From: Geobacteraceae bacterium | GTDB taxonomy: Bacteria > Desulfobacterota > Desulfuromonadia > Geobacterales > Geobacteraceae | Direction: 5' to 3' | Length of the DNA stretch: 64,000 nucleotides | Assembly: GCA_009773645.1 (NCBI GenBank) | Contig: WSYB01000003.1 | Span: 62,001 to 126,000, forward strand | In this document: positions 1 to 64,000 of the stretch, piece by piece | Position numbering within the stretch: the first letter of the stretch is position 1 | Layout of the letters: every line of letters begins with the position of its first letter | Notes under the pieces: generated by a model | The model's input: only the letters and a program-made list of their open reading frames with translations | Databases searched by the model: none | Told to the model about the DNA's origin: nothing | Translations under genes and position numbers: made by a program

Positions 1-1
1 G

Positions 2-952
2 TTGGGGACCGACACCGGCGGCTCCATCCGCCAGCCCGCTTCCCACTGCGGATGCGTCGGCTTAAAGCCCACCTACGGGCGGGTCTCCCGTTACGGGGTG
101 ATAGCCTATGCCTCGTCCCTCGACCAGGTAGGGCCGGTTACCCGCGACGTGACCGACTGCGCCGTTCTCCTGGGCGCGGTGGCCGGCTACGACCCCCTGG
201 ATTCCACCAGCGTCAACCTGCCGGTGCCGGATTACACAAAATCCCTCGTGAGCGACGTCAAGGGGGTGAAGGTCGGCCTTCCCAAAGAATATTACATCGC
301 AGGGCTCGATCCCGACGTGAAGGCGGTCATGGAGAGCGCCATTGCGACTTATAGCAAGCTGGGCGCTGAATTTGTCGAGATATCCCTTCCCCATACCGAC
401 TATGCGGTGGCCACCTACTATCTGGTTGCCACTGCCGAGGCAAGCTCCAATCTTGCCCGCTACGACGGGGTCCGATTCGGGCACCGTTCCTCCGCGGCGA
501 AAAGCCTCATTGAGATGTTTGCTAAAAGCCGCGCCGAGGGGTTCGGTCCGGAGGTGAAGCGCCGCATCATGCTCGGCACCTACGCCCTTTCTTCCGGCTA
601 CTATGACGCCTACTATCTCAAGGCACAAAAGGTGCGCACCCTGATCATGCAGGACTTCCTGACGGCGTTCGAGAATGTGGATGTTATCCTTACCCCGGTC
701 GCTCCGACCCCTGCCTTCAGGATCGGCGAGAAGGTGAACGACCCGCTCCAGATGTACCTGTCGGACATCTTCACCATTCCGGTCAACCTGGCGGGAACCT
801 GCGGCATCTCCGTTCCTGCGGGATTCAGCACGGGGGGGCTTCCCATCGGCCTGCAGCTGATCGGGAGGCCGTTCGGCGAAGAGACGATCCTCCGTGCCGC
901 CTACGCCTTTGAGCAGGCGACGGAGTGGCATAGGCAAAAGGCGAAGATATAA
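2..952 (+). CDS. gatA: Asp/Glu-tRNA amidotransferase subunit A, C-terminal part
   Basis: GatA is the amidase subunit of the cytoplasmic GatCAB complex, which converts Glu-tRNA(Gln) and Asp-tRNA(Asn) to the amidated forms. The window opens inside the gene, so 316 codons remain of a protein usually near 485 residues, and the TTG at position 2 is not a real start. The amidase signature [12 protein letters not shown] begins the fragment, and its Ser (fragment residue 8) is the expected acyl nucleophile. The Lys and cis-Ser of the triad would lie before the window. The tail, with [13 protein letters not shown] and [10 protein letters not shown], is typical of the family. gatB follows after 74 bases that hold a palindromic element, so the two genes are probably co-transcribed. 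Confidence 0.97.
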
Positions 953-957
953 ACTAT

Positions 958-1004
958 GTAGGGGCGCGGTTGCCGCGCCCAGGGCGGGGTAACCCCGCCC
1001 CTAC
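958..1004. repeat. two-hairpin palindromic intergenic element, copy 1
   Basis: The outer arms GTAGGGGCG (958-966) and CGCCCCTAC (996-1004) enclose two GC-rich hairpins, so the whole 47 bp can fold as a small cruciform. A second element with the same end sequences lies at 2474-2531, on the other side of gatB. It is likely a dispersed REP-like repeat and may also act in mRNA processing or stability between gatA and gatB. Confidence 0.75.
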
Positions 1005-1026
1005 AATCGTTCACCGGAGATTTTCC

Positions 1027-2469
1027 ATGAAATACCAGGCGGTAATCGGACTTGAAGTCCACGTCCAGCTCCTCACCAACACGAAGATATTCTGCGGCTG
1101 CTCGACAAAATTCGGCGCCACTCCCAATTCCCAGACCTGCCCTGTCTGTCTCGGCATGCCGGGAGCGCTGCCGGTGCTGAACAAGAAGGTGGTGGAATAC
1201 GCCATCCGGGCGGGGTTGGCCACCAACTGCGGCATCGCACCGAAAAGCGTCTTTGCCCGCAAGAACTACTTCTACCCCGACCTCCCCAAGGGTTACCAGA
1301 TCAGCCAGTACGAGCTGCCAATCTGTCTGAGCGGCCACCTGGACATCGAGGTGGACGGAGACGTAAAGCGGATCGGTATTACCCGCATTCACATGGAGGA
1401 GGATGCCGGCAAACTGGTGCACGCCGATGTGCCGGGGGCGGGGGACGCTTCCTGTGTGGATCTCAACCGCGCCTGCACGCCGCTTCTGGAGATCGTCTCC
1501 GAACCCGACATCCGGAGTGCCGACGAGGCGGTCGCCTATCTCAAGAAGCTGCACCAGATCGTGGTGTATCTCGGCATCTGCGACGGCAACATGGAAGAGG
1601 GGAGCTTCCGCTGCGACGCAAACGTTTCGGTGATGCCGGTCGGTTCGGACACGTTCGGCACGCGCACCGAAACCAAGAACGTCAACTCGTTCCGGTTCGT
1701 CAAACAGGCGATCGAGTACGAAATCGAGCGCCAGATCGACCTGATCGAAGAGGGAGGAAAGGTCATCCAGGAAACCCGGCTGTTCGACCCGAACACGGGG
1801 GTGACACGCTCCATGCGGGGCAAGGAGGAGGCCCACGACTACCGCTACTTTCCCGACCCGGATCTGGTGCCGCTGGTGATCAGCAACGACTGGGTGGAGG
1901 ACGTGCGCCTCTCGCTCCCCGAACTTCCCGAGGCAAAGTTCCGCCGCTACCAGGATGAGCTGGGGCTCACTGCCTACGACGCCGAGGTGCTCACTGCCGA
2001 CCGTCTTCTGGCCCGGTACTTCGAGTCGTGCGTGGCGCTCGCGCCGCAGCAGGTGAAGACCGTCGCCAACTGGGTGATGGGAGAGGTGGCACGGAAGCTG
2101 AACGACGAGGGGAAGGGTATCGCCGACTGCCCGGTCACGCCGCAGCTTCTTAATGCCCTCCTGAAGCTCATGGAGGCGGGGACCATCTCCGGCAAGATCG
2201 CCAAGACCGTCTTCGACGAGATGTGGTCCACGGGCAAGGAGCCGGCCGCCATCGTTGAGGAAAAGGGGCTGGTGCAGGTCTCCGATACCGGCGAAATTGA
2301 GCGGATCATTGACGAGGTCATGGCCGCCAACCAGGGGCAGGTGAATGAGTTCCGCAGCGGCAAAGAGAAGGTCTTCGGCTTTTTTGTCGGCCAGGTGATG
2401 CGGGCTTCCAAGGGGAAGGCGAACCCGGCGCTCGTGAACGAAATACTTTTGAAAAAACTACGCGGCTAA
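1027..2469 (+). CDS. gatB: Asp/Glu-tRNA amidotransferase subunit B
   Basis: GatB is the tRNA-binding and kinase subunit of GatCAB. It phosphorylates the misacylated Glu or Asp and receives ammonia from GatA. The 480-residue length is normal. The N-terminus [14 protein letters not shown] is the family hallmark, and the Cys-rich segment around CGCSTKFGA and [10 protein letters not shown] is the metal-binding region near residues 20-45. ATG 1027 was chosen because CGGAGA lies just upstream, whereas the longer reading from 970 would be encoded by the palindromic repeat. The C-terminal GatB/YqeY-type tail domain is complete ([16 protein letters not shown]). The gene sits between gatA and mtnA with palindromic elements on both sides. 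Confidence 0.98.
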
Positions 2470-2473
2470 TGGC

Positions 2474-2531
2474 GTAGGGGCGGCCCTGCGTGGCCGCCCA
2501 AATCAGGGCAACCACACAGGGTTGCCCCTAC
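2474..2531. repeat. two-hairpin palindromic intergenic element, copy 2
   Basis: The ends GTAGGGGC (2474-2481) and GCCCCTAC (2524-2531) match those of the element at 958-1004. Inside are two hairpins, GGGCGGCC/GGCCGCCC and GGGCAACC/GGTTGCCC. The architecture is the same as copy 1 although the inner sequence differs, which indicates a repeat family kept by structure. It begins 5 bases after the gatB stop and ends 18 bases before the chosen mtnA start. Confidence 0.75.
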
Positions 2532-2548
2532 CGATGGCGGAGAAAAAT

Positions 2549-3589
2549 ATGTCCTTTAGAACCATCGAATGGCGCGACAACAAGGTCGTGATGATCGACC
2601 AGACGAGGCTTCCCGGCGAGGAGGTCTACAACGAATACGGCGATTTCAAGAGCGTGGCCGAAGCTATTCGCGGCATGATCATCCGCGGCGCGCCCGCCAT
2701 CGGCGTGGCTGCGGCCATGGGAATCGCCCTGGGCGCCAGAGAGATCATCGCCGATACCCATGGATCGTTCTTTCAGCAGCTTTCCAATGTCTGCGATGTG
2801 ATGGCCAGGACCAGACCCACGGCGGTCAACCTCTTCTGGGCAATTGAGCGTATGAAGCGGGTAGCCGAGGCAAACCGCGACAAGGACTTGGGTTCTATCC
2901 GCGAGATCCTCAAGGCCGAGGCGATCCGCATCGAAGAGGAGGACCTGGCGATCTGCAAGGCCATCGGCCGGAACGGCGCTCCACTCATCAAAGAGGGAGC
3001 GACCATCCTTACCCACTGTAATGCGGGTGGGCTGGCCACCGCCGGGTACGGCACCGCGCTGGGCGTCATCCGCGCCGCACATGAAGCGGGGAAAAACATC
3101 CAGGTATTCGCCGACGAAACCCGCCCCTGGCTTCAGGGAGCCCGCCTGACCTCATGGGAGCTGATGAAGGACGGCATTCCCGTGACCCTCATCGCCGACA
3201 ACATGGCCGGCTTCTTCATGAAAAAGGGGGAAATCGACGTTTGTGTGGTCGGCGCCGACCGTATCGCCGCCAACGGCGATACGGCCAACAAGATCGGCAC
3301 CTACAGCGTGGCGGTGCTCGCAAAGGAGAACCGGATACCCTTTTACATCGCGGCTCCCATCTCCACCCTGGACCTTTCCATTAAAAACGGCGATGAAATT
3401 CCCATAGAAGAACGACATTCCTGCGAAGTGACCCACCTGCACGGTTTTCCCGTTGCTCCCGAGGGGATCCGCGTGCGCAACCCCGCATTCGATGTGACCC
3501 CGGCACGGTATATCGCCGGCATTATCACCGAAAAGGGGGTCGTGAGAGGGGATTTTGAGCAGGAGCTCAGGGCGCTGGTGGGGCAATGA
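2549..3589 (+). CDS. mtnA: methylthioribose-1-phosphate isomerase
   Basis: MtnA converts 5-methylthioribose-1-phosphate to methylthioribulose-1-phosphate in the methionine salvage pathway. The 346 residues from ATG 2549 fit the family length. GGAG sits 6 bases before this ATG, while the in-frame codons at 2522 and 2534 overlap or abut the repeat. Family motifs seen are [13 protein letters not shown] near the N-terminus, the catalytic Cys in [33 protein letters not shown], and the catalytic Asp in [19 protein letters not shown]. The stop overlaps the start of glnE (ATGA), which points to translational coupling. No other salvage gene is visible nearby, so related eIF2B-type paralogues are the only alternative. 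Confidence 0.95.
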
Positions 3590-6500
3590 ACCGCAATGCG
3601 GAATTTGCCGAGAAACTGAAGGAGGCTCTGTCCTGTGCCCCGGCAGTTGACGGCGACCGGCAGTTGATCACCCTGCTGGAATCGTATGGATTTGACTTCG
3701 GCGCCCGCTCTGCCGCCAATCTGCGCATTCTCTCCTCTGTTTTCCCCCCTGACTCCCTGCGTAATACCGCCCTGGCAGCTCTCTCCACCCCGGTGCCGGA
3801 CATGGCCCTGAACGGCCTGGAGAGGATCAGCTCCATCGTCCCCCAGGGGGAGATACTCGCCATCTGCGCCAGGAAAGGGAGACTCGCCCAGCTCCTCACT
3901 ATCTGCGGCTCCTCACCCTTTCTTACCAACATCATCTGCCGCGACCCTGCCTATTTCAGGGAACTCTTTACCAATAAGCGAATAGATACAAGGAGAAGCG
4001 AAGAGGAGATGCTCGCTTCCCTCCGCGCGCTGGTTCGTGAGGAGACCGATTACCCGTCGGTTCTTCCGCTCCTGCGTCGTTTCAAGTACAGTGAGATCCT
4101 CCGGATCGCGGCCCGCGATCTGAACGGCCTTGCCCCCCTTGAGGAGGTGACCGCAGAGCTGTCCGCTCTGGCCGCAGCAAGCCTCCAGGTGGCCTACGAA
4201 GTCGCCCGTCGAAGCCTCGTGGAAGAACACGGCATGCCCTTAATGGAGACGCCTCAGGGAGAACGGGAAGCGGACCTGACCATCATGGGGATGGGGAAGC
4301 TGGGGGGGCGGGAACTCAATTTCTCCTCGGACATCGATATCATCTGCTTTTACTCATCGGACCAGGGAGGAACCGCCGGCATTCCCGACGGCCAGGGGGG
4401 GGTAAGGGGGAAGGTTTCCCTCCACGCCTTCTTTGTCAAGCTGGCGGAAATGATAACGAAGGCCGTCGCACAGGTCACCGCGGACGGGTTTGTTTTCCGG
4501 GTCGACCTGGGGCTCCGCCCCGAGGGGAAGAGCGGGGATATGGCCATATCCGTGCGTGCGGCGGAAACGTACTACGAATACTGGGGGCGGTCATGGGAGC
4601 GGGCCGCCATGCTCAAGGCGCGTCCGGTGGCCGGTTCCCTGGAGTTGGGGGAGCGGCTCCTGGCGGTGATCGAACCGTTCATCCACCGGAAATACCTGGA
4701 CTACAACCTGATCGAAGACATGATGGCCATGAAGAAGAAGATTGACGCTTCCCTGGCCAGGGGGATGGAGGGTGAATACAACATCAAGCTGGGGCGCGGA
4801 GGAATCAGGGAGATCGAGTTCTTCATCCAGGCCCTCCAGCTCGTGTATGCCGGGAAAAACCCCGCCTTACGGGGGAAAAACTCGCTCCATGCGTTAGCGG
4901 CCCTCAAGGATGCCCGGATCATAAGAGAGGAAGACTGTAACTCACTGGGCGAAGCCTATCGGTTTCTCCGAACTGTGGAGCACCGGATTCAAGTGGTCCA
5001 GGAACGTCAGACCCACAGCATTCCCAAAAAGGAGGCGGAATTCCGGGCACTTGCCCGCAGTTGCGGCTATCTGAGGGCAAACGGAGTCGAGCGGTTCCGG
5101 GTGACTCTGGAAGCTCACAGGAGCAGGGTTTCGGCCATCTACGGCGACCTGTTTCTCGCCCGCGACGAAAAGCTGCGGGAGGAGGTGCGGCCGGAGGTCT
5201 ATTACTTTTTCGATCACAAGGCCGACCCCGATATCCTCAAGGACATGCTTGCCGAGCGGCGTTTTGAAAGAGTAGACGTCGCCTATGACAACCTTCTGCT
5301 GCTCCGCGACGGTCCCCCACGGGCCCATCTCACGGAACGGGCGCGGCGCATCCTGGAAAAGATTGCTCCGCTCCTTCTCCAGGAGATCTTTGCGTCTCCC
5401 GATCCCGACATGGCGCTCTCCAACATGGAGAGGTTCCTCTGTGCGGTCGGCTCCCGCTCTTCCTACTACGCACTCCTTGCGGAAAACCGGGAGATCCTGA
5501 AGCTGATGGTCTCCCTCTTCGGCATGTCGGAATTCCTCTCCAAGATTTTTGTCGGCCATCCGGAACTCCTTGACAGCATGGTATCCCGCTCCTACGCCTC
5601 CTTATTCAAGGAACGGCAAGCGGTGGAAGACGAGCTTTCCGCCCTCCTTTCCCAAGGGGAGGACTTCGAGGAGCGACTCGATGCCTTACGCCGCTACCGG
5701 CATGAGGAGTTTCTCCGCATCGGAATGAACGACATCTACGGCAAGGTGGGGCAGACCGAGATTGCGACCCAGTTGACGAACCTGGCCGATGTCTGTCTCA
5801 TTGCCGCCTACCGGATGGCAAAGCAGGAACTCTCCCGTTTCGGCCGCCCCACCTTCACCGCTCCGGGAAGCGAGACCCGTGAGGCGAACTTTGCCATCGT
5901 CGGGATGGGGAAAATGGGGGGCTTTGAGCTCAACTATCACTCGGATCTGGACATCATCTATATCTATGACTACCAGGGAGTGACGGATGGTGAAAAAAGC
6001 CTCACCAACCACGAATACTTCGCCAAGCTGGGGCAGAAGATCATCTCCATTCTCACCACTCAGACCCGCGAGGGATATGTCTACAAGATCGACACGCGGC
6101 TGCGCCCTTCGGGAAATGCGGGGCCGCTCGTGACGTCCCTGGAATCGTTCAAGAACTACCACAGGGGAGAGGCACAGATCTGGGAGCGTCAGGCGTTAAC
6201 CAAGGCACGGGTGGTCTTGGGCCCCGATGCGCTGAAGGAGAGCATCCAGGAGGTATGCCGGCATACGGTGTACGGCTCTTGTGTCACCGACGACGCCCGT
6301 AAGGAGATCCATCGCCTGCGGGCGCGGATGGAGGTCGAACTGGCCAGGGAGACCGAGGGGAGCTACAACATCAAGACCGGCCGGGGGGGGATGGTCGATG
6401 TGGAGTTCATAGTCCAGTACCTGCAGCTCCGGCACGGCTGCAGCAACCCCGATATCCGCAACCCCAACACCCTCACGGCACTGAAGGCAATGAAGGCCTC

Positions 6501-6759
6501 CGGCATCCTCACCGAGGAGGAGGGGAACCCCCTTCTCTCCGGCTACAAGTTCCTCCGCCGCCTGGAGAACCGGCTCCGCATCATCCATGACTACTCCATG
6601 AACGACCTGGGGGGGCCGAGAGAATATCTGGACAAGCTCGCCCGCCGTCTGGGGTACGATCCGAAGCTGAAGCACCCGGGCGATGTGCTGATGAAGGACT
6701 ACGAAGAAGTGACCGAAGCGGTGCGGGGGGTGTATGACAAGATTCTGGGTGAGGCGTGA
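3586..6759 (+). CDS. glnE: bifunctional glutamine synthetase adenylyltransferase/deadenylase
   Basis: GlnE adenylylates and deadenylylates glutamine synthetase in response to PII and glutamine, so it sets nitrogen assimilation. The protein is 1057 residues and has the expected duplicated architecture. The first nucleotidyltransferase domain carries [19 protein letters not shown] (about residues 230-250). The second carries [19 protein letters not shown] (about residues 770-790), and each is followed by a helical domain with a YNIK(L/T)GRGG motif. The ATG overlaps the mtnA stop by 4 bases. The pairing of mtnA with glnE has no obvious metabolic logic, and the 3-base gap to the next gene suggests a polycistronic mRNA. 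Confidence 0.97.
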
Positions 6760-6762
6760 GGA

Positions 6763-7467
6763 GTGAAGAGTGAGGAGTCAAAAAAACGCCTCCTGGAAAT
6801 ATTCGACCTCCTCCTCAAACACTACGGCCCGCTCCACTGGTGGCCGGCGGAGACCCCTTTCGAGGTCTGCGTGGGGGCGATCCTGACCCAGAACACCAAC
6901 TGGCGGAACGTGGAGAAGGCGATTGCCAACCTCAAGCGGGAGGGATTGTTGTCCCCTGGGTCTTTACGGGATATCCCGGCGGAGCGGCTTGCGGAGGCGA
7001 TCCGGCCGGCCGGCTTTTTCAACGTGAAGAGCGTGAGGCTCAAGGCGTTTGTCGCGTTTCTTTTCGAGAGGCATGAAGGAAGCCTGGAGAGGATGTTCAG
7101 CGGGGACTGGCGGGAGTTGAGGGAGGAGCTTCTGGGGGTCAGGGGGATCGGGCGGGAGACCTGCGACTCGATCCTTCTCTACGCCGGCGGCAAGCCCACG
7201 TTTGTGGTGGACGCATACACGAAACGCCTTTTTTCCCACCTGGGTTTAATTTCAGCCCAAGCGGGCTATGAGGAGGTCCGAGCCCTTTTCATGGACAACC
7301 TCCCCCCCGATGCGGAGCTGTTCAACGAGTACCACGCCCTGATCGTTCAGCACTGCAAGGACCACTGCCGCAAAAAACCGCGCTGCACGGGGTGCGGACT
7401 TCATCTCCTCTGTCTACCCGGACATCATTTCAACCCGGTTGCGCCCGTTCTGCTTGGCCCGGTATAG
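6763..7467 (+). CDS. endonuclease III-like HhH-GPD DNA glycosylase
   Basis: This is a 234-residue member of the HhH-GPD base-excision repair superfamily, closest in layout to endonuclease III. The helix-hairpin-helix LLGVRGIGRETCDSILLYA is followed by the conserved catalytic Asp in FVVDAYTKR. The residue that is the lyase Lys in Nth (GRKT) is Glu here (GRET), so the enzyme may be a monofunctional glycosylase without AP-lyase activity. Four Cys near the C-terminus (CRKKPRCTGCGLHLLC, CX5CX2CX5C) should hold a 4Fe-4S cluster. The start is a GTG 3 bases after the glnE stop. Its 3' end overlaps the convergent GGDEF gene by 54 bases, entirely within the tail after the cluster. Confidence 0.88.
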   Translation: MKSEESKKRLLEIFDLLLKHYGPLHWWPAETPFEVCVGAILTQNTNWRNVEKAIANLKREGLLSPGSLRDIPAERLAEAIRPAGFFNVKSVRLKAFVAFLFERHEGSLERMFSGDWRELREELLGVRGIGRETCDSILLYAGGKPTFVVDAYTKRLFSHLGLISAQAGYEEVRALFMDNLPPDAELFNEYHALIVQHCKDHCRKKPRCTGCGLHLLCLPGHHFNPVAPVLLGPV

Positions 7468-8334
7468 TGCTTCATCCGCCTGTCTGATCAGGGAATCCAC
7501 GCAATCTATCCGATCTGCCGGGTAGGTTGCAACGCCGAGGCTGATGGTGACGGTAAGATTTTCCATGGGGAAAGGAAAGGTCATTTCCTGCACTTCTTTC
7601 CTTAAACGTTCGGCCACTGCCATTCCCTCGGTTAAAGGGGTTTCGGGCAAGACGAGAATAAACTCCTCCCCGCCATAGCGTGCGGCTATGTCATAGCGGC
7701 GCAGCCCTGACTGGGCAACTTCGGCTACCGCCGTCAGCACAACATCCCCCTCCTGGTGCCCATACGCATCGTTTATGTCCTTGAAATGATCAATGTCCAG
7801 CAGCACCAGGGAGAGGCGCTCATTTTTACGCATCGCCCGCTGGAACTCCCTGTCGAGGGTCTCCATCAGGTAACGGCGGTTATAGAGGCGGGTGAGCGGG
7901 TCGGTATTGGAGAGTTCCTTGAGGAGTTCATTGGACCTTTTCAGCTCATCCTGCAGGGCCTTGATCTTCATCTGCACCTTGACCCGCGCCACCAGTTCAC
8001 CGGCGTCGAAAGGCTTGGTAACGTAGTCGCTGGCTCCCTGCTCCAGCCCTTTGATTTTCAACTCCCGGTCTTCCCTGCCGGTCAGCATGATGACCGGAAT
8101 ATCCTTCAGCTCCTCGCGGGCACGGACCATGGCAACAAACTTGAATCCGTCCATGCGCGGCATTTCCAGGTCGCAGAAGATAAGATCAACGGGGGTATTG
8201 ATAAGGGCCTTGAAGCCGTCAATGCCGTCCTTTGCCTCATGGTAATGGTCGAAAAGCGAAACCCCTTTTAAGGTCTGGACGATCTGCTCCCGTACCTTAT
8301 CGGAGTCGTCGATGATAAGGATGCTTCCCGGCAT
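7414..8334 (-). CDS. response regulator diguanylate cyclase (REC-GGDEF)
   Basis: The 306-residue protein joins a receiver domain to a diguanylate cyclase that makes c-di-GMP. REC features are IIDD (residues 8-10), the phosphoacceptor Asp55 in FCDLEMP, the Thr in MLTG and the Lys in VTKPF. A short helical linker follows, then GGEEF at 221-225. The inhibitory I-site RRYD is at 212-215, exactly five residues before GGEEF, so product feedback is expected. The start is ATG 8334 because AGGAGG lies directly upstream; a longer in-frame reading begins at 8358. No cognate kinase is adjacent. It is an orphan regulator downstream of nudL, separated from it by a 17-bp inverted repeat. Confidence 0.96.
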   Translation of the reverse strand: MPGSILIIDDSDKVREQIVQTLKGVSLFDHYHEAKDGIDGFKALINTPVDLIFCDLEMPRMDGFKFVAMVRAREELKDIPVIMLTGREDRELKIKGLEQGASDYVTKPFDAGELVARVKVQMKIKALQDELKRSNELLKELSNTDPLTRLYNRRYLMETLDREFQRAMRKNERLSLVLLDIDHFKDINDAYGHQEGDVVLTAVAEVAQSGLRRYDIAARYGGEEFILVLPETPLTEGMAVAERLRKEVQEMTFPFPMENLTVTISLGVATYPADRIDCVDSLIRQADEALYRAKQNGRNRVEMMSG

Positions 8335-8373
8335 GGCTCCTCCTCTTTCTCGGTTCAACGTTCAACGTTCTAC

Positions 8374-8423
8374 GTTCTAAGTTCTATGTTGAGGATTTGA
8401 ACTTAGAACATAGAACTTAGAAC
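8374..8423. repeat. 17-bp perfect inverted repeat between nudL and the GGDEF gene
   Basis: GTTCTAAGTTCTATGTT (8374-8390) and its exact reverse complement (8407-8423) flank a 16-base loop. The left arm is itself built of TTCTA(A/C)GTTC-like units that continue upstream in tandem. It lies 3' of nudL on the - strand and could act as a transcription stop or RNA stabiliser. It has no T-run. Confidence 0.6.
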
Positions 8424-8425
8424 TT

Positions 8426-8989
8426 TCAACTCTTGGGAAAGACGATATCCAGAAACTGTCTGAGAATGGCAGCGGTGAGCCCCCATATCTCGTCTTTCTG
8501 ATACGTGTAGAAATATACCGGATGTACGCGCCCCTTCCAGCTCCAGTCCTTGACGCGGAATATTTCCGGTCTGAGGAGATGGGATAAAGGCACCTCGATA
8601 ACTCTCTCGATCTCGTCAACATTCAATTCCAACGCATAATGAGAGGGAAAAACCCCCACATACGGGGTTACCAGATAATTGTGGATGGAGTAAACATCAT
8701 CCAGCTCCCCCAGTATCTCCACATCCCCCGGAGCGATTCCCACTTCTTCCCAGGTTTCGCGCAGGGCGGTCTGCAAAGGTCTTTCGTCTTCCTTCTGGCA
8801 GACACCCCCGGGGAACGAGATCTCCCCCCGATGATGGTTTAACTGCTCAGTCCTTTTGGTAAAAAGGATGTGGTATTCGTTATCCTTTATGAACAGGGGG
8901 ACGAGCACAGCGGCCGGCACCGGCCCGGGCGCCATGGGAACCCGCCTATGGGCAGCCAGGGCGGCCTTTATTCTTTCTTTCAGATCCAT
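8426..8989 (-). CDS. nudL: Nudix hydrolase, CoA pyrophosphatase type
   Basis: This 187-residue Nudix protein belongs to the UPF0035/NudL group, which hydrolyses CoA and its derivatives. The UPF0035 signature is seen as LFTKRTEQLNHHRGEISFPGG, followed by the Nudix box ending RETWEEVGI. The Glu residues of RETWEE are the metal ligands. ATG 8989 was chosen because the upstream in-frame start at 9034 lies within a dispersed CACAGAG repeat. No strong ribosome-binding site is visible. The gene lies between rpe (upstream) and the GGDEF gene on the same strand. The symbol is assigned by family resemblance, and another Nudix substrate is possible. Confidence 0.85.
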   Translation of the reverse strand: MDLKERIKAALAAHRRVPMAPGPVPAAVLVPLFIKDNEYHILFTKRTEQLNHHRGEISFPGGVCQKEDERPLQTALRETWEEVGIAPGDVEILGELDDVYSIHNYLVTPYVGVFPSHYALELNVDEIERVIEVPLSHLLRPEIFRVKDWSWKGRVHPVYFYTYQKDEIWGLTAAILRQFLDIVFPKS

Positions 8990-8998
8990 TGAATTGAT

Positions 8999-9124
8999 TT
9001 TTGCCACAGAGGCACAGAGAAAAATAAAAGGCAAACAACGGAGTAAAACAAGAGATTTTTGGGTTAAAATCCAAAAAAACGGTTTTGACTTTCTCCGTGT
9101 CTCCGTGTCTCTGTGGCAGATTTT
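8999..9124. repeat. long inverted repeat of the CCACAGAGGCACAGAG family, copy 1
   Basis: The left arm at 8999-9022 (TTTTGCCACAGAGGCACAGAG) and the right arm at about 9089-9124 (CTCCGTGTCTCTGTGGC) are near-complementary. The core between them is AT-rich with GGGTTAAAATCC. Two more elements of the family occur at 9812-9934 and 11296-11484. Each occupies a gap between - strand genes, so a stable stem would form in the transcripts. Confidence 0.75.
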
Positions 9125-9128
9125 AGGT

Positions 9129-9794
9129 TTACAGCACCGGCTCCTTTGCCCGCCGCTTCAGTTCGGCAATGGTGGCGGCGTAATCGTTACTTCCGAAAAC
9201 CGCGCTTCCCGCCACGAACACGTCTGCTCCCGCATGGGAGATCCGGTCGATGTTGGAGGTCTTCACCCCTCCGTCCACTTCCAGTTCGGTCTCCAGTCCG
9301 CGCTTGTCGAGCATGCCCCGCAGGGCATGGATCTTGGGGAGGCATGCCTCGATGAACGACTGCCCGCCGAAACCGGGGTTTACGGTCATAAGAAGCACCA
9401 GATCGAGTTCGTCGAGTATGTAATCAAGGGAATTGAGCGGCGTAGCGGGATTGAGCGAGACCCCCGCCTTTTTCCCAGTGGATTTGATGAGCTGCACGGT
9501 CCGGTGGAGGTGATGGGTGGCCTCGGCGTGGACCACAATGATGTCCGCTCCGGCCTGGGCGAAGTCCGGGATGTAAAGGTCCGGGTTGCTGATCATCAGA
9601 TGGACGTCGAGGGGGAGATCGGTCACCTTTCTCACCGCCTCCACCACCAGCGGACCTATGGTGATGTTGGGAACGAAATGGCCGTCCATCACGTCCATAT
9701 GGATATAGTCTGCCCCTGCCGCCGCCACGGCCCGCACCTCGTCCCCCAATCGGGAGAAGTCGGCGGACAGAATCGATGGCGCTATCTTCTTCAT
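9129..9794 (-). CDS. rpe: ribulose-phosphate 3-epimerase
   Basis: Rpe interconverts ribulose-5-phosphate and xylulose-5-phosphate in the cytoplasmic pentose phosphate pathway. The 221 residues form a TIM barrel typical of the family. Visible motifs are APSILSADF at the N-terminus, the metal-binding [23 protein letters not shown], the catalytic-loop region [17 protein letters not shown], and the phosphate-binding VAGSAVF at the C-terminus. Between it and rsmB upstream lies a long inverted repeat. Between it and nudL downstream lies another member of the same repeat family, so if the four genes are one transcript it is broken up by stable stems. Confidence 0.98.
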
Positions 9795-9811
9795 TTGAAC
9801 CCCCCAAAATC

Positions 9812-9934
9812 TTTTTCACCACGGAGGCACAGAGACACGGAGAAAAGCGAAAAACTAAAAAATCTATTTAGGGTTTTAAACCTAAAAAGCTTTATGTTGA
9901 TTTCCTCTGTGTCTCCGTGCCTCCGTGGTGGATT
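9812..9934. repeat. long inverted repeat of the CCACAGAGGCACAGAG family, copy 2
   Basis: The left arm at 9812-9847 (TTTTCACCACGGAGGCACAG and onward) pairs with the right arm at about 9903-9934 (TGTCTCCGTGCCTCCGTGGT). The core contains a shorter palindrome, TTTAGG/CCTAAA. The rsmB stop codon falls at the very edge of the right arm. Confidence 0.75.
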
Positions 9935-11282
9935 AGTCTTTGATTTTTCTGAGCCGGGCGGCGAAGAAGCCGTCCATGCCGTGGCGGTGGGGCCAACTCC
10001 GGAAGCACCCCCGCTCGGAGAAGAGTCCGGCATGAGCAGAAAAAGTTTCCCCCAGGTTTTCTAACACAAAATCGTTGCGCATAGAAAGAAAATCGTCAAT
10101 TACCTCTTCATTTTCTTCACGGGTGGTGGAGCAGGTGGCGAAGAGGATGGTGCCTCCGGGCGTAAGGGGTTCGGCCGCATGTTTCAGGATGGCTTTCTGT
10201 TTGCGGGAAAGCTCCGCCACATCCACCGGGCTCTTCCACCATTTCCCTTCGGGGTTGCGCCTGATTACCCCGAGCCCCGAGCAGGGGGCGTCCACCAGTA
10301 TCTTGTCGAACAGGGCATTTCCCGGTAGCGCCAGGGGCTTTGCGGCGTCAAGGAGGATGGTCTCCACGATGGAGACGCCGAGTCTGGCGGCGCTTTCGGA
10401 AATCAGGCGGAGCTTTCGTTCTCCCATGTCACAAGCGAGGATGGAGCCTTTGTTTTCCATGAGCTGGGCCAGGTGGGTCGCTTTCCCACCGGGGGCTGCG
10501 CAAAGGTCCAGTACCCGTTCGCCGGGGGCCGGCGCCAGAAAAAGGGAGGCAAGCTGGGATGACTCGTCCTGAACCGTGAAGAGACCCTCCTGAAAGGCCG
10601 ACAGCTTTGCAACATGCACCGGCGTAAGGATACGGAGCCCATGAATGGAGTAGCCGGTAGGTTCGGCCGCTATTCCTTCGGCGGCAAGCCTTGAGAGAAG
10701 TTCATCGCGGGAAATTCTGAGGGTATTGACCCTGATAGTGAGGGGCGGAGCATCACCCATGACCCCGGCAAGGAGCTCTGCCTCGGCCATTCCCAGTTGG
10801 TCGATCCATCCTTTCACAATCCACGCCGGATGAGAGTAACGGGCCGCCAGAAAGCCGACGGGATCCTTTTCCCCGTCCGGATAGCTGATGTTGTCCCGTT
10901 CCCGGTCAGCCCGGCGCAAGACCGCGTTGATGAAACCGGCCGCCCTTGATGCCAGGACTTTTGCCAGTTCGACCGTTTCGTTTACCGCCGCGGAAACAGG
11001 GATTCTATCCAGGAAAAACGCTTGGTAGAGCCCCAGGCGGAGCAGAATGAGAACTGCCCGCTCAAGCTTTTCCACTTTTTGCTTGGAAAACTGGTCGATG
11101 ATATGGTCAAGGGTTCCCCGGTGGCGCAAAACCCCGTAAACCAGTTCGGTGAGCAGGCCCCGGTCCGGCCCGGCCAGGTTTCCCCGGGACAGGGTTTGGT
11201 CGAGGAGGATGTCGGCGTAGGACCTTTCCTTTTCAATGCGTAACAGAATATCAAAGGCGGCGCGGCGGGGGTTTGCGGTCAA
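9933..11282 (-). CDS. rsmB: 16S rRNA (cytosine-967-C5)-methyltransferase
   Basis: RsmB methylates C967 of 16S rRNA using SAM. The protein has 449 residues. A NusB-like RNA-binding domain occupies roughly residues 1-140 (AAFDILLRIEKERSYADILL, GFINAVLRR). A Rossmann methyltransferase domain follows, with SAM motif LDLCAAPGGKATHLA, motif IV VDAPCSGLGVIRRNPEGKW, and the second catalytic-pair Cys in ILFATCSTTREENEE. The start is TTG 11282, preceded by AAGGAG at a good spacing. The gene is followed by rpe on the same strand, and an inverted-repeat element lies on each side. Confidence 0.96.
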   Translation of the reverse strand: MTANPRRAAFDILLRIEKERSYADILLDQTLSRGNLAGPDRGLLTELVYGVLRHRGTLDHIIDQFSKQKVEKLERAVLILLRLGLYQAFFLDRIPVSAAVNETVELAKVLASRAAGFINAVLRRADRERDNISYPDGEKDPVGFLAARYSHPAWIVKGWIDQLGMAEAELLAGVMGDAPPLTIRVNTLRISRDELLSRLAAEGIAAEPTGYSIHGLRILTPVHVAKLSAFQEGLFTVQDESSQLASLFLAPAPGERVLDLCAAPGGKATHLAQLMENKGSILACDMGERKLRLISESAARLGVSIVETILLDAAKPLALPGNALFDKILVDAPCSGLGVIRRNPEGKWWKSPVDVAELSRKQKAILKHAAEPLTPGGTILFATCSTTREENEEVIDDFLSMRNDFVLENLGETFSAHAGLFSERGCFRSWPHRHGMDGFFAARLRKIKD

Positions 11283-11295
11283 GTTGACTCCTTAG

Positions 11296-11484
11296 ATTTT
11301 TGCCACAGAGCCACAGAGCCACGGAGAAAACCTTAAAACCTAATTAACAGGGATAAACAGGATATTCAGGATGAAAGGCACTGAGAAGCAAAACACTGCA
11401 AAAGATTTCAGGTCTTGTTCTGATTATCTCTGTTTGAGAAGATTTTGTGGTTTCTCCGTGCCTCTGTGACTCTGTGGCGGGTTT
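11296..11484. repeat. long inverted repeat of the CCACAGAGGCACAGAG family, copy 3
   Basis: The arms are at about 11296-11327 (TTTTTGCCACAGAGCCACAG) and 11451-11484 (CTCTGTGACTCTGTGGC). The enlarged core holds AACAGGGATAAACAGGATAT, with an internal ACAGG(G)ATAAACAGGAT repetition, at 11346-11375. It fills the gap between htpX and rsmB and is the longest of the three copies. Confidence 0.75.
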
Positions 11485-11492
11485 AATAAATA

Positions 11493-11522
11493 AAACGGCG
11501 CAGCTGGAAACCTGCGCCGTTT
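11493..11522 (-). terminator. intrinsic terminator of htpX
   Basis: An 11-bp perfect stem, AAACGGCGCAG/CTGCGCCGTTT, with an 8-base loop is followed on the - strand by TTTTATTTATT. It lies 21 bases after the htpX stop codon. Confidence 0.85.
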
Positions 11523-11543
11523 CACTGGTAGGAAAGCAAAATA

Positions 11544-12398
11544 TCAGCCTCTCCGGCTGTAAGCCATCTCTTCCAGCCTTCTCACCCGCTCCTCCATGGG
11601 GGGATGGGTGGAGAAGAGCGACATGAGGCCACCGCCGGTAAGGGGATTGACGATGAACATGTGGGCGGAGGCCGGATTGGCGCCCATCGGTATCTGCCGG
11701 TTGGCCATTTCCAGTTTCCTAAGGGCGCTGGCCAGGTAGAGGGGATTGCCGGAGACCTGAGCTCCCCCTTTGTCCGCCGCGTATTCACGGGAACGGGAAA
11801 TGGCCATCTGGATCAGCATGGCTGCCAAAGGCGCGACGATCGCCATTACCAGCATGCCGAAAGCGCCCCCCCCTTCTTCGTCGCGGTCGCGTCCGCCGCC
11901 GAAGATCGCCGCCCACTGAGCCATGTGGGCCAGATAGGTGATGGCGCCGGCGATGGTTGCGGCGATGGAGGAGATGAGGATGTCCCGGTGTTTTACGTGG
12001 GAAAGCTCGTGGGCCATGACCCCCATCAGCTCATCGCGGTTCAGGATACGCAGTATGCCGGAAGTGGCGGCCACGGCGGCATGTTCCGGATTGCGGCCGG
12101 TGGCGAAGGCATTGGGGGTTTCCGAAGGGATGATGTAGACCTTTGGCATCGGTATGCCTGCCTGGACCGCCAGCTGCCTCACCAAGCCATAAAACTCGGG
12201 CTGCTCCGCCTCGGTCACGGGCTTCGCACCGTACATGGCCAGCACGATCTTGTCGGAAAACCAGTAGGACACGAAATTCATCACTCCGGCCATGACCAAG
12301 GCAAATGTCATCCCCGATTTCCCGCCGATGGCTCCTCCGGCCAGCACCAGCAGGACCGTCAGAAGGGCCATCAGGAATGTTGTTCTCAATGCGTTCAT
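11544..12398 (-). CDS. htpX: HtpX-type membrane zinc metalloprotease
   Basis: HtpX is an inner-membrane M48 zinc protease for quality control of damaged membrane proteins. The protein has 284 residues. Two N-terminal hydrophobic segments (about residues 5-22 and 27-50) precede the active-site HELSH in [12 protein letters not shown], whose two His and the downstream Glu in REYAAD are the zinc ligands. Another hydrophobic pair lies around residues 140-165 and 185-205. The C-terminus [18 protein letters not shown] is diagnostic. GAGGT stands 6 bases before the ATG. The gene appears monocistronic: it has its own terminator, and the next upstream gene is divergent. Confidence 0.96.
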
Positions 12399-12508
12399 TT
12401 TTTTACCTCATCTCGATTCAGCTTATCAACAGGCTGTCAGGACATTGTGACATTATAAGTATAATCATTGCCGTATAAAACTGCAAGGGGGGTCAACACG
12501 CCACCCCC

Positions 12509-12536
12509 TTGACTTCCCGTTAAAGTGGGCTACTAT
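12509..12536 (+). promoter_or_regulatory. sigma-70 type promoter for the selenoprotein gene
   Basis: TTGACT (12509-12514) and TACTAT (12531-12536) are 16 bases apart, about 40 bases before the start codon. A GC-rich imperfect dyad (AAGGGGG/CCCCCTT) overlaps the -35 box and might affect its use. Confidence 0.65.
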
Positions 12537-12577
12537 CTGCTTAAACGCAATTTAATTCACTACATGGAGGTTTGGCA

Positions 12578-13147
12578 ATGGGAAGCGTTATCACATGGGA
12601 AACGGATCTGAAAAAGGCCCTGGCGCGGGGCCAGGCGGAGCACAAGACCATCCTGCTCGATTTCTTCAACCCTGGCTGAATTGGCTGCAAACAGATGGAT
12701 GCGGTCACGTATCCCAATTTGGAAGTCTTCAACTTTATTACCGATAAAATCGTCCCACTGCGGGTACCTGCCGATGCCCAGCCGATCTCCGGCGATTTCA
12801 AGGTGATGTGGACCCCTACCCTGGTGACCCTCGACTATTATGGCAAGGAACATCACCGAACGGTCGGCTTCCTCCCTCCTGAAGAGCTGATACCATCGCT
12901 CCTTTTGGGGATGGGAAAGACCGATTTTGAAACCGGTCAGTTTAATGACGCGATCATTCACTTCAATACCCTCCTGAACGGTTATCCCGGGAGCGCTGCC
13001 GCGCCGGAGGCCGTTTACCTGCGCGGGGTCAGCTGTTACAAAAGCACCCACGACGCCAAACCGCTCAAGGAGGCCTACGAACAGCTCAAGGCCGAATACC
13101 CGGAAAGCGAATGGGCGACGCGTGCCCAGCCTTACAGTCTTTTATAG
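12578..13147 (+). CDS. selenocysteine-containing thioredoxin-fold protein (in-frame TGA at 12677)
   Basis: A 190-codon frame runs from ATG 12578, with GGAGG 7 bases upstream, to TAG 13147. It is broken only by TGA at codon 34. The context is FFNPG-TGA-IGCKQMD, so the TGA takes the first position of a thioredoxin-type CxxC and would give UxxC. After the TGA the same frame continues as a normal thioredoxin-fold chain with a cis-Pro segment (MWTPTLVTLD, about residue 84). It ends in a TPR-like helical tail (GQFNDAIIHFNTLLNGYP). A 7-bp stem, TGGCTGC/GCGGTCA with a 12-base loop, begins 3 bases after the TGA and could serve as a bacterial SECIS. Promoter and terminator make the gene monocistronic. 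A nonsense mutation is the alternative reading, but UxxC placement argues against it. Confidence 0.85.
12680..12707 (+). promoter_or_regulatory. candidate SECIS hairpin downstream of the Sec codon
   Basis: TGGCTGC (12682-12688) can pair with GCGGTCA (12701-12707) when G-U pairs are allowed, leaving a 12-base loop AAACAGATGGAT. The loop lies 10-21 bases after the TGA, near the usual distance for SelB recognition. The loop sequence itself was not matched to a known SelB site. Confidence 0.4.
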
Positions 13148-13181
13148 CTTGATAATCTACACATTTATTGGTAATTAATGC

Positions 13182-13206
13182 GGGGGACTTTGATGTCCCC
13201 CTTTTT
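13182..13206 (+). terminator. intrinsic terminator of the selenoprotein gene
   Basis: A 7-bp stem, GGGGGAC/GTCCCCC, with a 6-base loop is followed by TTTTT. It lies 35 bases after the stop. The open frame that appears to extend the next gene upstream to 13168 reads through this hairpin, so that longer start is unlikely. Confidence 0.85.
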
Positions 13207-13245
13207 GCAACTGGAGTTATCCTCTTTACTCGTTATGGAGGCGGT

Positions 13246-14679
13246 TTGGACCATCTGTTCCTGGGTGTGTTAATAATTGCTGCGGTGGCTCTGGCACTTG
13301 CTTCGGCAGGCCACGCCCTCCTCTATAAGCGAGATCCCAGGTCTGCCCTGGGTTGGATAGGCGTCTGCCTCACCTTGCCGTTCCTGGGGCCGTTCTTCTA
13401 CTGGAGCATGGGGATTAACCGCATCAACCGCAAGGCAAGGCAGTGGCTTGAGAGCGGTCGCCGCCTGGCCGGCTGGGACAGCTTTCCGTCACGACAGATA
13501 CAGGAAGCGGTGGATTCCCTCCCTCCGGCGGGGAAACATCTGGGCGAGCTCCGCGCCCTTTCCAATCGGGTGGTCACTTCTCAACTCGTCGGCGGCAGCC
13601 GGCTTACCCCGCTGAAAAACGGAGAGGGGGCCTATCCGGCCATGCTGGAAGAGATCGGGGCCGCCGGGCATTCGGTCCATCTGAGCACCTACATCTTTGA
13701 CGGGGACCGGACGGGACACCTATTTGTGGACGCCCTGAAAAGGGCCGCCGACCGGGGGGTTGAGGTCAGGGTCATCGTTGACAGCCTGGGCGAGAAGTAC
13801 TCCCACCCCACTGCCAGAAGGCTCCTGAAGGGATCTCGGGTAAAGGTGGGCCGTTTTCTCCCCTTACGGCGCGGCGGGTACGTCAACTTGCGGAACCATC
13901 GGAAGATACTGGTCGTCGACGGCCGGAAAGCCTTCACCGGCGGGATGAACATCGGCGACCGGCATATGGTGGCGCGGACAGGCAAACCGCCTGCGGTGGT
14001 GGACATGCACTTTCAGGTGGAAGGGGAGGTGGTGGCCGATCTGCAAAAGGTCTTTCTGGAAGACTGGTATTTTGTCACGGGAGAACTGCTGGATGACCGG
14101 CGTTTTTTCCCATCGCTTTCTCCCGCCGGTACGGCCCTTTCCAGGGTCATAAGCGACGGTCCGGACAAGGAGTTCAGAAAGCTGCACTGGATCGTCATGG
14201 GAGCGCTGGCGTGCGCCAGACATCGTGTGCAGATCATGACCCCCTACTTCATACCCGACCGTCCGCTTATTTCGGCCCTGGTCACCGCCGCCATGCGTGG
14301 GGTGGAGGTCTCCCTGATCCTCCCCGCCCTCAATAACCTACCCTTTGTGCACTGGGCGACCAGGTCCTATCTTTGGGAGCTTTTGCAGCAGGGGATCATG
14401 GTCTACTACCAGCCCCCCCCCTTTGTTCATACCAAGCTCTTCCTGGTGGACGGGGTCTGGAGCCTGATCGGCTCCGCAAACCTCGATCCCCGGAGCTTCC
14501 GGCTCAACTTCGAGCTCGACCTGGAGGTTTACGACGGGGAATTCGCCGGGCTGCTCTGCGGACATTTCGCGGAGGCGCTGGCCCGCTCCCAGCAGGTAAC
14601 CCTGGAAGAGATGGACGGGCGCCCCTTGCCGGAAAAGCTCCGGGACAGCACGGCCAAGCTCTTCTCGCCGTATCTGTGA
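13246..14679 (+). CDS. cls: cardiolipin synthase-like phospholipase D protein
   Basis: This 477-residue membrane enzyme of the phospholipase D superfamily probably condenses two phosphatidylglycerol molecules to cardiolipin. The N-terminal PLDc_N region has two hydrophobic segments (about residues 4-22 and 35-55). Two HKD motifs are complete: NHRKILVVDGRKAFTGGMN in the middle, and VHTKLFLVDGVWSLIGSANLD near the C-terminus. TTG 13246 is the preferred start. It follows GGAGG at 13237-13241, and any start further upstream would read through the preceding gene's terminator. A GTG at 13270 is a second possibility. The gene is not obviously linked to its neighbours. Confidence 0.9.
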   Translation: MDHLFLGVLIIAAVALALASAGHALLYKRDPRSALGWIGVCLTLPFLGPFFYWSMGINRINRKARQWLESGRRLAGWDSFPSRQIQEAVDSLPPAGKHLGELRALSNRVVTSQLVGGSRLTPLKNGEGAYPAMLEEIGAAGHSVHLSTYIFDGDRTGHLFVDALKRAADRGVEVRVIVDSLGEKYSHPTARRLLKGSRVKVGRFLPLRRGGYVNLRNHRKILVVDGRKAFTGGMNIGDRHMVARTGKPPAVVDMHFQVEGEVVADLQKVFLEDWYFVTGELLDDRRFFPSLSPAGTALSRVISDGPDKEFRKLHWIVMGALACARHRVQIMTPYFIPDRPLISALVTAAMRGVEVSLILPALNNLPFVHWATRSYLWELLQQGIMVYYQPPPFVHTKLFLVDGVWSLIGSANLDPRSFRLNFELDLEVYDGEFAGLLCGHFAEALARSQQVTLEEMDGRPLPEKLRDSTAKLFSPYL

Positions 14680-14731
14680 TGCTATCGGCAAAGTCTGACC
14701 CACGTGTCTCCCCGTTTGGGGCAGAACTTGC

Positions 14732-14762
14732 AATAGGTATTGTGATCAACAGAATACCTATT
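14732..14762. repeat. 10-bp inverted repeat downstream of the fic gene
   Basis: AATAGGTATT (14732-14741) and AATACCTATT (14753-14762) flank an 11-base loop between the convergent cls and fic genes. Further AATGCCTATTTATT-like copies follow it. There is no T-run, so a role as terminator is uncertain. Confidence 0.5.
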
Positions 14763-14777
14763 TATTGGGTATAATGC

Positions 14778-15818
14778 CTATTTATTCCGCCAGTGAGCAT
14801 CAGGGCCTCGTCCAAGGCATTCGAGACGGGTCGCTTCCCGCTCCTGGCGCAAGATACGGCGGATCAGGTCAATACCAACCGCCGGACAGCGCTTCTGGAT
14901 GTCCTTGATGGAAAAGTCACCGTGCATGCTCCTGATAGCTTCGAGCACGGTGGCGGTCTTTGCCCCCTTTGCAGCGGAGACGTCCCCCACCCGGCTTTCG
15001 AATTCCCGATACGCCGTCTTCAGGATGAACAGCAGATAATTCACGTAATGCCACGGATCGTGCTTCCCTTCGTGCCATCCCCGGGAACTCAGCTCCAGCG
15101 TCTCGTAGTAGCGCTCTTTGTTTTCTTCTATGAGCCGTTCGAGACTGATGTAACGCCCGACCTCATAGCCCAGATGGTAGCACTGCAACAGGAGGAGGAG
15201 CCGGGAAACCCGGCCGTTGCCGTCGCGGAAAGGATGGATGCAGAGAAAATCAAGATTGAATGCGGCCAGAGCGATCAGTGGGTGCGCCCATCGCTCCCGT
15301 AAGCAGCTATTCCACATCTCCAGAAGTTCCGCCATGTAAGCCGAAGTCTTGTCCGCTTTGACCGTTTTGAAGCGTAACCGTTCCCTGCCGTCGGGATACC
15401 GCTCGATTATATCGCCATCCTTCTCTTTGAATTTTCCGGCATCCCAGATATCGCCACGTGTGAGACGGTGGAACTCCAGAATTGACTGTTCAGAAAGGGG
15501 GAGAGCGGCTCCTTTGGAATGGATGAGGTCGAGCGCCTGCCGGTAGCCGCGGACCTCTTCCTCATTCCGGTCATGAAGCAGCTCTTTTCCCAAGATTACC
15601 GCCTTGATGCGGCGCTCTTCCACGGTAACGCCTTCGATGCGGTTGGATGAGACGGCGCTTTCGATCAGTGCGTGTTCTCGCAGGGCTTTCAGCTTTTGCG
15701 GCGCCTGGCGGGTATAGAGTTCCTGGCGGCCCCGCGCCTCGCCCAGATCGGCCAGATACCAGGATGTGCTGGCGGGGATTGTTTCAAGTTTTCCGGCAAA
15801 CTGCTTGAAGGTCATCAT
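14778..15818 (-). CDS. Fic-domain AMPylase-type protein with N-terminal inhibitory helix
   Basis: Fic proteins transfer AMP or related groups from nucleotides to hydroxyl side chains of target proteins. This 346-residue protein has the core motif HPFRDGNGRVSR (about residues 194-205), which fits HPFx(D/E)GNGRxxR, so it should be catalytically competent. The inhibitory motif (S/T)xxxE(G/N) is present as SNRIEG near residue 60, making this a class II Fic in which the N-terminal helix restrains activity. The C-terminal region is probably a winged helix (SIKDIQKRCPAVGIDLIRRI). GGAG precedes the ATG. It is encoded alone beside a tandem repeat and the SIR2 gene. Target and function are unknown, and toxin, defence and regulatory roles are all possible. 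Confidence 0.9.
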   Translation of the reverse strand: MMTFKQFAGKLETIPASTSWYLADLGEARGRQELYTRQAPQKLKALREHALIESAVSSNRIEGVTVEERRIKAVILGKELLHDRNEEEVRGYRQALDLIHSKGAALPLSEQSILEFHRLTRGDIWDAGKFKEKDGDIIERYPDGRERLRFKTVKADKTSAYMAELLEMWNSCLRERWAHPLIALAAFNLDFLCIHPFRDGNGRVSRLLLLLQCYHLGYEVGRYISLERLIEENKERYYETLELSSRGWHEGKHDPWHYVNYLLFILKTAYREFESRVGDVSAAKGAKTATVLEAIRSMHGDFSIKDIQKRCPAVGIDLIRRILRQEREATRLECLGRGPDAHWRNK

Positions 15819-15918
15819 GGTTGAGTGGCTCCGGAATTGGGGAATGGGAGATTATTTATTGAAATTTCTAGCGCGGTCATTTTAGCTGTACCGACCCATT
15901 TATTTGAATTTTGGAGAT

Positions 15919-16008
15919 GCGACCCCTTAGGTTCTCCGACCCCTTAGGTTCTCCCGACCCCTTAGGTTCTCCCGACCCCTTAGGTTCTCCGGCCCCTTAG
16001 GTTCTCCT
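15919..16008. repeat. five-copy tandem repeat, 17-18 bp unit
   Basis: The unit CGACCCCTTAGGTTCTCC repeats five times, with small length differences and one GACC to GGCC change in the last copy. The repeat supplies the stop codon of the small membrane protein read from the opposite strand (TAA inside AACCTAAGG). There are no variable spacers, so it is not a CRISPR. Confidence 0.85.
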
Positions 16009-16194
16009 CAGCGGGCCAAGCCACGGGAGAGTGCGATACGTGAGAAGGAAGAAGAGGATTGAGCCGGAGATGCCGGAGAGCGGCAGGGCTAGGTGCTGGC
16101 CGAGGAGCGGAACGAGACATTTCTCGCGGAAGACGCCGTTCAAGATGGCAAGGGGGATGAAGGAGGCCCAGATTGTCGTGGTTTTCAGTATCAT
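15997..16194 (-). pseudogene. small two-helix membrane protein, probably truncated by the tandem repeat
   Basis: The frame encodes 65 residues from ATG 16194, or 82 from 16245. It has two hydrophobic segments (ILKTTTIWASFIPLAILNG and ALPLSGISGSILFFLLTY) around a short FREKCLVPLLG loop. It resembles the N-terminal half of a family of short uncharacterised inner-membrane proteins, recalled from memory and not searched. The frame runs into the tandem repeat, whose sequence supplies the last residues (LRRT) and the stop. This suggests that the original 3' end was lost. It lies 40 bases downstream of the SIR2 gene on the same strand. Confidence 0.45.
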
Positions 16195-16234
16195 CTTCAA
16201 ATCTTCAAGTCCCGACACTCGCCCCCGACCCCAT

Positions 16235-19200
16235 TCATCGCGCATTCCACCTACGCTTCAGTTCAATTAATCGAGAGTCATTCAACAAAGAAGGCTCTGC
16301 CTCTCCAATTTTAGTCAGAACATCTTCAATACCATATGGCCATTTTGTTGCGTTTTCAGGTAAAACGGCCCATATAAGCGCCAATGTCTTTTCCGGGTAT
16401 TTTGTGACAATCTCGTTCTTTGCCCCCCGTATGTGAGGAAGAAAAATGCCCTCCTCATCAATTCTAGTCACCAGTGGCAGAATTGTGTCTGTGACAATAG
16501 GAAACACAGCTTCATTCGAAAAGGCTAAATCACATAGCTTCGCGGATATACTCGGGCTCTTTGCTTGTTTCTGACGCGGCCAAACCTCTGTAAAGAAAAC
16601 AGGTAAATTCGCTCTCCAAGAGCCTTTCCCTCCTTCAGAGGACCATCTCTCCAACTGCCAAATTACCTGGCCTCGGAAATCATCATCTGCATTAAGCAAA
16701 ACAGTACGCATCTCCTCATTTGTAATGAAGCGTTTCCCTGTTTTCTTGTACGGACTTCCCCATCCGGCCAAAAGAATTGCCGACAAAACATTGCCCTCTC
16801 TTCGCCCAACAACATGCTTGTCCAGAGCAAGCTTTATGAACCGAGGCTTCAAACGGAGGTAAAGTTTTTCGTTCGGAACAGTTGCAGCCCAGAGAAAGCC
16901 GTCCCAAAAGGCATCGTGATCCTCGTCTTCATTGCCAAGAGCAGAGAGAATATTCTTATCGGTCCAGGCAGGAGCAATTGCATAAAACCAATTCAGGTGA
17001 AATGCAAACATTACCAGTGCATACCGCCTGTGGTCACCCGGCAAGCCCAGCAATTCTTCAACATGGGTGGTCCAAGGTATAGGAAATCCTTTCCCGGCTT
17101 TTAATCCCTCCTTCTGTGGATCATTCATGATGGCTTGCGCCAATTTGCCAACCGGCGAATTCAGCGCTTCCGTCGCCCATGCCGGGTCCTTATCCCCGCG
17201 AACTAAACCCGTTTTGGAGATTTCTGATGCAGTCCTTAACACTTCGACAATCTTTGACCATATCCCTTCGAATTGTTCCGGGTAGCTATTAATCAGGGCT
17301 TTACTGGATTTTTGAAGCCAATCCGCTGTTGGATAAATAAATCCTGCAACTGCGTCGGTCGATAAATTTGCTAATCTTTGGGCAATCAGCGCTGAGAACC
17401 GCGGCTTATCTTTTTCCCTCGCAGGAGAATATAGAAACTTTCTCCAGGCCCACTCCGGCCATTCTCCTTTTTTCGCTGAGATGTTGAGCGCCGAAAATGC
17501 ACGAATTGGTCGTTCGGAAGCCAATCCCGCAAAGGGATCTTTTTCTACGAATCCTTCAGTCATACGACCGCTAAGTTCCCTAGCCTTGCCGAGAAGTGAG
17601 TACAACGGTTCAGCAAGCAGCACTGAGAACTCTGAGTCAGTTCGGACAGTGCCACCACGACTTTCCATGGAAGCGGCGGCCTTAGCTGCGTATTGCTGTT
17701 GCCATTCAGGTGCAAACTTCTGCAACTTGGCGCTTTCCGTTTGCAGGTCGAAGCTGAAACCGCAGCCATTTTTATGAAGCCAATGTATGCGGTTTAGAGA
17801 GCTCCAAGCACGCCATTTTTCATATTCTTTCTTATCTTCCCCTTTTAAGCGTGAGTAACCTCTTAGCAGCCGCTTCTCCATCCGCTTCCTCATTGACTCA
17901 GGGAAATCACTCCATCGTTGTCCCAGAGTCAGCATGAGATCTCTTTTATGGTGGCTATCCCAAAATACGCCGTCATTCAGACTGCAAAGCAACTGACCAG
18001 TTTCGGCGCCGGTAAGAAGTTCTTGACGACCGGACGCCCATATTCTTAATCGGGCAAAGACCTTGTCATCATCTGTCCACCAAGCCAGATACTCCTGTTT
18101 CGCTAGTTCCGGGTTTTGAATAATGAGCCTCTTGAAAAGGTTTACATAGAAGAGGAATGTATGCGAGATGCCGTAATGCCTATCTGAAGACTCTCCTTCC
18201 AAATCCGGGTCCGGTTCTATCGGACAGAGAGTGAGATAACTAAATCCTTCAAGTTCTTTCTCAAGGGAAACGGCGTGTTCCAGATTCTTCCGGAATTCCC
18301 GAACAGCGGTTACGAGATGTTCGTCAGGGATTTCTACCTTCTCGTGAAGCTCCGGATACTTTACATCCAGGCTTATCATTTGCCTGACACTAATGCCGTC
18401 AATGTTTTCCGGAGGTTTCGGTCCACCACTATATGGCCATTCCAATTTCAAATAGGGCCGCCAAATCGAAGCGACCTCCCTTACCGCAGCATCAGACCAG
18501 CCATCAAGATCAATCGCAGCCTTCAGTTGATACCATTCATGATAGTCTTCTTTACACGTGCCCCATGCTTCGAAAACATAACGCCATGCTCGCCGGACTG
18601 CGGGAAAGGATTCTTGTTTTCTTCGTTCTAGTTCATACAGGATACGAGCTTGTATCCCGGAATGGAGTCCGGCTTGATGAGATGCCCACCAGACCGATGC
18701 AGGTTGATACGAAACCACACTAATCCAAAGACCAAGTTGCCATAACCGATTGGGCAACGTGGGCATATTAACTGAGTAATGCCCCCTTAATGCGGCAAAG
18801 TTGCTGTCTTGGAAATTTTGTCGATCAAGCCTGGTTGCGGCAAAGCAATTCCATACGCCTTCAGGAATCTCTCTCTTTGCCCAATGATCTTCAGGATCAA
18901 TCTTTGGGGGTATCGGATCACCGTCCAATCCGTATGATTCAAAAGGATCAAAATACGGCCCTCGTTCAAAATAACTGCCGAGATTGCCAGGCTTCAGATA
19001 TCGTATAGCAGGATCAAAAACGCACAACCATTCGGCAGGAAGCGGATTTTCGGAAGCGGTGACCCTCTTTGCCCCTTCAAGAGTAGAGACAATATGTGCT
19101 ACCTGTCCTCTTTCGTGAGGTAGTAGAGCTTCCGGCCCTTTTCGGGCCATGTCAATGACATTTCCGTGCCATAATTCGGGGTTCTGCGCTCTGCAAGCCC

Positions 19201-20062
19201 AAGCACCCAATGTATCCCAAAGAGATCTATGCCCGTCAGTTTCGTCATATGCGATCGGCAAAACTCCCTTATGCCGCCACTTGGCCTCCGCGTCACTTTG
19301 CGAACCGGCCTGAAAGGCGTACATACTTGACAAAGATTTCTGATGCTTATTCAGGGCTTCCAGCAGATATAGCACAGGCGGGTCATCGGCAGCATATCCT
19401 ACGAAAACCACGATGAATTTGTCCAGAATTGAACGTATGAACTGTGTTGCCCAGCCATCGGCAAGGTAGGCGTTGCCAAATTCCGAGCTCGACAAAACAA
19501 AACCATCACCGGAAGCCCCCCGATATTCCTTATCGACGTGACCGTGTAAATGGATAACCCCCTCAAATTCTTCGGAGCGCATTGGATCTGGCAGGCGAGG
19601 TGGCCTGAAATATGGTAGGGAGCTGTCGCAGGTCTCGAATAGAAGATCAAAGTTCGTTGTGACAAGTCTGGTTTTCCCTTCAGGAGACCGCGCCAAATCA
19701 AGCATTATCCGGTGTGCTGAAAGATCTACATCCGCCTTTGGTTTGAGGGCATCTGCAACCGACGCTTCTATCTCGCGGACAAGGAAATCTCGTTCAAGAA
19801 GACCGAAAACTCTGTCAGCCGAAATGAGTCCACTAATACCGGTTCGTTTGTCTAATTCTCGCGCTTCAGTTATGAGCTTTCGTACTGGATCGTCTGCTGT
19901 AACGCCCAAACTATCAGTAACCTTTTCCGCCAATCCGAAGAAATCCGAGAGACCTGCGCGAGCACGCGAAACACCGGCGCCACAGAAGAAAATTACTCTA
20001 CCGTCGTCTCTGGCGACTAGCAAATCGTCGGGTATTGATGGGCCATTAGCATGAAATCGCAT
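16235..20062 (-). CDS. large SIR2-domain protein, candidate anti-phage defence sirtuin (DSR1-like)
   Basis: This 1275-residue protein has an N-terminal SIR2 domain and a very long, mostly helical C-terminal region without a recognised domain. SIR2 features in order are FFCGAGVSRARAGLSDF (residues 25-41, NAD-binding GAGxS), VTTNFD with Asn137, HLHGH with His171/His173/His175, and FVGYAADDPPV (220-230). The Asn and His are the catalytic pair of NAD-degrading defence sirtuins such as DSR1 and DSR2, which have the same order of a SIR2 head and a long phage-sensing tail. The gene stands alone beside a fic gene and tandem repeats. By eye it is less GC-rich than its neighbours, which suggests acquisition by transfer. 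The defence role is inferred. Confidence 0.85.
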   Translation of the reverse strand: MRFHANGPSIPDDLLVARDDGRVIFFCGAGVSRARAGLSDFFGLAEKVTDSLGVTADDPVRKLITEARELDKRTGISGLISADRVFGLLERDFLVREIEASVADALKPKADVDLSAHRIMLDLARSPEGKTRLVTTNFDLLFETCDSSLPYFRPPRLPDPMRSEEFEGVIHLHGHVDKEYRGASGDGFVLSSSEFGNAYLADGWATQFIRSILDKFIVVFVGYAADDPPVLYLLEALNKHQKSLSSMYAFQAGSQSDAEAKWRHKGVLPIAYDETDGHRSLWDTLGAWACRAQNPELWHGNVIDMARKGPEALLPHERGQVAHIVSTLEGAKRVTASENPLPAEWLCVFDPAIRYLKPGNLGSYFERGPYFDPFESYGLDGDPIPPKIDPEDHWAKREIPEGVWNCFAATRLDRQNFQDSNFAALRGHYSVNMPTLPNRLWQLGLWISVVSYQPASVWWASHQAGLHSGIQARILYELERRKQESFPAVRRAWRYVFEAWGTCKEDYHEWYQLKAAIDLDGWSDAAVREVASIWRPYLKLEWPYSGGPKPPENIDGISVRQMISLDVKYPELHEKVEIPDEHLVTAVREFRKNLEHAVSLEKELEGFSYLTLCPIEPDPDLEGESSDRHYGISHTFLFYVNLFKRLIIQNPELAKQEYLAWWTDDDKVFARLRIWASGRQELLTGAETGQLLCSLNDGVFWDSHHKRDLMLTLGQRWSDFPESMRKRMEKRLLRGYSRLKGEDKKEYEKWRAWSSLNRIHWLHKNGCGFSFDLQTESAKLQKFAPEWQQQYAAKAAASMESRGGTVRTDSEFSVLLAEPLYSLLGKARELSGRMTEGFVEKDPFAGLASERPIRAFSALNISAKKGEWPEWAWRKFLYSPAREKDKPRFSALIAQRLANLSTDAVAGFIYPTADWLQKSSKALINSYPEQFEGIWSKIVEVLRTASEISKTGLVRGDKDPAWATEALNSPVGKLAQAIMNDPQKEGLKAGKGFPIPWTTHVEELLGLPGDHRRYALVMFAFHLNWFYAIAPAWTDKNILSALGNEDEDHDAFWDGFLWAATVPNEKLYLRLKPRFIKLALDKHVVGRREGNVLSAILLAGWGSPYKKTGKRFITNEEMRTVLLNADDDFRGQVIWQLERWSSEGGKGSWRANLPVFFTEVWPRQKQAKSPSISAKLCDLAFSNEAVFPIVTDTILPLVTRIDEEGIFLPHIRGAKNEIVTKYPEKTLALIWAVLPENATKWPYGIEDVLTKIGEAEPSLLNDSRLIELKRRWNAR

Positions 20063-20221
20063 TTATTGTGATCTCCAATTCCGATAAGGAGCCCCGCTTT
20101 CCGCAAAGGATAACAGAATTGATGGCAATCTTACAAGATCACTTTGCGGGTTAAGAGGGATGGGGTAACTCCCAGTGAAATGCTTTTTTCAGGTTCAAAT
20201 CCCAAACAGTACTCCCGCAAA

Positions 20222-20249
20222 TGGACTTAACGCACCGATTCGGTATAAT
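20222..20249 (+). promoter_or_regulatory. sigma-70 type promoter for the methyltransferase cassette
   Basis: TGGACT (20222-20227) and a perfect TATAAT (20244-20249) are 16 bases apart. Transcription would begin near 20256, which supports the ATG at 20299 over the longer frame from 20221. Confidence 0.6.
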
Positions 20250-20298
20250 TGAAGCGAGCGGATGCCATGAAGAGGCGTATCCCGCCAAGGAGGATGAA

Positions 20299-21333
20299 AT
20301 GAACCGGAACGGTTCTGCCGGCGTGAAGAGACCACGGAGCGACGATCGCGCTCTCTGGGACATTGTCATGGGTATTTACGGATATCAGGCCGTGCTCCTT
20401 TGCCACGAACTCAAGCTCTTTCCCTTTCTGGCCGGGGAGCCCCGCACGCTTCAGGAGATCGCCGACGCCATGAACATCGCCTCCCGACCCGCGCGAGCCC
20501 TTCTGCAGGTCTGCGTGGCGCTGAAATTGGTGCAGGCGCAGCAGGGATGTTATTCGCTCACGGCCGTTGCCGCAGATTATCTCCTCGAAGACAGCCCCGT
20601 CTATTTCGGCGGTTTCCTCGATTATACACTGGCGCATCGCGCCGTCCTCTCCTACGATGCCTTAAAAAGTGCCGTACTGACCGATTCTTCGCAGGTTTAC
20701 GGCAGCGCTGGGCTCTACGAGTCCCACGAAGAGCGGAAGGAGCTGGCGCGCGCCTTCACCCGGATGATGCACAGCCACAGCGTGGCTCCGGCGCTTGCCT
20801 GGCCGAAACAGATCGACCTCTCCGGGCACCGCACCATGCTCGATATCGGCGGGGGGTCAGGCGTCCACTCCATTGGCGCGGCGCTCTGCTGGCCGGGGCT
20901 CCAGGCCATTGTTCTCGATTTCCCCTCCGTGTGCGAGGTAGCCGAAGAGTACCTCGCGCGCCATGACTTGCGGAACCGCATCCGCACCCATACCGGCAAT
21001 ATGTGGCAAGACCCTTTCCCCCCGGCGGACGTCCACTTCTACGCGGACATCTTTCACGATTTTCCCCCCGGGAAGTGCCGCTATCTCGCGGGGAAGAGCT
21101 TTGCGAGTCTCGAATCGGGAGGGCTGGTCATCATCCACGAGATGCTCTACAACAGCGATAAGACCGGCCCCTTCACGGTCGCGGGGTATGACGTCTCAAT
21201 GCTCCTGTGGACCGAAGGGCAGCAATTCTCGGGCGGCGAACTGTCCGCCATGCTCGCGGAGGCGGGTTTCGTCGACATTGCCGTGACCGCGACGCTCGGT
21301 TACTGGCATATCGTCACCGGGATCAAGCCTTGA
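20299..21333 (+). CDS. SAM-dependent O-methyltransferase of the hydroxyindole/CrtF type
   Basis: The 344-residue protein has the two-part layout of small-molecule O-methyltransferases. An N-terminal winged-helix dimerisation domain spans about residues 15-110 (ALWDIVMGIYGYQAVLLCHE, TLQEIADAMNIASRPARALL). A Rossmann SAM domain follows, with MLDIGGGSGVHSIGAAL (about 185), VLDFPSV and the FYADIFHDFPPGKC segment (about 255). The catalytic-region His of this family is probably the His of IFHDFPP. AGGAGG is 5 bases before ATG 20299. It leads a cassette with a 36-codon ORF and a tryptophan dioxygenase relative, so an indole- or kynurenine-derived metabolite is a reasonable guess for the substrate, though not shown. 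Confidence 0.85.
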   Translation: MNRNGSAGVKRPRSDDRALWDIVMGIYGYQAVLLCHELKLFPFLAGEPRTLQEIADAMNIASRPARALLQVCVALKLVQAQQGCYSLTAVAADYLLEDSPVYFGGFLDYTLAHRAVLSYDALKSAVLTDSSQVYGSAGLYESHEERKELARAFTRMMHSHSVAPALAWPKQIDLSGHRTMLDIGGGSGVHSIGAALCWPGLQAIVLDFPSVCEVAEEYLARHDLRNRIRTHTGNMWQDPFPPADVHFYADIFHDFPPGKCRYLAGKSFASLESGGLVIIHEMLYNSDKTGPFTVAGYDVSMLLWTEGQQFSGGELSAMLAEAGFVDIAVTATLGYWHIVTGIKP

Positions 21334-21353
21334 GCGGCAAAGGAGGATATGCG

Positions 21354-21464
21354 ATGACAACGAATCACGTTTCATCACGGACAAGCGTTGCATTCGAATT
21401 CTTTGCGACGACTTCCCGCTTCTTTGTGGAGTCGGCCTGGGCGCGGGGTGACATACGTGAATAG
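21354..21464 (+). CDS. 36-residue peptide overlapping the dioxygenase start; function unknown
   Basis: ATG 21354 follows AAGGAGG with a 7-base spacer, the strongest ribosome-binding site in this cassette. The frame ends at TAG 21464. The peptide is Ser/Thr- and Phe-rich (SVAFEFFATTSRFF), carries a single Trp (ESAWARG) and ends DIRE. Its last codons overlap the GTG of the dioxygenase (GTGAATAG), so translation of the two is very likely coupled. It may be only a coupling leader. Because it lies between a methyltransferase and a tryptophan dioxygenase relative, a substrate peptide is an alternative worth testing. No similarity to a known precursor family was recognised. Confidence 0.5.
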   Translation: MTTNHVSSRTSVAFEFFATTSRFFVESAWARGDIRE

Positions 21465-22779
21465 CGAGAAAGCCGATGCCAATTGGTGGGACTTCTCCAT
21501 CGACAGCCGGGAACGGGGGGAGCGAATCAGGGATGATCAAGCCGCCGGGACCGTCGTGGTAAATCCCGCAGCCGACGGGCTGAGGCTTTTGTCGTACCAC
21601 ACATATCTCGGGCTCGACAAGCTCCTCACCTGCCAGGTCCCGAGTTCGCGGGTGCCGGATGAGCGGATATTCATCATCACCCATCAGCTCTTCGAGCTCG
21701 TCTTCAAGGAGATGATCTTCGACCTGCGCGTCATCGCCGAAACATTCCGGTCGCTCCTGGAAACAAACGATGAAGAGTTCTCCCGGCTCATCGGTCTCGC
21801 GGGAGAGATTGGTCCCGGCGAAACAGCGGGGGATTTCTGGCGGCCGGCCTTGACGGCTGCCGCAAGGACGAGGCACGGCGCCCGCAAAGTCATCCCCGAA
21901 TTGATGACTTATCTTGCCGCCGACGATACCTTCGCCAACGAGGAGTTTGCAAAGAAGTTCCGGGATAACCTGTCGCCCGCCAGCGGGTTTCAATCCGCCC
22001 AGTTCCGGCTCATCCAGCGGGCCTTCGGGAAGTCCCATTTCCTCGCTGTCAGGCTCTTTCCCGCCGACACGTATCTGAAGGCATACGAAGGGAAGAGCGA
22101 CGAAGAGCTCGTGCAGATCGTCCTTGAGTCCGGGAATGCCGGACTGGTGAGTGTTGTCGACAGGCTGATTCTTCGGGAGGAGACAGACATCGCCACTCCG
22201 CCGGCGGGCTCGCCGCTCGCACCGGTCGCTGAACTGGACGATACCGCGCACGAGGTCCTCACGAGGGTGGCGATCCTGAGCGGGGCAGAAGGAGAGGAGT
22301 GTGCACTACCCTTGCTATCCGCCGATGAAAACTCGGGAAAGGGGATGGGACGCAGGTTCGCGGAACGGTTGCGCGAGGCGGTCGAAAAAAAGAAAATGGC
22401 GCAGAATCAGCCGGCCACCCTGACGGGGGATGAATGCAGGATGATCGAAAAAAGGGTAGCGGTTTTCGGGAGGGATTGGGCGAACGCCATGGCCGGGGAG
22501 AATCGCCGCAGAGAGCGGTACGGGCTGGCCTGCCGGGGAGCCGAATTCCTCAAGGGCGAGAAACGGGAGGGTCCTCTCGCCTCCATTCTCAGCCGGCTGA
22601 CCGATGCCGACAGCGCGCTGTCCGGAAAATTTCTCCTCTTTCATCAGCAGGTCATCGCAAGAAGAATTGGAGAGGTAGCCGGTACCGCCGGTGGCGGGGT
22701 TCCCTACCTCGATTTTTCACGGGAACTGATCACCCGCTTCCCCGCTCTCGCGGGTTACGCAGCTGCGGGAGTGAAATAG
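21457..22779 (+). CDS. divergent tryptophan 2,3-dioxygenase family heme protein
   Basis: The 440-residue protein matches the heme-dependent tryptophan dioxygenase fold. The N-terminal part has LSYHTYLGLDKLLTCQ and the distal-side His76 in IFIITHQLFELVFKE. The substrate-carboxylate Arg184 is in LSPASGFQSAQFRLI. The proximal heme ligand is probably His396 in LFHQQVIARRIG, followed by the GTAGGGVPYLDF loop (409-420). Bacterial TDOs are near 280-300 residues. Here about 90 extra residues lie between Arg184 and His396, so the chemistry may differ from ordinary kynurenine formation. The start is GTG 21457, overlapping the 36-codon ORF. No kynurenine-pathway genes are nearby, which argues for a specialised product rather than tryptophan catabolism. 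Confidence 0.82.
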   Translation: MNSEKADANWWDFSIDSRERGERIRDDQAAGTVVVNPAADGLRLLSYHTYLGLDKLLTCQVPSSRVPDERIFIITHQLFELVFKEMIFDLRVIAETFRSLLETNDEEFSRLIGLAGEIGPGETAGDFWRPALTAAARTRHGARKVIPELMTYLAADDTFANEEFAKKFRDNLSPASGFQSAQFRLIQRAFGKSHFLAVRLFPADTYLKAYEGKSDEELVQIVLESGNAGLVSVVDRLILREETDIATPPAGSPLAPVAELDDTAHEVLTRVAILSGAEGEECALPLLSADENSGKGMGRRFAERLREAVEKKKMAQNQPATLTGDECRMIEKRVAVFGRDWANAMAGENRRRERYGLACRGAEFLKGEKREGPLASILSRLTDADSALSGKFLLFHQQVIARRIGEVAGTAGGGVPYLDFSRELITRFPALAGYAAAGVK

Positions 22780-22900
22780 TTTCTCATCCCCCCCTACCCC
22801 CACCGTCCCATTCAAAATCGAAACTTCCCGTTAAATATTTCTCAATCGATGACCGATAAAGTAATGACTGCGTTGTCATCTATCCATACGGACGGACATC

Positions 22901-24085
22901 ATGACCATTGATACCCTCTGCAAAAAGCTCCAGACCTCCATAACCTTCCAGTTGCGGCATGCCGAGGACGAATACGAACGGAGAGGGGTGTACGTCACCG
23001 GCCTCCAGGAATTCAGCAACACGGTGCTGCCGGCGCTGCACGTCCTGGGAGAAGCGGAGGGGGCGGAGACGAAAGCCTATATACAGGGGCAGGCGGCGGT
23101 TATCGACTTCCTTACCTGGCTGGCAATCCCATTTATCCGCTCCTGTACCGACCATGAAATCGCCGTCACGCTTCTTGACGAAATCGGCGCCGGATGCACA
23201 GACCCGCAGGTGCAAAAGAAGCTCACCATTTACACGAATCAGCTGAAGGCAAGGTGGCACCAGGCCGAGCCGGGGGGGCTTTCCCATAATCCCCGCGCCG
23301 TCCGGCACCGGCAGGGGAGCGGTAAACGGGGGTTTCCGCTGCTTCCCATCCTGATGGGAGTGCTGTTTTGCGTTCTGGGGGTGGGCATCGTTCTCAAGGT
23401 GATGTTTCCTCCGACCCTTCCCGAGGCAAAAGACTTTCAACCGGCCGCGCCCATTGCCGTAAAGGTAGCGCCCGTGACCAGTGAACCGCAATCGTCTCCC
23501 GAGCTCCCGCAGAAAATGAGCGAACCAAAGCCATCGGCACGTGCGGGCTCCGTTGCTTCCCCGTCTGAGCCGGACGGAGAGAATTTTTACCGCTACATCG
23601 ACAATCAGGGGGTAATCCATTTCGTTGACAATTCCGACAAGATCCCGCCCCGGTATCGCGGCAAAATGACCGTCTACAGGGATTCCCCCTCCACCAGCCA
23701 GACAACGAAAGTCCGGATCATCAACAACCAGGTGCTGGTGACGGTGACGCTGAGAAACGGTGACAGAACGGTGGACGCAAACCTGCTCCTCGATACCGGG
23801 TGTTCGGTGACAAACATCAATGGGGACCTGGCCGCCCGCCTGAACATTGACGGGCGTACAACAAGACCGGGGATTGCCCGGGTGGCGGACGGAAGAACGG
23901 TCGCTACCCGTATGGCACGGCTCGATGCCCTGTCCGTGGGGCCCCGGACGAAATCCCCCATTGAGATCAGCATCATGCCCAACTCCGGCCCCGGTGAGGA
24001 AGCGGACGGGCTCCTGGGAATGAATTTTCTCCGCGACTACGCCTACCACATCGATTTCAACAGCCAACATATCCGCTGGCACTAA
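22901..24085 (+). CDS. membrane-anchored retropepsin-like aspartic protease
   Basis: The 394-residue protein has a soluble N-terminal helical region and a single membrane helix (FPLLPILMGVLFCVLGVGIVL, about residues 146-167). A Pro/Ser-rich linker follows, then a DUF4124-like stretch (FYRYIDNQGVIHFVDN, about 228-243). The C-terminal domain is of the clan AA type, with LLDTGCSVTNI (about residue 298, catalytic Asp in DTG) and the matching GLLGMNFLRDYAYHID near the end. The protease domain is therefore probably periplasmic. It looks like a stand-alone gene. The substrate is unknown, and related single-domain retropepsin-like proteases act in envelope quality control. Confidence 0.8.
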   Translation: MTIDTLCKKLQTSITFQLRHAEDEYERRGVYVTGLQEFSNTVLPALHVLGEAEGAETKAYIQGQAAVIDFLTWLAIPFIRSCTDHEIAVTLLDEIGAGCTDPQVQKKLTIYTNQLKARWHQAEPGGLSHNPRAVRHRQGSGKRGFPLLPILMGVLFCVLGVGIVLKVMFPPTLPEAKDFQPAAPIAVKVAPVTSEPQSSPELPQKMSEPKPSARAGSVASPSEPDGENFYRYIDNQGVIHFVDNSDKIPPRYRGKMTVYRDSPSTSQTTKVRIINNQVLVTVTLRNGDRTVDANLLLDTGCSVTNINGDLAARLNIDGRTTRPGIARVADGRTVATRMARLDALSVGPRTKSPIEISIMPNSGPGEEADGLLGMNFLRDYAYHIDFNSQHIRWH

Positions 24086-24133
24086 GCGGGAAGGTGAATT
24101 TTAGTGTCGTAATAAAAATTTATTTTCGCTATA

Positions 24134-25015
24134 ATGCATTTTGTGAGTACGTTAGCTTTTTCCCTTATCCTCGTTTCAGGTCTCATGCACGCCCTGTGGA
24201 ACCTGCTCGTCAAACAAAGCCGCCACAAGACGGTCTTCATCTGGTGGATGTTCGTGACGTCGGCTTCGCTTTTTACCGCGTTACTCCCCCTGCTGCCCGG
24301 GGAGTTCCCGCGCCCGGACCGCACCGTCCTGCTGCTCGGAGCGGGAGGAGCCTTCTGTTTCGTTCTCTATCACCTGTTTAACGGCCGCGCCTACCGCGAC
24401 GGCGACCTCTCCCTCACCTACCCCCTTTCCCAGACGGCAATGCTCTATGTGCCGGTGTGGGGCATCCTGCTCCTCGGCGAGCGCCTGAGCCTTACCGGAT
24501 TTTGCGGCATCGCCCTCGTGGTGGCGGGGGTCTATTCGGTGCAGTTGCAGTCTCTGTCACTGGCTGAACTGGTGCGCCCCTTCCGCAGCCTGAATATACC
24601 TTCGGTCCAGGCGGCCCTCATCGCCGGTTTCGTCTACTCGCTGGGGGCGGTCATCGACAAGACCGGCGTGCAGCGGTATTCTCCCCTCTATTTCACCTAC
24701 CTCCTCGTCATGTTCATGCTGGCGCTCATGACCGTGAATCTTTCGCGCCCCCGCTACCGCGCCCAGATCGGCTCAGAGTGGCGGGAGAACCGGTCTCTCA
24801 TCCTGGCAAGCGGGCCGGTAATGATGGGCTCTTTCCTCTCATTCCGCTACGGCCTCAGCCTCGCACCCATGAGTTACGCCGTGCTGGTGCGGCAGGTGAG
24901 CGTACTCGTCGGGGTCCTGATCGGGGTCTTCTTCCTCGGTGAATCGTGCGGCCGCATCCGTTTCATCGCGGCCCTGCTCATCATTGCCGGGGTCTCTCTC
25001 ATCCGTTTCGGATAA
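24134..25015 (+). CDS. EamA/DMT-family transporter
   Basis: This 293-residue inner-membrane protein has about ten hydrophobic helices in two homologous halves, as in drug/metabolite transporters of the EamA family. The first half includes the conserved SGLMHALWNLLVKQS and YPLSQTAMLYVPVWGILLLGE. The second has APMSYAVLVRQVSVLVGVLIGVFFLGE, where the Glu after LGE is characteristic. TATAAT at 24130-24135 overlaps the ATG, and transcription from it would start around GTG 24143. That GTG may therefore be the true, leaderless start. No substrate can be assigned. Confidence 0.85.
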   Translation: MHFVSTLAFSLILVSGLMHALWNLLVKQSRHKTVFIWWMFVTSASLFTALLPLLPGEFPRPDRTVLLLGAGGAFCFVLYHLFNGRAYRDGDLSLTYPLSQTAMLYVPVWGILLLGERLSLTGFCGIALVVAGVYSVQLQSLSLAELVRPFRSLNIPSVQAALIAGFVYSLGAVIDKTGVQRYSPLYFTYLLVMFMLALMTVNLSRPRYRAQIGSEWRENRSLILASGPVMMGSFLSFRYGLSLAPMSYAVLVRQVSVLVGVLIGVFFLGESCGRIRFIAALLIIAGVSLIRFG

Positions 25016-25160
25016 TTTCTGCAGGCCGTTACAACAGCCGATTGACAATAAGATTCCATCCGTTATGAGGTGCCCATGCTCTCCTGCCTGTAGGCCCCGA
25101 TGTCATTGGGGTGACGCAATTTCCCCTTCATTTTTCCGATTTCCAACCGAATCAATAACT

Positions 25161-25178
25161 AGTTTCCATCCGGAAACT
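25161..25178. repeat. solitary copy of the AGTTTCCATCCGGAAACT repeat end
   Basis: AGTTTCCATCCGGAAACT contains the same 15-mer, GTTTCCATCCGGAAA, that forms the terminal inverted repeat of the MITE-like element at 48691-48934. Only one end is present here, in the 247-base gap between the EamA gene and the small membrane protein gene. The rest of that gap shows nothing recognisable. Confidence 0.6.
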
Positions 25179-25262
25179 TCAACAGTGGGATGTCGGGCAA
25201 GAAAAGACGACTGCAACCCATTTACCGTATAGCATGTCGATTCTTTTTCCTGGAGGTTGTCG

Positions 25263-25550
25263 TTGAAGCTGATAGTCGGCATTGCGGGCGTGATCCTGGT
25301 TTTGATGGCGCCCTATACGGCATTCCTGGAGCACGGTCTGGAACCGGCGTTTTTGTTTCTTGGCTGGTGTCTGTGCACCTGCGCTTTGGCCTGTGTAGTC
25401 AACCCACCACTGGAGAAGCTGGTAACTAAACTTGACATGGTGTATTCCAATCAGCAGGCTGAGAGATTTATTGCGCGGCAGCAGGAACTTATTCAGAAGG
25501 CCGCAGATCAGGCCTTGCAGGAGAAGGAGTCAAGGAGAATCAGTGGCTGA
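25263..25550 (+). CDS. small membrane protein of unknown function
   Basis: The 95-residue product has two hydrophobic segments (LIVGIAGVILVLMAPYTAF and AFLFLGWCLCTCALACVV) followed by a charged helical tail that is probably cytoplasmic (about residues 55-95, AERFIARQQELIQKAADQAL). TTG 25263 is preferred because GGAGG ends 6 bases upstream; an in-frame TTG at 25257 directly abuts the GGAGG. No family was recognised. The gene is followed at 25658 by an intrinsic terminator, so it may be the last or only gene of its transcript. Confidence 0.65.
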   Translation: MKLIVGIAGVILVLMAPYTAFLEHGLEPAFLFLGWCLCTCALACVVNPPLEKLVTKLDMVYSNQQAERFIARQQELIQKAADQALQEKESRRISG

Positions 25551-25657
25551 CCGGGACGTGGGTGTCGAATTTTGCCGGAGAGAATTCCCGCCGCCGTCCA
25601 TTGAGATTAAACGCTTTATGTGATAGCATTGGTTGTAATCAAAGAAAGCACCCCTCT

Positions 25658-25685
25658 GCCGCCCAGTCCATGGGCGGCCTTTTTT
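25658..25685 (+). terminator. intrinsic terminator
   Basis: An 8-bp perfect stem, GCCGCCCA/TGGGCGGC, with a 5-base loop is followed by CTTTTTT. It lies between the small membrane protein gene and the phosphorylase gene, whose ribosome-binding site begins just after the T-run. Confidence 0.85.
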
Positions 25686-25700
25686 GCAGGAGACACTCCC

Positions 25701-26687
25701 ATGGAATACAACGGCCCCTTCCCCCCCGCTGACCTCCCCATAGTGGACGACAGAGTTTATCACCTGGACCTGAGGCCGGAAGAACTGGCCAGGGACATCA
25801 TCATCGTCGGCGACCCCGAGAGGGTGCCGTTTCTTGCCTCGGAATTCCTTGCCGAAAAAGAGGTGGATCGTTCCCACCGTGGTTTCCGCTCCATAACCGG
25901 CCGCCTCGCGGAGACCGGCGAGCGGGTGTCCATAATCACCTCCGGCATCGGCGCTCCGTCAATTGAGATCGTCCTCAACGAGATCGTCGCCTTGAACGAG
26001 ATCGATTTTCGCACCCGGCGGCGCAAACCGCTGTGGGAACCGCTGACGGTCATCCGCCTCGGCACCTGCGGCGGCTTGCAGCCTGATACGGCACTGGGGA
26101 CGCTGATCGTGACCGATTACGTGATCGGGCTCGACAATACAGGGCTCTTCTATGATGCTTCCCCTCCTGACCAATGCTGCCAAAAGCTTGAGGAGCGGGT
26201 CAGGGAGGTCTTGGCCGATGCGGTCGAAGAAGGGGTGCGTTTCCGGGGAAAGATATTTCCCTATGCGGCGCGGGCTCATCCGGAGGTGAGGGTGGCGCTG
26301 GAAAAGGAAGCCCTCCACCTGGGCATGCGGTGCAAGCGTGGGGTAACCGTCTCCAGTTCGGGCTTTTTCGCCAATGAGGGGCGGCGGGTGTCACGGATCG
26401 AGCCGACCGCTCCAGGGATTGGCGCGCTCCTGGCCGCCATGGATACCGGCATCCCGGGGGTGAAGGTGGAAAACATGGAGATGGAGGCGAGCTTTCTTCT
26501 CCATTTCATGGGGGGACTCGGCTACCGGGCCGGCGCCATCTGCGCGGTGATCGACAAGCGGGACGACGGCTCTTTTGTGGCAAACTATCTGGACACCATC
26601 CGGGAGGCTGCACAGGTAACGCTGCGGGCGCTATCCGCCCTTAACAGAGAACAGGCGCCGGGTGGGGATATCAGGTGGCCGAGGTAA
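25701..26687 (+). CDS. nucleoside phosphorylase (uridine phosphorylase type)
   Basis: This 328-residue protein belongs to the PNP/UDP phosphorylase family, which splits nucleosides with phosphate to give the base and ribose-1-phosphate. It shows the phosphate-binding start DIIIVGDPERVP, the SHRGFRSITG and IITSGIGAPS segments, LGTCGGLQPDTALGT, and the ribose-binding VENMEMEASFLLHF. It is longer than E. coli Udp (253 residues) and has an extended N-terminus, so the base preference is uncertain. ATG 25701 follows AGGAG with good spacing, right after a terminator. Its 3' end overlaps the convergent EAL-HDOD gene by 17 bases. Confidence 0.88.
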   Translation: MEYNGPFPPADLPIVDDRVYHLDLRPEELARDIIIVGDPERVPFLASEFLAEKEVDRSHRGFRSITGRLAETGERVSIITSGIGAPSIEIVLNEIVALNEIDFRTRRRKPLWEPLTVIRLGTCGGLQPDTALGTLIVTDYVIGLDNTGLFYDASPPDQCCQKLEERVREVLADAVEEGVRFRGKIFPYAARAHPEVRVALEKEALHLGMRCKRGVTVSSSGFFANEGRRVSRIEPTAPGIGALLAAMDTGIPGVKVENMEMEASFLLHFMGGLGYRAGAICAVIDKRDDGSFVANYLDTIREAAQVTLRALSALNREQAPGGDIRWPR

Positions 26688-27906
26688 ATCTGTTGGCCCA
26701 CCTGAGCGCTTCCATGTGGGCCGAGGTAAGGGTCTGGGGCGTGAGCCGGGACGGCTGCAAAAGATAGGCGAGATCATCGAACCTGGTCTGTTCCACGCGC
26801 TCGGCGACGAGAAGGAGGTTTCCCATCACCCCCTCCCGCTCCAGCAGGGCCGTCCGCACATCTTCAGCAAGGTTGCACTGGTTGATGGCTTCCTCCATGT
26901 GGACGTTGAACAGAACGTCTATCAGGGAGAGTACGCCGGTCATGAAGGCGCGGTCCGCATAATCGGCATCCCTTTGCAACGGGGGATGCATTTTTATGAG
27001 CATTTCCATGAACTTGCCCCGCACTGCCGCCATTTCCATCAAGGGGCTGCTGGCGGTCCCCTTGTCGCTGGTCGCGTAAAGGGCCAGCATGACCCACCGC
27101 TTCAGGTGCTCGCGCCCCAGTATTGCTATGGCATGGCGCAGCGCCTTGATCTTTTCCCTCATCCCGAAGTAGACCGAATTCACCAGCCGCAGGAGATTAT
27201 AGATCAGTTCCGGATTCTGTTTGAACGTCTCTTCTATTTCAGCGGTCTCAGCTTCCTTCATTACCTGATCGAGAAGCTGCATGAGCGTCACGGTCGCGAC
27301 GTTGACGTTGCGTTGCTGGATAACGGTCGGCCTGGCAAAGTAAAACCCCTGGAACAGCTCGAAACCGTATTGGCGACACATCTGGAACTGCTCGGTCGTT
27401 TCCACCTTTTCCGCCAGGAGGGTGAGCGGCCAGCGCCTCAGGCAGGCGACCATTTCTTTCAAGCCCATGGGGCCAGGTTGCAGCAGGTCGATTTTTACGA
27501 TATCAATCAGTTTGTAGAGGGGTTCAAAGGACGGATCATAGAGATGATCGTCCAGGGCAAGGGTGAATCCTCTCGCCTTCAGCTCCCGGCAGCGGTCGAT
27601 GACCTCGTCGGTGGGTTGAATAGACTCGAGCAGCTCGATCACGACCTGCTCTTTCGGCAGAAGTTCCAGGGCGTCGCTCAGCAGGATCTCGTTACTTACG
27701 TTAATAAATCCCTTGTTTCTCCCCAGGACGTCCTGGATGCCGAAATGGCTCAGGGCATTCACGATAACATGGGCGCTGGCCTGCATTTCATTGGTAATAT
27801 TCGCATGAAGGGAGTCTGCCGACCGGAACAGCAGTTCATAGCCAACCAGCTTCTGCACCTGATTGAGTATCGGTTGCCGTCCGAGAAATAATGTGTCCGG
27901 CCCCAT
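26671..27906 (-). CDS. EAL-HDOD signalling protein, probably without phosphodiesterase activity
   Basis: The 411-residue protein has the YuxH/CdgJ layout: an N-terminal EAL-type domain (about residues 1-200) and a C-terminal HDOD domain (about 200-400, NPELIYNLLRLVNSVYFG, KALRHAIAILGREHLKRWVMLAL). The EAL signature is degenerate (VIELLE) and the DDFG motif reads DDHLYD, so c-di-GMP hydrolysis is unlikely, although KID and EKVE remain. Such proteins usually act by protein-protein contact in motility or pilus control. ATG 27906 is the start, with GGGAG 9 bases upstream. It is transcribed alone and converges with the phosphorylase gene. Confidence 0.9.
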   Translation of the reverse strand: MGPDTLFLGRQPILNQVQKLVGYELLFRSADSLHANITNEMQASAHVIVNALSHFGIQDVLGRNKGFINVSNEILLSDALELLPKEQVVIELLESIQPTDEVIDRCRELKARGFTLALDDHLYDPSFEPLYKLIDIVKIDLLQPGPMGLKEMVACLRRWPLTLLAEKVETTEQFQMCRQYGFELFQGFYFARPTVIQQRNVNVATVTLMQLLDQVMKEAETAEIEETFKQNPELIYNLLRLVNSVYFGMREKIKALRHAIAILGREHLKRWVMLALYATSDKGTASSPLMEMAAVRGKFMEMLIKMHPPLQRDADYADRAFMTGVLSLIDVLFNVHMEEAINQCNLAEDVRTALLEREGVMGNLLLVAERVEQTRFDDLAYLLQPSRLTPQTLTSAHMEALRWANRFTSAT

Positions 27907-28095
27907 CGTGGTTTCTCCCGTCGCCAATGCGGATGCTGCCTGTCTAACCGTTCTTATCGGTACGACCGTTAAATACTTGAAAGCAGGTAACGATGCGCCG
28001 ACTAATGAGGGACTCAGGCGGAAGGAACTCCGTAGTGTCGAAGAGCCCCTCTGAAGGGGACGGCTGGCGGGAGCCGATGGGGATGATCCCCGTTT

Positions 28096-28329
28096 CTAAC
28101 CTTCTTCGAATGCCTTTCCGAGCCCGCCTTCGGCTGGCTCTCCCTTTCTGAAAAGCCGCAGCCGCAGGAACTCGACCAGGTGGCTGACCACGATCAGGGC
28201 GCAGTACGCCAGGAACACGATGAAGAAGACGCTGCCAAAGCACTCCATCCCCCCGTCATCCGCGTAAACCGGCGATGCGCCCCATGCCAGAACCGCCAAT
28301 AATGCGCTCAGATCAATTCTCCTTTTCAT
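28096..28329 (-). CDS. small exported/membrane protein of unknown function
   Basis: The 77-residue product has a signal-like N-terminus (MKRRIDLSALLAVLAWGASP, with a possible cleavage after VYA). One further hydrophobic helix follows (CFGSVFFIVFLAYCALIVVSHLV), then a short basic, Gly/Glu-rich tail. If the first segment is cleaved, the mature protein is a single-span membrane protein of about 54 residues. GGGAGG lies 5 bases before the ATG. It is divergent from the PilZ gene, whose promoter lies at 28453. No family was recognised. Confidence 0.6.
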   Translation of the reverse strand: MKRRIDLSALLAVLAWGASPVYADDGGMECFGSVFFIVFLAYCALIVVSHLVEFLRLRLFRKGEPAEGGLGKAFEEG

Positions 28330-28452
28330 GGCGCCCTCCCGTACTCTTGATTTTAGAATTTACTATACCACAATCCGGATTTTTGTTAATATGAATTAAT
28401 GTACAAATCCCTTCCAACCGCATTTTCGGCTCTCTGTACTTATTGATATCAC

Positions 28453-28480
28453 TTGACGTCGGGATTCATGCGGTTATAAT
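28453..28480 (+). promoter_or_regulatory. sigma-70 promoter of the PilZ gene
   Basis: TTGACG (28453-28458) and a perfect TATAAT (28475-28480) are 16 bases apart. The predicted start of transcription, near 28487, is 60 bases before the PilZ start codon. Confidence 0.8.
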
Positions 28481-28546
28481 AGGGCAGGTTCTTCATTTAT
28501 TGCAGAATAGTCGCCGGGTCCATATTGACGGAAAGGGAATGCCTTT

Positions 28547-28921
28547 ATGGAGAAGAGAAAATTTTCACGAGTGGATTTCAATTTAAAGGCGTTTGTCAGT
28601 TACAGAAACCTGTCCATCAAGGGAGAGGTGGAAAATCTAAGCCTCAAGGGGATGTTTGTCCGGACAGGGGAGAAGCTGCAGTCGGGGGACATGGTGGAGA
28701 CCACCATCTATCTGACAGGGACCGCCAATCCCCTGGACATCTCGGTCAACATTAAAGGGACCGTCGTCAGGACGGAAGGAAACGGCGTAGTCCTGCAGTT
28801 CAAAGAAATGGATCTGGATTCATTCGCCCAGTTGAAAAACATCATCGCATACAATGACGGGAATGCGGACAAGGTGATGGATGAGTTTGTCCAGGCCATC
28901 GACAAAAGCGCCGCAGATTGA
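28547..28921 (+). CDS. PilZ-domain c-di-GMP-binding protein
   Basis: This 124-residue protein is almost entirely one PilZ domain. The c-di-GMP contact motifs are present as RKFSR (RxxxR, residues 4-8) and NLSLKGM (NxSxxG, about 35-41), so binding is likely. A short C-terminal helical tail (QLKNIIAYNDGNADKVMDEF) follows. The ribosome-binding site is weak, but a good promoter lies 67 bases upstream. A patatin-like gene follows on the same strand after 73 bases and may be co-transcribed. The output target cannot be told from sequence. Confidence 0.93.
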   Translation: MEKRKFSRVDFNLKAFVSYRNLSIKGEVENLSLKGMFVRTGEKLQSGDMVETTIYLTGTANPLDISVNIKGTVVRTEGNGVVLQFKEMDLDSFAQLKNIIAYNDGNADKVMDEFVQAIDKSAAD

Positions 28922-28994
28922 CGTAACTGGAATGGGGACCGGAAGCCGCTATCCACGGCATTCTTGTTCCCTCTGATCGAAGAGGCGGAAAGTC

Positions 28995-29840
28995 ATGACA
29001 AACAGCGGCATCCGGCCGAAGGAGCCGATTACCCTGATGCTACTTGGCGGGGGAATGCGATTTCCTGCGTTTATCGGCGCGCTTCAGGCCATAGAGGACA
29101 AGGGGCTGAACATCGCGAAAATCGTCGGGGCATCGTCGGGAGGTGCCGTCGGCGCCCTCTATGCGGCAGGGATGACCCCTCAGGTGATGCAGCAGGAGGC
29201 AATGGACCTCGATCCGAAAAGGTTCAAAGACTTCAGCCTCAAGAGTCTTTTGGGGGGCAAAGGGCTGTACGCGGGGGATGTCCTTGAGTCGTGGTTGGAC
29301 GAAAAAACACGGCGGGCAAGGTTTGGTGACGGTTTCCGCATTCCGCCGTGTGTTATCGCAACGGACATCCTCAATTATAAGCCGGTGCTCTTTTCCGCCG
29401 CAAGTCACCCCGATGTGAAGGTATCAGCAGCGGTCCGCTTCTCCGTGGGGATGCCGTGGGTCTATGCGCACCGGCATTTTGCTCACAACGGGAACAGGCA
29501 TGTCTTTGTTGACGGCTCTTATATGGCGGGAGTGGTGGAGAAGCAACTGGAGAGCCAGGGGAAAACCCTGGTCCTGAAGGTCGTTTCCAAAAGAACTCTA
29601 AAAAGTCCCTTTGCAGGGGAACTGACCCTGAAAAAATACTTCCTGGAAACGCTCAATTTTTCCATGCACGCGATCGAGAAGGAGTTCATCGCAGGGGGAA
29701 AGTGGAGGGACACCATCCTCCTCTACTGCGGTGACATCGCTCCGGCAAAATTCGTCCTGACCGCCAGCGAAAAAAAATATCTCTTTGAACAGGGGTACGA
29801 GCAGACCGTGAAATACCTGGAGTATAAGTGGGGTGTATAG
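28995..29840 (+). CDS. patatin-like phospholipase
   Basis: This 281-residue patatin-family acyl hydrolase carries the Ser-Asp dyad. The nucleophile elbow is GASSGG (GxSxG, about residue 47), following the oxyanion-hole motif LLGGGMRFPAFIGAL. The catalytic Asp is in FVDGSYM (DGS in place of the more usual DG(G/A)). No signal peptide is seen, so it is probably cytoplasmic or peripherally bound to the inner membrane. It lies downstream of the PilZ gene and converges with the sulfatase-fold gene, with a 14-base gap. Substrate is unknown. The family includes phospholipases and effectors of immune systems, but no partner gene suggests the latter here. Confidence 0.88.
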   Translation: MTNSGIRPKEPITLMLLGGGMRFPAFIGALQAIEDKGLNIAKIVGASSGGAVGALYAAGMTPQVMQQEAMDLDPKRFKDFSLKSLLGGKGLYAGDVLESWLDEKTRRARFGDGFRIPPCVIATDILNYKPVLFSAASHPDVKVSAAVRFSVGMPWVYAHRHFAHNGNRHVFVDGSYMAGVVEKQLESQGKTLVLKVVSKRTLKSPFAGELTLKKYFLETLNFSMHAIEKEFIAGGKWRDTILLYCGDIAPAKFVLTASEKKYLFEQGYEQTVKYLEYKWGV

Positions 29841-29854
29841 ACGCGGAGGGATGA

Positions 29855-31771
29855 TCAGGGCAGTTTGCCGCTTCGGTTCAGTCTGTGCTTGTAAACAAAG
29901 TTTATCCCCTGGTAATAACCGAGCGCCTTTTGCAGGTAAGGGGCCTCAGGCGGAAACTCGGTTGTTTTCCCGTCCACTCTGGCAAACCGATAAAAACCGA
30001 TCTCCTTTTTCGGGCCGAGGATAACGAGCCTGTCGTCCTTTAAAAAGCCGAGTTTCTGGTAGTTGGATATAAAAGCCCGCTCCTGGCTGGCGTCCATCCG
30101 CATGATGTCCTTGCCGACAAAGCGGGTGTTGTAACTGAAGTTCAAAAGCCCCATGACGGTGGGGGCGATGTCGATCTGACTGACCATCTTGTCGATTTTC
30201 TGCGGTTTAACCAGGGCCGGGGCGTAGATGAAGAGCGGTATTTCATAATTTTTGACCGGAAGCGCCATTTTTCTTGCACTCCCTGCGCAATGGTCGGCAA
30301 CGATGACGAAAACGGTCCGGTCAAACCAGGGTTGCTGCCGGGCTTCAGCCAGCAGCCGACCGATGGCGTAATCCGCATATTTTACCGCCCCGTCCCGTCC
30401 CGAGTGGGACGGGATGTCGATCTTCCCCTCCGGATAGGTAAATGGACGGTGATTGGAAGTGGTCATCACCACGCTGAAGAACGGCTTCTGAACGGCGTAG
30501 GATTTGCTTGCCTCCCTGATCACCTTCCGGAACAGGTCTTCGTCGCAGACCCCCCAGGCGTTTTCAAAGGCGATCTCGTCCTTGGCAAAGTCGTGTCTGT
30601 CTATCGCCGCGAAACCGTTATGGGCAAAGAAGTAATTCATGTTGTCAAAAAAGCCGTTGCCGGCGTAGATGAACTTATTGTCATACCCCTTGGCCCGCAT
30701 CGCCGACCCCCAGGAAAAGAAGTCCTCGTTCCCCGGCCGCTTGACCAGGGAGGTGCCGGGGAGCGGCGGCATGGAGAGGGTTACGGCTTCGAGGCCGCGC
30801 ACCGTCCTGGTGCCGGTGGCGTACATGCGGGTAAAAAACAGCGACTCTTCCGCAAGCCTGTCCAGACGCGGGGTCAACCCCTTGGCGTTGCCGAACGCGC
30901 CGAGGAAATCCGCGCTCATGCTTTCTTCCACGATAACGATCACGTTCAGCCGCTTCTCGCTCCCCTCGTTTTTTATCGCCCGCGTAATGTCGTGGGGGTC
31001 CCGGCTTACGAAATGGTTGTTCTTTTCCGTCAGCTCCCCTTTGAGAGTCGCTAAGACCTGGTTGCTGTCCCTGGTAACATAGAATTTCTCATAGTCCAGC
31101 TCATTGTTTCTGAAGGCTGCGACCAGGTTGTAGATGCCGTTTCCCGCCAGTTCGTTGGCATAGTTGTTGGGAGAGATGTCCGACAGGGAGAGATCGACAA
31201 AAACAAACGACAGGAGCGGCAGCACGGCGAATATCCATCCCGTCTTGAGCCGCTTTTTCAGTGTGCTTGCCCCGAGGAAAGAGCGGTCGATATATTTTTT
31301 AATGAACCGGAAGATGAAGATATTCAGGACGAAAAGTGCGCCCAACAGCCAGTTGACCGGATAGGACTCCCTGATGTTGCGTACCACCTCGGTGGTATAA
31401 ATGAGATAATCGACGGCGATAAAATTGAACCTGGTGGCGAACTCGTCAAAAAAGACATACTCGGCAACCGCATCAAACAGGAGGGCGTAGGTAGTGACAA
31501 AAAAGATCAGCCAGGCTGCCGGCCTGAAAAATCTGCCGGCATACACCCTGTCGGGCACCAGGGTGACATAGAGGGCGAAGGGGACGGCAAAGTATGAGAA
31601 GGTGACGCAGTCGTAGAAAAATCCCACGCCAAAAATCTTTGCCAGGAGAACCGGACCCAGGTCCAGGCTGGGTAGTGACTTGATGAGGAGGACCGTTCTG
31701 GTGATCGCCGAAAATGTTATCAGCAGGATAAACAGCAGGTACAGGGAACCTGGTCGTCCTTTGAAAGCCAT
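29855..31771 (-). CDS. LTA synthase-like phosphoglycerol transferase (sulfatase fold)
   Basis: This 638-residue inner-membrane protein has five hydrophobic helices in the first 200 residues (for example LYLLFILLITFSAITRTVLL, WLIFFVTTYALLFDAVAEYV). A periplasmic sulfatase/alkaline-phosphatase-fold domain follows (about 275-600). Key residues are VIVIVEESMSADFLG (metal-binding Glu), the nucleophilic Thr in ATGTRTVRGLEA, and VIVADHCAG (Asp-His metal ligands). This matches the LtaS/MdoB group, which moves phosphoglycerol from phosphatidylglycerol. In a Gram-negative cell the acceptor is more likely a periplasmic glucan or lipopolysaccharide than lipoteichoic acid. GGAGG precedes the ATG by 8 bases. 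It is transcribed alone. Confidence 0.88.
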   Translation of the reverse strand: MAFKGRPGSLYLLFILLITFSAITRTVLLIKSLPSLDLGPVLLAKIFGVGFFYDCVTFSYFAVPFALYVTLVPDRVYAGRFFRPAAWLIFFVTTYALLFDAVAEYVFFDEFATRFNFIAVDYLIYTTEVVRNIRESYPVNWLLGALFVLNIFIFRFIKKYIDRSFLGASTLKKRLKTGWIFAVLPLLSFVFVDLSLSDISPNNYANELAGNGIYNLVAAFRNNELDYEKFYVTRDSNQVLATLKGELTEKNNHFVSRDPHDITRAIKNEGSEKRLNVIVIVEESMSADFLGAFGNAKGLTPRLDRLAEESLFFTRMYATGTRTVRGLEAVTLSMPPLPGTSLVKRPGNEDFFSWGSAMRAKGYDNKFIYAGNGFFDNMNYFFAHNGFAAIDRHDFAKDEIAFENAWGVCDEDLFRKVIREASKSYAVQKPFFSVVMTTSNHRPFTYPEGKIDIPSHSGRDGAVKYADYAIGRLLAEARQQPWFDRTVFVIVADHCAGSARKMALPVKNYEIPLFIYAPALVKPQKIDKMVSQIDIAPTVMGLLNFSYNTRFVGKDIMRMDASQERAFISNYQKLGFLKDDRLVILGPKKEIGFYRFARVDGKTTEFPPEAPYLQKALGYYQGINFVYKHRLNRSGKLP

Positions 31772-32007
31772 GCGCTTTTCCTCCGTTTGTCTTTAAGAAG
31801 CTTGTGAGTCTATCGCATGTTCGCGGTATATGTCCACACCTTTTCCCCATTCGGGTTACGGTTTTGTTACGGCGATGTAATGCAAGAACCTGCCGGAAAA
31901 AATGATTTCGCCGTGCCTGGAATACGGTTGTTTTGCCCCTCCTTTGTGATATTATTTCATGCGTCGGCTTTCCGTTTTTCTTCTCGTCACCAAAGTGAGG
32001 ATTCCCC

Positions 32008-32343
32008 ATGATGAAAAGTCTGTTTCTCCTTCCCATTTCTGCAGCAGTTCTTCTTGCCGGCTGCACCATGTTTACGGCCTGGAAGTCCATTCCTCCGCCG
32101 GGGGGGTGCGACCAGTGCCATACGATCGCCATCAGCAATGACTGGCAGGTAGCCTACAAGGCCCCGATCCTGACCGATGAGCGGAACCGGGAATATTTCC
32201 AGACCGAACAGTACACCATGCCCAGGGGGGATAAACCGGACTCTCCGGTCGATGTACGAAAAGTGGAAGAGCTGCGGTGCTTTGAATGCCACAGGACACC
32301 CAACGCCGCCCACAAGGGGAGAATGGGGCGTTTTCACCATTGA
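32008..32343 (+). CDS. diheme c-type cytochrome lipoprotein
   Basis: The 111-residue product starts with a lipoprotein signal (LLPISAAVLLAGC, lipobox LAGC, modified Cys near residue 19) and contains two CxxCH heme sites, GCDQCH (about residue 36) and RCFECH (about residue 93). It should therefore be a small lipid-anchored periplasmic or outer-membrane diheme cytochrome. Spacing between the sites is unlike that of class I cytochromes. GAGGA is 8 bases before the first ATG, and a second ATG follows immediately. pyk begins 14 bases after its stop, so the two may be co-transcribed. Confidence 0.88.
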   Translation: MMKSLFLLPISAAVLLAGCTMFTAWKSIPPPGGCDQCHTIAISNDWQVAYKAPILTDERNREYFQTEQYTMPRGDKPDSPVDVRKVEELRCFECHRTPNAAHKGRMGRFHH

Positions 32344-32357
32344 GCGTCGAGTCATGA

Positions 32358-33800
32358 ATGAATAAATCCGTCCGCAGAACGAAGATTATCGCCACCTTAG
32401 GCCCGGCCAGTTCATCGGCCGATATGATAACGAGGCTCCTGGACGCCGGTGTCGATGTTTTTCGCCTCAATTTTTCCCACGGCACCAACAGGGAAAAAAA
32501 GGAGATCATCGCCACTATCCGGCGGTTGGCGGACCAACGCGACAAAGCGGTAGGTATTCTGGCCGACCTGCAGGGGCCCAAGATCAGGACCGGCAGGATG
32601 GAGGGGGGCGCTCTACCCCTTGCCAAGGGGGAACTGCTCGATATCACCACCGATGAGGTCATCGGCCGGCCGGGGCTGATATCGACCGTTTACCGCGCCC
32701 TGCCGCAGGACGTGAAGGCAGGGTCCAGGATTCTGATGGATGACGGCCTGATAGAGCTTAAGGTTCTCTCTGTCTCAGAAAACAGGGTCCACTGCACGGT
32801 CATTGAGGGGGGGGTGCTGAAAGACCTGAAGGGGGTCAACCTCCCCGGCGTGAACGTTTCCACCCCTTCGCTGACGGAAAAGGACCGGGCTGATCTGGAG
32901 TTCTGCCTGAATGAACGGCTGGATTTCATCGCCCTTTCCTTTGTGCGGAAGAGCACCGATGTGGATGAGCTGAAGAGGGTCATCTACGAGCATGGCCTGA
33001 ATACCCCGGTGGTGGCCAAGATCGAAAAGCCCGAGGCGCTCCGCAACTTCAAGGGGATTTTGAAGGCTGCCGATGTGGTCATGGTCGCGAGGGGGGACCT
33101 GGGGGTTGAAATAAACCCGGAGAAAGTCCCCCTCATTCAGAAAAAGATCATCCGAGCCTGCAACGCGGCAGGGAAGCCGGTTATTACCGCCACCCAGATG
33201 CTTGAATCCATGATAAACCACCCGCGGCCGACGAGGGCCGAAACCTCGGACGTGGCCAACGCCATACTGGACGGCACCGACGCGGTCATGCTCTCGGGAG
33301 AGACCGCTTCCGGCCAGTATCCCATCGAAGCGGTAAGGACCATGGTCAAGGTGGCCCTGGATGTGGAACGGTCCGAGTTGCGGAGCATCTCTCTTCCCCC
33401 GGAGCCGCGGAGCAACAATATCTCCGAGGCGGTGGCGGAAGCCGCCTGCCATGCCGCATCCACTCTCAAGGCCAAGGCCATAGCGGTATTGACCCAATCA
33501 GGGGGTACCGCTCTCCGTATTGCCAAGTTCCGGCCGCAGGTCCCCATCATTGCGTTTACCCGCTTTCCCGAGACCAAGCGCCGCCTCTCCCTCTGCTGGG
33601 GGGTGAAGACCCGCACGATCGGGTCAATGGAAGGGACCGATCAGCAGATAACTGCCGTGGAAGAAACGCTCCTTTCGTTAGGGTTCAAGAAGGGGGATGT
33701 GATCGTCATCACCATGGGGGTCCCGCTGGAGGCCAGGGGCTCCACCAACCTTATGAAGGTGCACAAGCTTGCAACCAAAGGGTTTTACGAGATTTTCTAG
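32358..33800 (+). CDS. pyk: pyruvate kinase
   Basis: Pyruvate kinase makes pyruvate and ATP from phosphoenolpyruvate and ADP. The 480 residues cover the full N-terminal, TIM-barrel, B and C domains. Motifs seen are TKIIATLGPAS, FRLNFSHG, the active-site signature VVAKIEKPEALRNF with its catalytic Lys, and MVARGDLGVEI. ITATQMLESMINHPRPTRAE and DAVMLSGETA are also present. The C-terminal allosteric domain is complete (AVLTQSGGTALRIAKFRP). The preceding cytochrome gene and the following Old Yellow Enzyme gene are on the same strand with small gaps. Confidence 0.98.
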   Translation: MNKSVRRTKIIATLGPASSSADMITRLLDAGVDVFRLNFSHGTNREKKEIIATIRRLADQRDKAVGILADLQGPKIRTGRMEGGALPLAKGELLDITTDEVIGRPGLISTVYRALPQDVKAGSRILMDDGLIELKVLSVSENRVHCTVIEGGVLKDLKGVNLPGVNVSTPSLTEKDRADLEFCLNERLDFIALSFVRKSTDVDELKRVIYEHGLNTPVVAKIEKPEALRNFKGILKAADVVMVARGDLGVEINPEKVPLIQKKIIRACNAAGKPVITATQMLESMINHPRPTRAETSDVANAILDGTDAVMLSGETASGQYPIEAVRTMVKVALDVERSELRSISLPPEPRSNNISEAVAEAACHAASTLKAKAIAVLTQSGGTALRIAKFRPQVPIIAFTRFPETKRRLSLCWGVKTRTIGSMEGTDQQITAVEETLLSLGFKKGDVIVITMGVPLEARGSTNLMKVHKLATKGFYEIF

Positions 33801-33848
33801 CTGCAATGAGTGAACCGCCAGGCCATTCGATATCGGCAGGAGAGGCTT

Positions 33849-34973
33849 ATGAGAAAGGTGTTTGATGAAACGAGGATCAACCGAATGGTTCTCCAAAACA
33901 GGCTGGTCCGCTCCGCCACCTGGGAGGGGATGTGCGGAGAAGACGGAAGGCCTGGATTGAAACTGGCATCATGCTACGGGAACCTGGCCCGCGGCCGTGC
34001 AGGCCTCATCATCACCGGCTATGCCTACATAAGGCCCGACGGGAAGCAGCTGCCCGGACAGATGGGAATTCATACGGACTCCTTTGCCGCTGAGACGAAA
34101 GCCCTGGCGGATGCCGTCCATCGTGAAGGGAGTAAGATCTGCATGCAGCTTGTCCATGTGGGGGGTCAGACCACGTCGAGGGTCATCGGGAGACAGCCGG
34201 TGGCTCCTTCGGCGGCTAAGGCAGAGCAGTTCCCCGAAATACCCGCACCCCTTTCCCTTCAGGAGGTAGCGGAACTGGTCGCGCTGTTCGGCCAGGGGGC
34301 CGCCCGGGCAAAGGAGTACGGTTTTGACGCCGTCCAGCTCCACGCCTCCCACGGTTATCTGATAAATCAGTTCCTCTCCCCCCTGACCAATCGGCGTAAC
34401 GACAACTATGGGGGAGATGTGGAGTCCCGCAGCCGTTTCCTCATGGAGGTGTATCGGAGCGTAAGGAGTGCGGTGGGGAAGGATTTCCCGGTGCTGGTGA
34501 AGCTGAACGGTTCTGACAATCTGGAGGGGGGGCTGGAACTGGAGGATGCCCTTTATGTCGCCAGGCTCCTTGATGATGAAGGAGTTGACGCCATCGAGGT
34601 GAGCGGCGGCACCTCCGCTTCAGGGGACCGGACTCCGGTTCGGCAGGGGATCGATACCAGGGAACAGGAGGCTTACAATCTCCCCCTTGCCTACCGGATC
34701 AAGAACGCTGTCGGCTGTCCGGTCATGGTAGTCGGCGGTCTCAGATCGTTCGAGCTTGTCGAGGGAATTATCCGGAGGGAAGAGGCCGACTATGTCGCCA
34801 TGGCCAGGCCGTTCATCCGCGAACCGGTACTTGCCCGGCGTTGGCAGGAGGGCGACGAAGCGAGGGCCCGCTGCATCTCCTGCAACGGTTGCTTCAAGCC
34901 TGGCTTGAAAGAGGGGGGGATATACTGCGTGGTGGACAGGATAGAACGGGAGAGCAGAGGGACGTCGCTGTAG
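33849..34973 (+). CDS. NADH:flavin oxidoreductase, Old Yellow Enzyme family
   Basis: This 374-residue FMN-dependent TIM-barrel oxidoreductase is of the OYE group that reduces activated C=C bonds. It shows LQNRLVRSATWEGM at the start, QLVHVGGQT, the substrate-binding FDAVQLHASHGYLINQFLSP (His-Gly-His-type region), and NYGGDVESRSRFLMEV. The C-terminal MVVGGLRS and ADYVAMARPFIREP form the phosphate-binding region. The late Cys group (CISCNGCFKPG) resembles the cluster region of the 2,4-dienoyl-CoA reductase branch, but the further flavin and NAD domains of that branch are absent. ATG 33849 follows AGGAG. The physiological substrate is unknown. Confidence 0.9.
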   Translation: MRKVFDETRINRMVLQNRLVRSATWEGMCGEDGRPGLKLASCYGNLARGRAGLIITGYAYIRPDGKQLPGQMGIHTDSFAAETKALADAVHREGSKICMQLVHVGGQTTSRVIGRQPVAPSAAKAEQFPEIPAPLSLQEVAELVALFGQGAARAKEYGFDAVQLHASHGYLINQFLSPLTNRRNDNYGGDVESRSRFLMEVYRSVRSAVGKDFPVLVKLNGSDNLEGGLELEDALYVARLLDDEGVDAIEVSGGTSASGDRTPVRQGIDTREQEAYNLPLAYRIKNAVGCPVMVVGGLRSFELVEGIIRREEADYVAMARPFIREPVLARRWQEGDEARARCISCNGCFKPGLKEGGIYCVVDRIERESRGTSL

Positions 34974-34989
34974 TAGAAAAGCGGCTTTT

Positions 34990-35040
34990 TGATTCGGCCT
35001 TCGGCCTCACCCTGTCGGGCAGCCTGCGCTGTCTACACTT
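34990..35040. repeat. partial intergenic repeat related to the interior of the 48691-48934 element
   Basis: The 50 bases between the OYE and AEC genes (TGATTCGGCC through CTGTCTACACTT) align with about 80% identity by eye to 48750-48799 in the MITE-like element. The terminal inverted repeat is missing here, so this is a degraded or partial copy. Confidence 0.45.
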
Positions 35041-35053
35041 CAGAAGGGCTCCC

Positions 35054-35935
35054 ATGACCAACATCATCCTCCTCATCGTCTGCTTTGCGGTCGGGATTAT
35101 CCTTCACAGGACCGGCCGCTTTCCCGCCGCAACCCCAGCCGCCCTGAACGGCTTCATCATCCACGTCTCCCTCCCCGCCCTGGCCCTCCTCCATATCCAC
35201 AGGCTGCGGCCCGATCCTTCCCTTATCTACACGGGGGCCATGGCTTGGCTCCTCTTCGGCGCGGGCTTCGTCTTCTTCCGCTATGCGGGGCGGATGGCCG
35301 GACTTCCCGACAACACGGTCGGGGCGCTCATGCTGGTGGGGGGGCTGGGGAACACCTCCTTTGTGGGACTTCCCATGATCGAGGCGTATTATGGAAAGGA
35401 GTATCTGGGGGTGGGGCTCATCGCCGACCAGCTCGGCTCGTTTCTGGTCCTCTCTACGCTGGGCATCTTCGTGGCGACCATCTATTCCTCGGGCGACATT
35501 TCCCCACGCCGGATGGTCAGGAAGATACTCCTCTTCCCCCCCTTTGAGGCGATCATTCTCGCCTTCCTCCTCATGCCGGTCCCGTTTCCTTCCTGGCTCA
35601 TCATTGTTCTGCAGAAGCTTGGAGATACGCTGACCCCGCTGGCGCTGGCCTCGGTCGGTTTTCAGCTGCGTCTCAGTCACATCAAAGGGGAGCTGAAGCC
35701 CTTGGGGATCGGACTCCTCTACAAGCTGGCGATCGGCCCTGCCCTGATAACGCTCCTCTTTGTGGGGATCATGGGGGCCGGCGGGAAGGTGATGCAGGTG
35801 ACCATTTTCGAGGCCGCCATGGCCCCCATGATCACCGCCGGGATCATCGCAGTCGATCCTTACCCTGCCGGTCTGGTGGTATTTGCTGCAAGGGGTGTAG
35901 ATGAACGGCCGAGATTCCGGGAAGGTGGTATTTGA
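35054..35935 (+). pseudogene. AEC (auxin efflux carrier) family transporter with internal deletion and frameshift near the 3' end
   Basis: The first 270 residues read as a normal AEC permease, with about eight hydrophobic helices, GGLGNTSFVGLPM, and EAAMAPMITAGIIAVD. After the Asp near 35861 the frame gives PYPAGLVVF and ends at 35935. If the frame is shifted by one base at that point, the next codons read LTLPVWWYLLQGV and stop at 35898-35900, which is the usual C-terminal end of this family. The residues normally found between GIIA and the last helix (about 20) are missing. A short deletion therefore removed part of the last helices and shifted the frame. The protein may be inactive. Confidence 0.8.
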
Positions 35936-36026
35936 CGCCATCCGGCAGCTTATGACGCCGCCGGAGCTAGAGGCGGAGCCGCACGTCTGCGGAGCGGGGT
36001 ATGCTTCCGGAACTACTGTAGCATAA
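35901..36026 (+). pseudogene. C-terminal remnant of an ORF6N-type phage protein
   Basis: Beginning right after the original stop of the AEC gene, a 41-codon frame contains KVVFDAIRQLMTPPELEAEP. This strongly resembles the C-terminal end of ORF6N-domain (KilA-N-like) proteins, which often end in FxAIRQLMTPP. No N-terminal domain is present upstream or in other frames nearby. It is best read as a gene fragment left by an insertion or deletion event. The recognition is from memory of the motif, without a search. Confidence 0.5.
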
Positions 36027-36202
36027 CTCCACACTGTGACATTATCCCCCGTCCCGTTTTTCACCTTCCGGGCGAAAAGCGTCCAATTTCTCCACGTTTC
36101 GTGCCCGCCGTAACAATTGCCAGCACCAGTGAGAGACCGTAAAGGGTTGCTATCTCTGCGTTCGCAGCGGCGCGCGATCACCAGCTACGTCCCAAGTTTT
36201 TT

Positions 36203-36218
36203 TGGCATTTGAGTTGCA
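36203..36218 (+). promoter_or_regulatory. sigma-54 (-24/-12) promoter of the 41-codon ORF
   Basis: TGGCATTTGAGTTGCA matches the TGGCAcg-N4-TTGCA consensus, with GG and GC exactly 12 bases apart. Transcription would begin near 36229, about 70 bases before the ATG of the small ORF and about 300 bases before a strong terminator. Confidence 0.75.
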
Positions 36219-36299
36219 AATTAAATTGATAGAACCACGGCAAGACAGTCATTGTGCCCGCTGAATGGGTCCTCTATCAACGAGATAGGAGAAGCAGCG

Positions 36300-36425
36300 A
36301 TGGGATTACAAGGGATACAGCAACTACTCACCAGGATCAAGACCCGCAGGGCAGACAATCGTCGAAAAACAGACCACAGCAACCGTGAATTCCTGGAATA
36401 TTGGTACGCATACTACGGTTGCTGA
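36300..36425 (+). CDS. 41-residue basic/aromatic peptide in a sigma-54 transcription unit; function unknown
   Basis: ATG 36300 has AGGAG 7 bases upstream, and the frame ends at TGA 36425. The peptide starts MGLQGIQQLLTRIK and has a strongly basic centre (KTRRADNRRK). It ends EFLEYWYAYYGC, a dense aromatic run with a final Cys. It has no signal peptide. The unit has its own sigma-54 promoter (36203-36218) and intrinsic terminator (36499-36526), which supports a deliberate small transcript. Its product could be this peptide, a regulatory RNA, or both. The aromatic/Cys tail is of the kind that can be modified after translation, but no maturation enzyme is adjacent. No known family was recognised. 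Confidence 0.6.
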   Translation: MGLQGIQQLLTRIKTRRADNRRKTDHSNREFLEYWYAYYGC

Positions 36426-36498
36426 TCACATAGAAGATGTAACGGCTTCTCATGTTTTCCTAGGTTGTATTTGTTACTCCTTTCCTTTCTGATGAACG

Positions 36499-36526
36499 GG
36501 CAGGCCGACGGGTTTGCCTTTTTTTT
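36499..36526 (+). terminator. intrinsic terminator of the sigma-54 small unit
   Basis: GGCAGGCC (36499-36506) pairs over 8 positions with GGTTTGCC (36511-36518), two of them G-U, around the loop GACG. TTTTTTTT follows. It stops + strand transcription between the small ORF and the convergent serine hydrolase gene. Confidence 0.8.
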
Positions 36527-36560
36527 CAGACCTCTCAGATCCCCTTCATGGTGTAGCTTT

Positions 36561-37865
36561 TCACTGCCTTCCCCCATGCCTGCCGTTGTGACGATGGAAC
36601 AGCGACGGCGTTTCAGGTGTAACCGCAGCCATCCTGGTGCCGGGTGGCGGAGCCTGCAGAGGCTTGGTCGGCCTCTGCTGCAGATTCGTGGTTATCTGTG
36701 CAGTTCCCCCGGGGGGTCCCTCATTGCCGCCGGGGCGCCTGAACCGAGCCACGGCAATGGTGGAGACATTGCTGCGGAGTTGATTCAACTCCCCGGTGTC
36801 CCGGTAGTTACGGCGGTTTGTCAGCAGGACCACGAACAGGTCCCGCCGGGGATCTATCCAGATCGATGAGCCGCTGTAACCGGAGTGGCCGAAGGAAGCG
36901 TCGGAGAAGAGACTCCCCTTCGGCGCAGAAAACGGAGACTCCATGTCCCATCCCAGGCCGCGCACCACAGCGCCGTTGCTGTAAAAGCGCGGGGAGATCA
37001 TCTGGTTCACCGCCCGCTCCGAAAGGATGCGCCTGCCGTCAATCACACCGCCACCCAGGATGAAACGGGCGAATCGGGACAGGTCGTATGCAGAGGTGAA
37101 AAGGCCGGCATGTCCCGAAACGCCGCCAAGTCGGCGGGCATTGGCGTCCTGGACTACTCCGCGGCTGAAACCCAGCGTGGGGGCGATGGGGTCGTTGAGG
37201 TTCCGCGGCGGCGCAAACATCGTCTGTTCTGCGCCAAGCGGTCGGTATATCTCTTCACGGCAGTATCTGTCCAGCGACCTGCCTGAAGCGCGATGGACCA
37301 CTTCTCCCAGGAGGATGAAGTTGATGTCGGCGTAGTTGAAGAGCCTCCCCGGCCGTTCCCGGTGTTTTTCGGCCGCAGCCTTGCGGATCGCCGTTTTGAT
37401 CCCCTGCCGCCGGTGCAAATCGAAGTCGCCCAGTCCCGACGTATGGGTGAGCAAGTTAAGGATGGTGATCTCTTCACGTCCAAAGCGTTTAAACTGAGGG
37501 AACCAGCGGGTCAGAGGGTCCGACAGGGAGATGCGCCCCTCGTCCACCAGCTTCATCACGGCCGGCGTAGTTGCAATGACTTTTGTCAGGGAAGCGACGT
37601 CGAAGATTGTCGTTTCGCCCAGCAACGGCGCACCGGCACGTGCATCCACCCGCCCCCTGGCCATGGTGTAAAGAATGCCGGTGTGGTCGCCGATGACCAC
37701 GACTCCGCCGGCGATGAGATTGCTTGAGACGGCCCGCTCCATGAGAAGCTCGATGATGTCGGTGTGGCCGGATTCATGGAGCATCTCCGATGCGGGTATG
37801 ACCGAGGCGAATATAAGCAGGGATGCTATGGCAAAGATACGAATAACGTGCACGGTAGCCCCCAT
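36561..37865 (-). CDS. exported serine hydrolase of the beta-lactamase/transpeptidase-like family
   Basis: This 434-residue class C beta-lactamase-fold protein has an N-terminal signal peptide (VIRIFAIASLLIFASVIPAS). The catalytic SxxK is VASLTKVIATTP (about residue 93), with the YxN motif in FNYADINFILLGE (about 178). The third motif is replaced by HSGYSG (about residue 330), as is common in esterase/DD-peptidase members of the family. The C-terminal 80 residues are Pro-rich and probably disordered. The protein is periplasmic. Esterase, D-aminopeptidase or peptidoglycan-related roles are all possible, and true beta-lactam resistance is unlikely. AGGGGG lies upstream of the ATG. Confidence 0.88.
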   Translation of the reverse strand: MGATVHVIRIFAIASLLIFASVIPASEMLHESGHTDIIELLMERAVSSNLIAGGVVVIGDHTGILYTMARGRVDARAGAPLLGETTIFDVASLTKVIATTPAVMKLVDEGRISLSDPLTRWFPQFKRFGREEITILNLLTHTSGLGDFDLHRRQGIKTAIRKAAAEKHRERPGRLFNYADINFILLGEVVHRASGRSLDRYCREEIYRPLGAEQTMFAPPRNLNDPIAPTLGFSRGVVQDANARRLGGVSGHAGLFTSAYDLSRFARFILGGGVIDGRRILSERAVNQMISPRFYSNGAVVRGLGWDMESPFSAPKGSLFSDASFGHSGYSGSSIWIDPRRDLFVVLLTNRRNYRDTGELNQLRSNVSTIAVARFRRPGGNEGPPGGTAQITTNLQQRPTKPLQAPPPGTRMAAVTPETPSLFHRHNGRHGGRQ

Positions 37866-37997
37866 GTGTTCCCCCTATATTTCTCTTCGGCTGCAGGGGC
37901 GCAATGTTAAGCGGAATTATCGGCGGTATATCCCATCCCCGAGCTCCCTCCCCCCAACGTTTTAATCCATTGAATTTTGAGAACTTTTCAGTATAAA

Positions 37998-38243
37998 ATG
38001 CATAGCCTGACACGCTGGTTTTCCGAAAGATATTTCTCGCGCAAAGCCGCAAAGGGCGAAAGGGTCCGTTTGGATGCGGGTTTCCGGGCTGATATCATTG
38101 TCGACGATTCGGTTATTGTCGAGCTCAAATCTCTGGAGAAGGTTGCGCCCGTTCACAAGAAGCAGCTTACGACATACCTGATGCTTGAGCGCGAGGAGAG
38201 GATTTCCTTAAAGATGTTTGGAGGAGAAAAAAGCAATGCATGA
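37998..38243 (+). pseudogene. GxxExxY family protein, remnant
   Basis: The stretch RLDAGFRADIIVDDSVIVELKSLEKVAPVHKKQLTTYL, given here only by its ends (about 38068-38180), is the C-terminal core of GxxExxY proteins. The N-terminal GxxExxY region is absent. The sequence before the core (FSRKAAKGERV) is encoded by a CGCAAAGCCGCAAAGG-type repeat, and after TTYL the frame no longer matches. It is therefore a decayed gene. The frame runs 8 bases into the next small gene, whose own ATG is at 38236. Confidence 0.65.
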
Positions 38244-38424
38244 TCTGTTACCGGATGGAGAAGACTTACGACGCGCCGTCAAATGGGTGTCCGGCAACCT
38301 TCAGGAGAATCCCGGCCAGCCGGTCCAGCCGCTCGTCCAGGAAGCAATCTTCAAGTTCGATCTTTCACCCAGGGATGGCGAGTTCCTGATCGGGTTCTTC
38401 AGTCAAAGAAAAGAGGAACCATAA
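38236..38424 (+). CDS. small conserved hypothetical protein
   Basis: The 62-residue product begins MHDLLPDGEDLRRAVKWVSG and ends in LSPRDGEFLIGFFSQRKEEP. GGAGGAG is 9 bases before ATG 38236, so it looks like a genuinely expressed gene rather than an extension of the remnant upstream. It appears soluble and helical, with no membrane segment. Proteins of this size and pattern are remembered from other Geobacter genomes without a known function. It is placed here without a search. Confidence 0.6.
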   Translation: MHDLLPDGEDLRRAVKWVSGNLQENPGQPVQPLVQEAIFKFDLSPRDGEFLIGFFSQRKEEP

Positions 38425-38577
38425 CCCGTAATATCTGGTGCAAGTTGGCATCTTGGAAGACTAACCCCGCATGACGCTGATCTCCTTGACACTACCGCCT
38501 CTATGGGTGTATGAATGTGGGTAATTTTTATGGAATGTCCGGGAGGGGTTATGGGATGCCGGAGTGCAGGTTCAGAG

Positions 38578-38618
38578 AGCCGCTTGGTCAGTGTGGAAGC
38601 TGATGGGGCGGCTTTTTT
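38578..38618 (+). terminator. possible intrinsic terminator
   Basis: AGCCGC (38578-38583) and GCGGCT (38608-38613) enclose a 24-base loop and are followed by a run of six T. The loop is long, so the call is tentative. It lies 150 bases after the small hypothetical gene. Confidence 0.45.
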
Positions 38619-38625
38619 GTTGACA

Positions 38626-38760
38626 GGGAATTAAATATGATGTCCCCAGAATTCCTTGATGTCCCCAGAATTCCTGCCCGGGAATTAAATATGATGTCCC
38701 CAGAATTCCTGCCCGGGAATTAAATATGATGTCCCCAGAATTCCTGCCCAGAATTCCTGC
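38626..38760. repeat. array of GGGAATTAAATATGATGTCC-type repeats
   Basis: The unit GGGAATTAAATATGATGTCC followed by CCAGAATTCCTGCCC occurs three times, with additional partial copies of TGATGTCCCCAGAATTCC. The unit contains a GGAATT/AATTCC dyad. The units are nearly identical and adjoin directly, so it is not a CRISPR. It resembles REP-type repeats linked to single-domain transposases, none of which is present here. The remainder of 38425-38804 shows only the possible terminator. Confidence 0.8.
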
Positions 38761-38804
38761 GAGAAACTTACTGCATGCCGATTCACAGATAACGGAGCAA
38801 AACC

Positions 38805-39098
38805 ATGAACCGAGATGACATCCTATCATTTTTGCAGACGCACAAGGAAGAGATCACGCGGCGGTACGGCGTGGCGCGCATCGGCCTATTTGGAAGCTTC
38901 GCACGGGGAGAGGCATCCGAAGAATCCGATATTGACATTGCCCTAGAGCTTATGCCCGGCAGGAAGACCTTGAGTAATTTCTTTGCTTTCAGGCGGTATC
39001 TTGAAAAGGAGTTAGGCAGGAAGGTGGACCTGGGGATTGAAAGTGCGCACAAACCGCTGGCACGAGAGATGATCGGTAAGGAGATCATCCATGTCTGA
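38805..39098 (+). CDS. mntA: MNT-type minimal nucleotidyltransferase, antitoxin of a HEPN/MNT pair
   Basis: The 97-residue protein is a minimal nucleotidyltransferase. GLFGSFARGEASEESDIDI gives the Gly-Ser (30-31) and the two metal-binding Asp (42 and 44). Proteins of this group neutralise a HEPN RNase encoded next to them, in studied cases by adding AMP units to the toxin. Here the partner is reduced to a 22-codon stub that overlaps the 3' end (39091-39159), so the antitoxin appears to have outlived its toxin. Starts further upstream are not supported. The gene directly follows the repeat array at 38626-38760. Confidence 0.88.
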   Translation: MNRDDILSFLQTHKEEITRRYGVARIGLFGSFARGEASEESDIDIALELMPGRKTLSNFFAFRRYLEKELGRKVDLGIESAHKPLAREMIGKEIIHV

Positions 39099-39159
39099 AC
39101 GGGCGGTGCTCCTCTATCTGCAAGACATCCTCGATTCGGGAACCGCCATCCAGTCGTGA
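39091..39159 (+). pseudogene. HEPN toxin, N-terminal stub
   Basis: ATG 39091 overlaps the MNT stop by 8 bases, the usual arrangement of MNT/HEPN pairs. The 22 codons MSERAVLLYLQDILDSGTAI (then QS) match the first helix of HEPN toxins and then meet TGA at 39157. No continuation of the HEPN domain or its RX4-6H motif was found in the next 100 bases in any frame. The toxin was most likely lost by deletion. Confidence 0.7.
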
Positions 39160-39217
39160 AAGAATGTCCCTTTCTCCCTCCAAAAATATCTTGCAATTAA
39201 AGCGGGTTGCCGGTAAT

Positions 39218-39257
39218 TTGATCTTGAATATAGATCAAATGATCTTGATTCAAGATC
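39218..39257. promoter_or_regulatory. nested palindromic operator upstream of the winged-helix gene
   Basis: Two dyads lie side by side: TTGATCT-N7-AGATCAA (39218-39238) and GATCTTGA-T-TCAAGATC (39241-39257). Both are built from the same TTGATCTTGA half-sites, so this is a likely binding site for the winged-helix protein encoded 16 bases downstream, allowing self-regulation of the pair. Confidence 0.7.
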
Positions 39258-39273
39258 AAACATGGAGTCGTCT

Positions 39274-39603
39274 ATGCTCGAACCTCTCCTGGCATCCACC
39301 AACTGTGAGCGGGTGTTGATTTTCCTCGCGGCTCGCGATGAGGGTTATCTGCGGGAAATGGCGGATTTTTTCCAGACTTCTCCGGCTCCTCTCCTTAAAC
39401 AGCTTGAGAAGCTCGAAGCCGGGGGGGTCCTTTTCAGCCGTCCTGTCGGCCGCACCCGTCTCTATGGATTCAATCCAAGGTATCCGTTCCTGAAGGAACT
39501 GAAGGCCCTGCTCGACAAGGCCCTGTCCTTTTACCCCGAGGATCTCCGTACATCGCTCCTGGCGAGCAGGCGGAGGCCAAGGCGGAAAGGAAAGCCGCTG
39601 TGA
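39274..39603 (+). CDS. winged-helix DNA-binding protein paired with a nucleotidyltransferase
   Basis: The 109-residue protein has one winged-helix domain of the ArsR/MarR-like type (LLASTNCERVLIFLAARDEGY, LREMADFFQTSPAPLLKQLEKLE, GGVLFSRPVGRTRLYGFNP) and a basic tail. The start is taken as ATG 39274, with GGAG 6 bases before it; an in-frame ATG at 39262 lacks a site. Its stop overlaps the start of the next gene (GTGA), so the pair is translationally coupled. The palindromic operator directly upstream suggests autorepression, as in two-gene toxin-antitoxin units such as AbiEi/AbiEii. The antitoxin role is inferred. Confidence 0.8.
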   Translation: MLEPLLASTNCERVLIFLAARDEGYLREMADFFQTSPAPLLKQLEKLEAGGVLFSRPVGRTRLYGFNPRYPFLKELKALLDKALSFYPEDLRTSLLASRRRPRRKGKPL

Positions 39604-40139
39604 AATCCCTGCGGGAAATGTCCATCGGTGAAATCGCCGCCTATGTTGCCGAGCATCTGCGCCAGAGTGGTATCAACGTAGTGTTGACCGGCGGCAGTTG
39701 CGTCTCAATTTACACCGATAACCGCTACCGGTCGTATGATCTGGACTTCATTGAAGAGGGAAGGTCGGGGCGGAAGAAGATTGCAGGGGTCCTGATGAAG
39801 CTTGGTTTTCAAGAGAGGGACCGGTACTTCATCCATCCGGACACCCCCTTATTCGTAGAGTTCCCGGCCGGGCCGCTGGCGATCGGCGATGAGCCGGTAC
39901 GTGAAGTTGCCCACCTTGAGTTTGCAACCGGCACATTGCGGCTGCTTTCCGCTACCGATTGTGTCAAAGACAGGCTTGCCCATTACTATCACTGGAAAGA
40001 CCGGCAGTGTCTTGATCAGGCGGTGATGGTGGCGGCGGTTTCCGAGGTTGATCTGGAGGAAATCGAGAGGTGGTCACGGCATGAAGGCATGGAAGAGGAA
40101 TTCCAGCGGATCAGGGCAATGTTGCAGGCACAGTCTTGA
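39600..40139 (+). CDS. nucleotidyltransferase-fold protein, possible toxin of the pair
   Basis: The 179-residue protein has a nucleotidyltransferase core: VVLTGGSCVSIYTDNRYRSYDLDFIEEG contains the GG(S) and the DxD metal site (about residues 30-50). SATDCVKDRLAHYYHWKDRQCLDQA (about 120-145) resembles the helical region of AbiEii-like and DUF6036-type enzymes. GTG 39600 overlaps the stop of the winged-helix gene, and ATG 39618 is an alternative start. The gene context, with a DNA-binding partner and a shared operator, fits a toxin-antitoxin or phage-abortive pair. No toxicity can be shown from sequence. Confidence 0.75.
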   Translation: MKSLREMSIGEIAAYVAEHLRQSGINVVLTGGSCVSIYTDNRYRSYDLDFIEEGRSGRKKIAGVLMKLGFQERDRYFIHPDTPLFVEFPAGPLAIGDEPVREVAHLEFATGTLRLLSATDCVKDRLAHYYHWKDRQCLDQAVMVAAVSEVDLEEIERWSRHEGMEEEFQRIRAMLQAQS

Positions 40140-40254
40140 TCAGGTGGTACCCCCTTAGTTCCTCGTCATTTGGCAAAAAATAAGCCGTGTAAAGTCCCGC
40201 TTCACACGACTCTCAGCTTCTTCTGCAATGTATGCACTGAGTTGATGACCCCTC

Positions 40255-40917
40255 CTACGCAGCCCGGGCCAGTTTGGCACCTTCGCCGTGCCCGCCGAGA
40301 AACTCCTTCACGAACCGGACTTCGATGCCGTACGGCGAGTGCGCCTTGAGGATATCCATGCACCCCTCGTACGTCTCGCTCCGTCCCCAATCCTGCTGGA
40401 GTTCGAAGAGAAACTGCAGTGAAGTGATCGGTACCGCCCCCGCCTGAACGAACCGCGCTACCGCCCTTTCGTGGGCCTCAACGCTGATGTCGCCGCAGGC
40501 GTCGGTGGGAACGTAGACCTCATAGCCGGCGTTGAGCAGGTCGAGCGTCGGGAAGAGTACGCATGCTTCAGTCCAGAGCCCGGCCACTACGACTTTTTTC
40601 TTCCCGGTAGTTTCGATCGCACTCCTGAAATTCCGGTCGAGCCAAGCGTTGATGGAAGTCCGGTCGATGGGAGTCCTCTCCGGGAAGATGCCTCTCACCT
40701 CGGGTATCATTGCGCCGCTGAAGCTCTCTGCAGCGACAGTAGAGAGGATTGTCGGCACCTTGAAGAGTCGGGCCGCCTTGGCTATTATCTGGACATTTTG
40801 GACAATCGTGGTCTTATCGTGAGAGTTGACGCCCGAGAACATCGCCGGCTGGTAGTCGATCAGAGCCAGTGCACAATCGCCGGGAGCCAACATGCCGTGA
40901 AGATTCTTGCTTTTCAT
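40255..40917 (-). CDS. isochorismatase-family cysteine hydrolase (YcaC-like)
   Basis: This 220-residue cytoplasmic hydrolase of the isochorismatase superfamily shows the Asp nucleophile helper in ALALIDYQPAMF (about residue 20), a Lys in KKKVVVAG, and the catalytic Cys in GLWTEACVLFPTLDLLNAGY (about residue 118). The pattern and length are those of YcaC-type members, whose substrate is unknown; nicotinamidase or isochorismatase activity is not indicated. AAGGAGG lies before the ATG, and a good sigma-70 promoter is 60 bases upstream. It is transcribed alone. Confidence 0.88.
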   Translation of the reverse strand: MKSKNLHGMLAPGDCALALIDYQPAMFSGVNSHDKTTIVQNVQIIAKAARLFKVPTILSTVAAESFSGAMIPEVRGIFPERTPIDRTSINAWLDRNFRSAIETTGKKKVVVAGLWTEACVLFPTLDLLNAGYEVYVPTDACGDISVEAHERAVARFVQAGAVPITSLQFLFELQQDWGRSETYEGCMDILKAHSPYGIEVRFVKEFLGGHGEGAKLARAA

Positions 40918-40973
40918 GACTACAACCTCCTTTCCACGGGGAATGCCTTCCCATTCCCCCTTTACCTGACTAA

Positions 40974-41002
40974 ATTATACTGCGATTACCCACACATTTC
41001 AA
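40974..41002 (-). promoter_or_regulatory. sigma-70 promoter of the isochorismatase-family gene
   Basis: On the - strand, TTGAAA (41002-40997) and a perfect TATAAT (40979-40974) are 17 bases apart. Transcription would start near 40967, giving a leader of about 50 bases. Confidence 0.75.
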
Positions 41003-41065
41003 TTCAATTACATAATCGTACCAAAACCAAAATGGAGCTGAAAAACTTCGCAGCCACCCACTTTT

Positions 41066-41218
41066 TCAGGAGTCGGACGACCGCCAGGTGATCAGATTTC
41101 TGGCATTGGTGAATTCTATTACCGGCCTGTCGTCGAGGAGGTAGTTCCTGCCGTCGGCCTGCACGTGATTTATCCGCGGATCGGAAAAGAGGGATGGACT
41201 CCTCTCCTTGGCTTGCAC
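41066..41218 (-). CDS. possible 50-residue ORF with coding-like codon use
   Basis: From GTG 41218 to TGA 41066, the - strand reads a frame that contains RINHVQADGRNYLLDDR and ends ITWRSSDS. Third codon positions are mostly G or C, as in the surrounding genes, which suggests real or formerly real coding sequence. No convincing start site is seen: AAGGAGAGGAG at about 41195-41205 is not followed by ATG, GTG or TTG in frame. It may be the 3' end of a lost gene. It lies just downstream of the prfC terminator. The rest of the 336-base gap 40918-41254 holds only that terminator and the promoter at 40974. Confidence 0.3.
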   Translation of the reverse strand: MQAKERSPSLFSDPRINHVQADGRNYLLDDRPVIEFTNARNLITWRSSDS

Positions 41219-41230
41219 TGCACATACAAA

Positions 41231-41252
41231 AAAGCCCGCTTCCGCGGGCTTT
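41231..41252 (-). terminator. intrinsic terminator of prfC
   Basis: A perfect 9-bp stem, AAAGCCCGC/GCGGGCTTT, with a 4-base loop begins 2 bases after the prfC stop codon on the - strand and is followed by TTTTTTG. Confidence 0.9.
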
Positions 41253-41254
41253 CA

Positions 41255-42838
41255 TCATCTGTGTTCCCGCGTGGCGTGGAACTCGATCTCCTTCCAGTTT
41301 TCCATGGTGTTCTCCAGCCGCCAAGCGCTGCCGGCCAGATACGCCAGGTTCCCCTCCCCGTCCCGGTAGAGGTGCATCGCCTCTTTCTTCTCGAACTCTT
41401 CCAGCTTCTTTCTATCCCCGGTCACCCAGCGGGCAGTGACGTAGGAAACCGGTTCGTAGGCGGCCTTGACCCCGTATTCGTGCTCCAGCCGGTGCATGAC
41501 CACGTCGAATTGGAGAAGTCCCACGGCGCCCACGATCCAGTCAGCCCCCATGAGCGGGCGGAACACCTGAGTGGTCCCTTCTTCGGCGAGCTGTACCAAC
41601 CCTTTTTCCAGGGCCTTGGACTTGAGCGGGTTCAGGATCCTTACCTTGCGGAAGTGCTCCGGTGCAAAGTTGGGGATGCCGGTGTATTTCAGCTCCTCCC
41701 CCTGGGTGAAGGTATCGCCGATCTTGATGGTGCCGTGGTTGTGGATGCCTATGATATCACCGGGATAGGCCTCGTCCACGTTGGTCCGGTCCTGGGCCAT
41801 GAAGATGGTGGCGTTGGCAATCTGTACCTCGCGGCCGAGCCGTGCATGGCGTACTTTCATTCCCCTGGTGAACTTGCCTGAGCAGATGCGGAAGAAAGCG
41901 ATCCGGTCCCGGTGGGCCGGGTCCATGTTGGCCTGGATTTTGAATGCAAACCCGGTGAACTGCTCCTCGTAGGGGGAGACCATCCTGCTCATTGCCTCGC
42001 GCGGTTGCGGGGGCGGGGCGTGCTCCACAAAGGTGTCTAGGAGCTGCTGCACGCCGAAGGTGTTGACGGCGCTCCCGAAGAAGACCGGCGTCTGGAGTCC
42101 TGCAAGGTATGCTTCCTGCTCAAAGGGGTGAGCCGCTCCTTCCAGGAGTTCCACGTCGTTTCGGAGCTCCTCCACCTGGGAACCCAGGAGTTCATCGAGG
42201 CGCGGATCGGAAAGCCCCTTGACGGTAACTATCTGGCCGGTGCCGCGGTCGGCTTCCGGGTCGAAAAAGGTGAGCTCCCTGCTGTAAAGATGGTAGGTCC
42301 CCCTGAACCGTTTCCCCATGCCGATCGGCCAGGTCATGGGGGCGCACTGGATCTTGAGGTTGCTCTCGATGTCGTCCAGAAGGTCGAGCGGTTCGCGCCC
42401 TTCCCGGTCGAGCTTGTTGATGAAGGTCATGATCGGGGTATGGCGGAGGCGGCAAACCTCCAGGAGCTTTCTGGTCTGGCTCTCCACCCCCTTGACCGAG
42501 TCGATCACCATCAGTACAGAGTCAACGGCGGTGAGGACCCGGTACGTGTCCTCGGAAAAATCGTTGTGCCCGGGGGTGTCGAGGAGGTTGATTTCATAGC
42601 CGTTGTAGTTGAACTTCATGACCGACGAGGTCACCGATATGCCGCGCTGTTTTTCCAGCTCCATCCAGTCCGAAGTGGCATGACGCGACGACTTGCGGGC
42701 TCTTACCTCTCCGGCCTGCTGTATTGCGCCGCCGAACAGGAGGAGCTTCTCGGTAATGGTTGTTTTCCCGGCGTCCGGATGGCTGATGATGGCGAAGGTG
42801 CGTCTTTTATCGATTTCATTTTGGTTGTGCTTCTTCAA
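41255..42838 (-). CDS. prfC: peptide chain release factor 3
   Basis: RF3 is the GTPase that removes RF1 or RF2 from the ribosome after termination. The protein is 527 residues from TTG 42838, close to E. coli RF3 (529). This start is preferred over TTG 42871 because GGAG/AGGA lies just before it and the chain then begins [21 protein letters not shown]-domain motifs are [10 protein letters not shown] (G1), RGISVTSS (G2), [10 protein letters not shown] (G3) and NKLDRE (G4). The C-terminal domains are complete ([16 protein letters not shown]). An intrinsic terminator follows the gene, and a terminator-like hairpin stands in its leader. Confidence 0.96.
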
Positions 42839-42876
42839 TCTTCCTGCTCCGTGTAAAAATATGCTGGACAAAATAA

Positions 42877-42899
42877 AGGCGAAGAGTTTATCTTCGCCT
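42877..42899 (-). terminator. terminator-like hairpin in the prfC leader (possible attenuator)
   Basis: AGGCGAAGA and TCTTCGCCT form a perfect 9-bp stem with a 5-base loop. On the - strand it is followed by TTATTTTG and then, about 40 bases later, by the prfC start. No gene on this strand ends just upstream, so the hairpin may control read-through into prfC. Confidence 0.5.
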
Positions 42900-42972
42900 G
42901 ATAAAACTGACTAACATACTGGCACGATACAGATAAAAGGGCAATATATTTATTTACTGGAAGGTACGGATC

Positions 42973-43668
42973 ATGAGTGATGTCTATCAATTGATGAACG
43001 TTTCGGATGTCAAGGAAGATAGTCGTGCAATAGTCAAGATCTTACGGGATATTAAAGACAGAAAGCTCGATAATGATCTTCGACTCCTCAATTATTACCA
43101 CGAAATTCCGGTGAGCTATCCCGCTTCTGTCGATCATGTTGAGGACGACATGGTGGATATGACGGTGCATCAGCATCAGGCCGCGGTCATGCACCATGAA
43201 AAGATGACCTTTCTGAAAAGCCGGCACTTTCCCCATGACGTCATTGCCAAGGTCTTTCGTGCCGATGTCAATAGAAGCCTGGCCATACTGAGCAAATTCG
43301 CCTATGCCCTGGTGCGCGCGGAGCGGAGGCGGTTTGTCCGGGTCAAGATCAGTGAAAAAATAGATGTGACGTTTACCTCCGCAAACAGCAGATGCAGCGG
43401 CAGCCTTACCGACATCTCTGTGGGAGGAATGTCGCTTCATGTTGACGACAACAGCGCGCTGGAGATTAATGCCACGGGAATGCTGGCGGTCACCCTTCTG
43501 GACAAGGCGTTGGATATCCCCGGCACGCTATTGAAGATAGTCGAAGAAGGAGGAATGCATAAATATCTGTTCGAGATAGAGACCACCAGCAGAATCGAGA
43601 ACCTGATTTCACAGTTTATTTTTCAGCGGCAACTGGAAATCATACGGGAACTGAAGGACTCCATCTGA
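42973..43668 (+). CDS. PilZ-domain protein with N-terminal extension
   Basis: The 231-residue protein has a helical N-terminal region (about residues 1-110) without a recognised family, then a PilZ domain. The c-di-GMP-binding motifs are ERRRFVRV (RxxxR, about residue 118) and TDISVGGMS (DxSxxG, about residue 146). The N-terminal part contains His/Met-rich stretches (HQHQAAVMHHEKM). It is transcribed alone, divergent from prfC, with a possible terminator at 43711. The partner that receives the c-di-GMP signal is unknown. Confidence 0.9.
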   Translation: MSDVYQLMNVSDVKEDSRAIVKILRDIKDRKLDNDLRLLNYYHEIPVSYPASVDHVEDDMVDMTVHQHQAAVMHHEKMTFLKSRHFPHDVIAKVFRADVNRSLAILSKFAYALVRAERRRFVRVKISEKIDVTFTSANSRCSGSLTDISVGGMSLHVDDNSALEINATGMLAVTLLDKALDIPGTLLKIVEEGGMHKYLFEIETTSRIENLISQFIFQRQLEIIRELKDSI

Positions 43669-43710
43669 ATATAACCCTCTCCCCGACCTTAGCGGTGACA
43701 CGTTCCTCAC

Positions 43711-43735
43711 ACGAAAAACTGCTTTCGTTTTTTTT
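43711..43735 (+). terminator. weak intrinsic terminator of the PilZ gene
   Basis: ACGAAA/TTTCGT form a 6-bp stem with a 6-base loop, followed by TTTTTTT. It lies 43 bases after the PilZ stop. The stem is AT-rich, so efficiency is doubtful. Confidence 0.5.
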
Positions 43736-43791
43736 CCCCACCATGATAAATTTACGATAAATCATCGTTTTTTCCCGGAGCCGTGAGACCG

Positions 43792-44565
43792 ATGTTTATT
43801 GATACCCACTGTCATTTGGATGACTCGTCTCTTTCTCTCCGGCTTTCAGAGGTTCTCGACAATGGCAGCCGTGCCGGAGTTGAAAGGTATATAGTCCCAG
43901 GGGTTGATCCTGCCGGCTGGGAAGGGATTGCCGCCCTGGCGGATACGTGCCCTGACGTTTACCCGGCCTTCGGTCTGCACCCTCTGCGTGCGGACCTTTA
44001 CAACGAACGGCTGCCTGACAGGCTCGAAACGATCTTGAAAAGAGCTGTCGCGGTTGGGGAGATAGGGCTCGACTATACGCGTGCCGACCTGTCCAGGGAA
44101 GCACAGATTGTGGCCTTCCGCGGCCAGCTCAGGTCGGCGGTGACGGCGGGGCTTCCGGTACTTATTCACTGTCGTAAGGCCTTTGAGGACCTGCTCAGAA
44201 TACTCAGGGAAGAGGGCGTTCGGCAGGTTGGCGGAGTCATGCATGCCTTCTCGGGGAGTCCGGAAGTGGCACGTGAATGCATACGGCTCGGTTTTTACAT
44301 ATCCGTGGCCGGGACGGTAACCTACCGGAATGCGGTCAAGCCGCTTGAGGTCGTCAGGAGCATCCCCCTGGAATATCTCATGCTGGAGACCGATGCGCCG
44401 GACATGACTCCGGAACCATACCGGGGGCTGCCCAATGAACCGGCGTTTATTGTGGAAACAGGAAAAAAGGTTGCCGAGATCAAAGGGATTTCCCTTGACG
44501 AGGTGGCTGCGGTTACTACGGGGAATGCAGAACGGCTGTTCCGGTTTAAACCCCTTACTGCATAA
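43792..44565 (+). CDS. tatD: TatD family metal-dependent DNase/hydrolase
   Basis: TatD proteins are cytoplasmic TIM-barrel metal hydrolases with 3'-5' exonuclease or D-Tyr-tRNA-type activity. The protein has 257 residues. Metal-binding and signature motifs are FIDTHCHLDD, VGEIGLDYTR, LIHCRKAFEDLL, GVMHAFSGS and LETDAPDMTPEPYRG. ATG 43792 gives the standard N-terminus; a GTG at 43783 with GGAG close by is an alternative. tcdA follows after 47 bases on the same strand and may be in the same transcript. Assignment to TatD rather than YcfH or YjjV subgroups is not firm. Confidence 0.92.
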   Translation: MFIDTHCHLDDSSLSLRLSEVLDNGSRAGVERYIVPGVDPAGWEGIAALADTCPDVYPAFGLHPLRADLYNERLPDRLETILKRAVAVGEIGLDYTRADLSREAQIVAFRGQLRSAVTAGLPVLIHCRKAFEDLLRILREEGVRQVGGVMHAFSGSPEVARECIRLGFYISVAGTVTYRNAVKPLEVVRSIPLEYLMLETDAPDMTPEPYRGLPNEPAFIVETGKKVAEIKGISLDEVAAVTTGNAERLFRFKPLTA

Positions 44566-44612
44566 GCCACGTTTTTGCGTTTTTTCTTTAATAAGTGAGG
44601 TAATGAAGCCAA

Positions 44613-45410
44613 ATGTCAAATCTGCACCGTTTTTCCCGTAACGAGCTTCTGATAGGCCCGGAAGGGATAGAAAAACTGAAAAACTCCACAGTGGCCGTGT
44701 TCGGCCTGGGAGGGGTCGGCGGTTACTCGGCAGAGGCCCTTTGCCGCGCCGGCGTTGGCCGCATCGTAATCGTCGATTTTGACGATATCTGCCTGACCAA
44801 TATAAACCGCCAGATTCACGCCGTGGATGGGACGGTCGGCAAGTCCAAAGCCCTGGTGATGGCGGAAAGGATGCGGCAGATCAATCCGCATGCGGACATA
44901 GTCCCTTACAAGGACTTTTATTCCGCTGAAAACAGCGATTTTCTCCTGTCGCAAGGGTATGACTATGTGGTGGACGCCATCGATCATATCACCAGCAAGC
45001 TTCATCTGATCGGGAGCTGTCTGGAACGGGGTATACCCATTATCTCCAGCATGGGGGCAGCCGCCAAGATGGACCCCACAAAGATAGAAGTGACGGATAT
45101 CTCCAGGACCCATAAATGCAGAATGGCCCGCACAGTGCGGAAACTGCTGAAAAGACGGGGGATAACCAGCGGTGTCAAAGTGGTGTTCTCCACCGAAGAA
45201 TATCGGGAGCAGAGGATAACGGACGGAGGGTGCAAGGGGAGCTGTATCTGTCCCAACAAGGACGACCAGCGCTTTTCCTGTGAACACCGAAGGGTTATCC
45301 TGGGGAGCATATCGTTCATTCCCGGCATATTCGGGCTTACCATGGCGGGAGTGGTGGTAAACGACCTGCTGGCGGAGCGAAAAAAAATATCACGGCCGGT
45401 TGACCTGTAA
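44613..45410 (+). CDS. tcdA: tRNA threonylcarbamoyladenosine dehydratase
   Basis: TcdA (CsdL/YgdL) is an E1-like enzyme that uses ATP to cyclise t6A to ct6A in tRNAs that read ANN codons. The 265-residue protein shows the N-terminal FSRNELLIGPEGIEKLKN, the nucleotide-binding VFGLGGVGGYSAEALCRAGVG, the acidic VDFDDICLTNINRQIHA, and the Asp of DYVVDAIDHITSK. The late GSCICPNKD/CEH region carries Cys typical of the family. The related ThiF and MoeB families lack the YgdL-type N-terminus. A promoter for the next gene lies inside its last codons. Confidence 0.94.
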   Translation: MSNLHRFSRNELLIGPEGIEKLKNSTVAVFGLGGVGGYSAEALCRAGVGRIVIVDFDDICLTNINRQIHAVDGTVGKSKALVMAERMRQINPHADIVPYKDFYSAENSDFLLSQGYDYVVDAIDHITSKLHLIGSCLERGIPIISSMGAAAKMDPTKIEVTDISRTHKCRMARTVRKLLKRRGITSGVKVVFSTEEYREQRITDGGCKGSCICPNKDDQRFSCEHRRVILGSISFIPGIFGLTMAGVVVNDLLAERKKISRPVDL

Positions 45411-45427
45411 AGTTTTACCGCTATACT
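45400..45427 (+). promoter_or_regulatory. sigma-70 promoter of the ferritin-like gene
   Basis: TTGACC (45400-45405) and TATACT (45422-45427) are 16 bases apart. The promoter begins within the last codons of tcdA and is 47 bases from the next ATG. Confidence 0.7.
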
Positions 45428-45473
45428 CTAATCAAAATCGGATCATTCATTAATCGAATGGGAGGGACGACAC

Positions 45474-45971
45474 ATGGGCAAAGAGTATACGGTACAGGAA
45501 GCTTTAAAGATGGCCATTGAGGCGGAAAAGGACAGCATGGACTTTTACCGGAAGGCGGCATCGGTTACCAGGAATGAACGGGCTAAAAAGGTCTTTGACC
45601 TGCTGGCCAATGAGGAAGTCAGCCATCTGAAGTCCTTTTTTGACCACTACAAGGGAGGGGAATTCGGCGATCTGAAGACGTTTATGGAATCACCTCCTAA
45701 CAAAAAGAACGCGACCTACCTCGCTCTGGAAAAAGCCATTGACGAAGAGACCCATGAGCAAAAAGCGCTGGAGATTGCCCTCAAGGAAGAGAAGGCGTGC
45801 ATCGAACAGTATTCCGTTCTGGTCAAGGACATTATCGATCCGCTGGTGAGGGGGATTTTCGAGAAGGTGATCAAAGAAACCCAGAAACATTATGATCTTA
45901 TCGAAGATGAGTATATGCACGTGATGACGATGGTCGATAAATCCGACCAGGACATCTATGTGAGGGAGTAA
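45474..45971 (+). CDS. ferritin-like diiron protein (erythrin type)
   Basis: The 165-residue four-helix protein is of the rubrerythrin group without a rubredoxin domain. Diiron ligands are expected in MAIEAEKDSMDFYRKAA (first helix), LANEEVSHLKSFF (ExxH, second helix), ALKEEKACIEQY (third) and KETQKHYDLIEDEYMH (fourth). Such proteins protect against peroxide in anaerobes or handle iron. GGGAGG lies 9 bases before the ATG, with its own promoter. The following cytochrome gene starts one base after the stop, so the two are co-transcribed and perhaps linked in redox function. Confidence 0.88.
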   Translation: MGKEYTVQEALKMAIEAEKDSMDFYRKAASVTRNERAKKVFDLLANEEVSHLKSFFDHYKGGEFGDLKTFMESPPNKKNATYLALEKAIDEETHEQKALEIALKEEKACIEQYSVLVKDIIDPLVRGIFEKVIKETQKHYDLIEDEYMHVMTMVDKSDQDIYVRE

Positions 45972-45972
45972 G

Positions 45973-46317
45973 ATGAAGGAAAACTTTTCCGCTATTGTGC
46001 TGTCGTTGCTGGTGCTGTCTGCTGCCTCACTCCAAGCCGCTTCGCAAGAAGAAGTGATGGGAGTGAAGACACGCCAACAGGGGCTTAAGGTGATCGAGGA
46101 GAAGTGCCTTTTCTGCCACAACAAACAACGGATTGATAAGGCAGTTAAGGAACAGAGGGACATGGAAAAGATCATGGGTCGGATGGAAAAGAAGGGGGCG
46201 GTATTAACCGAGAAAGAGCGTCAGGTCCTCGGCCATTTCCGGGGACAGAATCCGTTAAAAAGTAAAATTGACACGGCACCCCCCCGGCAGAAAGGCGGGG
46301 ATATCCTTCCCCGGTAA
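45973..46317 (+). CDS. small monoheme c-type cytochrome, exported
   Basis: The 114-residue product has a signal peptide (FSAIVLSLLVLSAASLQAAS) and one heme site, EKCLFCHNKQ (about residue 45). RMEKKGAVLTEKERQVLGHF (about 75) may supply the distal Met ligand. The C-terminal 20 residues are Pro/Lys/Gly-rich. This is the pattern of small periplasmic class I-like cytochromes in Geobacter. It follows the ferritin-like gene by one base, and transcription ends at the terminator just downstream (46336-46374). An electron-transfer partnership with the diiron protein is possible but not shown. Confidence 0.88.
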   Translation: MKENFSAIVLSLLVLSAASLQAASQEEVMGVKTRQQGLKVIEEKCLFCHNKQRIDKAVKEQRDMEKIMGRMEKKGAVLTEKERQVLGHFRGQNPLKSKIDTAPPRQKGGDILPR

Positions 46318-46335
46318 TAATCTCTGCGATAGTAC

Positions 46336-46374
46336 AAAAAGAGCGGTCAGGACAAAGCCTGGACCGCTCTTTTT
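46336..46374. terminator. bidirectional intrinsic terminator
   Basis: AAAAAGAGCGGTC pairs with GACCGCTCTTTTT, and CAGG/CCTG extend the stem with one bulge. A-runs and T-runs on both sides let it end the cytochrome transcript (+) and the lytic transglycosylase transcript (-). Confidence 0.9.
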
Positions 46375-46395
46375 GTTGGGGGCAGAGTCTAGTAT

Positions 46396-47151
46396 CTAGC
46401 CGGAGAACTGGGAATAGAAACTTTTCACCGTTGCCAGATATTGCCTGGTTTCCCTGGGGAGTGAGGCGCCTTTTTTATCCACATTTCCCGGCCCCCAGTT
46501 GTAGGCGGCCAGCGCTGCATCCAGATTCCCGTCATACCTGTTAAGCATATCCTTCAGGAATCTGGTCCCGGCCATGATATTCTGTTCCGGGTCAAAGGAG
46601 TCGGTGACGCCAAGACCTCTGGCTGTGGCGGGCATAAGCTGCATGAGCCCTTCTGCTCCGGCATGGGAGACGGCTTTGGGGTTGAAATTGCTTTCTGCCT
46701 TGATGACGGCCTTGATGAGACTTTCCTCTACGCCGTAACGCCTGGCGGCCTTATGGATAATCCCTTCCAGTGAGGAATCGCGTTCCTCCCGGACAGTGAC
46801 TGCAACCGTATCGTTTCTGCCGGATGCAATGCTCTGCGGGGGAGCGGTGGTCTGCTGGCTCTGTTCAAAAAACCTTGCCAGCAGGGCTTTTATGGGTTGG
46901 TTGCCGGTTGCGGACCAGGTATCCAATGGCGAGTCGCTGAGTGAAAGGGCGCTTTTCATCATCTCCAGGCGCAGCATCTCCACGGCGGCAGCTGCGACGC
47001 CGGTATCCTCGCGCTTCTTCTGTTCGGCGCCTGACGCGGAAAGGATATCTTTGAACAACAGCCCGTTTGGCTGAGTTCCCATTGAGTCGGTCCGCGGTTT
47101 TGGCTGGAGTAATGCGGGTTGGGAGTATATCTCAAGTGGGTTTATGGCCAT
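46396..47151 (-). CDS. lytic transglycosylase (SLT domain), probably sigma-54 dependent
   Basis: The 251-residue protein has a 120-residue N-terminal region of low complexity and a C-terminal SLT domain. The domain is marked by KAVIKAESNFNPKAVSHAGA with its catalytic Glu, GLMQLMPATARGLGV, PEQNIMAGTRFL and AALAAYNWGPGNV. No signal peptide is visible. The N-terminal style (MAINPLEIYSQ) and a sigma-54 promoter are reminiscent of flagellar or secretion-linked transglycosylases that are exported by another route. ATG 47151 coincides with the predicted transcription start, so translation may be leaderless or begin at ATG 47082. The sigma-54 activator gene is directly upstream. Confidence 0.88.
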   Translation of the reverse strand: MAINPLEIYSQPALLQPKPRTDSMGTQPNGLLFKDILSASGAEQKKREDTGVAAAAVEMLRLEMMKSALSLSDSPLDTWSATGNQPIKALLARFFEQSQQTTAPPQSIASGRNDTVAVTVREERDSSLEGIIHKAARRYGVEESLIKAVIKAESNFNPKAVSHAGAEGLMQLMPATARGLGVTDSFDPEQNIMAGTRFLKDMLNRYDGNLDAALAAYNWGPGNVDKKGASLPRETRQYLATVKSFYSQFSG

Positions 47152-47162
47152 GGGAATGGTTA

Positions 47163-47178
47163 AGCATTTTGCGTGCCA
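47163..47178 (-). promoter_or_regulatory. sigma-54 promoter of the lytic transglycosylase gene
   Basis: On the - strand the sequence TGGCACGCAAAATGCT matches the TGGCACG-N4-TTGCW consensus except for one base, with GG and GC 12 bases apart. Transcription would begin at about 47152, beside the ATG at 47151. Confidence 0.8.
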
Positions 47179-47266
47179 ATTCCTGTCCAGAACAAGCTGG
47201 GCAACAAAGGACAGAGGTCAAGGGGGGAGGAAATTGACCCTTCAGATGTTTCGGAATGGACGTAAT

Positions 47267-48667
47267 TTAAGAATTGGCCAGCGGGCTTCCGGCAAAAAAT
47301 AGCTTTTTCTTTTTCAACTTTTCGATAAGGGTGGTTCTTTTGAGATTCAAGAGCATTGCCGCTTCTTTCTTGTTTCCACCGGTTTTGTGAAGGGCCTGGA
47401 GAATGAGCTGGTTTTCAAATTCTTCAACCGCGCTGTTCAGGCAGAAGCCGTTGTCGGGCAAGCTCAACGGTTCCTGAACCATCGATGTTTTTATTCCCCG
47501 ATATTTTTCAGGGAGATCGCTCACGGTTATGATGCCGCTCCCCTTTAAAATAACCAGTCGCTCAATGAGATTTTCCAATTCCCGGACATTCCCCGGCCAC
47601 TCGTACGTACACAATATTTCAAGTGAACTCTTGTCCAAACCTTTGACTTTGTGTTGTTTATCCTTGTTGAATTTTTCCAGAAAACTGTTGATGAGGAGCG
47701 GGATGTCTCCTTTACGGTCCTTCAGCGGAGGGAGGACGATGGGAATGACCGAGATCCGATAATAAAGATCCTCTCTGAATTCCTTTGTAACGACCAGTTT
47801 TTCCAGGTTCTGGTTGGTGGCGGTAATTATTCGCACGTCCACTTTCTTTGTGTGGGTTGACCCAACCGGTTCCAATTCCTTGTTTTGGAGTACCCGCAGC
47901 AGCTTGACCTGGAGGCTCGGCTTCATGTCGCCTATCTCGTCGAGAAACAGGGTCCCTTTGTCCGCCAGTTCAAAACGCCCTATTCGGGTGGCTATGGCGC
48001 CGGTGAAAGAACCTTTTACATGGCCGAACAGTTCACTTTCCAAAAGGTCGTCCGGAATTGCGGCGCAGTTCACGGGGACGAAGTTTTTCGTTCTGCGGTT
48101 GCTTAAATCGTGGATGGCCCTCGCCACCAGTTCCTTCCCCGTGCCGGATTCCCCCTGCAGGAGGACCGTGGAGTCGGAGTCGGCAACCTTTTCGATGAAT
48201 TCAAATAGAGAAAGCATCTTTTCGCTTTCACCGATTATATTGTTAAGCAGGGAGCGGTTCTTTATGCATGGCTTGGTCCTGAAGCTCTGATTTTGAAGAG
48301 CTTGGTGCTCCAGACCGCGTTTAACGTGAGTTTCAAGTTCTTCCAGATTGAAGGGCTTTTCCAGATAAAAGAAAGCGCCGGCCTTAAGCAGATTTGCCGT
48401 CATTTCGGAGTTGGCGAATGCGCTGTAGGCTATGGTTACAATTTCGGGGCGCATGGCCTTTAACTTTTTGATAAATTCAAGACCGTTAATCCTCGGCATC
48501 ATGAGGTCAGTGATAACCAGGTGGACGTCATTCAGTTCAATCTTTTCAAGCGCATCCTGACCGTCGGAAGCCTGAAAAACATGATAGCCTTTGTAACTCA
48601 AAAACGCTGCAACAAAATCTCTGGTTTTTTTGTCGTCATCCGCTATTAATATTCTGGCGTTTTCCAT
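47267..48667 (-). CDS. sigma-54 response regulator (REC-AAA-Fis)
   Basis: This 466-residue NtrC-type enhancer-binding regulator has a receiver domain with phosphoacceptor Asp54 in VITDLMMP and LEKPF. The AAA+ domain has Walker A GESGTGKE, the sigma-54 contact loop GSFTGA in place of the common GAFTGA, and Walker B GTLFLDEIG. ATNQNLE and YRISVIPIVLPPL are also present. The C-terminal Fis-type helix-turn-helix is ALHKTGGNKKEAAMLLNLKR. ATG 48667 follows GGAG; the longer frame upstream runs into a mobile-element-like repeat. The nearest target is the lytic transglycosylase gene downstream. No histidine kinase is adjacent. Confidence 0.95.
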   Translation of the reverse strand: MENARILIADDDKKTRDFVAAFLSYKGYHVFQASDGQDALEKIELNDVHLVITDLMMPRINGLEFIKKLKAMRPEIVTIAYSAFANSEMTANLLKAGAFFYLEKPFNLEELETHVKRGLEHQALQNQSFRTKPCIKNRSLLNNIIGESEKMLSLFEFIEKVADSDSTVLLQGESGTGKELVARAIHDLSNRRTKNFVPVNCAAIPDDLLESELFGHVKGSFTGAIATRIGRFELADKGTLFLDEIGDMKPSLQVKLLRVLQNKELEPVGSTHTKKVDVRIITATNQNLEKLVVTKEFREDLYYRISVIPIVLPPLKDRKGDIPLLINSFLEKFNKDKQHKVKGLDKSSLEILCTYEWPGNVRELENLIERLVILKGSGIITVSDLPEKYRGIKTSMVQEPLSLPDNGFCLNSAVEEFENQLILQALHKTGGNKKEAAMLLNLKRTTLIEKLKKKKLFFAGSPLANS

Positions 48668-48690
48668 GGATTCTCCAGCCTTTTTATTTA

Positions 48691-48934
48691 GTTTCCATCC
48701 GGAAACGGTCTTTTTTCGCCCTGGCGGTGTCAATCTGCGGGCTTGCTTGTGACTCGCCCTGCGGCCTCGCCCTTCGGGCAGCCTGAAGCTGTCAACTTTC
48801 GCTCTGCGAAAGTTTGCGGCGGATTTGAGAGGTACGCCTCCGCGCAATCCCTTGATTTCCTTGCCAGGACAAAAAAATCCTCGTTTCCAATCTGGGAACC
48901 AATAGTTTCTCATCCGGACTTTCCGGATGGAAAC
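48691..48934. mobile_element. 244-bp MITE-like element with perfect 15-bp terminal inverted repeats
   Basis: GTTTCCATCCGGAAA (48691-48705) and its exact reverse complement (48920-48934) bound a segment with no gene. Direct repeats TATTTA flank it on both sides (48685-48690 and 48935-48940), as expected of a target-site duplication. The right end also forms a local hairpin (48904-48935). Related pieces occur at 25161-25178 and 34990-35040. No transposase was seen, so it would depend on one elsewhere. Confidence 0.7.
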
Positions 48935-48936
48935 TA

Positions 48937-49413
48937 TTTAAGTTACGTCGCAATCAGCCGATGAGATTTTACAGTTTAGGACTATAACATAATTTTGAAA
49001 AAAGTCAATAATATGACACAAGCTTCTCAATGCTTGTAAAGTCGCTTCACATGCGGGTCTCAACTGAATTGCACCGAAAAAAATTCGTTATCGTAAAAAT
49101 TTGTTGCGTATTTTTCCGGGAGTTTATGCGTACAAGCGGTCCATTCCAGTAAAACTCGATGTCAATTTTATGAAATTTATAGTCCACCCCTGTCGCAAAC
49201 GCATTGTAATCGTTTGCCCAGAATCATCCGCGCTCAAAACCGGTAATAATCAAATGTAAGCGCACAGGGGAAGCCTTATACGAAGCAGAAACATCCCATA
49301 AAAAAATTAAATAATCGGAGAGTTGCTGCCGAATAATAGAAATATCGATAGATTTGGAGCAGCAAATCAACCAACTGCTGATTGAGTAAACCGATCAAAA
49401 CAGGAGGACAACG
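48937..49413. other. gene-free AT-rich region upstream of cheW
   Basis: No convincing ORF was found on either strand in this 477-base stretch. It holds a possible sigma-28-like promoter (49307-49336) and the small dyad AGCAG/CTGCT at about 49359-49379. It probably serves as the regulatory region of the chemotaxis operon and of the divergent regulator, the latter now separated from it by the MITE-like element. Confidence 0.5.
49307..49336 (+). promoter_or_regulatory. possible sigma-28-like promoter of the chemotaxis operon
   Basis: TTAAA (49307-49311) and GCCGAATAA (49328-49336) resemble the TAAA-N15-GCCGATAA consensus, but the spacer is one base long and an extra A interrupts GCCGATAA. A better match of this class lies at 61622-61648. 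Confidence 0.35.
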
Positions 49414-49911
49414 ATGGGCGCTGCATTAGCAATTAACGTGGAAGAGGCGGTGGGAGAGCTTATTCAACTGGTCAGCTTCAACCTGGGTGATGAGGAATAC
49501 GGAGTTGAAGTGTTAAAGGTCAGGGAAATAATCCGGATGCCCAATGTCACGCGTGTTCCGAACACTCCTTACTATGTAGAAGGTGTAATAAATCTGAGAG
49601 GGAAGGTAATACCCGTAATGTCCCTGAGGAAAAGGTTCAGTCTGGGGGAAGCGGAATACGATAAACGTACGCGGATTATGGTTATGGAAGTGGAAAACGA
49701 GTTGATGGGGTTTATTGTCGATTCTGTTTCAGAGGTTATCCGCATTTCCGCGAGCGAGATCCAGCCGCCGCCTCCCGTTGTAAAGAGCGGAGTTGACCAG
49801 GAGTGCATGTCGGGGGTTATCAATCAGACGGAACGATTGCTGGTTTTGCTGGATTTGGAACAGGTTTCATCGCAGGACGAAAGAAGGATGCTCACCAGTG
49901 TAACAATCTGA
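49414..49911 (+). CDS. cheW: chemotaxis coupling protein CheW
   Basis: CheW links chemoreceptors to the CheA kinase. The 165-residue protein is a single CheW domain: IQLVSFNLGDEEYGVEVLKVREIIR, VPNTPYYVEGVINLRGKVIPV and MVMEVENELMGFIVDSVSEV are typical. AGGAGG is 5 bases before the ATG. It is the first gene of a compact operon followed by cheA, cheR, an HDOD gene and cheB. No methyl-accepting receptor or cheY is present in the window, so those partners are encoded elsewhere. Confidence 0.95.
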   Translation: MGAALAINVEEAVGELIQLVSFNLGDEEYGVEVLKVREIIRMPNVTRVPNTPYYVEGVINLRGKVIPVMSLRKRFSLGEAEYDKRTRIMVMEVENELMGFIVDSVSEVIRISASEIQPPPPVVKSGVDQECMSGVINQTERLLVLLDLEQVSSQDERRMLTSVTI

Positions 49912-49968
49912 TGCCGGCATTTTTGCCCGATTTTAAGCGACTTGCCGGTAAATTACTAGGAGTTGTAT

Positions 49969-51783
49969 ATGACTATGGAAATTGAAGACCAGGAACTTCT
50001 TGAGGGATTTTTAGCCGAAACTACGGAGCTTCTTGAAAAACTGGACGATGATCTGGTGACGTTGGAGAAATCGCCTTCAGATTCGGATCTTCTCAACCGG
50101 ATTTTTCGTTCCATTCATACGGTAAAAGGGGCTTCCAGTTTCCTCGGCTTTGAGCTCCTGGTCAAGGTAACCCATAAGACCGAGGATGTGCTCAACAGGT
50201 TGCGCAAGGGTGAACTGGTGGTGAATCCGGAAATCATGGATGTCATTCTGGAGGCGGTCGATCTGGTTAAGCTTTTGGTCAGCGATATCAGGAGTGGAGA
50301 TATAAAAGAACGGGAGGTCGAGGGGACCTTAGTAAAGCTTCTTCCGCTCCTTTCCGAAAACGCTGCTGAAGCAACGGTTATTCCCGCTGCAACCCCACAG
50401 CCTGAAGTGGTTTCTGCGAAACGGGGCAAGAAAAAGTCGACGACCAAATCGGAAAAATCAGCTGAAACTGTGGTTGTGCTGCAAAATCCGGTACCGGAAG
50501 CCCCCAGAGTCGTTGCACCTGAACACGCACCAGTGGCTTTAAAGCCCGTTGAGTCAAAAAATGAAGAGCTTGCCGACAATTCCACCGTCAGGGTTGATGT
50601 AAAAAGGCTTGATGACCTGATGAATCAGGTGGGCGAATTGGTGCTGGAGCGTAACAGAATGATCCAGCTGAACGCCAATTACCAGGGCGGAGAGAATCTG
50701 GATGTCTTTGGGGGAGATTTCGGCAAACTAACCAAACGGGTGAACTTTGTGACCTCGGAACTGCAGACGCAGGTTTTGAAGTTGCGGATGATCCCTGTGG
50801 AAAAGGTATTTAAGAAATTCCCCCGCATTGTGCGCAACCTTGCCCGTGATCTCGGCAAAGAGGTCGACCTCCGGCTGCTGGGTGAAGAAACCGAGCTGGA
50901 CCGCTCGGTTGTTGATGAGATTGGTGACCCGTTGATCCATCTGATCAGAAATGCCTTGGACCACGGTCTTGAATCTCCTGACGAACGGGTTGCCGCCGGC
51001 AAGTCGAGAGTCGGTACAGTTGTGCTCTCCGCCGCCCATGAGGGGAACCAGATAATCATAAGCATCAAGGATGACGGCCGAGGTGTTGATCCCGACAGGG
51101 TGGGGAAAAAGGCCGTAGAAAAAGGGCTGGTGACCGAAGAGCAGCTGGCGAACATGATGCCTCGGGAGATCCTTGACATGATATTTCTTCCCGGATTTTC
51201 CACCAAGGAAAAGGCCTCCGACCTTTCCGGCCGGGGAGTCGGTATGGACGTGGTAAAAACCAACATAAAAAAACTGAACGGAATAATTGACATCAAGAGC
51301 GAACTGGGGAAGGGGTCTGAATTTATCCTGAAGCTACCGTTGACCCTTGCCATTATTCAATCACTTTTAGTGGAAGTAAATGGGGAAATCTACTCGATTC
51401 CCCTTTCTGCGGTGCTCGAAACGCTTCGTGTTGAGGTGAGCGAGTTTCATACCATCAGTGGTAAAGAAGTGCTGAAGCTGAGGGATTCGGTGCTCTCCCT
51501 GGTGCGTTTGGAAAATGTGTTTGGAGTAACGGGTGATTATGCCGATAATGGTTCGTGCTATGTAGTGGTTGTGGGGGTTGCCGAAAAACGAATAGGTTTG
51601 GTGGTGTCGAGGTTATTGGGACAACAGGAGGTCGCCATTAAATCATTAGGGAAATATCTGGCAAATCTTGCCGGAATTGCAGGTTCGACAATTCTTGGTG
51701 ATGGCAACGTTGCCCTGATTGTGGACCCGGTGAGTCTTATCGACGGCAGAGAAGGCGTAAGTGCTGGACGTATGGCGGCTTGA
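49969..51783 (+). CDS. cheA: chemotaxis histidine kinase CheA
   Basis: CheA is 604 residues from ATG 49969, with AGGAG 6 bases upstream. The Hpt domain carries the phosphorylated His50 in RSIHTVKGASSF. A linker rich in Ala, Pro and Lys (about 125-205) follows, with no obvious P2 domain for CheY and CheB docking. The dimerisation domain starts at VDVKRLDDLMNQVGELV. The ATPase domain has the N box LIHLIRNALDHGLE and the G boxes DDGRGVDPD and GRGVGMDVVK. A C-terminal CheW-like domain completes it. It is short for a CheA, consistent with the missing P2, so response regulators may be phosphorylated directly from the Hpt domain. Confidence 0.95.
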   Translation: MTMEIEDQELLEGFLAETTELLEKLDDDLVTLEKSPSDSDLLNRIFRSIHTVKGASSFLGFELLVKVTHKTEDVLNRLRKGELVVNPEIMDVILEAVDLVKLLVSDIRSGDIKEREVEGTLVKLLPLLSENAAEATVIPAATPQPEVVSAKRGKKKSTTKSEKSAETVVVLQNPVPEAPRVVAPEHAPVALKPVESKNEELADNSTVRVDVKRLDDLMNQVGELVLERNRMIQLNANYQGGENLDVFGGDFGKLTKRVNFVTSELQTQVLKLRMIPVEKVFKKFPRIVRNLARDLGKEVDLRLLGEETELDRSVVDEIGDPLIHLIRNALDHGLESPDERVAAGKSRVGTVVLSAAHEGNQIIISIKDDGRGVDPDRVGKKAVEKGLVTEEQLANMMPREILDMIFLPGFSTKEKASDLSGRGVGMDVVKTNIKKLNGIIDIKSELGKGSEFILKLPLTLAIIQSLLVEVNGEIYSIPLSAVLETLRVEVSEFHTISGKEVLKLRDSVLSLVRLENVFGVTGDYADNGSCYVVVVGVAEKRIGLVVSRLLGQQEVAIKSLGKYLANLAGIAGSTILGDGNVALIVDPVSLIDGREGVSAGRMAA

Positions 51784-51793
51784 GGCGATGTAC

Positions 51794-52669
51794 ATGGGGA
51801 CAGACACCAATCAAATCGGACAAAAGGGAATACCCGTGAAGATTTCCGAAAAGGATTTCGAGGTCTTCAGGGATTATATATACAATCTTTGCGGCATATA
51901 TTTTCATGCCAGCAAAAAGTACTTCTTGGAAAGTCGCGTTGCACGCCGTATGGAGGCTACCGGCATCAAGAGCTATACGGATTATTACCAGTTTGTCAAA
52001 AACAGACAGGGTGGGGGCGAGGAGCTGAAGCGGTTGTTGGATGAAGTCACCACCAATGAGACCTGCTTTTTTCGCAACGTGCCGCAACTTACGGCCCTGG
52101 AAAACAAACTGGTTCCCGAGATCGTGGCAACCAAGGGGAAAATCGGCTTCCGCAAGATAAGGATCTGGAGCGCAGGGTCATCTTCCGGTGAGGAGGCTTA
52201 CACGCTGGCGATGCTCCTCCTTGAGAAGCGGGCGTCGCTTCTAAAGGATTGGATAATTGAGATAGTGGGCACCGATATCAACGAGACTGTCATCAATCAG
52301 GCCAAAGAAGGCGTTTACAACACTTACTCAGTACGAAATACACCGGAATTTTACCGGAAAAAATACTTCAAAGAAGAGCGGGAGGGACGTTTTGTCCTGT
52401 CACAGGAGGTAAAGAAGATTGTCAGTTTTTCGCAGTTAAACCTGTATGAGGACACCAAGATGATTTTTATGAAGAGCTTTGATTTTATCTTCTGCGCCAA
52501 TGTTCTCATATATTTCGATACGGCGTCCAAATCAAAAGTTGTCCAGCATTTTTACAACAACCTGCAACCCTATGGATATTTTTTTGTGGGGCAGTCCGAG
52601 TCGTTGCACGGAGTGAATGATAATTTTAAAACCATTCATTTCCCGGGCGGGTTTGCCTACAAAAAGTGA
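51794..52669 (+). CDS. cheR: chemotaxis protein methyltransferase CheR
   Basis: CheR methylates Glu side chains of chemoreceptors with SAM. The protein is 291 residues from ATG 51794. GAGG lies 8 bases upstream of this start, whereas ATG 51788 is too close. The N-terminal helical domain (ISEKDFEVFRDYIYNLCGIYF) is followed by the Rossmann domain with TTNETCFFRN, the SAM-binding IWSAGSSSGEEAYTLAMLL, IVGTDINETVI, and FIFCANVLIYFD. The start lies 10 bases after the cheA stop, so the two are coupled. The following HDOD gene starts 8 bases after its stop. Confidence 0.95.
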   Translation: MGTDTNQIGQKGIPVKISEKDFEVFRDYIYNLCGIYFHASKKYFLESRVARRMEATGIKSYTDYYQFVKNRQGGGEELKRLLDEVTTNETCFFRNVPQLTALENKLVPEIVATKGKIGFRKIRIWSAGSSSGEEAYTLAMLLLEKRASLLKDWIIEIVGTDINETVINQAKEGVYNTYSVRNTPEFYRKKYFKEEREGRFVLSQEVKKIVSFSQLNLYEDTKMIFMKSFDFIFCANVLIYFDTASKSKVVQHFYNNLQPYGYFFVGQSESLHGVNDNFKTIHFPGGFAYKK

Positions 52670-52677
52670 GGGTAAAG

Positions 52678-53580
52678 ATGGAGAAAGATATCATGATGCA
52701 GAAAGCCCAGTCCCTCATGGAGGGGATTACCGAACTTCCCACCATACCGGTAGTTGCGACACGGGTACTTGAGCTTTTGGATAAACCTGATGTAGAGCTG
52801 GATGAAGTGGCCGACATGATCCTGACCGATCAGGTGTTGGCGGCACGCGTCATCAAAATAGTCAACTCTCCCTTATACAAGTCTGCCCAGGAAATTAAAT
52901 CGGTAAAACGGGCACTGATCTATCTCGGATTTCGTCATATTCGCGAACTTGCCTTGACGTGTTCTTTTATCGAGGCGTTTCAGGGGAAAGATGGCGCCTT
53001 TGGTATGATGACGTTCTGGGAACACTCGTTCGGTGTCGGCGTCGTTTCCAAGATAATCGCCCAGAGGGCACGTTATCCCGACACGGAAAAGGCCTATCTG
53101 TCGGGCATCATCCATGACATCGGGGAAGTCTTCTTGAGCTATTATCTGCAAAAAGACTTTCAAAATATCTTGGACACGATGAAAGGGGAGCCATATAAGC
53201 TTATCGATGCCGAAGAACGATTTTTAGGTACTACACACTGTGAGATAGGACTTCTGATAGCACGTAACTGGAATTTCCCGCCTGAATATTGCGAAGTAAT
53301 ATCCTCTCACCATGCGCCACGGGAGGCGACCCTCGATCCGACACTGGCGGCGATAGTAAATCTGGCGGACTATTTCTGCTCGGTCCGGCAGCTGGACTAT
53401 GGCGGCAAGGAATGGGTGAGTTTCAACCTGGCCGATGAGGGTGCGTGGGATGTTCTGAAAAAATTTGCGCCGCACATGCGTAACTTTGATGTGGAACGGT
53501 TTTGTTATGAGCTTGACGATCGGGTCCCGGAAATTCAAGAGATGGTCAAGTCGATCTTCGAAGGCATTGTTGTGCAGTGA
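52678..53580 (+). CDS. HDOD-domain signalling protein inside the chemotaxis operon
   Basis: The 300-residue protein is essentially one HDOD domain with a C-terminal helical part. LPTIPVVATRVLELLDKPDV and DQVLAARVIKIVNSPLYKS are seen, as are VKRALIYLGFRHIRELAL and SGIIHDIGEVFLSYYL. Most HDOD proteins lack the catalytic HD pair. Here HD is kept in IIHDIGE, but the remaining metal ligands of true HD-GYP enzymes are not evident. GAGG is 6 bases before the ATG. It lies between cheR and cheB with very short gaps, so it is an integral part of the operon and could be its output or a scaffold. Confidence 0.9.
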   Translation: MEKDIMMQKAQSLMEGITELPTIPVVATRVLELLDKPDVELDEVADMILTDQVLAARVIKIVNSPLYKSAQEIKSVKRALIYLGFRHIRELALTCSFIEAFQGKDGAFGMMTFWEHSFGVGVVSKIIAQRARYPDTEKAYLSGIIHDIGEVFLSYYLQKDFQNILDTMKGEPYKLIDAEERFLGTTHCEIGLLIARNWNFPPEYCEVISSHHAPREATLDPTLAAIVNLADYFCSVRQLDYGGKEWVSFNLADEGAWDVLKKFAPHMRNFDVERFCYELDDRVPEIQEMVKSIFEGIVVQ

Positions 53581-53586
53581 GGGCTT

Positions 53587-54660
53587 ATGACATTAACGCA
53601 GGGCAAGAAGATACGCGTTCTCGTAGTTGACGACTCATCCTTTATGCGGATGGCCATCAGGGGGATTCTGGCTCCCGATCCGGAGATCGAGGTCGTGGGG
53701 AGTGCGATTGACGGCGTAGAAGGTGTGGCAAAAGCCATTGAACTGAGGCCGGACATCATTACCATGGATGTTGAGATGCCACGCATGGACGGCATCACCG
53801 CCCTGAAGCAGATCATGGCAAAGGCGCCGACGCGGGTGCTTATGGTTTCCACCTTGACCAATGAAGGGGCCAGAGCTACCTTTGAAGCTCTGGAGGCCGG
53901 TGCGGTCGACTATATACCCAAAAACGTCACCGACTCTGCCGATGCCCAGAAGGTCTTTCGGGCAGAGCTGCTCCATAAGGTTAAGGGGGCAGCCGTTTCA
54001 ATCTTTAGCAGAAAGGTTGTCACGCCGGTCAGGCCGGTCATTGCTCCGCCCAGAAGGACCGCAAGTTCCAGATTTACCCATCATAAGATTAATTATGTCG
54101 GCATAGGGGCTTCAACAGGGGGACCGGTCGCCCTTCAGGAGGTTCTTTCCCGGATCCCGGTAAACTTCCCCCATGGCATCATAGTGGCCATTCATATGCC
54201 GAGGGCGTTTACCGGGCCTTATGCCGAGCGCCTCAATGCCAAATGCTCTCTGCAGATAAAAGAGGCGGTTGACGGCGACATCTTAAAACCGGGACAGGTA
54301 CTGGTCGCCCCTGGCGGGCAGCACACGGCTTTGGTGCGTCAAGGAGGAGGGATCGCGGTAAAGACCGTTCCAACCGCCGAATATCCGCAGTATATCTATG
54401 TCCCCTCGGTGGACTTGATGATGACTACCCTGGCCGATATTTGCAACGGTTCCATGCTGGGGGTAATCCTTACCGGTATGGGGAACGATGGATTCAAAGG
54501 GATGCAGTATCTGAAAAGCAAGGGTGGAGTTACGCTGGTGCAGAACCAGGAGACCTCCACCATCTACGGAATGCCAAAGAGCTGTATCGAGGGTGGAGTT
54601 GCCGATGAGGTCATGCCGCTCGATGAAATAGGGTTTGAGATAGGGAGGATCGCAGGGTGA
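53587..54660 (+). CDS. cheB: chemotaxis protein-glutamate methylesterase CheB
   Basis: CheB removes methyl groups from, and deamidates, chemoreceptors when phosphorylated by CheA. The 357-residue protein has an N-terminal receiver domain with the phosphoacceptor Asp61 in IITMDVEMP, a basic linker of about 40 residues, and the esterase domain. The catalytic triad is Ser176 (GIGASTGGP), His203 (VAIHMPRAF) and Asp301 (TGMGNDG). It is the last gene of the cheW-cheA-cheR-HDOD-cheB operon, 6 bases after the HDOD gene. Confidence 0.96.
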   Translation: MTLTQGKKIRVLVVDDSSFMRMAIRGILAPDPEIEVVGSAIDGVEGVAKAIELRPDIITMDVEMPRMDGITALKQIMAKAPTRVLMVSTLTNEGARATFEALEAGAVDYIPKNVTDSADAQKVFRAELLHKVKGAAVSIFSRKVVTPVRPVIAPPRRTASSRFTHHKINYVGIGASTGGPVALQEVLSRIPVNFPHGIIVAIHMPRAFTGPYAERLNAKCSLQIKEAVDGDILKPGQVLVAPGGQHTALVRQGGGIAVKTVPTAEYPQYIYVPSVDLMMTTLADICNGSMLGVILTGMGNDGFKGMQYLKSKGGVTLVQNQETSTIYGMPKSCIEGGVADEVMPLDEIGFEIGRIAG

Positions 54661-54690
54661 AGATGCGAACCGGTGACCGGCGATCAGGGC

Positions 54691-55023
54691 TTACCTTGTT
54701 GCATGTAACTCCAGACCATCCTTTGCTGTAAAGACGCGGCAGCGGGAAAATCCTTCCCGCTTGAGACGGAAGAGGAGAAAAGGGGCTGCTGCCGGCAGGC
54801 ACTCCGGGAAAGTGAGGCGTATCTCCCCTCGATGGTTGGCGGTCCGGTTTAGGTCGGCCAGATAAAACGGTATATTACCATAGAGGACCGGTGGGCATCG
54901 CGGTAATGAAGACAAAGAGTGATCGGCGGCAGTCTCTGAGAGGCTGCCGTTTCTCTTTCGGGGCGGGAACAGAGCATACAGAATGATGAGCGCCGTTATA
55001 TGAATTCTCCTCCGCATATACAT
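54691..55023 (-). CDS. possible small exported protein of unknown function
   Basis: This 110-residue frame on the - strand lies in the 500-base gap between cheB and the next + strand gene. The N-terminus (MRRRIHITALIILYALF) looks like a signal peptide, followed by a Ser/Pro-rich part and a more regular segment (RTANHRGEIRLTFPECLPAA, FLLFRLKREGFSRCRVFTA). GGAGGAG at about 55001-55007 is inside the frame and not in front of a start codon, so the beginning of the gene is uncertain. No family was recognised. Apart from this frame, the gap shows nothing. Confidence 0.35.
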   Translation of the reverse strand: MYMRRRIHITALIILYALFPPRKRNGSLSETAADHSLSSLPRCPPVLYGNIPFYLADLNRTANHRGEIRLTFPECLPAAAPFLLFRLKREGFSRCRVFTAKDGLELHATR

Positions 55024-55161
55024 GATAAAAGTCTAGCACGATTGTGCCCTGACAGGCAACAGGGTCGCTAACAGCCTGCTAAAGGGGGCTCCGACTGTTT
55101 TTTCCGGGCAGGCCCTCTTTTTCCGCTTTCGTTTCCAGTCAAGTTGCGGTTTAATTCTCCC

Positions 55162-56250
55162 ATGGAAAACCTGAAACTCTTCTACAGTCCTGCATTGGAT
55201 GCTGAGACGGTCAGACAGAGGCTTCTGAGCCTGCTGGTTCCCGGCTGTCTTGCCGACAAGGATTTGGAAAGGCTGATTGATCGAATGGAGGAAAGATTCC
55301 GGGTCTATCTCTCCTCTTATCCTTACGGCTTGTGGACCCCCGGTCTTTTCATAACCGATGAAATGCGGGGAATGACCGAGCTCTATCTGCCGCTGGCGGA
55401 GATCAGGCGGATATCCGACCGCTTCTTTTCCCTCTCCCTTAAGTTCACTCCTTTTCATGCAGCATCCCCCCTCCATACCGCAGCCAGTTGGCTGGATGCA
55501 CTGGAGCGGTTGTCTCCGCTGGTCCGGCACGCCAATCCTGCGCGCCTTTTTCGCGGCCTCATGGCGGATGAAATATGGCGGGTTTGCTTCATGTTTTCCG
55601 TCTTCCTCCCGAAACGTTATGGCGGCGGGTTCGGACGTTATCCTGGGCAGGCGGCGTTTTTAAAGAGATGGCTGATGGAAAACCGGATGCGGTCTGGAAG
55701 CCCAGTGAGCTGTCTAGATGCCGCCTGCGGCTGCGGGGAAGGGACCTACGAACTGGCCAGACTCCTCCTGGAGAGCGGTTATTCTGTTGACACATTCCGT
55801 GTGCATGGCGCCACCCTGGAGCCGCTGGAGCTATTTGCGGCTGCACATGGCTATTTCCCCCACCATCCGGTGCGGGAGGCCGCTTATCGTCGGCACATTC
55901 AACCGCTTTTTGCGCATGGGGCAGCGAAACGGATCGCCTTTGCCATTGAAGACGTTACCAAATGTTCTTCCGGAGAAGGGGAGGTGTACGACGTTATCCT
56001 CTGCAACGGTCTGTTGGGAGGGCCGTTTTTACATCGTGGGGAGGAACTTATGGCGGCGGTGAGCTCACTTGGGAAAAGACTTAAGCCGAAAGGGCTTCTG
56101 CTGGCCGCCGACCGTTTTCATGGCGGTTGGAAGAAACTGGCGCCTGAAGGTTTGCTGCGGGAGATATTTGTGCGGGCCGGTCTCTCTCTTCTGCCGATCG
56201 AAGAAGGAATAGGGGGGATAAAGCGGGGACCGGGAACCGGAGACTGGTGA
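55162..56250 (+). CDS. SAM-dependent methyltransferase-like protein, distantly CheR-like
   Basis: The 362-residue protein has an N-terminal helical domain of about 170 residues and a Rossmann-type methyltransferase domain marked by SCLDAACGCGEGTYELARLLL (about residue 190). A GATLEPLELFAAAH segment, YDVILCNGLLGGPFL and LKPKGLLLAADRF follow. The order of elements resembles CheR-type enzymes, but the substrate-binding motifs of CheR are not evident. ATG 55162 has no clear ribosome-binding site. It follows the chemotaxis operon by 500 bases, so a link to it is possible but unproven. It converges with fabH. Confidence 0.65.
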   Translation: MENLKLFYSPALDAETVRQRLLSLLVPGCLADKDLERLIDRMEERFRVYLSSYPYGLWTPGLFITDEMRGMTELYLPLAEIRRISDRFFSLSLKFTPFHAASPLHTAASWLDALERLSPLVRHANPARLFRGLMADEIWRVCFMFSVFLPKRYGGGFGRYPGQAAFLKRWLMENRMRSGSPVSCLDAACGCGEGTYELARLLLESGYSVDTFRVHGATLEPLELFAAAHGYFPHHPVREAAYRRHIQPLFAHGAAKRIAFAIEDVTKCSSGEGEVYDVILCNGLLGGPFLHRGEELMAAVSSLGKRLKPKGLLLAADRFHGGWKKLAPEGLLREIFVRAGLSLLPIEEGIGGIKRGPGTGDW

Positions 56251-56305
56251 AAGGAGATTGAAGGTTTTTTACCGATCCCAGGTCCCCCATCTCCGGTCAC
56301 TGCCT

Positions 56306-57286
56306 TTAGAACCGAATCAGGATCCCTCCCCAGGAAAGCCCTCCGCCGAAGCCCATCATCAGTACCAGCTCGCCGGGCTTAATGACGTCGTTACGCAGAT
56401 TTTCATCCAGGGCAAGACCAACGGATGCCGCAGCAGTATTGCCGTAACGGTCGAGGTTCAAGAGGAATTTTTCCTTGGCGATGCCGGTCTTTTTCGAGAT
56501 GAAGTCAATGATCCGGACATTGGCCTGGTGGGGGATGATATGATCGAGTTGTCCCGGCTTTATTCCCGCCTTGGCGGTTACTTCCTCGATGATCTGGGGG
56601 ATTACGTCGGTGGCGAAGACAAAGACGCTCTTCCCGGCCATTTTGAAGGTATTCTCCTTCAGGGCGATGGTTTCAGCGGTAATGGGTTTTCTGGAGCCGG
56701 AGGAAGGGACCTGGATGAGCTCCCACCCTTTGCCGTCGCTCTTGATGAGGGTCTGCAGAATCCCTTTTTTCTCCTCGGTGGCACCCAGGATTACCGCACC
56801 GGCCCCGTCACCGAAGAGAGGGCACGTGGTCTTGTCCTGAAAATCGAGGATTTTGGAATAGGTGTCGGCGCCTATGACGAGGATTTTTTTATATTTGCCG
56901 GATTTGATGAAGTTATCGGCCGTTTCCACGGCATAGACAAAACTGCTGCAAACGGCGTTCATATCAAAGGCAAAGGCCTTTGTTGCGCCGATGTTTTTCT
57001 GTACCATGCAGGCGGTCGAAGGGAGGATCATGTCAGCTGTGGAGGTGCCGACAATAATACAGTCGAGGTCTTGGGAATCGATCCCCCCTCTTTCCAGGGC
57101 GTTTCTAGCGGCAGTGGTTGCCAGATCGGAGGTCGCTTCATGATCGGCGACAAACCGCCGTTCACGGATTCCGGTCCGGGAGAGGATCCAGTTATCGGCA
57201 TCCTCAACCAGATAATTGAAGAAATCGTTTGTTACCACCCTGTCGGGAACCCCACTTCCGGTGGAGAGTATCTGAGAATAATACAT
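56306..57286 (-). CDS. fabH: 3-oxoacyl-ACP synthase III
   Basis: FabH condenses acetyl-CoA with malonyl-ACP to begin fatty acid synthesis. The 326-residue protein has the thiolase-fold triad: the nucleophilic Cys in FDMNAVCSSFVYAV, the His in IIPHQANVRI, and the Asn in YGNTAAAS. The Cys context AVCSSF differs from the usual AACSGF, which may reflect another acyl primer, as in FabH paralogues. The N-terminus (ILSTGSGVPDRVVTN) and C-terminus (MMGFGGGLSWGGILIRF) are standard. ATG 57286 has GAGG just upstream. It stands alone and converges with the methyltransferase-like gene. Confidence 0.94.
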   Translation of the reverse strand: MYYSQILSTGSGVPDRVVTNDFFNYLVEDADNWILSRTGIRERRFVADHEATSDLATTAARNALERGGIDSQDLDCIIVGTSTADMILPSTACMVQKNIGATKAFAFDMNAVCSSFVYAVETADNFIKSGKYKKILVIGADTYSKILDFQDKTTCPLFGDGAGAVILGATEEKKGILQTLIKSDGKGWELIQVPSSGSRKPITAETIALKENTFKMAGKSVFVFATDVIPQIIEEVTAKAGIKPGQLDHIIPHQANVRIIDFISKKTGIAKEKFLLNLDRYGNTAAASVGLALDENLRNDVIKPGELVLMMGFGGGLSWGGILIRF

Positions 57287-57575
57287 GCCTGACCTCAATT
57301 CTTTGCGGATAACAACTTGCTTCCCGCTCGGGAGCTATTTTTATTGTGTTTAAAAAAGCATTGTCGAACCGCCTGGACAACGGCGGCAGATAAATCTATA
57401 ACCTGCTGATTTTTGTGGTAATTACTGCAGTGTCAAAGTTTGCTCTTCGGCAGAATAGTTCATGCACTGTTTAGTTTAAATAATATAATAATGTTTTATC
57501 GCACATATTCAAGGTATTTGTCAAACCAATAATCTGAATCCTTTCAATGATTTTATGCCTTGGGCCACGGTATAA

Positions 57576-57914
57576 TTAATGCTGGTCCTGTGGGTCGTCC
57601 TTTTCCTCTTTTCCTTTAGCAGCATCGATCACACCATACAGCCAGAGCCCGAAGAATACCGTTAAAAGCCACTTGGCTCCAGGGGTCTTGTCCTGAATAT
57701 GCTCCAGTGCCTTTGCTGCTCCTGCTGTGCCGGAAAGCTGCACGGAAAGGAAAATCGGTCCTAATCCCTGCATGACCAGGAATAGCGCCACGAGCAGGAA
57801 GACGTTCACCAGCACGATCATTACGATGCCTTTCGCCCTGTCTCCTTTGTGGAGCTGGCCTAATCCCGGAAGGACGAAAGCGGAAAGGAGGGCGGCCTTA
57901 ATGTTTACCTTCAT
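57576..57914 (-). CDS. small multi-span membrane protein with LPGLGQ motif
   Basis: The 112-residue product has three hydrophobic stretches: KAALLSAFVLPGLGQ, the long GIVMIVLVNVFLLVALFLVM, and WLLTVFFGLWLYGVIDAA. The first carries the LPGLGQ-x2-KG motif of TM2/DUF5683-type proteins. The tail is charged (GKEEKDDPQDQH). AAGGA lies before the ATG. The function of this group is unknown. The 290 bases upstream, towards fabH, contain no recognisable gene or signal. Confidence 0.75.
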   Translation of the reverse strand: MKVNIKAALLSAFVLPGLGQLHKGDRAKGIVMIVLVNVFLLVALFLVMQGLGPIFLSVQLSGTAGAAKALEHIQDKTPGAKWLLTVFFGLWLYGVIDAAKGKEEKDDPQDQH

Positions 57915-58032
57915 GTATGTTCCTTTCTGAAATAAGTCGATCGCAGCCGGATTTGAGATAAAATCGAAAGAGTAGGTTCATGGCCACTATTGTGTTGTGA
58001 TGGCCGTCAATTTTTGTAATAATGCCGTCAAT

Positions 58033-58614
58033 ATGGAATCAGATGCAACAAGAAAAAGACGAGAAGCCCTCGTTGCTTTATTGAAGGATGTCTGTGAGGA
58101 AGTACGACTTGCTGCGGCGCAGGCCCTGGAAGCCCTGGAGGGGATCGGCAGTCTGGATGAGGTTCTGGCTCTTCTGAAAAAGGGGGACCTTGCCGCCAAG
58201 ATAAGGGCTATCTACGCACTCGGGGAGATCGGTGGCGAAAAGGTGCTGTCACCGCTCATTTACTGTATTTCCCGCCCGGAGGAAGATATAAAGTCTGCCG
58301 CCATAGAAGTCCTCGGCAAATTGGCGCATCCCTCGGCGCTCCCTCATCTGATAGAAAGACTCAAGGAACCTGATTCCGCCTTGAAGGCCAAAGCCATCGC
58401 CGCACTGGCCAACTTCAGGGAACCTGCGCTCGCTAAACTGTTGACCCCTTTTCTCGATGCCAATGACGGTCTTCTGGAAGCCGAAGCTGCGCTGGCGCTC
58501 GGCAAAATTGGCGATGTAACGCTGGAGGAGAAATTTATGAAATTATTGCAATCACCACATCCCCGCACCCGCGAGGCTGCTGCACGTGCCCTGGGGAACC
58601 TGCCTCTCACTTGA
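58033..58614 (+). CDS. HEAT-repeat protein
   Basis: The 193-residue protein is made almost entirely of HEAT/PBS-lyase-type helical repeats, such as EEVRLAAAQALEALEGIGS, AAKIRAIYALGEIGGEKVL, DIKSAAIEVLGKLAHPS and LLEAEAALALGKIGDVTLE. Such solenoids bind other proteins. ATG 58033 is the conservative start; ATG 58000 is in frame, but neither has a good ribosome-binding site. Its 3' end overlaps the convergent HD-GYP gene by 8 bases. A second HEAT protein is encoded on the opposite strand (59961-61586), so the two may belong to the same process. Confidence 0.8.
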   Translation: MESDATRKRREALVALLKDVCEEVRLAAAQALEALEGIGSLDEVLALLKKGDLAAKIRAIYALGEIGGEKVLSPLIYCISRPEEDIKSAAIEVLGKLAHPSALPHLIERLKEPDSALKAKAIAALANFREPALAKLLTPFLDANDGLLEAEAALALGKIGDVTLEEKFMKLLQSPHPRTREAAARALGNLPLT

Positions 58615-59968
58615 GATATGTGGCCACATCGATACTTTTAAGCATCGGATCGACAACCGCCACAATGGCGGCATAGCGAATTCCAGCCGCATCTGCAAGC
58701 CTTTGCGTCACCGGGTCCTCAATCTTTCTCCCGTTGGCGTCCATAATTATCTTTACGATCGGCGCTTCACAATCTGCCGGATTTGGCCTGAATACCACTG
58801 CTATTTCATTATTATCAAGCCTGACCAGGGTACCGACCGGGTATTTCCCCATCATCTCCACGAAACGGTTGACCAGCGTGCCGTCCAGAAAGCTCCCGGA
58901 AAGGCTGCATATCTCGTCCAGCGCAGTTTTAGGACTAAGAGGGGTGCGGTAGACGCGCAGAGTGGTTATGGCATCATAACAATCGGCAACCGCGATGATC
59001 TCGCTCATGGAGCCGAACGGCAAATCTCTGGCCCATTCCGGATACCCCTGGCGGTTGTGCCTGATGTGGTGACCGAGCACCGCCCTGGCCACCTGAGGGT
59101 TTATCCCTTCCATTTTGCCGACTATATTTGCCCCATATTCGGGATGCTTCTTTATCTGTTCGAATTCGGCGGCAGAAAGCCCGCCTGCCTTGTTTAAGAT
59201 GCGTTTTTCAATCCGGGTTTTCCCTATGTCGTGGAGAAAGCCTGCTATGCCGACTCCCTCGATCTCGTTCCTGCCAAGTCCGATAGAAGCGCCCAGTGCC
59301 ATGGAGATAACCCCCACATTTACACTGTGGCTGAAGGTATAGTTATCGTAATCCTTGATCATCGCGAGTCCCAAAAGGGTTATATGGTCATGAATGGTCA
59401 GCGTGACCAGGTTTTTGACTACCGAGAGAACTTCTCCGCCGCTGGGAATCCTCCCTTTCTCGACTTCATTGAATACGCTGCGGACTGCTGCCAATGCCCG
59501 GTTGTAGGTTTCGAGCGCTTCAGATTCATTACCTTTGATGTTCCCCTTCATTTCTTCTCTGATAGTCAGGCGGATGTGTTGTACCTCTTCCTGCGCGAGC
59601 GCTTTTTCCAATTCCGCAGCCGCCAGGTTATTCCGGGCCAGGAGAGAGACGAAGATGCTCAGTTCATGGTGCTGCACGCCTCGGCAGATGATAACCGCGG
59701 TAATTTCCTTCTCTGTGAAACGGTCCGCGAGCTCTTTCACGGGGGCGGTGGGTACGACAAAAAGGTGCTCTTCCAGAAAGAGTGCACCGTCAATCACGCC
59801 GAGACGTATCTCGGACTGAAACCGCAATATCTGCATGAAAGATGTGGTAATTTCCTGCAAAGGCTGCATAACCGCGGGATGTCCCGCCGGATAGAAGGCC
59901 GTCCCCTTTACGACTCCGGATAGAAGGGTGGCTGTGCGTTGGGCAATTTGATGGCTTATGTTACTCAC
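58607..59968 (-). CDS. HD-GYP domain protein with N-terminal YPxGHP domain
   Basis: The 453-residue protein has an N-terminal domain of about 150 residues containing VKGTAFYPAGHPAVMQPL, then an HD-GYP domain. That domain is marked by DNYTFSHSVNVGVISMALG, AGFLHDIGKTRIEKRILNK, HPEYGANIV, LGHHIRHNRQGYPEWA and ADCYDAITTLRVYR. The GYP motif and the HD pair are intact, but HHE is changed to HHI, so c-di-GMP phosphodiesterase activity is probable though not certain. GTG 59968 overlaps the end of the upstream HEAT gene by 8 bases (GTGAGTAA), so translation is coupled. A longer frame to 60007 would lie inside that gene. Confidence 0.88.
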   Translation of the reverse strand: MSNISHQIAQRTATLLSGVVKGTAFYPAGHPAVMQPLQEITTSFMQILRFQSEIRLGVIDGALFLEEHLFVVPTAPVKELADRFTEKEITAVIICRGVQHHELSIFVSLLARNNLAAAELEKALAQEEVQHIRLTIREEMKGNIKGNESEALETYNRALAAVRSVFNEVEKGRIPSGGEVLSVVKNLVTLTIHDHITLLGLAMIKDYDNYTFSHSVNVGVISMALGASIGLGRNEIEGVGIAGFLHDIGKTRIEKRILNKAGGLSAAEFEQIKKHPEYGANIVGKMEGINPQVARAVLGHHIRHNRQGYPEWARDLPFGSMSEIIAVADCYDAITTLRVYRTPLSPKTALDEICSLSGSFLDGTLVNRFVEMMGKYPVGTLVRLDNNEIAVVFRPNPADCEAPIVKIIMDANGRKIEDPVTQRLADAAGIRYAAIVAVVDPMLKSIDVATYLK

Positions 59969-61586
59969 GGATCTCTTTCGCCAGCCTTTCAATGGTATCG
60001 ACCGCATCGTTGCAGGCAGCGCCGAGAGGTCCGCTTTGCGCCCCCCTTGCTCTCAAAACCGGCAAGGCCGATTCATCTCCCAGTTGACCGAGGGCCGCAG
60101 CTGCCGCGATTTGCAACTCTTCCCATTTGTTCCAGGCCAGCCAGTGCCGGGTTTCCAGCAAGCTCAGCAGGTGGGGAGAAGCCCGCCTGTCACCGATGCG
60201 GCCGATGGCCTGCAACGCCTCCTTTTTCAGGAAGAAAGTCCTCAACAAAATATCCTGTCCTGTTGCGAGCGTTATCAGGGATTGCACGGCCGATTGACTC
60301 TTCATAACTCCCAGTGAGTGAATCGCTTGTCTCACAATAACCGGGTCTCTGTCGGCAAGGAGGCCGATAACGACTGATTCAGCTTCCTTGCCGCCAATTT
60401 TGGCGATAGAGCGAATTGCTTCTTTTCTGACCCGTTGATCGCTGTGATATGCGAAGGGTTTAAGGTCGTTCAGGCGGTCCCGACAGCCGATCTCTCCCAG
60501 AATGGCAACCATGTTGCGCACCACATACCACCTGTCATCTTGAAGCGTAGCCACCACCGGAAGAACCGCAGGGAGGCCGATCCTTACAAGAGCCGTTGCC
60601 AAAGCCTTTCTGGCAAAGAGCCCATCGGCGATGCAGAGCCGCTGGATGACGGCATGCGCTGCCTTCTCTCCAAGCTGCCTGATTATCCGGTAAATCCTCT
60701 CAGATTCTCTGAACTCCTTGTTTTCCAGTTGCCGGAGAAGCACGTCGATCATTTTCCCGTCGGTTACCTGCTCAAGGGTAAAAACGGCGAACTCTCTTTG
60801 GACGGCGCTTCTGGCTTCGTCTGCGCTGTGTATTGCCAGGGCATCCGCAATGGGAAAGAGAGGTGCGAAGGCGGCCTGTTCTTTGAGTTTAAGCTTTTCG
60901 GCTTTTGCAGCCAGCAACCTGGCCAGCTGCAGATAGCGATTGTCGTCCCGCTCTGCATCCATTTGAGCAATCATCTCTTCGATCGACAATCCTTCTTCTT
61001 TCACCGCAGCAATTGACGGCGGCCCATCATCTGCTTCCGCAAAAGAGGGATCTTCCAGTTCGGAAACTGGATGTGTGCCGGCAACAGTCTCCAGGGCCTG
61101 CCGCTTTTCCCATATTACCGACAGATCGATTTCGTTTGCCCAGATGGTTTTGATGCCGCCTTCGGCCATCAGCTTTTCCATTCCGCCGTCGGCCGCAATC
61201 CGTTGCGGGGCTATGGTCATCAAGAACAAAAATGACTGGAGATCCTCCAGGGACAGGTCTCCGAGAAAAGTGACCCGTTTGACCCTGCGGATAAAGAGTT
61301 CTCTGGCCATGGAGAGCGTCATGGGATTATTTTCGACCATCGCTCCTCCCTCCTGGGAGGAAAATCCGCTGCGCGTGATGACCAGCGGCAGCTCTGCAGA
61401 GTTTAACACGTTTACCAGGGCATTATGGGAACGATGAAGGTTTTCGGCGCGTAAGGGATGCCCCTTGGGATAAAACCCGATGGATTTCATCGCCTTGTAT
61501 ACTTCAGCAAGAGCCGCTCCGCGTGTGCGGGCCGAATCGTCCTGCGTTTTTGCCAGCTTAAGCATGGGATTTTTACTGACGGTCAT
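59961..61586 (-). CDS. HEAT-repeat protein with N-terminal YPxGHP domain
   Basis: The 541-residue protein begins with a domain like that of the HD-GYP protein encoded downstream (MKSIGFYPKGHPLRAENLHR, about residues 33-52). A variable linker follows (about 170-215), then a C-terminal solenoid of HEAT repeats (about 290-540, for example VRNMVAILGEIGCRDRLNDL and RKEAIRSIAKIGGKEAESVV). It is probably a cytoplasmic scaffold or sensor. AAAGGA lies before ATG 61586, and a consensus sigma-28 promoter is about 36 bases upstream. The two-gene operon may therefore be expressed with motility genes. Confidence 0.85.
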   Translation of the reverse strand: MTVSKNPMLKLAKTQDDSARTRGAALAEVYKAMKSIGFYPKGHPLRAENLHRSHNALVNVLNSAELPLVITRSGFSSQEGGAMVENNPMTLSMARELFIRRVKRVTFLGDLSLEDLQSFLFLMTIAPQRIAADGGMEKLMAEGGIKTIWANEIDLSVIWEKRQALETVAGTHPVSELEDPSFAEADDGPPSIAAVKEEGLSIEEMIAQMDAERDDNRYLQLARLLAAKAEKLKLKEQAAFAPLFPIADALAIHSADEARSAVQREFAVFTLEQVTDGKMIDVLLRQLENKEFRESERIYRIIRQLGEKAAHAVIQRLCIADGLFARKALATALVRIGLPAVLPVVATLQDDRWYVVRNMVAILGEIGCRDRLNDLKPFAYHSDQRVRKEAIRSIAKIGGKEAESVVIGLLADRDPVIVRQAIHSLGVMKSQSAVQSLITLATGQDILLRTFFLKKEALQAIGRIGDRRASPHLLSLLETRHWLAWNKWEELQIAAAAALGQLGDESALPVLRARGAQSGPLGAACNDAVDTIERLAKEIRE

Positions 61587-61621
61587 GATCGGTCCTTTGG
61601 CTAAAATTTTTTCAATTTATC

Positions 61622-61648
61622 TTATCGGCAAAATCCTTGTCAATTTGA
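61622..61648 (-). promoter_or_regulatory. sigma-28 (FliA) promoter of the HEAT/HD-GYP operon
   Basis: On the - strand, TCAA (61648-61645), a 15-base spacer and a perfect GCCGATAA (61629-61622) fit the FliA consensus. Transcription would start near 61612-61615, giving a leader of about 25-30 bases. TTGACA inside the spacer region could also act as a sigma-70 -35 box. Confidence 0.65.
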
Positions 61649-61685
61649 CAAACAAGACCAGTTTTTTTGTTCTCTCCCCTGTTTA

Positions 61686-61714
61686 TTGACAGTCAGGCGG
61701 AAAGGGGATACTAT
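61686..61714 (+). promoter_or_regulatory. sigma-70 promoter of radA
   Basis: A perfect TTGACA (61686-61691) and TACTAT (61709-61714) are exactly 17 bases apart. They lie 34 bases before the radA start codon. Confidence 0.85.
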
Positions 61715-61747
61715 CCGGATGGCTGTAATAAAGCCCGGGAGAGGCAC

Positions 61748-63097
61748 GTGAAAACAAAAACTCTTTACTCCTGTCAAAAATGTGGCTACCAGTCGGCAAA
61801 ATGGCTGGGGAGATGCCCCGACTGTGACTCCTGGAATAGTCTTGTGGAGGAAATACAGTTTAAATCCGGATCGACGGCCGGCGATTCCGGCTCATCCGCT
61901 GCCCCAGTCCCGATCAGCCAAGTGGCCGGCGAAGTGGAAACGCGCCTTCCCTGCGGCATCTCAGAGTTTGACCGGGTGCTGGGGGGCGGTCTTGTGGCGG
62001 GTTCGCTGGTTTTAATCGGCGGGGACCCCGGCATCGGCAAGTCAACGTTGTTGTTGCAAGTGATGAACCATCTGGCAAAGTCCGTCGGGAACGTCCTCTA
62101 CGTATCGGGTGAAGAATCGGCGCAACAGATCAGGTTGCGCGGTTCCAGAATGGGAGTAAACGAAAGGGAGCTCTATCTTCTTGCCGAAACCGCCCTCGAG
62201 AAAATCATTACCCACGTTCACCGCCTGAAGCCACATGTGCTGGTGGTGGATTCCATCCAGACGATGTTTACTTCCGCGCTGGAGTCGGCGCCGGGGAGTG
62301 TCAGTCAGGTGCGTGAATCGGCCGGCCGTCTGATGATGCTTGCCAAAGGGAGCGGCACCCCGGTCTTTCTGGTCGGCCACGTTACCAAGGATGGTGCCAT
62401 CGCCGGGCCCAGGGTGCTGGAACATATGGTTGACACTGTCCTTTACTTTGAAGGGGACACCGGACATCCCTTCAGGATACTCAGGGCGGTGAAGAACCGT
62501 TTCGGTTCCACCAATGAGATAGGGGTTTTCGAGATGAAGGAGGGGGGTCTGTGTGAGGTAAAAAATCCCTCGGAACTGTTCCTTTCGGAACGCCCTCTTG
62601 GCGTCTCAGGCTCAGTGGTGGTGGCGACCATGGAGGGGAGCCGCCCTCTTCTGGTCGAACTCCAGGCCCTGGTTACCGGCTCTCCCTTTGGGGTCCCCAG
62701 ACGCACCACCATAGGAGTTGACCATAATCGCCTTGCGCTGCTGGTTGCGGTACTGGAAAAAAAGGTCGGGCTCAATCTGGCGGGGCAGGATATTTTCCTG
62801 AATGTTGCGGGTGGAGTGAAGCTGAACGAGCCGGCGGCGGATCTGGGAATGGTTGTTGCCGTGGCTTCCAGCCATCTTGACAAAACCGTTAATCCCCACT
62901 GCATAATGTTGGGCGAGGTGGGGTTGGCCGGTGAGGTAAGGGGTATCACTCAGCCGGAAACGAGGGTTAAAGAGGCTGCCAAGCTTGGTTTTGACCGCTG
63001 CCTACTGCCGGCCGGAAACATCAAACAGGTCAAAGCGAAAGGAATCGAGCTCGTGGGGGTCAGATCGGTGGAAGAGGCCCTGGAAAGGCTGTTCTGA
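61748..63097 (+). CDS. radA: DNA repair protein RadA
   Basis: RadA (Sms) is a RecA-like helicase that drives branch migration during recombination. The 449-residue protein has an N-terminal zinc finger (CQKCGYQSAKWLGRCPDCDSW, residues 10-30) and a RecA core with Walker A GGDPGIGKSTLLLQ. The RadA-specific KNRFG is present in LRAVKNRFGSTNEIG. A C-terminal Lon-protease-like domain follows (FLNVAGGVKLNEPAADLGMV, GEVGLAGEVRGI) without catalytic Ser chemistry. The start is GTG 61748, preceded by GGGAGAGG; the longer frame to 61667 would overlap the promoter. Confidence 0.97.
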   Translation: MKTKTLYSCQKCGYQSAKWLGRCPDCDSWNSLVEEIQFKSGSTAGDSGSSAAPVPISQVAGEVETRLPCGISEFDRVLGGGLVAGSLVLIGGDPGIGKSTLLLQVMNHLAKSVGNVLYVSGEESAQQIRLRGSRMGVNERELYLLAETALEKIITHVHRLKPHVLVVDSIQTMFTSALESAPGSVSQVRESAGRLMMLAKGSGTPVFLVGHVTKDGAIAGPRVLEHMVDTVLYFEGDTGHPFRILRAVKNRFGSTNEIGVFEMKEGGLCEVKNPSELFLSERPLGVSGSVVVATMEGSRPLLVELQALVTGSPFGVPRRTTIGVDHNRLALLVAVLEKKVGLNLAGQDIFLNVAGGVKLNEPAADLGMVVAVASSHLDKTVNPHCIMLGEVGLAGEVRGITQPETRVKEAAKLGFDRCLLPAGNIKQVKAKGIELVGVRSVEEALERLF

Positions 63098-63191
63098 TTT
63101 ACCCTGCGCCCAGGCACGTGAAATTTTACTTTACTTACGCAGAAAAATCCTTTTTAATATACTATTGATTTATACACGGATGGAGAGGCTT

Positions 63192-63548
63192 ATGGAACCA
63201 GAAAAGCTGGAATATTTCAGAGGTATTTTGCAGGAAGAGATGCGGTCGCTCCTGGAAGAGGCCGGGAAAACGGTCTCGGAAATGACGGCCGACAACACCA
63301 ACTTTCCCGATCCCAACGACAGGGCTACGCAGGAATCCGACCGCAACTTCGAACTTCGCATCAGGGACCGGGAACGCAAGCTTATCAACAAGATAAAGGA
63401 AGCGCTGGAAAGGATTGACGACGGCACTTTCGGTATCTGCGAAATATGCGGAGAGGATATAAGCGAGGGGAGACTAAAGGCCCGGGCCGTGACAACCCTC
63501 TGCATAGACTGCAAAATCGAAGAAGAAAAAAAAGAAAAGCTCCGCTGA
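63192..63548 (+). CDS. dksA: DksA/TraR-family RNA polymerase-binding regulator
   Basis: DksA binds the secondary channel of RNA polymerase and works with ppGpp to control rRNA and amino acid promoters. The 118-residue protein has the N-terminal coiled coil with the DxxDxA-type tip motif in PDPNDRATQE, then the zinc finger CEICGEDISEGRLKARAVTTL ending CIDC. That gives the four expected Cys. The start is ATG 63192, with GGAGAGG 5 bases before; ATG 63180 is less well placed. It is shorter than E. coli DksA (151) but of the usual size for this phylum. A GAF-domain gene follows after 61 bases. Confidence 0.93.
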   Translation: MEPEKLEYFRGILQEEMRSLLEEAGKTVSEMTADNTNFPDPNDRATQESDRNFELRIRDRERKLINKIKEALERIDDGTFGICEICGEDISEGRLKARAVTTLCIDCKIEEEKKEKLR

Positions 63549-63609
63549 CCTGCTTGCCTGGATGAACTTTCCCTCTCCACCCAAACGAGAACCATCTTCC
63601 GGAGTTTTG

Positions 63610-64000
63610 ATGGCTGTTCAGGACAGATATAACCTGTTGCGCAACGTGGTCAGGATAGCCAACTCCGCCAGTCATTCATATGCTGCAAGATTAAAATCCC
63701 TGACAAACCTCCTCACGGCAACATTTCAGCTTGAATCCGCAACCATTTATATTCTCGATGAAGAAAGACGTCATCTTTCCCAGAAAATTTCAAGCATCGG
63801 CTCCGGTAAGGCCGTTAACTGCCTGATTCCGGTGGGAGAAGGGATCGCCGGCCGGTGCGCAGAAAAAAAAATCATCCTGCGCTCCGGAAGGGAAAGCCTC
63901 CATCGTGATGAGGCCGTGAAAGGGAATGAAGGGGAGGTCCTGGCAGTCCCCATCCCGGATAACGACCGGCTTTGCGGAGTGATCACGCTGGGGCTGAAAA
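63610..64000 (+). CDS. GAF-domain protein, N-terminal part (runs off the window)
   Basis: ATG 63610 has GGAG 5 bases upstream, and the frame stays open for 130 codons to the end of the window. The chain begins MAVQDRYNLLRNVVRIANSA and contains a GAF-type domain (LTATFQLESATIYILDEERR, VGEGIAGRCAEKKIIL, LAVPIPDNDRLCGVITLGLK). What follows the GAF domain is outside the window. A sensor kinase, a diguanylate cyclase or a PtsP-like phosphotransferase are all possible. It lies downstream of dksA on the same strand. Confidence 0.75.
   Translation, partial: MAVQDRYNLLRNVVRIANSASHSYAARLKSLTNLLTATFQLESATIYILDEERRHLSQKISSIGSGKAVNCLIPVGEGIAGRCAEKKIILRSGRESLHRDEAVKGNEGEVLAVPIPDNDRLCGVITLGLK

Follow-up and report, generated by a model that had tools for sequence, protein, structure and literature searches.

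A predicted selenocysteine thioredoxin-fold protein with a TPR-like tail in Geobacteraceae and other Desulfobacterota

A 2006 survey (PMC1794560) lists a thiol:disulfide interchange selenoprotein for Geobacter metallireducens, G. uraniireducens and Syntrophus aciditrophicus, with a separate thioredoxin besides it in both Geobacter species. The family is not listed there for G. sulfurreducens, and the accompanying table records for it three selenoproteins and no replacement of selenocysteine (Sec) by Cys. Table 1 of a 2026 review (PMC13188914) includes, from earlier work, a "Thiol:disulfide interchange protein" assigned to PF13098, with a UxxC motif and WP_011366075.1 as representative. According to the same review, Sec-to-Cys replacement is limited mostly to FdhA and SelD. 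No mention of a TPR-like tail was found in the literature searched on this family.

Other described proteins resemble the product of the gene analysed here in part. The gamma domain of DsbD ranks with the nearest thioredoxin-fold domains in both sequence and fold, but has Cys rather than Sec, belongs to a periplasm-facing membrane protein and lacks a TPR tail; DsbD-gamma is fused to a membrane beta domain, whereas the present protein consists of a thioredoxin domain plus a helical tail (189 residues in all). YbbN/CnoX shares the order of a thioredoxin domain followed by TPR helices and gives the top Foldseek match, but its TPR part is longer. The plain Sec-thioredoxin of Geobacteraceae (PF00085, UxxC) also combines a thioredoxin fold with an in-frame TGA, but is a separate gene at another locus (C4:213808 in the source genome) and fits PF00085 far better. 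The DsbD-like C-terminal segment of TsoB, a rhodanese/DsbD-fusion selenoprotein (NF045694), is the top NCBIfam match by E-value, but its 35 bits are far under the 805-bit cut-off and its architecture differs.

The gene lies in a 64,000-nucleotide stretch of a Geobacteraceae genome, referred to as the window. Its features, with the evidence for each in brackets, are the following.

12509 to 12536, forward strand: sigma-70-like promoter site, TTGACT-16-TACTAT (weak evidence)
12566 to 12570, forward strand: Shine-Dalgarno sequence GGAGG (7 bases 5' of ATG 12578; relatives are arranged alike)
12578 to 13147, forward strand: predicted selenoprotein coding sequence, 189 residues with Sec34, thioredoxin-fold domain and TPR-like C-terminal helices (frame, homologues, alignment, predicted structure)
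12587 to 12892, forward strand: thioredoxin-fold domain, residues 4-105, DsbD-gamma-like, with the cis-Pro80 codon at 12815-12817 (profiles, predicted structure, fold search)
12677 to 12679, forward strand: in-frame TGA, codon 34, read as Sec34 (codons at this position in 124 distinct homologues)
12686 to 12688, forward strand: TGC codon of the putative resolving Cys37 of the UxxC motif (invariant column in alignment A1)
12695 to 13147, forward strand: truncated 150-codon ORF, the expected output of a table-11 gene caller (ORF calling)
12697 to 12714, forward strand: candidate bSECIS hairpin GGATGCG-GTCA-CGTATCC, apical loop at 12704-12707 with G as first base (conserved pairing in Sec forms, synonymous resampling)
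12878 to 13123, forward strand: five C-terminal helices, residues 101-182, TPR-like and similar to CpoB/YbgF (profiles, predicted structure)
13182 to 13201, forward strand: hairpin resembling an intrinsic terminator, with a T run after it (strong hairpin)

An earlier note on this DNA had described a well-initiated frame with a promoter and a terminator of its own, interrupted once by TGA, of which a gene caller would report only the 150 codons from 12695. This description holds on all points, the promoter resting on weak evidence. Codon 34, in the context FFNPG-U-IGC, is the sole in-frame TGA between the ATG and the TAG at 13145-13147.

The same note had read the TGA as Sec34, and had tied this reading to the Sec machinery, to the residue found in homologues and to the correctness of the TGA itself; all three lines of evidence support it. 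The source genome contains the full set of selA, selB, selC and selD: SelA is matched at E 2e-154, SelB and SelD lie above cut-off, and the tRNA-Sec, with anticodon UCA, scores 79.5 bits. The SelD gene (L048, G000:C47:86701-87618) has an in-frame TGA, and SelD is therefore probably a selenoprotein itself. A second selenoprotein candidate of the source genome, at G000:C4:213808-214101, encodes a thioredoxin of family PF00085 and contains a single in-frame TGA.

A homologue is present in 39 of the 48 family genomes, in 49 of the 141 genomes of the order sample and in 85 of the 395 genomes of the phylum sample; in the phylum sample, nearly all have one TGA. No plasmid or viral relatives of the gene were found. 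Among 124 distinct homologous loci, the position of codon 34 is occupied by TGA in 99, by TGC or TGT in 23 and by other codons in two. Within the family, TGA occurs in many genera, and TGT or TGC in genus g7, which includes Geomonas silvestris, and in one sister genus, g5. Alignment A1 shows no variation in the UxxC Cys or in the WTP cis-Pro loop. In the 29 codons 5' of the TGA, third-position changes dominate, and the two flanks of the TGA thus evolve as one protein. Chance is excluded, since TGA or a Cys codon occupies the aligned position in 122 of the 124 loci and the upstream codons evolve as protein.

A paralogous branch, nearly all members of which are Sec forms, carries the motif FWFDG-U-xGCxxMNTGPYS (L163, L165, L136-L139, L142-L144, L146, L147 and L164, the last from genome G037, which also holds a gene of the window type). 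The distant relatives of family f62 (L152-L154, L156, L157, L167, L168) mostly lack UxxC; most have CxxS, and in two the place of Sec is taken by Val or Glu.

On these genomic and comparative grounds, codon 34 is almost certainly decoded as selenocysteine and the gene a real selenoprotein gene. The opposite reading, in which the TGA is a true stop created by a nonsense mutation or a sequencing error, so that the locus is a pseudogene or yields only the 150-codon piece from 12695, agrees with standard gene calling, which gives that piece alone. It is nevertheless highly improbable: 99 distinct loci from across a phylum share this TGA and nearly all others have Cys, the codons 5' of it are under purifying selection, the genome has complete Sec machinery, and no Shine-Dalgarno sequence is evident in the window before ATG 12695. 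Conservation of the TGA among homologues means that it is not a sequencing error, and together with the conservation of the upstream codons it also rules out a pseudogene. SelB and tRNA-Sec would decode the UGA, directed by the hairpin 17 nt 3' of it.

The earlier note had placed the SECIS stem at 12682-12707. A hairpin exists, but the conserved one lies about 7-15 bases further 3', at 12697-12714. It starts 17 nt after the UGA, with its loop 24 nt after it, in agreement with bSECIS placement. The first base of the apical loop is G in all 99 Sec sequences, partly dictated by a Val codon. Pair cells of the hairpin are formed in 89% of cases in the 99 Sec sequences versus 52% in the 23 Cys sequences; sliding the partner by 1-3 bases reduces pairing to 22-70% in Sec sequences, with no reliable drop from 52% in the Cys homologues. 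Synonymous-codon resampling gave a mean z of -1.82 for Sec and -0.28 for Cys forms (means over related sequences, not averages over independent samples), and z = -3.2 for the window gene. Relative to dinucleotide shuffles, the folding z of the region is modest (-1.64). On the tree, pairs 21/36 and 22/35 change in the same direction, but well-supported branches supply no more than two independent pairs; because independent changes are so few, covariation is consistent with the hairpin but not significant. As judged from these alignments, Sec forms conserve a SECIS-like hairpin to a degree that coding alone would not require, and in Cys forms this hairpin has decayed.

The window gene is very probably a member of the selenoprotein family predicted in 2006, the match being by Pfam family, motif and hosts. 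As in that family, PF13098 is matched above its curated cut-off (33.7 bits; cut-off 27) and the UxxC motif has one Sec. In most of the Sec-form Geobacteraceae genomes searched (G003, G009, G030, G034), no TGA-bearing gene other than the orthologue passes the PF13098 cut-off; in the source genome and G007, the plain Sec-thioredoxin also passes, beside the orthologue. One point counts against the identity if genus g6 is Geobacter proper: its four genomes all have the TGA-bearing gene, yet the 2006 survey lists no such family for G. sulfurreducens. Given its fit to a family listed since 2006, the protein is not unprecedented. Unlike the 2006 table, which records no Sec-to-Cys event, the window family is Sec-dominant with such events. 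Against NCBIfam release 20, no score came near a cut-off, and the family thus seems to lack a dedicated NCBIfam model.

The direction of the Sec/Cys exchange was read from two trees. In a 124-protein tree, rooted on the distant f62 relatives, which mostly lack UxxC, 18 UxxC-type Cys forms are nested inside Sec forms. A 108-protein tree, built without long branches (the Cys form L148 among them), requires precisely two changes between Sec and Cys, as do its bootstrap trees across the 5-95% range. These changes concern a Geomonas-type clade of 16 sequences and the single sequence L143. Sec, dominant in the family, is apparently also the ancestral state; Cys appears to have arisen from Sec at least once, and at least twice by the 108-protein tree, once in a clade that keeps selA. 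All g7 genomes keep selA, and the one examined (G013) has a TGA-bearing thioredoxin, indicating that in g7 Sec was lost at this gene and not from the organism.

AlphaFold2 modelling of seven sequences (mean pLDDT 89.8) predicted a thioredoxin fold over roughly the first 105 residues, followed by five helices; together with the profile matches, this agrees with the TPR-like C-terminal helices claimed in the earlier note. In the profile search, DsbD-gamma was among the best PDB sequence matches, and CpoB/YbgF matched the tail. Foldseek ranked Salmonella YbbN (3qdn) first and E. coli YbbN fourth, with DsbD-gamma next after YbbN at rmsd 2-3. A second structure aligner placed many thioredoxins and DsbD-gamma alike at Z of about 12-13. 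By eye, no signal peptide is evident in the 189-residue sequence, and the protein is therefore probably cytosolic.

In several Geobacteraceae, the gene lies, in whole or part, in a group with rpe, rsmB (sun), an htpX-like M48 peptidase gene and a cardiolipin-synthase-like gene; rpe and rsmB were named by eye from sequence. Relative to the selenoprotein gene, selA maps about 4-8 kb 3' on the same strand in six relatives (G003, G007, G009, G036, G037 and G038), and about 81 kb away in the source genome. A GntR-like regulator, also named by eye, directly precedes selA in two inspected relatives. Directly beyond the cls-like gene, the window encodes a Fic/DOC-family protein (14778-15818, reverse strand) that was not found there in the syntenic relatives compared. 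It also encodes, at 16235-20062 on the reverse strand, a 1275-residue protein with a SIR2_2 domain; this protein matches the DSR1 anti-phage models of PADLOC (2e-86), most strongly in its first 350 residues. Identity with the Geobacter Sec-thioredoxin GSU3446 is unlikely, given the rpe/rsmB/htpX/cls neighbours here and the second TGA-bearing gene, a good PF00085 match, found in each Geobacteraceae genome tested.

By analogy, the protein is on balance probably a thiol-disulfide reductase of the cytosol that uses its TPR-like tail for docking. Its active site, Sec34-Ile-Gly-Cys37, would lie at the start of a helix, with the WTP cis-proline loop. The selenolate of Sec34 would attack a disulfide or other oxidised thiol of a client protein, Cys37 would resolve the mixed selenide-sulfide, and cellular thioredoxin or thioredoxin reductase would re-reduce the Sec-Cys bond; the TPR-like tail may select or dock clients.

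The protein could instead donate electrons, in the manner of DsbD-gamma, to one dedicated partner such as a peroxiredoxin or a membrane redox protein, the tail serving as the recognition surface. The closeness of DsbD-gamma in sequence and fold makes this a possibility, albeit a tentative one, as none of the conserved neighbours is a redox partner, and DsbD-gamma is periplasmic whereas the window protein has no evident signal peptide. Still less probable is a seleno-chaperedoxin like YbbN/CnoX, whose TPR module would hold clients that are oxidised or unfolded; its Sec-Cys site would meanwhile reduce these clients and hand them on to chaperonins. The order of domains and the Foldseek ranks of the two YbbN structures speak for such a role, but the tail is shorter (189 residues in total against about 285), no YbbN/CnoX model is among the Pfam and NCBIfam matches listed at E up to 1, from libraries that may lack one, and YbbN superposes at rmsd 11-13 with TM of about 0.4, which reduces the likeness to domain order. 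It is doubtful that these genes form a family of cytosolic, Sec-dominant chaperedoxins in Desulfobacterota, combining a Sec thioredoxin domain with a TPR module for holding clients, with Sec as the ancestral residue and a single change to Cys in the still Sec-decoding Geomonas lineage. If they did, the Sec/Cys swap in a chaperedoxin would be open to study in natural orthologues.

Standard gene calling removes the active site and the first fifth of a protein encoded in many Desulfobacterota genomes. Sec-to-Cys replacement was less expected here, and would extend the short list of such replacements by a family of thiol oxidoreductases. Close Sec and Cys orthologues, both in genomes that keep the Sec machinery, would constitute a natural experiment on selenium use, in which the RNA element appears to decay where Sec is lost.

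Follow-up and report, generated by a model that had tools for sequence, protein, structure and literature searches.

Gene organization of the locus

The window analysed here is a stretch of 64,000 nucleotides from a Geobacteraceae bacterium (GenBank assembly GCA_009773645.1, contig WSYB01000003.1, positions 62,001 to 126,000 of the forward strand). The locus under study comprises two large genes, one coding for an O-methyltransferase and the other for a protein of the tryptophan 2,3-dioxygenase (TDO) superfamily, and a short open reading frame (ORF) lying between them:

20222..20249, + strand: promoter-like TGGACT-16-TATAAT, about 50 nt 5' of the methyltransferase start
20299..21333, + strand: COMT-type O-methyltransferase gene, 344 aa (P0001), with PF00891 and PF08100
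21341..21347, + strand: Shine-Dalgarno (AAAGGAGG region) of the 36-codon ORF, read from the sequence
21354..21464, + strand: 36-codon ORF (P0002), without a family, between the methyltransferase and dioxygenase genes
21457..22779, + strand: gene of a predicted haem oxygenase of the TDO superfamily, 440 aa (P0003), GTG start, with PF03301

The two large genes are real. A sequence-only reading of this DNA had named the ORF at 20299-21333 an O-methyltransferase and the third ORF a relative of tryptophan dioxygenase, and profile searches bear out both: the former matches PF00891 with an E-value of 2.2e-33 (115.8 bits against a family cut-off of 22.3) and the dimerisation domain PF08100 with 1.7e-9 (37.8 bits against 25.6), and the latter PF03301 with 4.6e-21 (76.0 bits against a curated cut-off of 34.9). 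Alignments further support the gene boundaries, with the N-termini of relatives beginning near the same place as the GTG start of the TDO-like gene, and likewise backing the methyltransferase start at 20299. The TATAAT promoter proposed in that reading is present as TGGACT-16-TATAAT, with 10 of 12 matches to the consensus, but the scanned region contains three promoter-like sites against 1.2 +/- 1.0 in shuffles; such sites are thus only moderately in excess of chance, and this one alone is weak evidence.

The TDO-like protein, a predicted haem oxygenase

Solved structures related to the TDO-like protein are TDOs without exception; the best matches come from human, Drosophila and further long TDOs. 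When aligned with human TDO, its Tyr47, Tyr50, Phe72 and His76 correspond to human Tyr42, Tyr45, Phe72 and His76, and its Arg169, Arg184, His396 and Thr410 to human Arg144, Arg159, His328 and Thr342. These eight residues are identical in all three TDO-like orthologues, namely the window protein and those of two further genomes, G279 and G421. They are also shared by eight out of eight canonical plasmid-borne TDOs, annotated or evident, which match at the checked residues apart from the variable places of the loop. Common to the three orthologues are, in addition, the PASG and GTxGG loops, which in the window protein are PASG at 174-177 and GTAGG at 409-413. In human TDO the substrate carboxylate is bound by Arg144. 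Human Arg159 contacts the lower haem propionate (PMC12312684; see also PMC11904535 for the roles of these arginines). By alignment with these positions, we predict His76 to be the distal histidine, Arg169 the carboxylate-binding arginine, Arg184 the propionate-binding arginine and His396 the axial ligand. The substrate-binding role earlier given to Arg184 thus passes to Arg169, since Arg184 aligns with human Arg159 in the FQSxQFR motif. These roles are assigned by sequence alignment; the AlphaFold model, computed from an alignment of three sequences, has a mean pLDDT of 39.7, too low to be of use.

That all the checked active-site residues are kept agrees with one alternative that we considered, namely that the protein, though divergent, is an ordinary TDO producing N-formylkynurenine from free tryptophan, with the adjacency of the methyltransferase being incidental or the two enzymes serving separate ends. 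Against this alternative stand the insertions peculiar to the lineage and its long branch apart from other TDOs. The approximately 90 extra residues that the sequence-only reading placed between Arg184 and His396 hold in comparison to short bacterial TDOs; relative to human TDO, however, the excess is only about 43 residues (212 here as against 169 between human Arg159 and His328). A further 25 or so extra residues lie between His76 and Arg169 (93 as against 68 in human TDO). Over positions 293-431 a profile of the three orthologues can be aligned with the chain of Drosophila TDO, and much of the supposed insertion matches the central region of that protein (third stretch, i-Evalue 0.02). The orthologues also share a conserved DANWW N-terminus, and identity between the window protein and an annotated long TDO is about 27%. 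In the TIGR03036 equivalog family, the window protein (59.3 bits) and its orthologues (61.5 and 75.9 bits) fall below the cut-off of 390.7; an annotated long TDO from Aureispira also falls below it at 179.5 bits, indicating that this cut-off suits short TDOs. A tree of 11 rows groups the three TDO-like proteins in a clade of their own with a support of 100/100, and the branch leading to it measures 3.48 changes per column; the placement of the long Aureispira sequence in this tree is uncertain.

The sequence-only reading had also drawn an analogy to MarE, a member of the superfamily acting in a natural-product pathway. The loops that tell the two apart are PASG and GTGGS in TDO as against DATG and SLGGR in MarE (PMC11904535, PMC12312684). 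DATG and SLGGR are absent from all three orthologues, which have PASG and GTAGG instead; hence, we reject a MarE-type assignment at both diagnostic loops, where the analogy fails. Moreover, Arg199, present in all three, aligns with human Arg172, which sits in helices missing from MarE (helices F and G; PMC11904535), though this position varies among canonical TDOs. A MarE-like monooxygenase yielding a 2-oxindole or 3-hydroxyindole in a natural-product pathway would nevertheless belong to the same superfamily and suit a tailoring enzyme as neighbour. Further, the GTGGS loop ends in a glycine here, and a change to GTGGA in human TDO raised the mono-oxygenation of indole-3-propionate, though not that of tryptophan (PMC12312684). 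With the loops and Arg199 pointing the other way, we regard such an activity as improbable.

The methyltransferase, the gene pair and the intervening reading frame

The best solved relatives of the methyltransferase are 5i2h, human hydroxyindole (acetylserotonin) O-methyltransferase (ASMT), the MTHB/DSYB methyltransferases, RedM and SibL, with E-values of 4e-30, 2e-26 and 7e-23 for ASMT, RedM and SibL, respectively. Its His253-Asp254 aligns with the catalytic His255-Asp256 of ASMT and is invariant in all five methyltransferase orthologues, which are 46-57% identical. At these positions SibL has Val-Ile, and RedM has a serine in place of the histidine, in keeping with the papers on these enzymes, according to which both lack the His-Asp pair (PMC4426599, PMC10784701). 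The retention of the pair makes O-methyl transfer the likelier chemistry of the window enzyme. Three characterised relatives (ASMT, SibL and RedM) use tryptophan-derived compounds: for instance, RedM works in a bisindole pathway (PMC10784701) and the substrate of SibL is 3-hydroxykynurenine (PMC4426599). The AlphaFold model of the methyltransferase, from an alignment of two sequences, has a mean pLDDT of 46.6 and is likewise too poor to be of use.

The TDO-like gene is rare: its own genome is the only one to encode it among the 141 of the order and the 277 of the class. In a sample of 395 genomes of the phylum, PF03301 is found in three, all with proteins of this clade: the host (G000), G279 and G421. 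The latter two are again solitary carriers, among five and 24 genomes of their respective orders. A fourth match in the phylum, in G258 (about 75 residues, E-value 4.8e-4), is not among the three PF03301 matches and was dropped; the reading frames at that place resemble FolD and a GcvT-like protein. An orthologue-profile search of a contig collection (126 pattern matches) recovered one relative on contig JACRCK010000182.1 from a groundwater MAG labelled "Deltaproteobacteria bacterium", which is probably the same locus as that of G279, and a single-protein search of the collection found none; these searches use short peptide patterns, so that absence there is weak evidence. A plasmid search with the TDO-like protein gave 15 records, all weak matches and none covering 80% of the query, and no relatives were found in viral contigs or, with an annotated TDO as the query, in phages. 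This rare and scattered occurrence suggests horizontal transfer.

The pairing itself recurs in G279, a Deltaproteobacteria MAG, where a methyltransferase gene (57% identical) is followed on the same strand by a TDO-like gene (53% identical) starting 40 nt after its stop codon. G000 and G279, the two genomes with the pair, come from different classes of the phylum. The TDO-like gene of G421 (54% identical) has no methyltransferase on its 4395-bp contig, which would also fit an ordinary TDO; the frame 5' of it resembles the end of a receiver-domain protein. Among the papers listed in full-text literature searches, none appeared to describe the methyltransferase/TDO-like pair.

The methyltransferase subfamily also occurs on its own. 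At an E-value of 1e-30 matches come from 52 of the 395 genomes, and only G279 (57%) and G437 (49%) exceed 36% identity. The G437 orthologue belongs to a run of three consecutive methyltransferases, and the phylum sample gave no PF03301 match for this genome. On plasmids, Nostoc sp. UHCC 0926 (53.5%) and Gloeothece verrucosa PCC 7822 (45.9%) have orthologues, the two best among the best 10 of 195 plasmid records. No TDO-like gene lies beside the orthologues of G437, Nostoc or Gloeothece. The Gloeothece gene has as neighbours a KAS III-like protein and a thiamine-diphosphate enzyme related to ScyA (986.6 bits, cut-off of NF035927 1000). ScyA of scytonemin biosynthesis uses indole-3-pyruvate; hence, this neighbour, in one genome, may be a further hint of a tryptophan-derived substrate. 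In G437 a bufferin-type MNIO operon lies upstream of the methyltransferases. We discarded it as a hint of a peptide substrate: it is about 430 bp away, and neither paired locus has such genes.

What does not recur is the three-gene order envisaged in the sequence-only reading. The 36-codon ORF has no counterpart in the G279 pair, with its 40 nt from stop to start, or before the TDO-like gene of G421. A missing three-gene order and a non-conserved peptide were among the outcomes that the sequence-only reading had itself named as refuting, and they tell against its peptide part. Two of the reported properties of the ORF are confirmed: it overlaps the dioxygenase start at 21457 by 8 nt (GTGAATAG), and its ribosome-binding site is unusually good, since among the 280 ORFs of the window that begin with ATG and have 25-60 codons it alone has AGGAGG 5-16 nt upstream. 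This exceptional Shine-Dalgarno, the place between two enzymes and the stop/start overlap are what favour a precursor peptide modified by both enzymes, that is, a RiPP cassette, an idea akin to the earlier suggestion of a Trp-containing peptide as the substrate. The remaining evidence goes against it. The ORF lacks a coding signature: at -0.199 bits per codon it scores below all 156 leave-one-gene-out windows taken in the true frame of trusted genes and below all 21 windows from its two neighbours, though in the AT-rich Dsr1-like gene half of the windows (18 of 36) score as low; the chance of an open frame over 36 codons at such composition is 0.23. Family profile searches assign it to no family, and database matches of the 36-mer peptide are at chance level, with the best full-length one (Nostoc sp. 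PCC 7524, E-value 3) falling inside an annotated type III-B CRISPR-cluster gene and being set aside as chance. Furthermore, the arginine and threonine conserved in the oxygenase are residues with which TDO holds a free amino acid by its carboxylate and its amine. On the lack of conservation, the codon score and the chance-level matches we reject the peptide reading and give it almost no credence.

Probably, then, the 36-codon ORF is not a peptide product but a non-conserved leader or a displaced start region. In G279 a similar Shine-Dalgarno, AAAGGAG, directly precedes the dioxygenase ATG. In the lineage of the window, about 100 nt would now lie between the old ribosome-binding site and the dioxygenase. 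The short frame left there most likely arose as a by-product of the displaced start, and it may couple translation through the GTGAATAG overlap.

Proposed function and comparison with known systems

The sequence-only reading had seen no kynurenine-pathway gene nearby. For kynureninase this extends to whole genomes: the profile TIGR01814 finds no match in the host or in G279, G421 and G437 (at an E-value of 0.001 the control was found in 10 of 14). At three of seven annotated plasmid TDO loci (Streptomyces goshikiensis, Limnohabitans and Azospirillum) an annotated kynureninase lies next door, and at that of Rhodococcus an aminotransferase class V-fold enzyme adjoins. The pair in G279 is adjoined by an alpha/beta hydrolase gene in convergent orientation, whose product contains HGGCW and GHSAG and has weak similarity to hydrolases encoded next to canonical kynA genes (32% over 145 aa, E-value 1e-6). 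HGGCW conforms to HGGxW, a motif of kynurenine formamidase; a literature search found no paper on this motif of the enzyme, and NCBIfam does not name the hydrolase as the kynA-neighbour type (formamidase). Conceivably, it could deformylate an N-formylkynurenine-type product.

A possible formamidase at one locus is again in keeping with an ordinary TDO. However, kynureninase is missing from three of three genomes with the TDO-like gene, no other TDO-superfamily gene is found in the 395 genomes of the phylum, and the same partner accompanies the gene in two distant genomes. Hence, we consider an ordinary TDO rather unlikely.

As the best explanation, we tentatively favour, at a little short of even chances, a rare and scattered two-enzyme tailoring module that combines TDO-type oxygenation with O-methylation of a tryptophan-derived small molecule. 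The haem enzyme would, like TDO, bind tryptophan or a substituted tryptophan as a free indole amino acid, and would use O2 to oxygenate or open its pyrrole ring, giving an N-formylkynurenine-type product. The methyltransferase would O-methylate a hydroxyl (or carboxyl) group of the same molecule before or after oxygenation. No hydroxylase gene is seen at either of the paired loci, so that a hydroxyl would depend on a gene located outside them. The product would not be handed to kynureninase.

For such a module speak the pair in two genomes of different classes; an active site invariant across the three orthologues and eight canonical TDOs; the PASG and GTxGG loops; His253-Asp254; the ASMT, RedM and SibL relatives; the ScyA-related neighbour in Gloeothece; the absence of kynureninase from G000, G279 and G421; and the formamidase-like hydrolase in G279. 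Against it speak the TDO-like gene without a methyltransferase on the short G421 contig; the methyltransferase orthologues of G437, Nostoc and Gloeothece without a TDO-like neighbour; the finding of the pair in only two genomes; and the fact that the closest solved methyltransferase relatives include enzymes acting on other substrates (5i2h, MTHB/DSYB). Thus, the pathway for a methylated indole-derived product earlier proposed for this locus is supported in part, through its two enzymes, while its three-gene form and its peptide are not supported.

More broadly, the clade might represent a new subfamily of haem aromatic oxygenases, deeply branching and located in Deltaproteobacteria, which, with an O-methyltransferase of its own, makes an undescribed methylated tryptophan-derived metabolite rather than serving as entry to the kynurenine pathway, in a phylum that otherwise hardly has TDO-superfamily enzymes; we put this forward as a possible but doubtful generalization. 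Few members of the superfamily act outside the kynurenine pathway. A clade that combines a complete TDO active site with insertions of its own, a methyltransferase partner and no kynureninase in the genome would help to test which sequence features decide the outcome, and whether diversion comes about through the substrate rather than through changes in the active site; a two-gene module is easily reconstituted.

Among known systems, the TDOs themselves (PF03301; human 5TI9 and Drosophila 4HKA) share with the window protein the checked active-site residues, the PASG and GTxG loops and the long-type central region; the window protein differs in its insertions of about 25 and 43 residues relative to the human enzyme, its DANWW N-terminus and the absence of kynureninase from its genome. 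MarE likewise belongs to the TDO superfamily; a His-ligated haem like that of MarE is predicted for the window protein, and a role in a tailoring pathway may be common to both. MarE is, however, the 2-oxindole-forming monooxygenase of maremycin with DATG and SLGGR, whereas the window protein is much longer and has PASG and GTAGG. Finally, ASMT, RedM and SibL are COMT-type enzymes like the window methyltransferase, which retains the catalytic His-Asp of ASMT but belongs to a bacterial subfamily distinct from theirs, with orthologues in both Deltaproteobacteria and cyanobacteria.

Genes on either side of the pair

16235-20062, minus strand: SIR2-domain protein of 1275 aa, Dsr1-like (NCBIfam NF041818, PADLOC Dsr1)
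14778-15818, minus strand: Fic protein of 346 aa, with SoFic-type closest models
22901-24085, plus strand: 394-aa protein with a C-terminal aspartyl protease domain (PF13650, E 7.4e-15)

The SIR2-domain product resembles the anti-phage sirtuin Dsr1 in sequence: it matches PADLOC Dsr1 with an E-value of 2.4e-86 and scores 388 bits against NF041818, below the cut-off of 1400. Its gene, with a GC content of 0.48 vs 0.55 for the window, is adjoined by the Fic gene, and together they possibly constitute a small defence region adjoining the methyltransferase/TDO-like pair. Downstream of the pair, after a gap of 121 bp, comes the protease-domain gene, which is read in the same direction.

Neighborhoods of related genes in other genomes

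G279 (Deltaproteobacteria MAG with a second such pair), L006 3302-4183, minus strand: alpha/beta hydrolase with HGGCW and GHSAG
G437 (genome with a methyltransferase orthologue), L042 7920-11340, minus strand: bufferin-type MNIO maturase (NF050167), DUF2063 partner and small Cys-containing ORF, then three methyltransferases
Gloeothece verrucosa PCC 7822 plasmid, L050 5020-9035, plus strand: ScyA-related enzyme, KAS III-like protein and methyltransferase orthologue, consecutive

In G437, the maturase scores 383.9 bits, above the cut-off; it, its DUF2063 partner and the small ORF lie upstream of three consecutive methyltransferases, which begin about 430 bp after them. The G279 hydrolase gene is convergent with the TDO-like gene, and its product is weakly similar in sequence to hydrolases adjoining canonical kynA genes. 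The Gloeothece gene row is a possible indole-pyruvate-type pathway.

Follow-up and report, generated by a model that had tools for sequence, protein, structure and literature searches.

The window analyzed here is a 64-kb stretch of DNA from a Geobacteraceae genome, and the locus under study lies between the 3′ end of an AEC-type transporter gene and a convergent gene for a serine hydrolase. A sequence-only reading had proposed that this interval holds a hidden sigma-54 transcription unit encoding a 41-residue peptide. The features considered below, in window coordinates, are as follows:

35054-35935, + strand: AEC-type transporter gene with an altered 3′ end (Pfam and comparison with relatives)
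35922-35967, + strand: C-terminal fragment of an ORF6N-like gene (KVVFDAIRQLMTPPE), directly behind AEC
36203-36218, + strand: candidate -24/-12 (sigma-54) promoter, TGGCATTTGAGTTGCA (motif, genome-wide counts and the consensus of PMC2725144)
36226-36280, + strand: perfect inverted repeat with 8-bp arms (TTGATAGA/TCTATCAA) on either side of the putative 5′ leader
36287-36291, + strand: AGGAG, Shine-Dalgarno-like, 8 nt before the ATG at 36300 (sequence reading)
36300-36425, + strand: 41-codon open frame (MGLQ...YYGC) with stop codon TGA at 36423-36425; no homologue or coding signal found
36377-36424, + strand: perfect inverted repeat with 10-bp arms (CAGCAACCGT/ACGGTTGCTG) and a 28-nt loop that covers the 3′ end of the 41-codon frame together with its stop codon
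36498-36526, + strand: intrinsic terminator with a 9-pair stem, a 4-nt loop and eight T (sequence reading and terminator scan)
36561-37865, − strand: convergent beta-lactamase-family serine hydrolase gene (PF00144)

In relatives, PK, OYE-like and AEC transporter genes stand in a row, and prfC follows AEC directly at 7 of the 11 loci from relatives (12 AEC loci were compared, one of them the window's own). Because prfC ends at 41255 in the window, about 5.3 kb is inserted. This genome-specific insert, between AEC and prfC at 35901-41254, contains the proposed unit and also carries the hydrolase, a nuclease fragment, a nucleotidyltransferase and an isochorismatase-like gene. At its left border, AEC homology to relatives extends only as far as residue 268 of 293; the frame is shifted by a net deletion of approximately 59 nt at 35858, and the former AEC tail, LTLPVWWYLLQGV followed by a stop codon, is still readable at 35859-35900 in another frame. 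The altered 3′ end of AEC (35850-35935) may represent a pseudogene or an assembly error. The fragment behind it, which we take to be ORF6N-like, shares 90% identity across 40 nt with a full-length copy that the genome carries at another position.

The terminator at 36498-36526 is strong and exceeds chance expectation. Its stem, GGGCAGGCC-GACG-GGTTTGCCT at 36498-36519, contains nine pairs, three of them G-U, or eight without the outer wobble pair; the hairpin and eight T of the sequence-only reading are present, with the T-run at 36519-36526. Under a strict definition (at least 7 pairs and 7 of 8 T), it is the sole terminator on the + strand of the entire 64-kb window, compared with 0.0-0.1 per strand in shuffled sequence. 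On the − strand the hairpin is not followed by a T-run, and it therefore does not serve the convergent beta-lactamase gene but acts on the + strand only. It also lies at a fitting distance from the candidate promoter.

The same terminator could nevertheless belong to a different history. In most of the downstream sequences of relatives, judged by eye, AEC is followed at once by a hairpin-plus-T terminator; in the window this AEC-proximal terminator is gone, the + strand has no strict terminator besides that at 36498, the end of AEC is damaged, and the ORF6N-like fragment lies in between. These observations point to a reading in which the stretch is debris: The operon's own terminator would have been lost on arrival of the insert, the hairpin at 36498 would end read-through from PK-OYE-AEC, the sigma-54 motif would be a chance or orphaned match, and there would be no dedicated unit at all. 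Set against this is the close packing of T-tract, -24/-12 motif, Shine-Dalgarno sequence, frame and terminator, which is more orderly than debris would lead one to expect. We regard this explanation as nearly as likely as the sigma-54-driven short RNA that we tentatively prefer.

The candidate promoter, TGGCATTTGAGTTGCA, is preceded by a T-tract and, as the sequence-only reading had noted, carries GG and GC in the correct register, with the GG at -24, the GC at -12 and the invariant spacing of sigma-54 promoters; it would place the transcription start near 36229. It keeps the core dinucleotides and spacing of the G. sulfurreducens RpoN consensus, TTGGCACGGTTTTTGCT (PMC2725144), but has TT where that consensus has CG after TGGCA, and, unlike the G. 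sulfurreducens promoters, has no protein gene of ordinary size downstream. A consensus drawn from 186 sigma-54 promoters reads mrNrYTGGCACG-N4-TTGCW (PMC2725144). In the window, the strict motif (TGGCA-N6-TTGCW, with the same pattern reversed as control) occurs once against 0.34 expected, and since at least one match arises in 30 of 100 shuffles, it is not significant inside the window alone.

The genome as a whole presents a different picture. The strict motif is found 36 times, compared with 14 for the reversed control, and when all 36 sites were examined, 20 proved to lie outside any ORF of at least 100 aa, as against 1 of the 14 controls ("intergenic" here meaning outside such mechanical ORFs, not outside curated genes). 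The motif is thus both enriched and intergenic in its own genome, which indicates that an intergenic strict match is usually real there. The other 19 intergenic sites each have an ORF of at least 100 aa within approximately 400 nt downstream, although one of these (107 aa, at L053) may itself be spurious. Judged from their translations, ORFs behind some of the sites resemble glnB, flhA, PilZ-type and exported proteins, and glnB-like and flhA-like genes are among the types known to use sigma-54. Together with the counts, the position of several sites before such genes argues for a short sigma-54-driven RNA.

Other properties of the site argue against one. The one frame downstream of it, 134 aa long, overlaps the terminator and lacks credibility, which makes the site the sole one among the 20 intergenic sites without a credible protein gene and hence, if about 1 in 20 is a chance match, the likeliest candidate. 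Moreover, the control (1/14) leads one to expect about one chance intergenic motif per genome, in line with an orphaned motif in debris. Between 36030 and 36200 we found no convincing enhancer-binding-protein dyad, with no arms longer than 5 and nothing better than in shuffles. None of the 11 relatives' AEC loci contains a strict sigma-54 site, and comparison of the unit with the genome's 35 other sigma-54 loci returned only short chance matches. Two of those loci, L041 and L043 (contig C19, positions 4009 and 16733), share the identical strict 16-mer TGGCATCGGCGTTGCA on opposite strands, approximately 12.7 kb apart.

Within the candidate transcript, AGGAG, the ATG at 36300 and the 41-codon frame are all present as originally described. 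The AGGAG, 8 nt from the start codon, is at the proper, indeed ideal, spacing for a ribosome binding site. Of dinucleotide shuffles of 36219-36497, 19% produce an ATG frame at least 41 codons long, and 3.75% one that also has a loosely defined Shine-Dalgarno sequence. Taken by themselves, these features would favor a real small-protein gene, encoding a basic 41-residue peptide with an aromatic, Cys-ended tail under sigma-54 control. Against this stands the codon usage, which is not that of the genome's genes: The frame scores -0.21 to -0.30, depending on the background, which falls below the 5th percentile (-0.07) of 40-codon pieces from window genes and resembles the scores of other frames; its CAI-like value is the sixth lowest of 115. 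The same stretch is also open in a 67-aa frame on the + strand and a 63-aa frame on the − strand, so that the claim that the transcript contains nothing else is sound with regard to known families and does not extend to open frames.

Homology searches likewise spoke against a protein. No credible homologue of the frame appeared among 97 relatives (12 of the 96 other genomes gave weak matches at E up to 1) or among 277 genomes of the class (1 of 276 others at E up to 0.01), nor did a 66-residue open frame find one in 141 genomes of the order (2 of 140 others at E up to 0.05); a sample of 395 genomes drawn from the phylum was equally negative. Each of these counts includes the window's own genome, which alone gave a convincing E value in the order, class and phylum sets. 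Absence of the frame from relatives had been named beforehand as evidence against the proposal, and this is what we observed; all other genomes compared lie outside the genus, and the verdict on conservation is therefore one between genera. Phages, plasmids and viral contigs contained no homologue, and Pfam, NCBIfam, PHROGs and PADLOC no family matching the frame. In 11 loci from genomes that carry the neighboring beta-lactamase gene, neither peptide nor unit was present.

Several candidate identities were considered and set aside. The best outside peptide match, in genome G057 (E 0.009), is interrupted by two stop codons and is attributed to chance; the weak matches from the searches of the 97 relatives and of the order, with alignments inspected for the former, lie in unrelated frames, several with internal stops, that share mostly basic stretches, and were treated in the same way. 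When 7 other frames were searched for the remains of a known domain, none gave a Pfam match, and a phage or plasmid origin of the stretch found no match either.

On the sequence evidence, then, the 41-codon frame is not supported as a protein-coding gene: Only the Shine-Dalgarno sequence and its spacing favor it, and we consider such a gene unlikely. A frame without coding signal in turn favors RNA over peptide as the product.

At the level of RNA, the arms of the 10-bp inverted repeat (36377-36386 and 36415-36424) are equaled in only 2 of 200 shuffles, a feature noticed after the fact. Together with the sole strict + strand terminator in 64 kb, the rarity of this hairpin argues for a short RNA. 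Apart from it, the predicted 298-nt RNA is no better folded than shuffled sequence (z -0.56; 56 of 200 shuffles do equally well or better). No Rfam family matches the window at gathering level; the best match below threshold, L20_leader (20.0 bits against a cutoff of 58.7, E 0.15), resembles chance, and no tRNA or other known RNA identity was found. A role as a CsrA sponge was discarded because the count of GGA, by eye, is not above expectation. Among the 141 genomes of the order, only the window's own matches the DNA at 36203-36500. The hits of a separate DNA search (L016-L018) covered the terminator hairpin only, or lay in or after unrelated genes, and were rejected as homologues. The lack of a DNA counterpart, the ordinary fold energy and the lack of an Rfam match argue against a short RNA, and the absence of conservation is equally what debris would predict.

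The 10-bp repeat brackets the Trp/Tyr codons of the frame (EYWYAYY) and is followed by the terminator, an arrangement that recalls an attenuator, with the frame as leader peptide, that has lost its regulated gene or had it replaced. We found no clear antiterminator pairing by eye, there is no credible + strand gene between the terminator and 37900, the next gene being convergent, and such a system would more usually have a promoter of housekeeping type; we regard this origin as highly improbable.

Our preferred reading, held tentatively, is that the promoter motif and terminator within the genome-specific insert delimit a lineage-restricted, possibly sigma-54-driven short transcription unit of approximately 298 nt (36229-36526). 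A short unit on the + strand is plausible because the motif class is enriched in intergenic DNA and the terminator is strong; it is this part of the original proposal that we retain, while its coding function finds no support. Sigma-54 RNA polymerase, activated by a distant enhancer-binding protein, would start transcription near 36229 and stop at the hairpin, releasing a small RNA. Any function would more likely be exerted as RNA, through base-pairing or the 3′ hairpins, than via the 41-codon frame, in which no mark of selection is seen; we identified neither a target nor an activator site. A more ambitious version, in which a newly arisen, genus-specific, sigma-54-controlled RNA from the AEC-prfC insert responds to nitrogen or motility and perhaps has a dual function with its Trp/Tyr/Cys-tailed peptide, strikes us as quite improbable.

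Such a short RNA would resemble the sigma-54-dependent trans-acting sRNAs CrcZ/CrcY/CrcX and Qrr as a short stand-alone transcript with a -24/-12 promoter and an intrinsic terminator, both presumed here from the DNA. Unlike it, CrcZ (PMC8657755) and Qrr (PMC10162802) have known activators and targets. With the dual-function sRNAs VcdRP and SgrS/SgrT, it would share a small transcript in which a frame of a few dozen codons is accompanied by a Shine-Dalgarno sequence (VcdP has 29 residues; PMC8672173), but their frames are translated, whereas that of the window has neither coding signal nor homologue. The G. sulfurreducens RpoN study dealt with promoters in front of protein-coding genes, and its main text does not contain the term "small rna" (PMC2725144). 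In that organism rpoN could not be deleted (PMC2725144), which suggests that an rpoN mutant may be unobtainable in the group.

If transcribed, the unit would enlarge the RpoN regulon of the Geobacter family by one small RNA specific to its lineage. It would be at most an unremarkable example, and nothing categorically new follows from any of the readings. No paper on it was found in the literature searches made, and any claim that it is unpublished extends no further than these. As it stands, the main value of the locus is one of caution: A tidy succession of promoter, frame and terminator in rearranged DNA needs conservation or expression data.

The remainder of the insert shows further features of its own. 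The short PD-(D/E)XK nuclease frame (PF13366) at 37977-38243 covers only the middle to the end of the profile and is possibly a fragment. At 38572-38829, a − strand translation contains a recurring ILGTSYLIPGQEFWGH-like unit, which points to short tandem repeats in the DNA. The gene pair at 38805-40136, consisting of a PDC-S09-like nucleotidyltransferase and a PDC-M05A-like or weakly AbiEii-like partner, represents candidate phage-defence or toxin-antitoxin genes.
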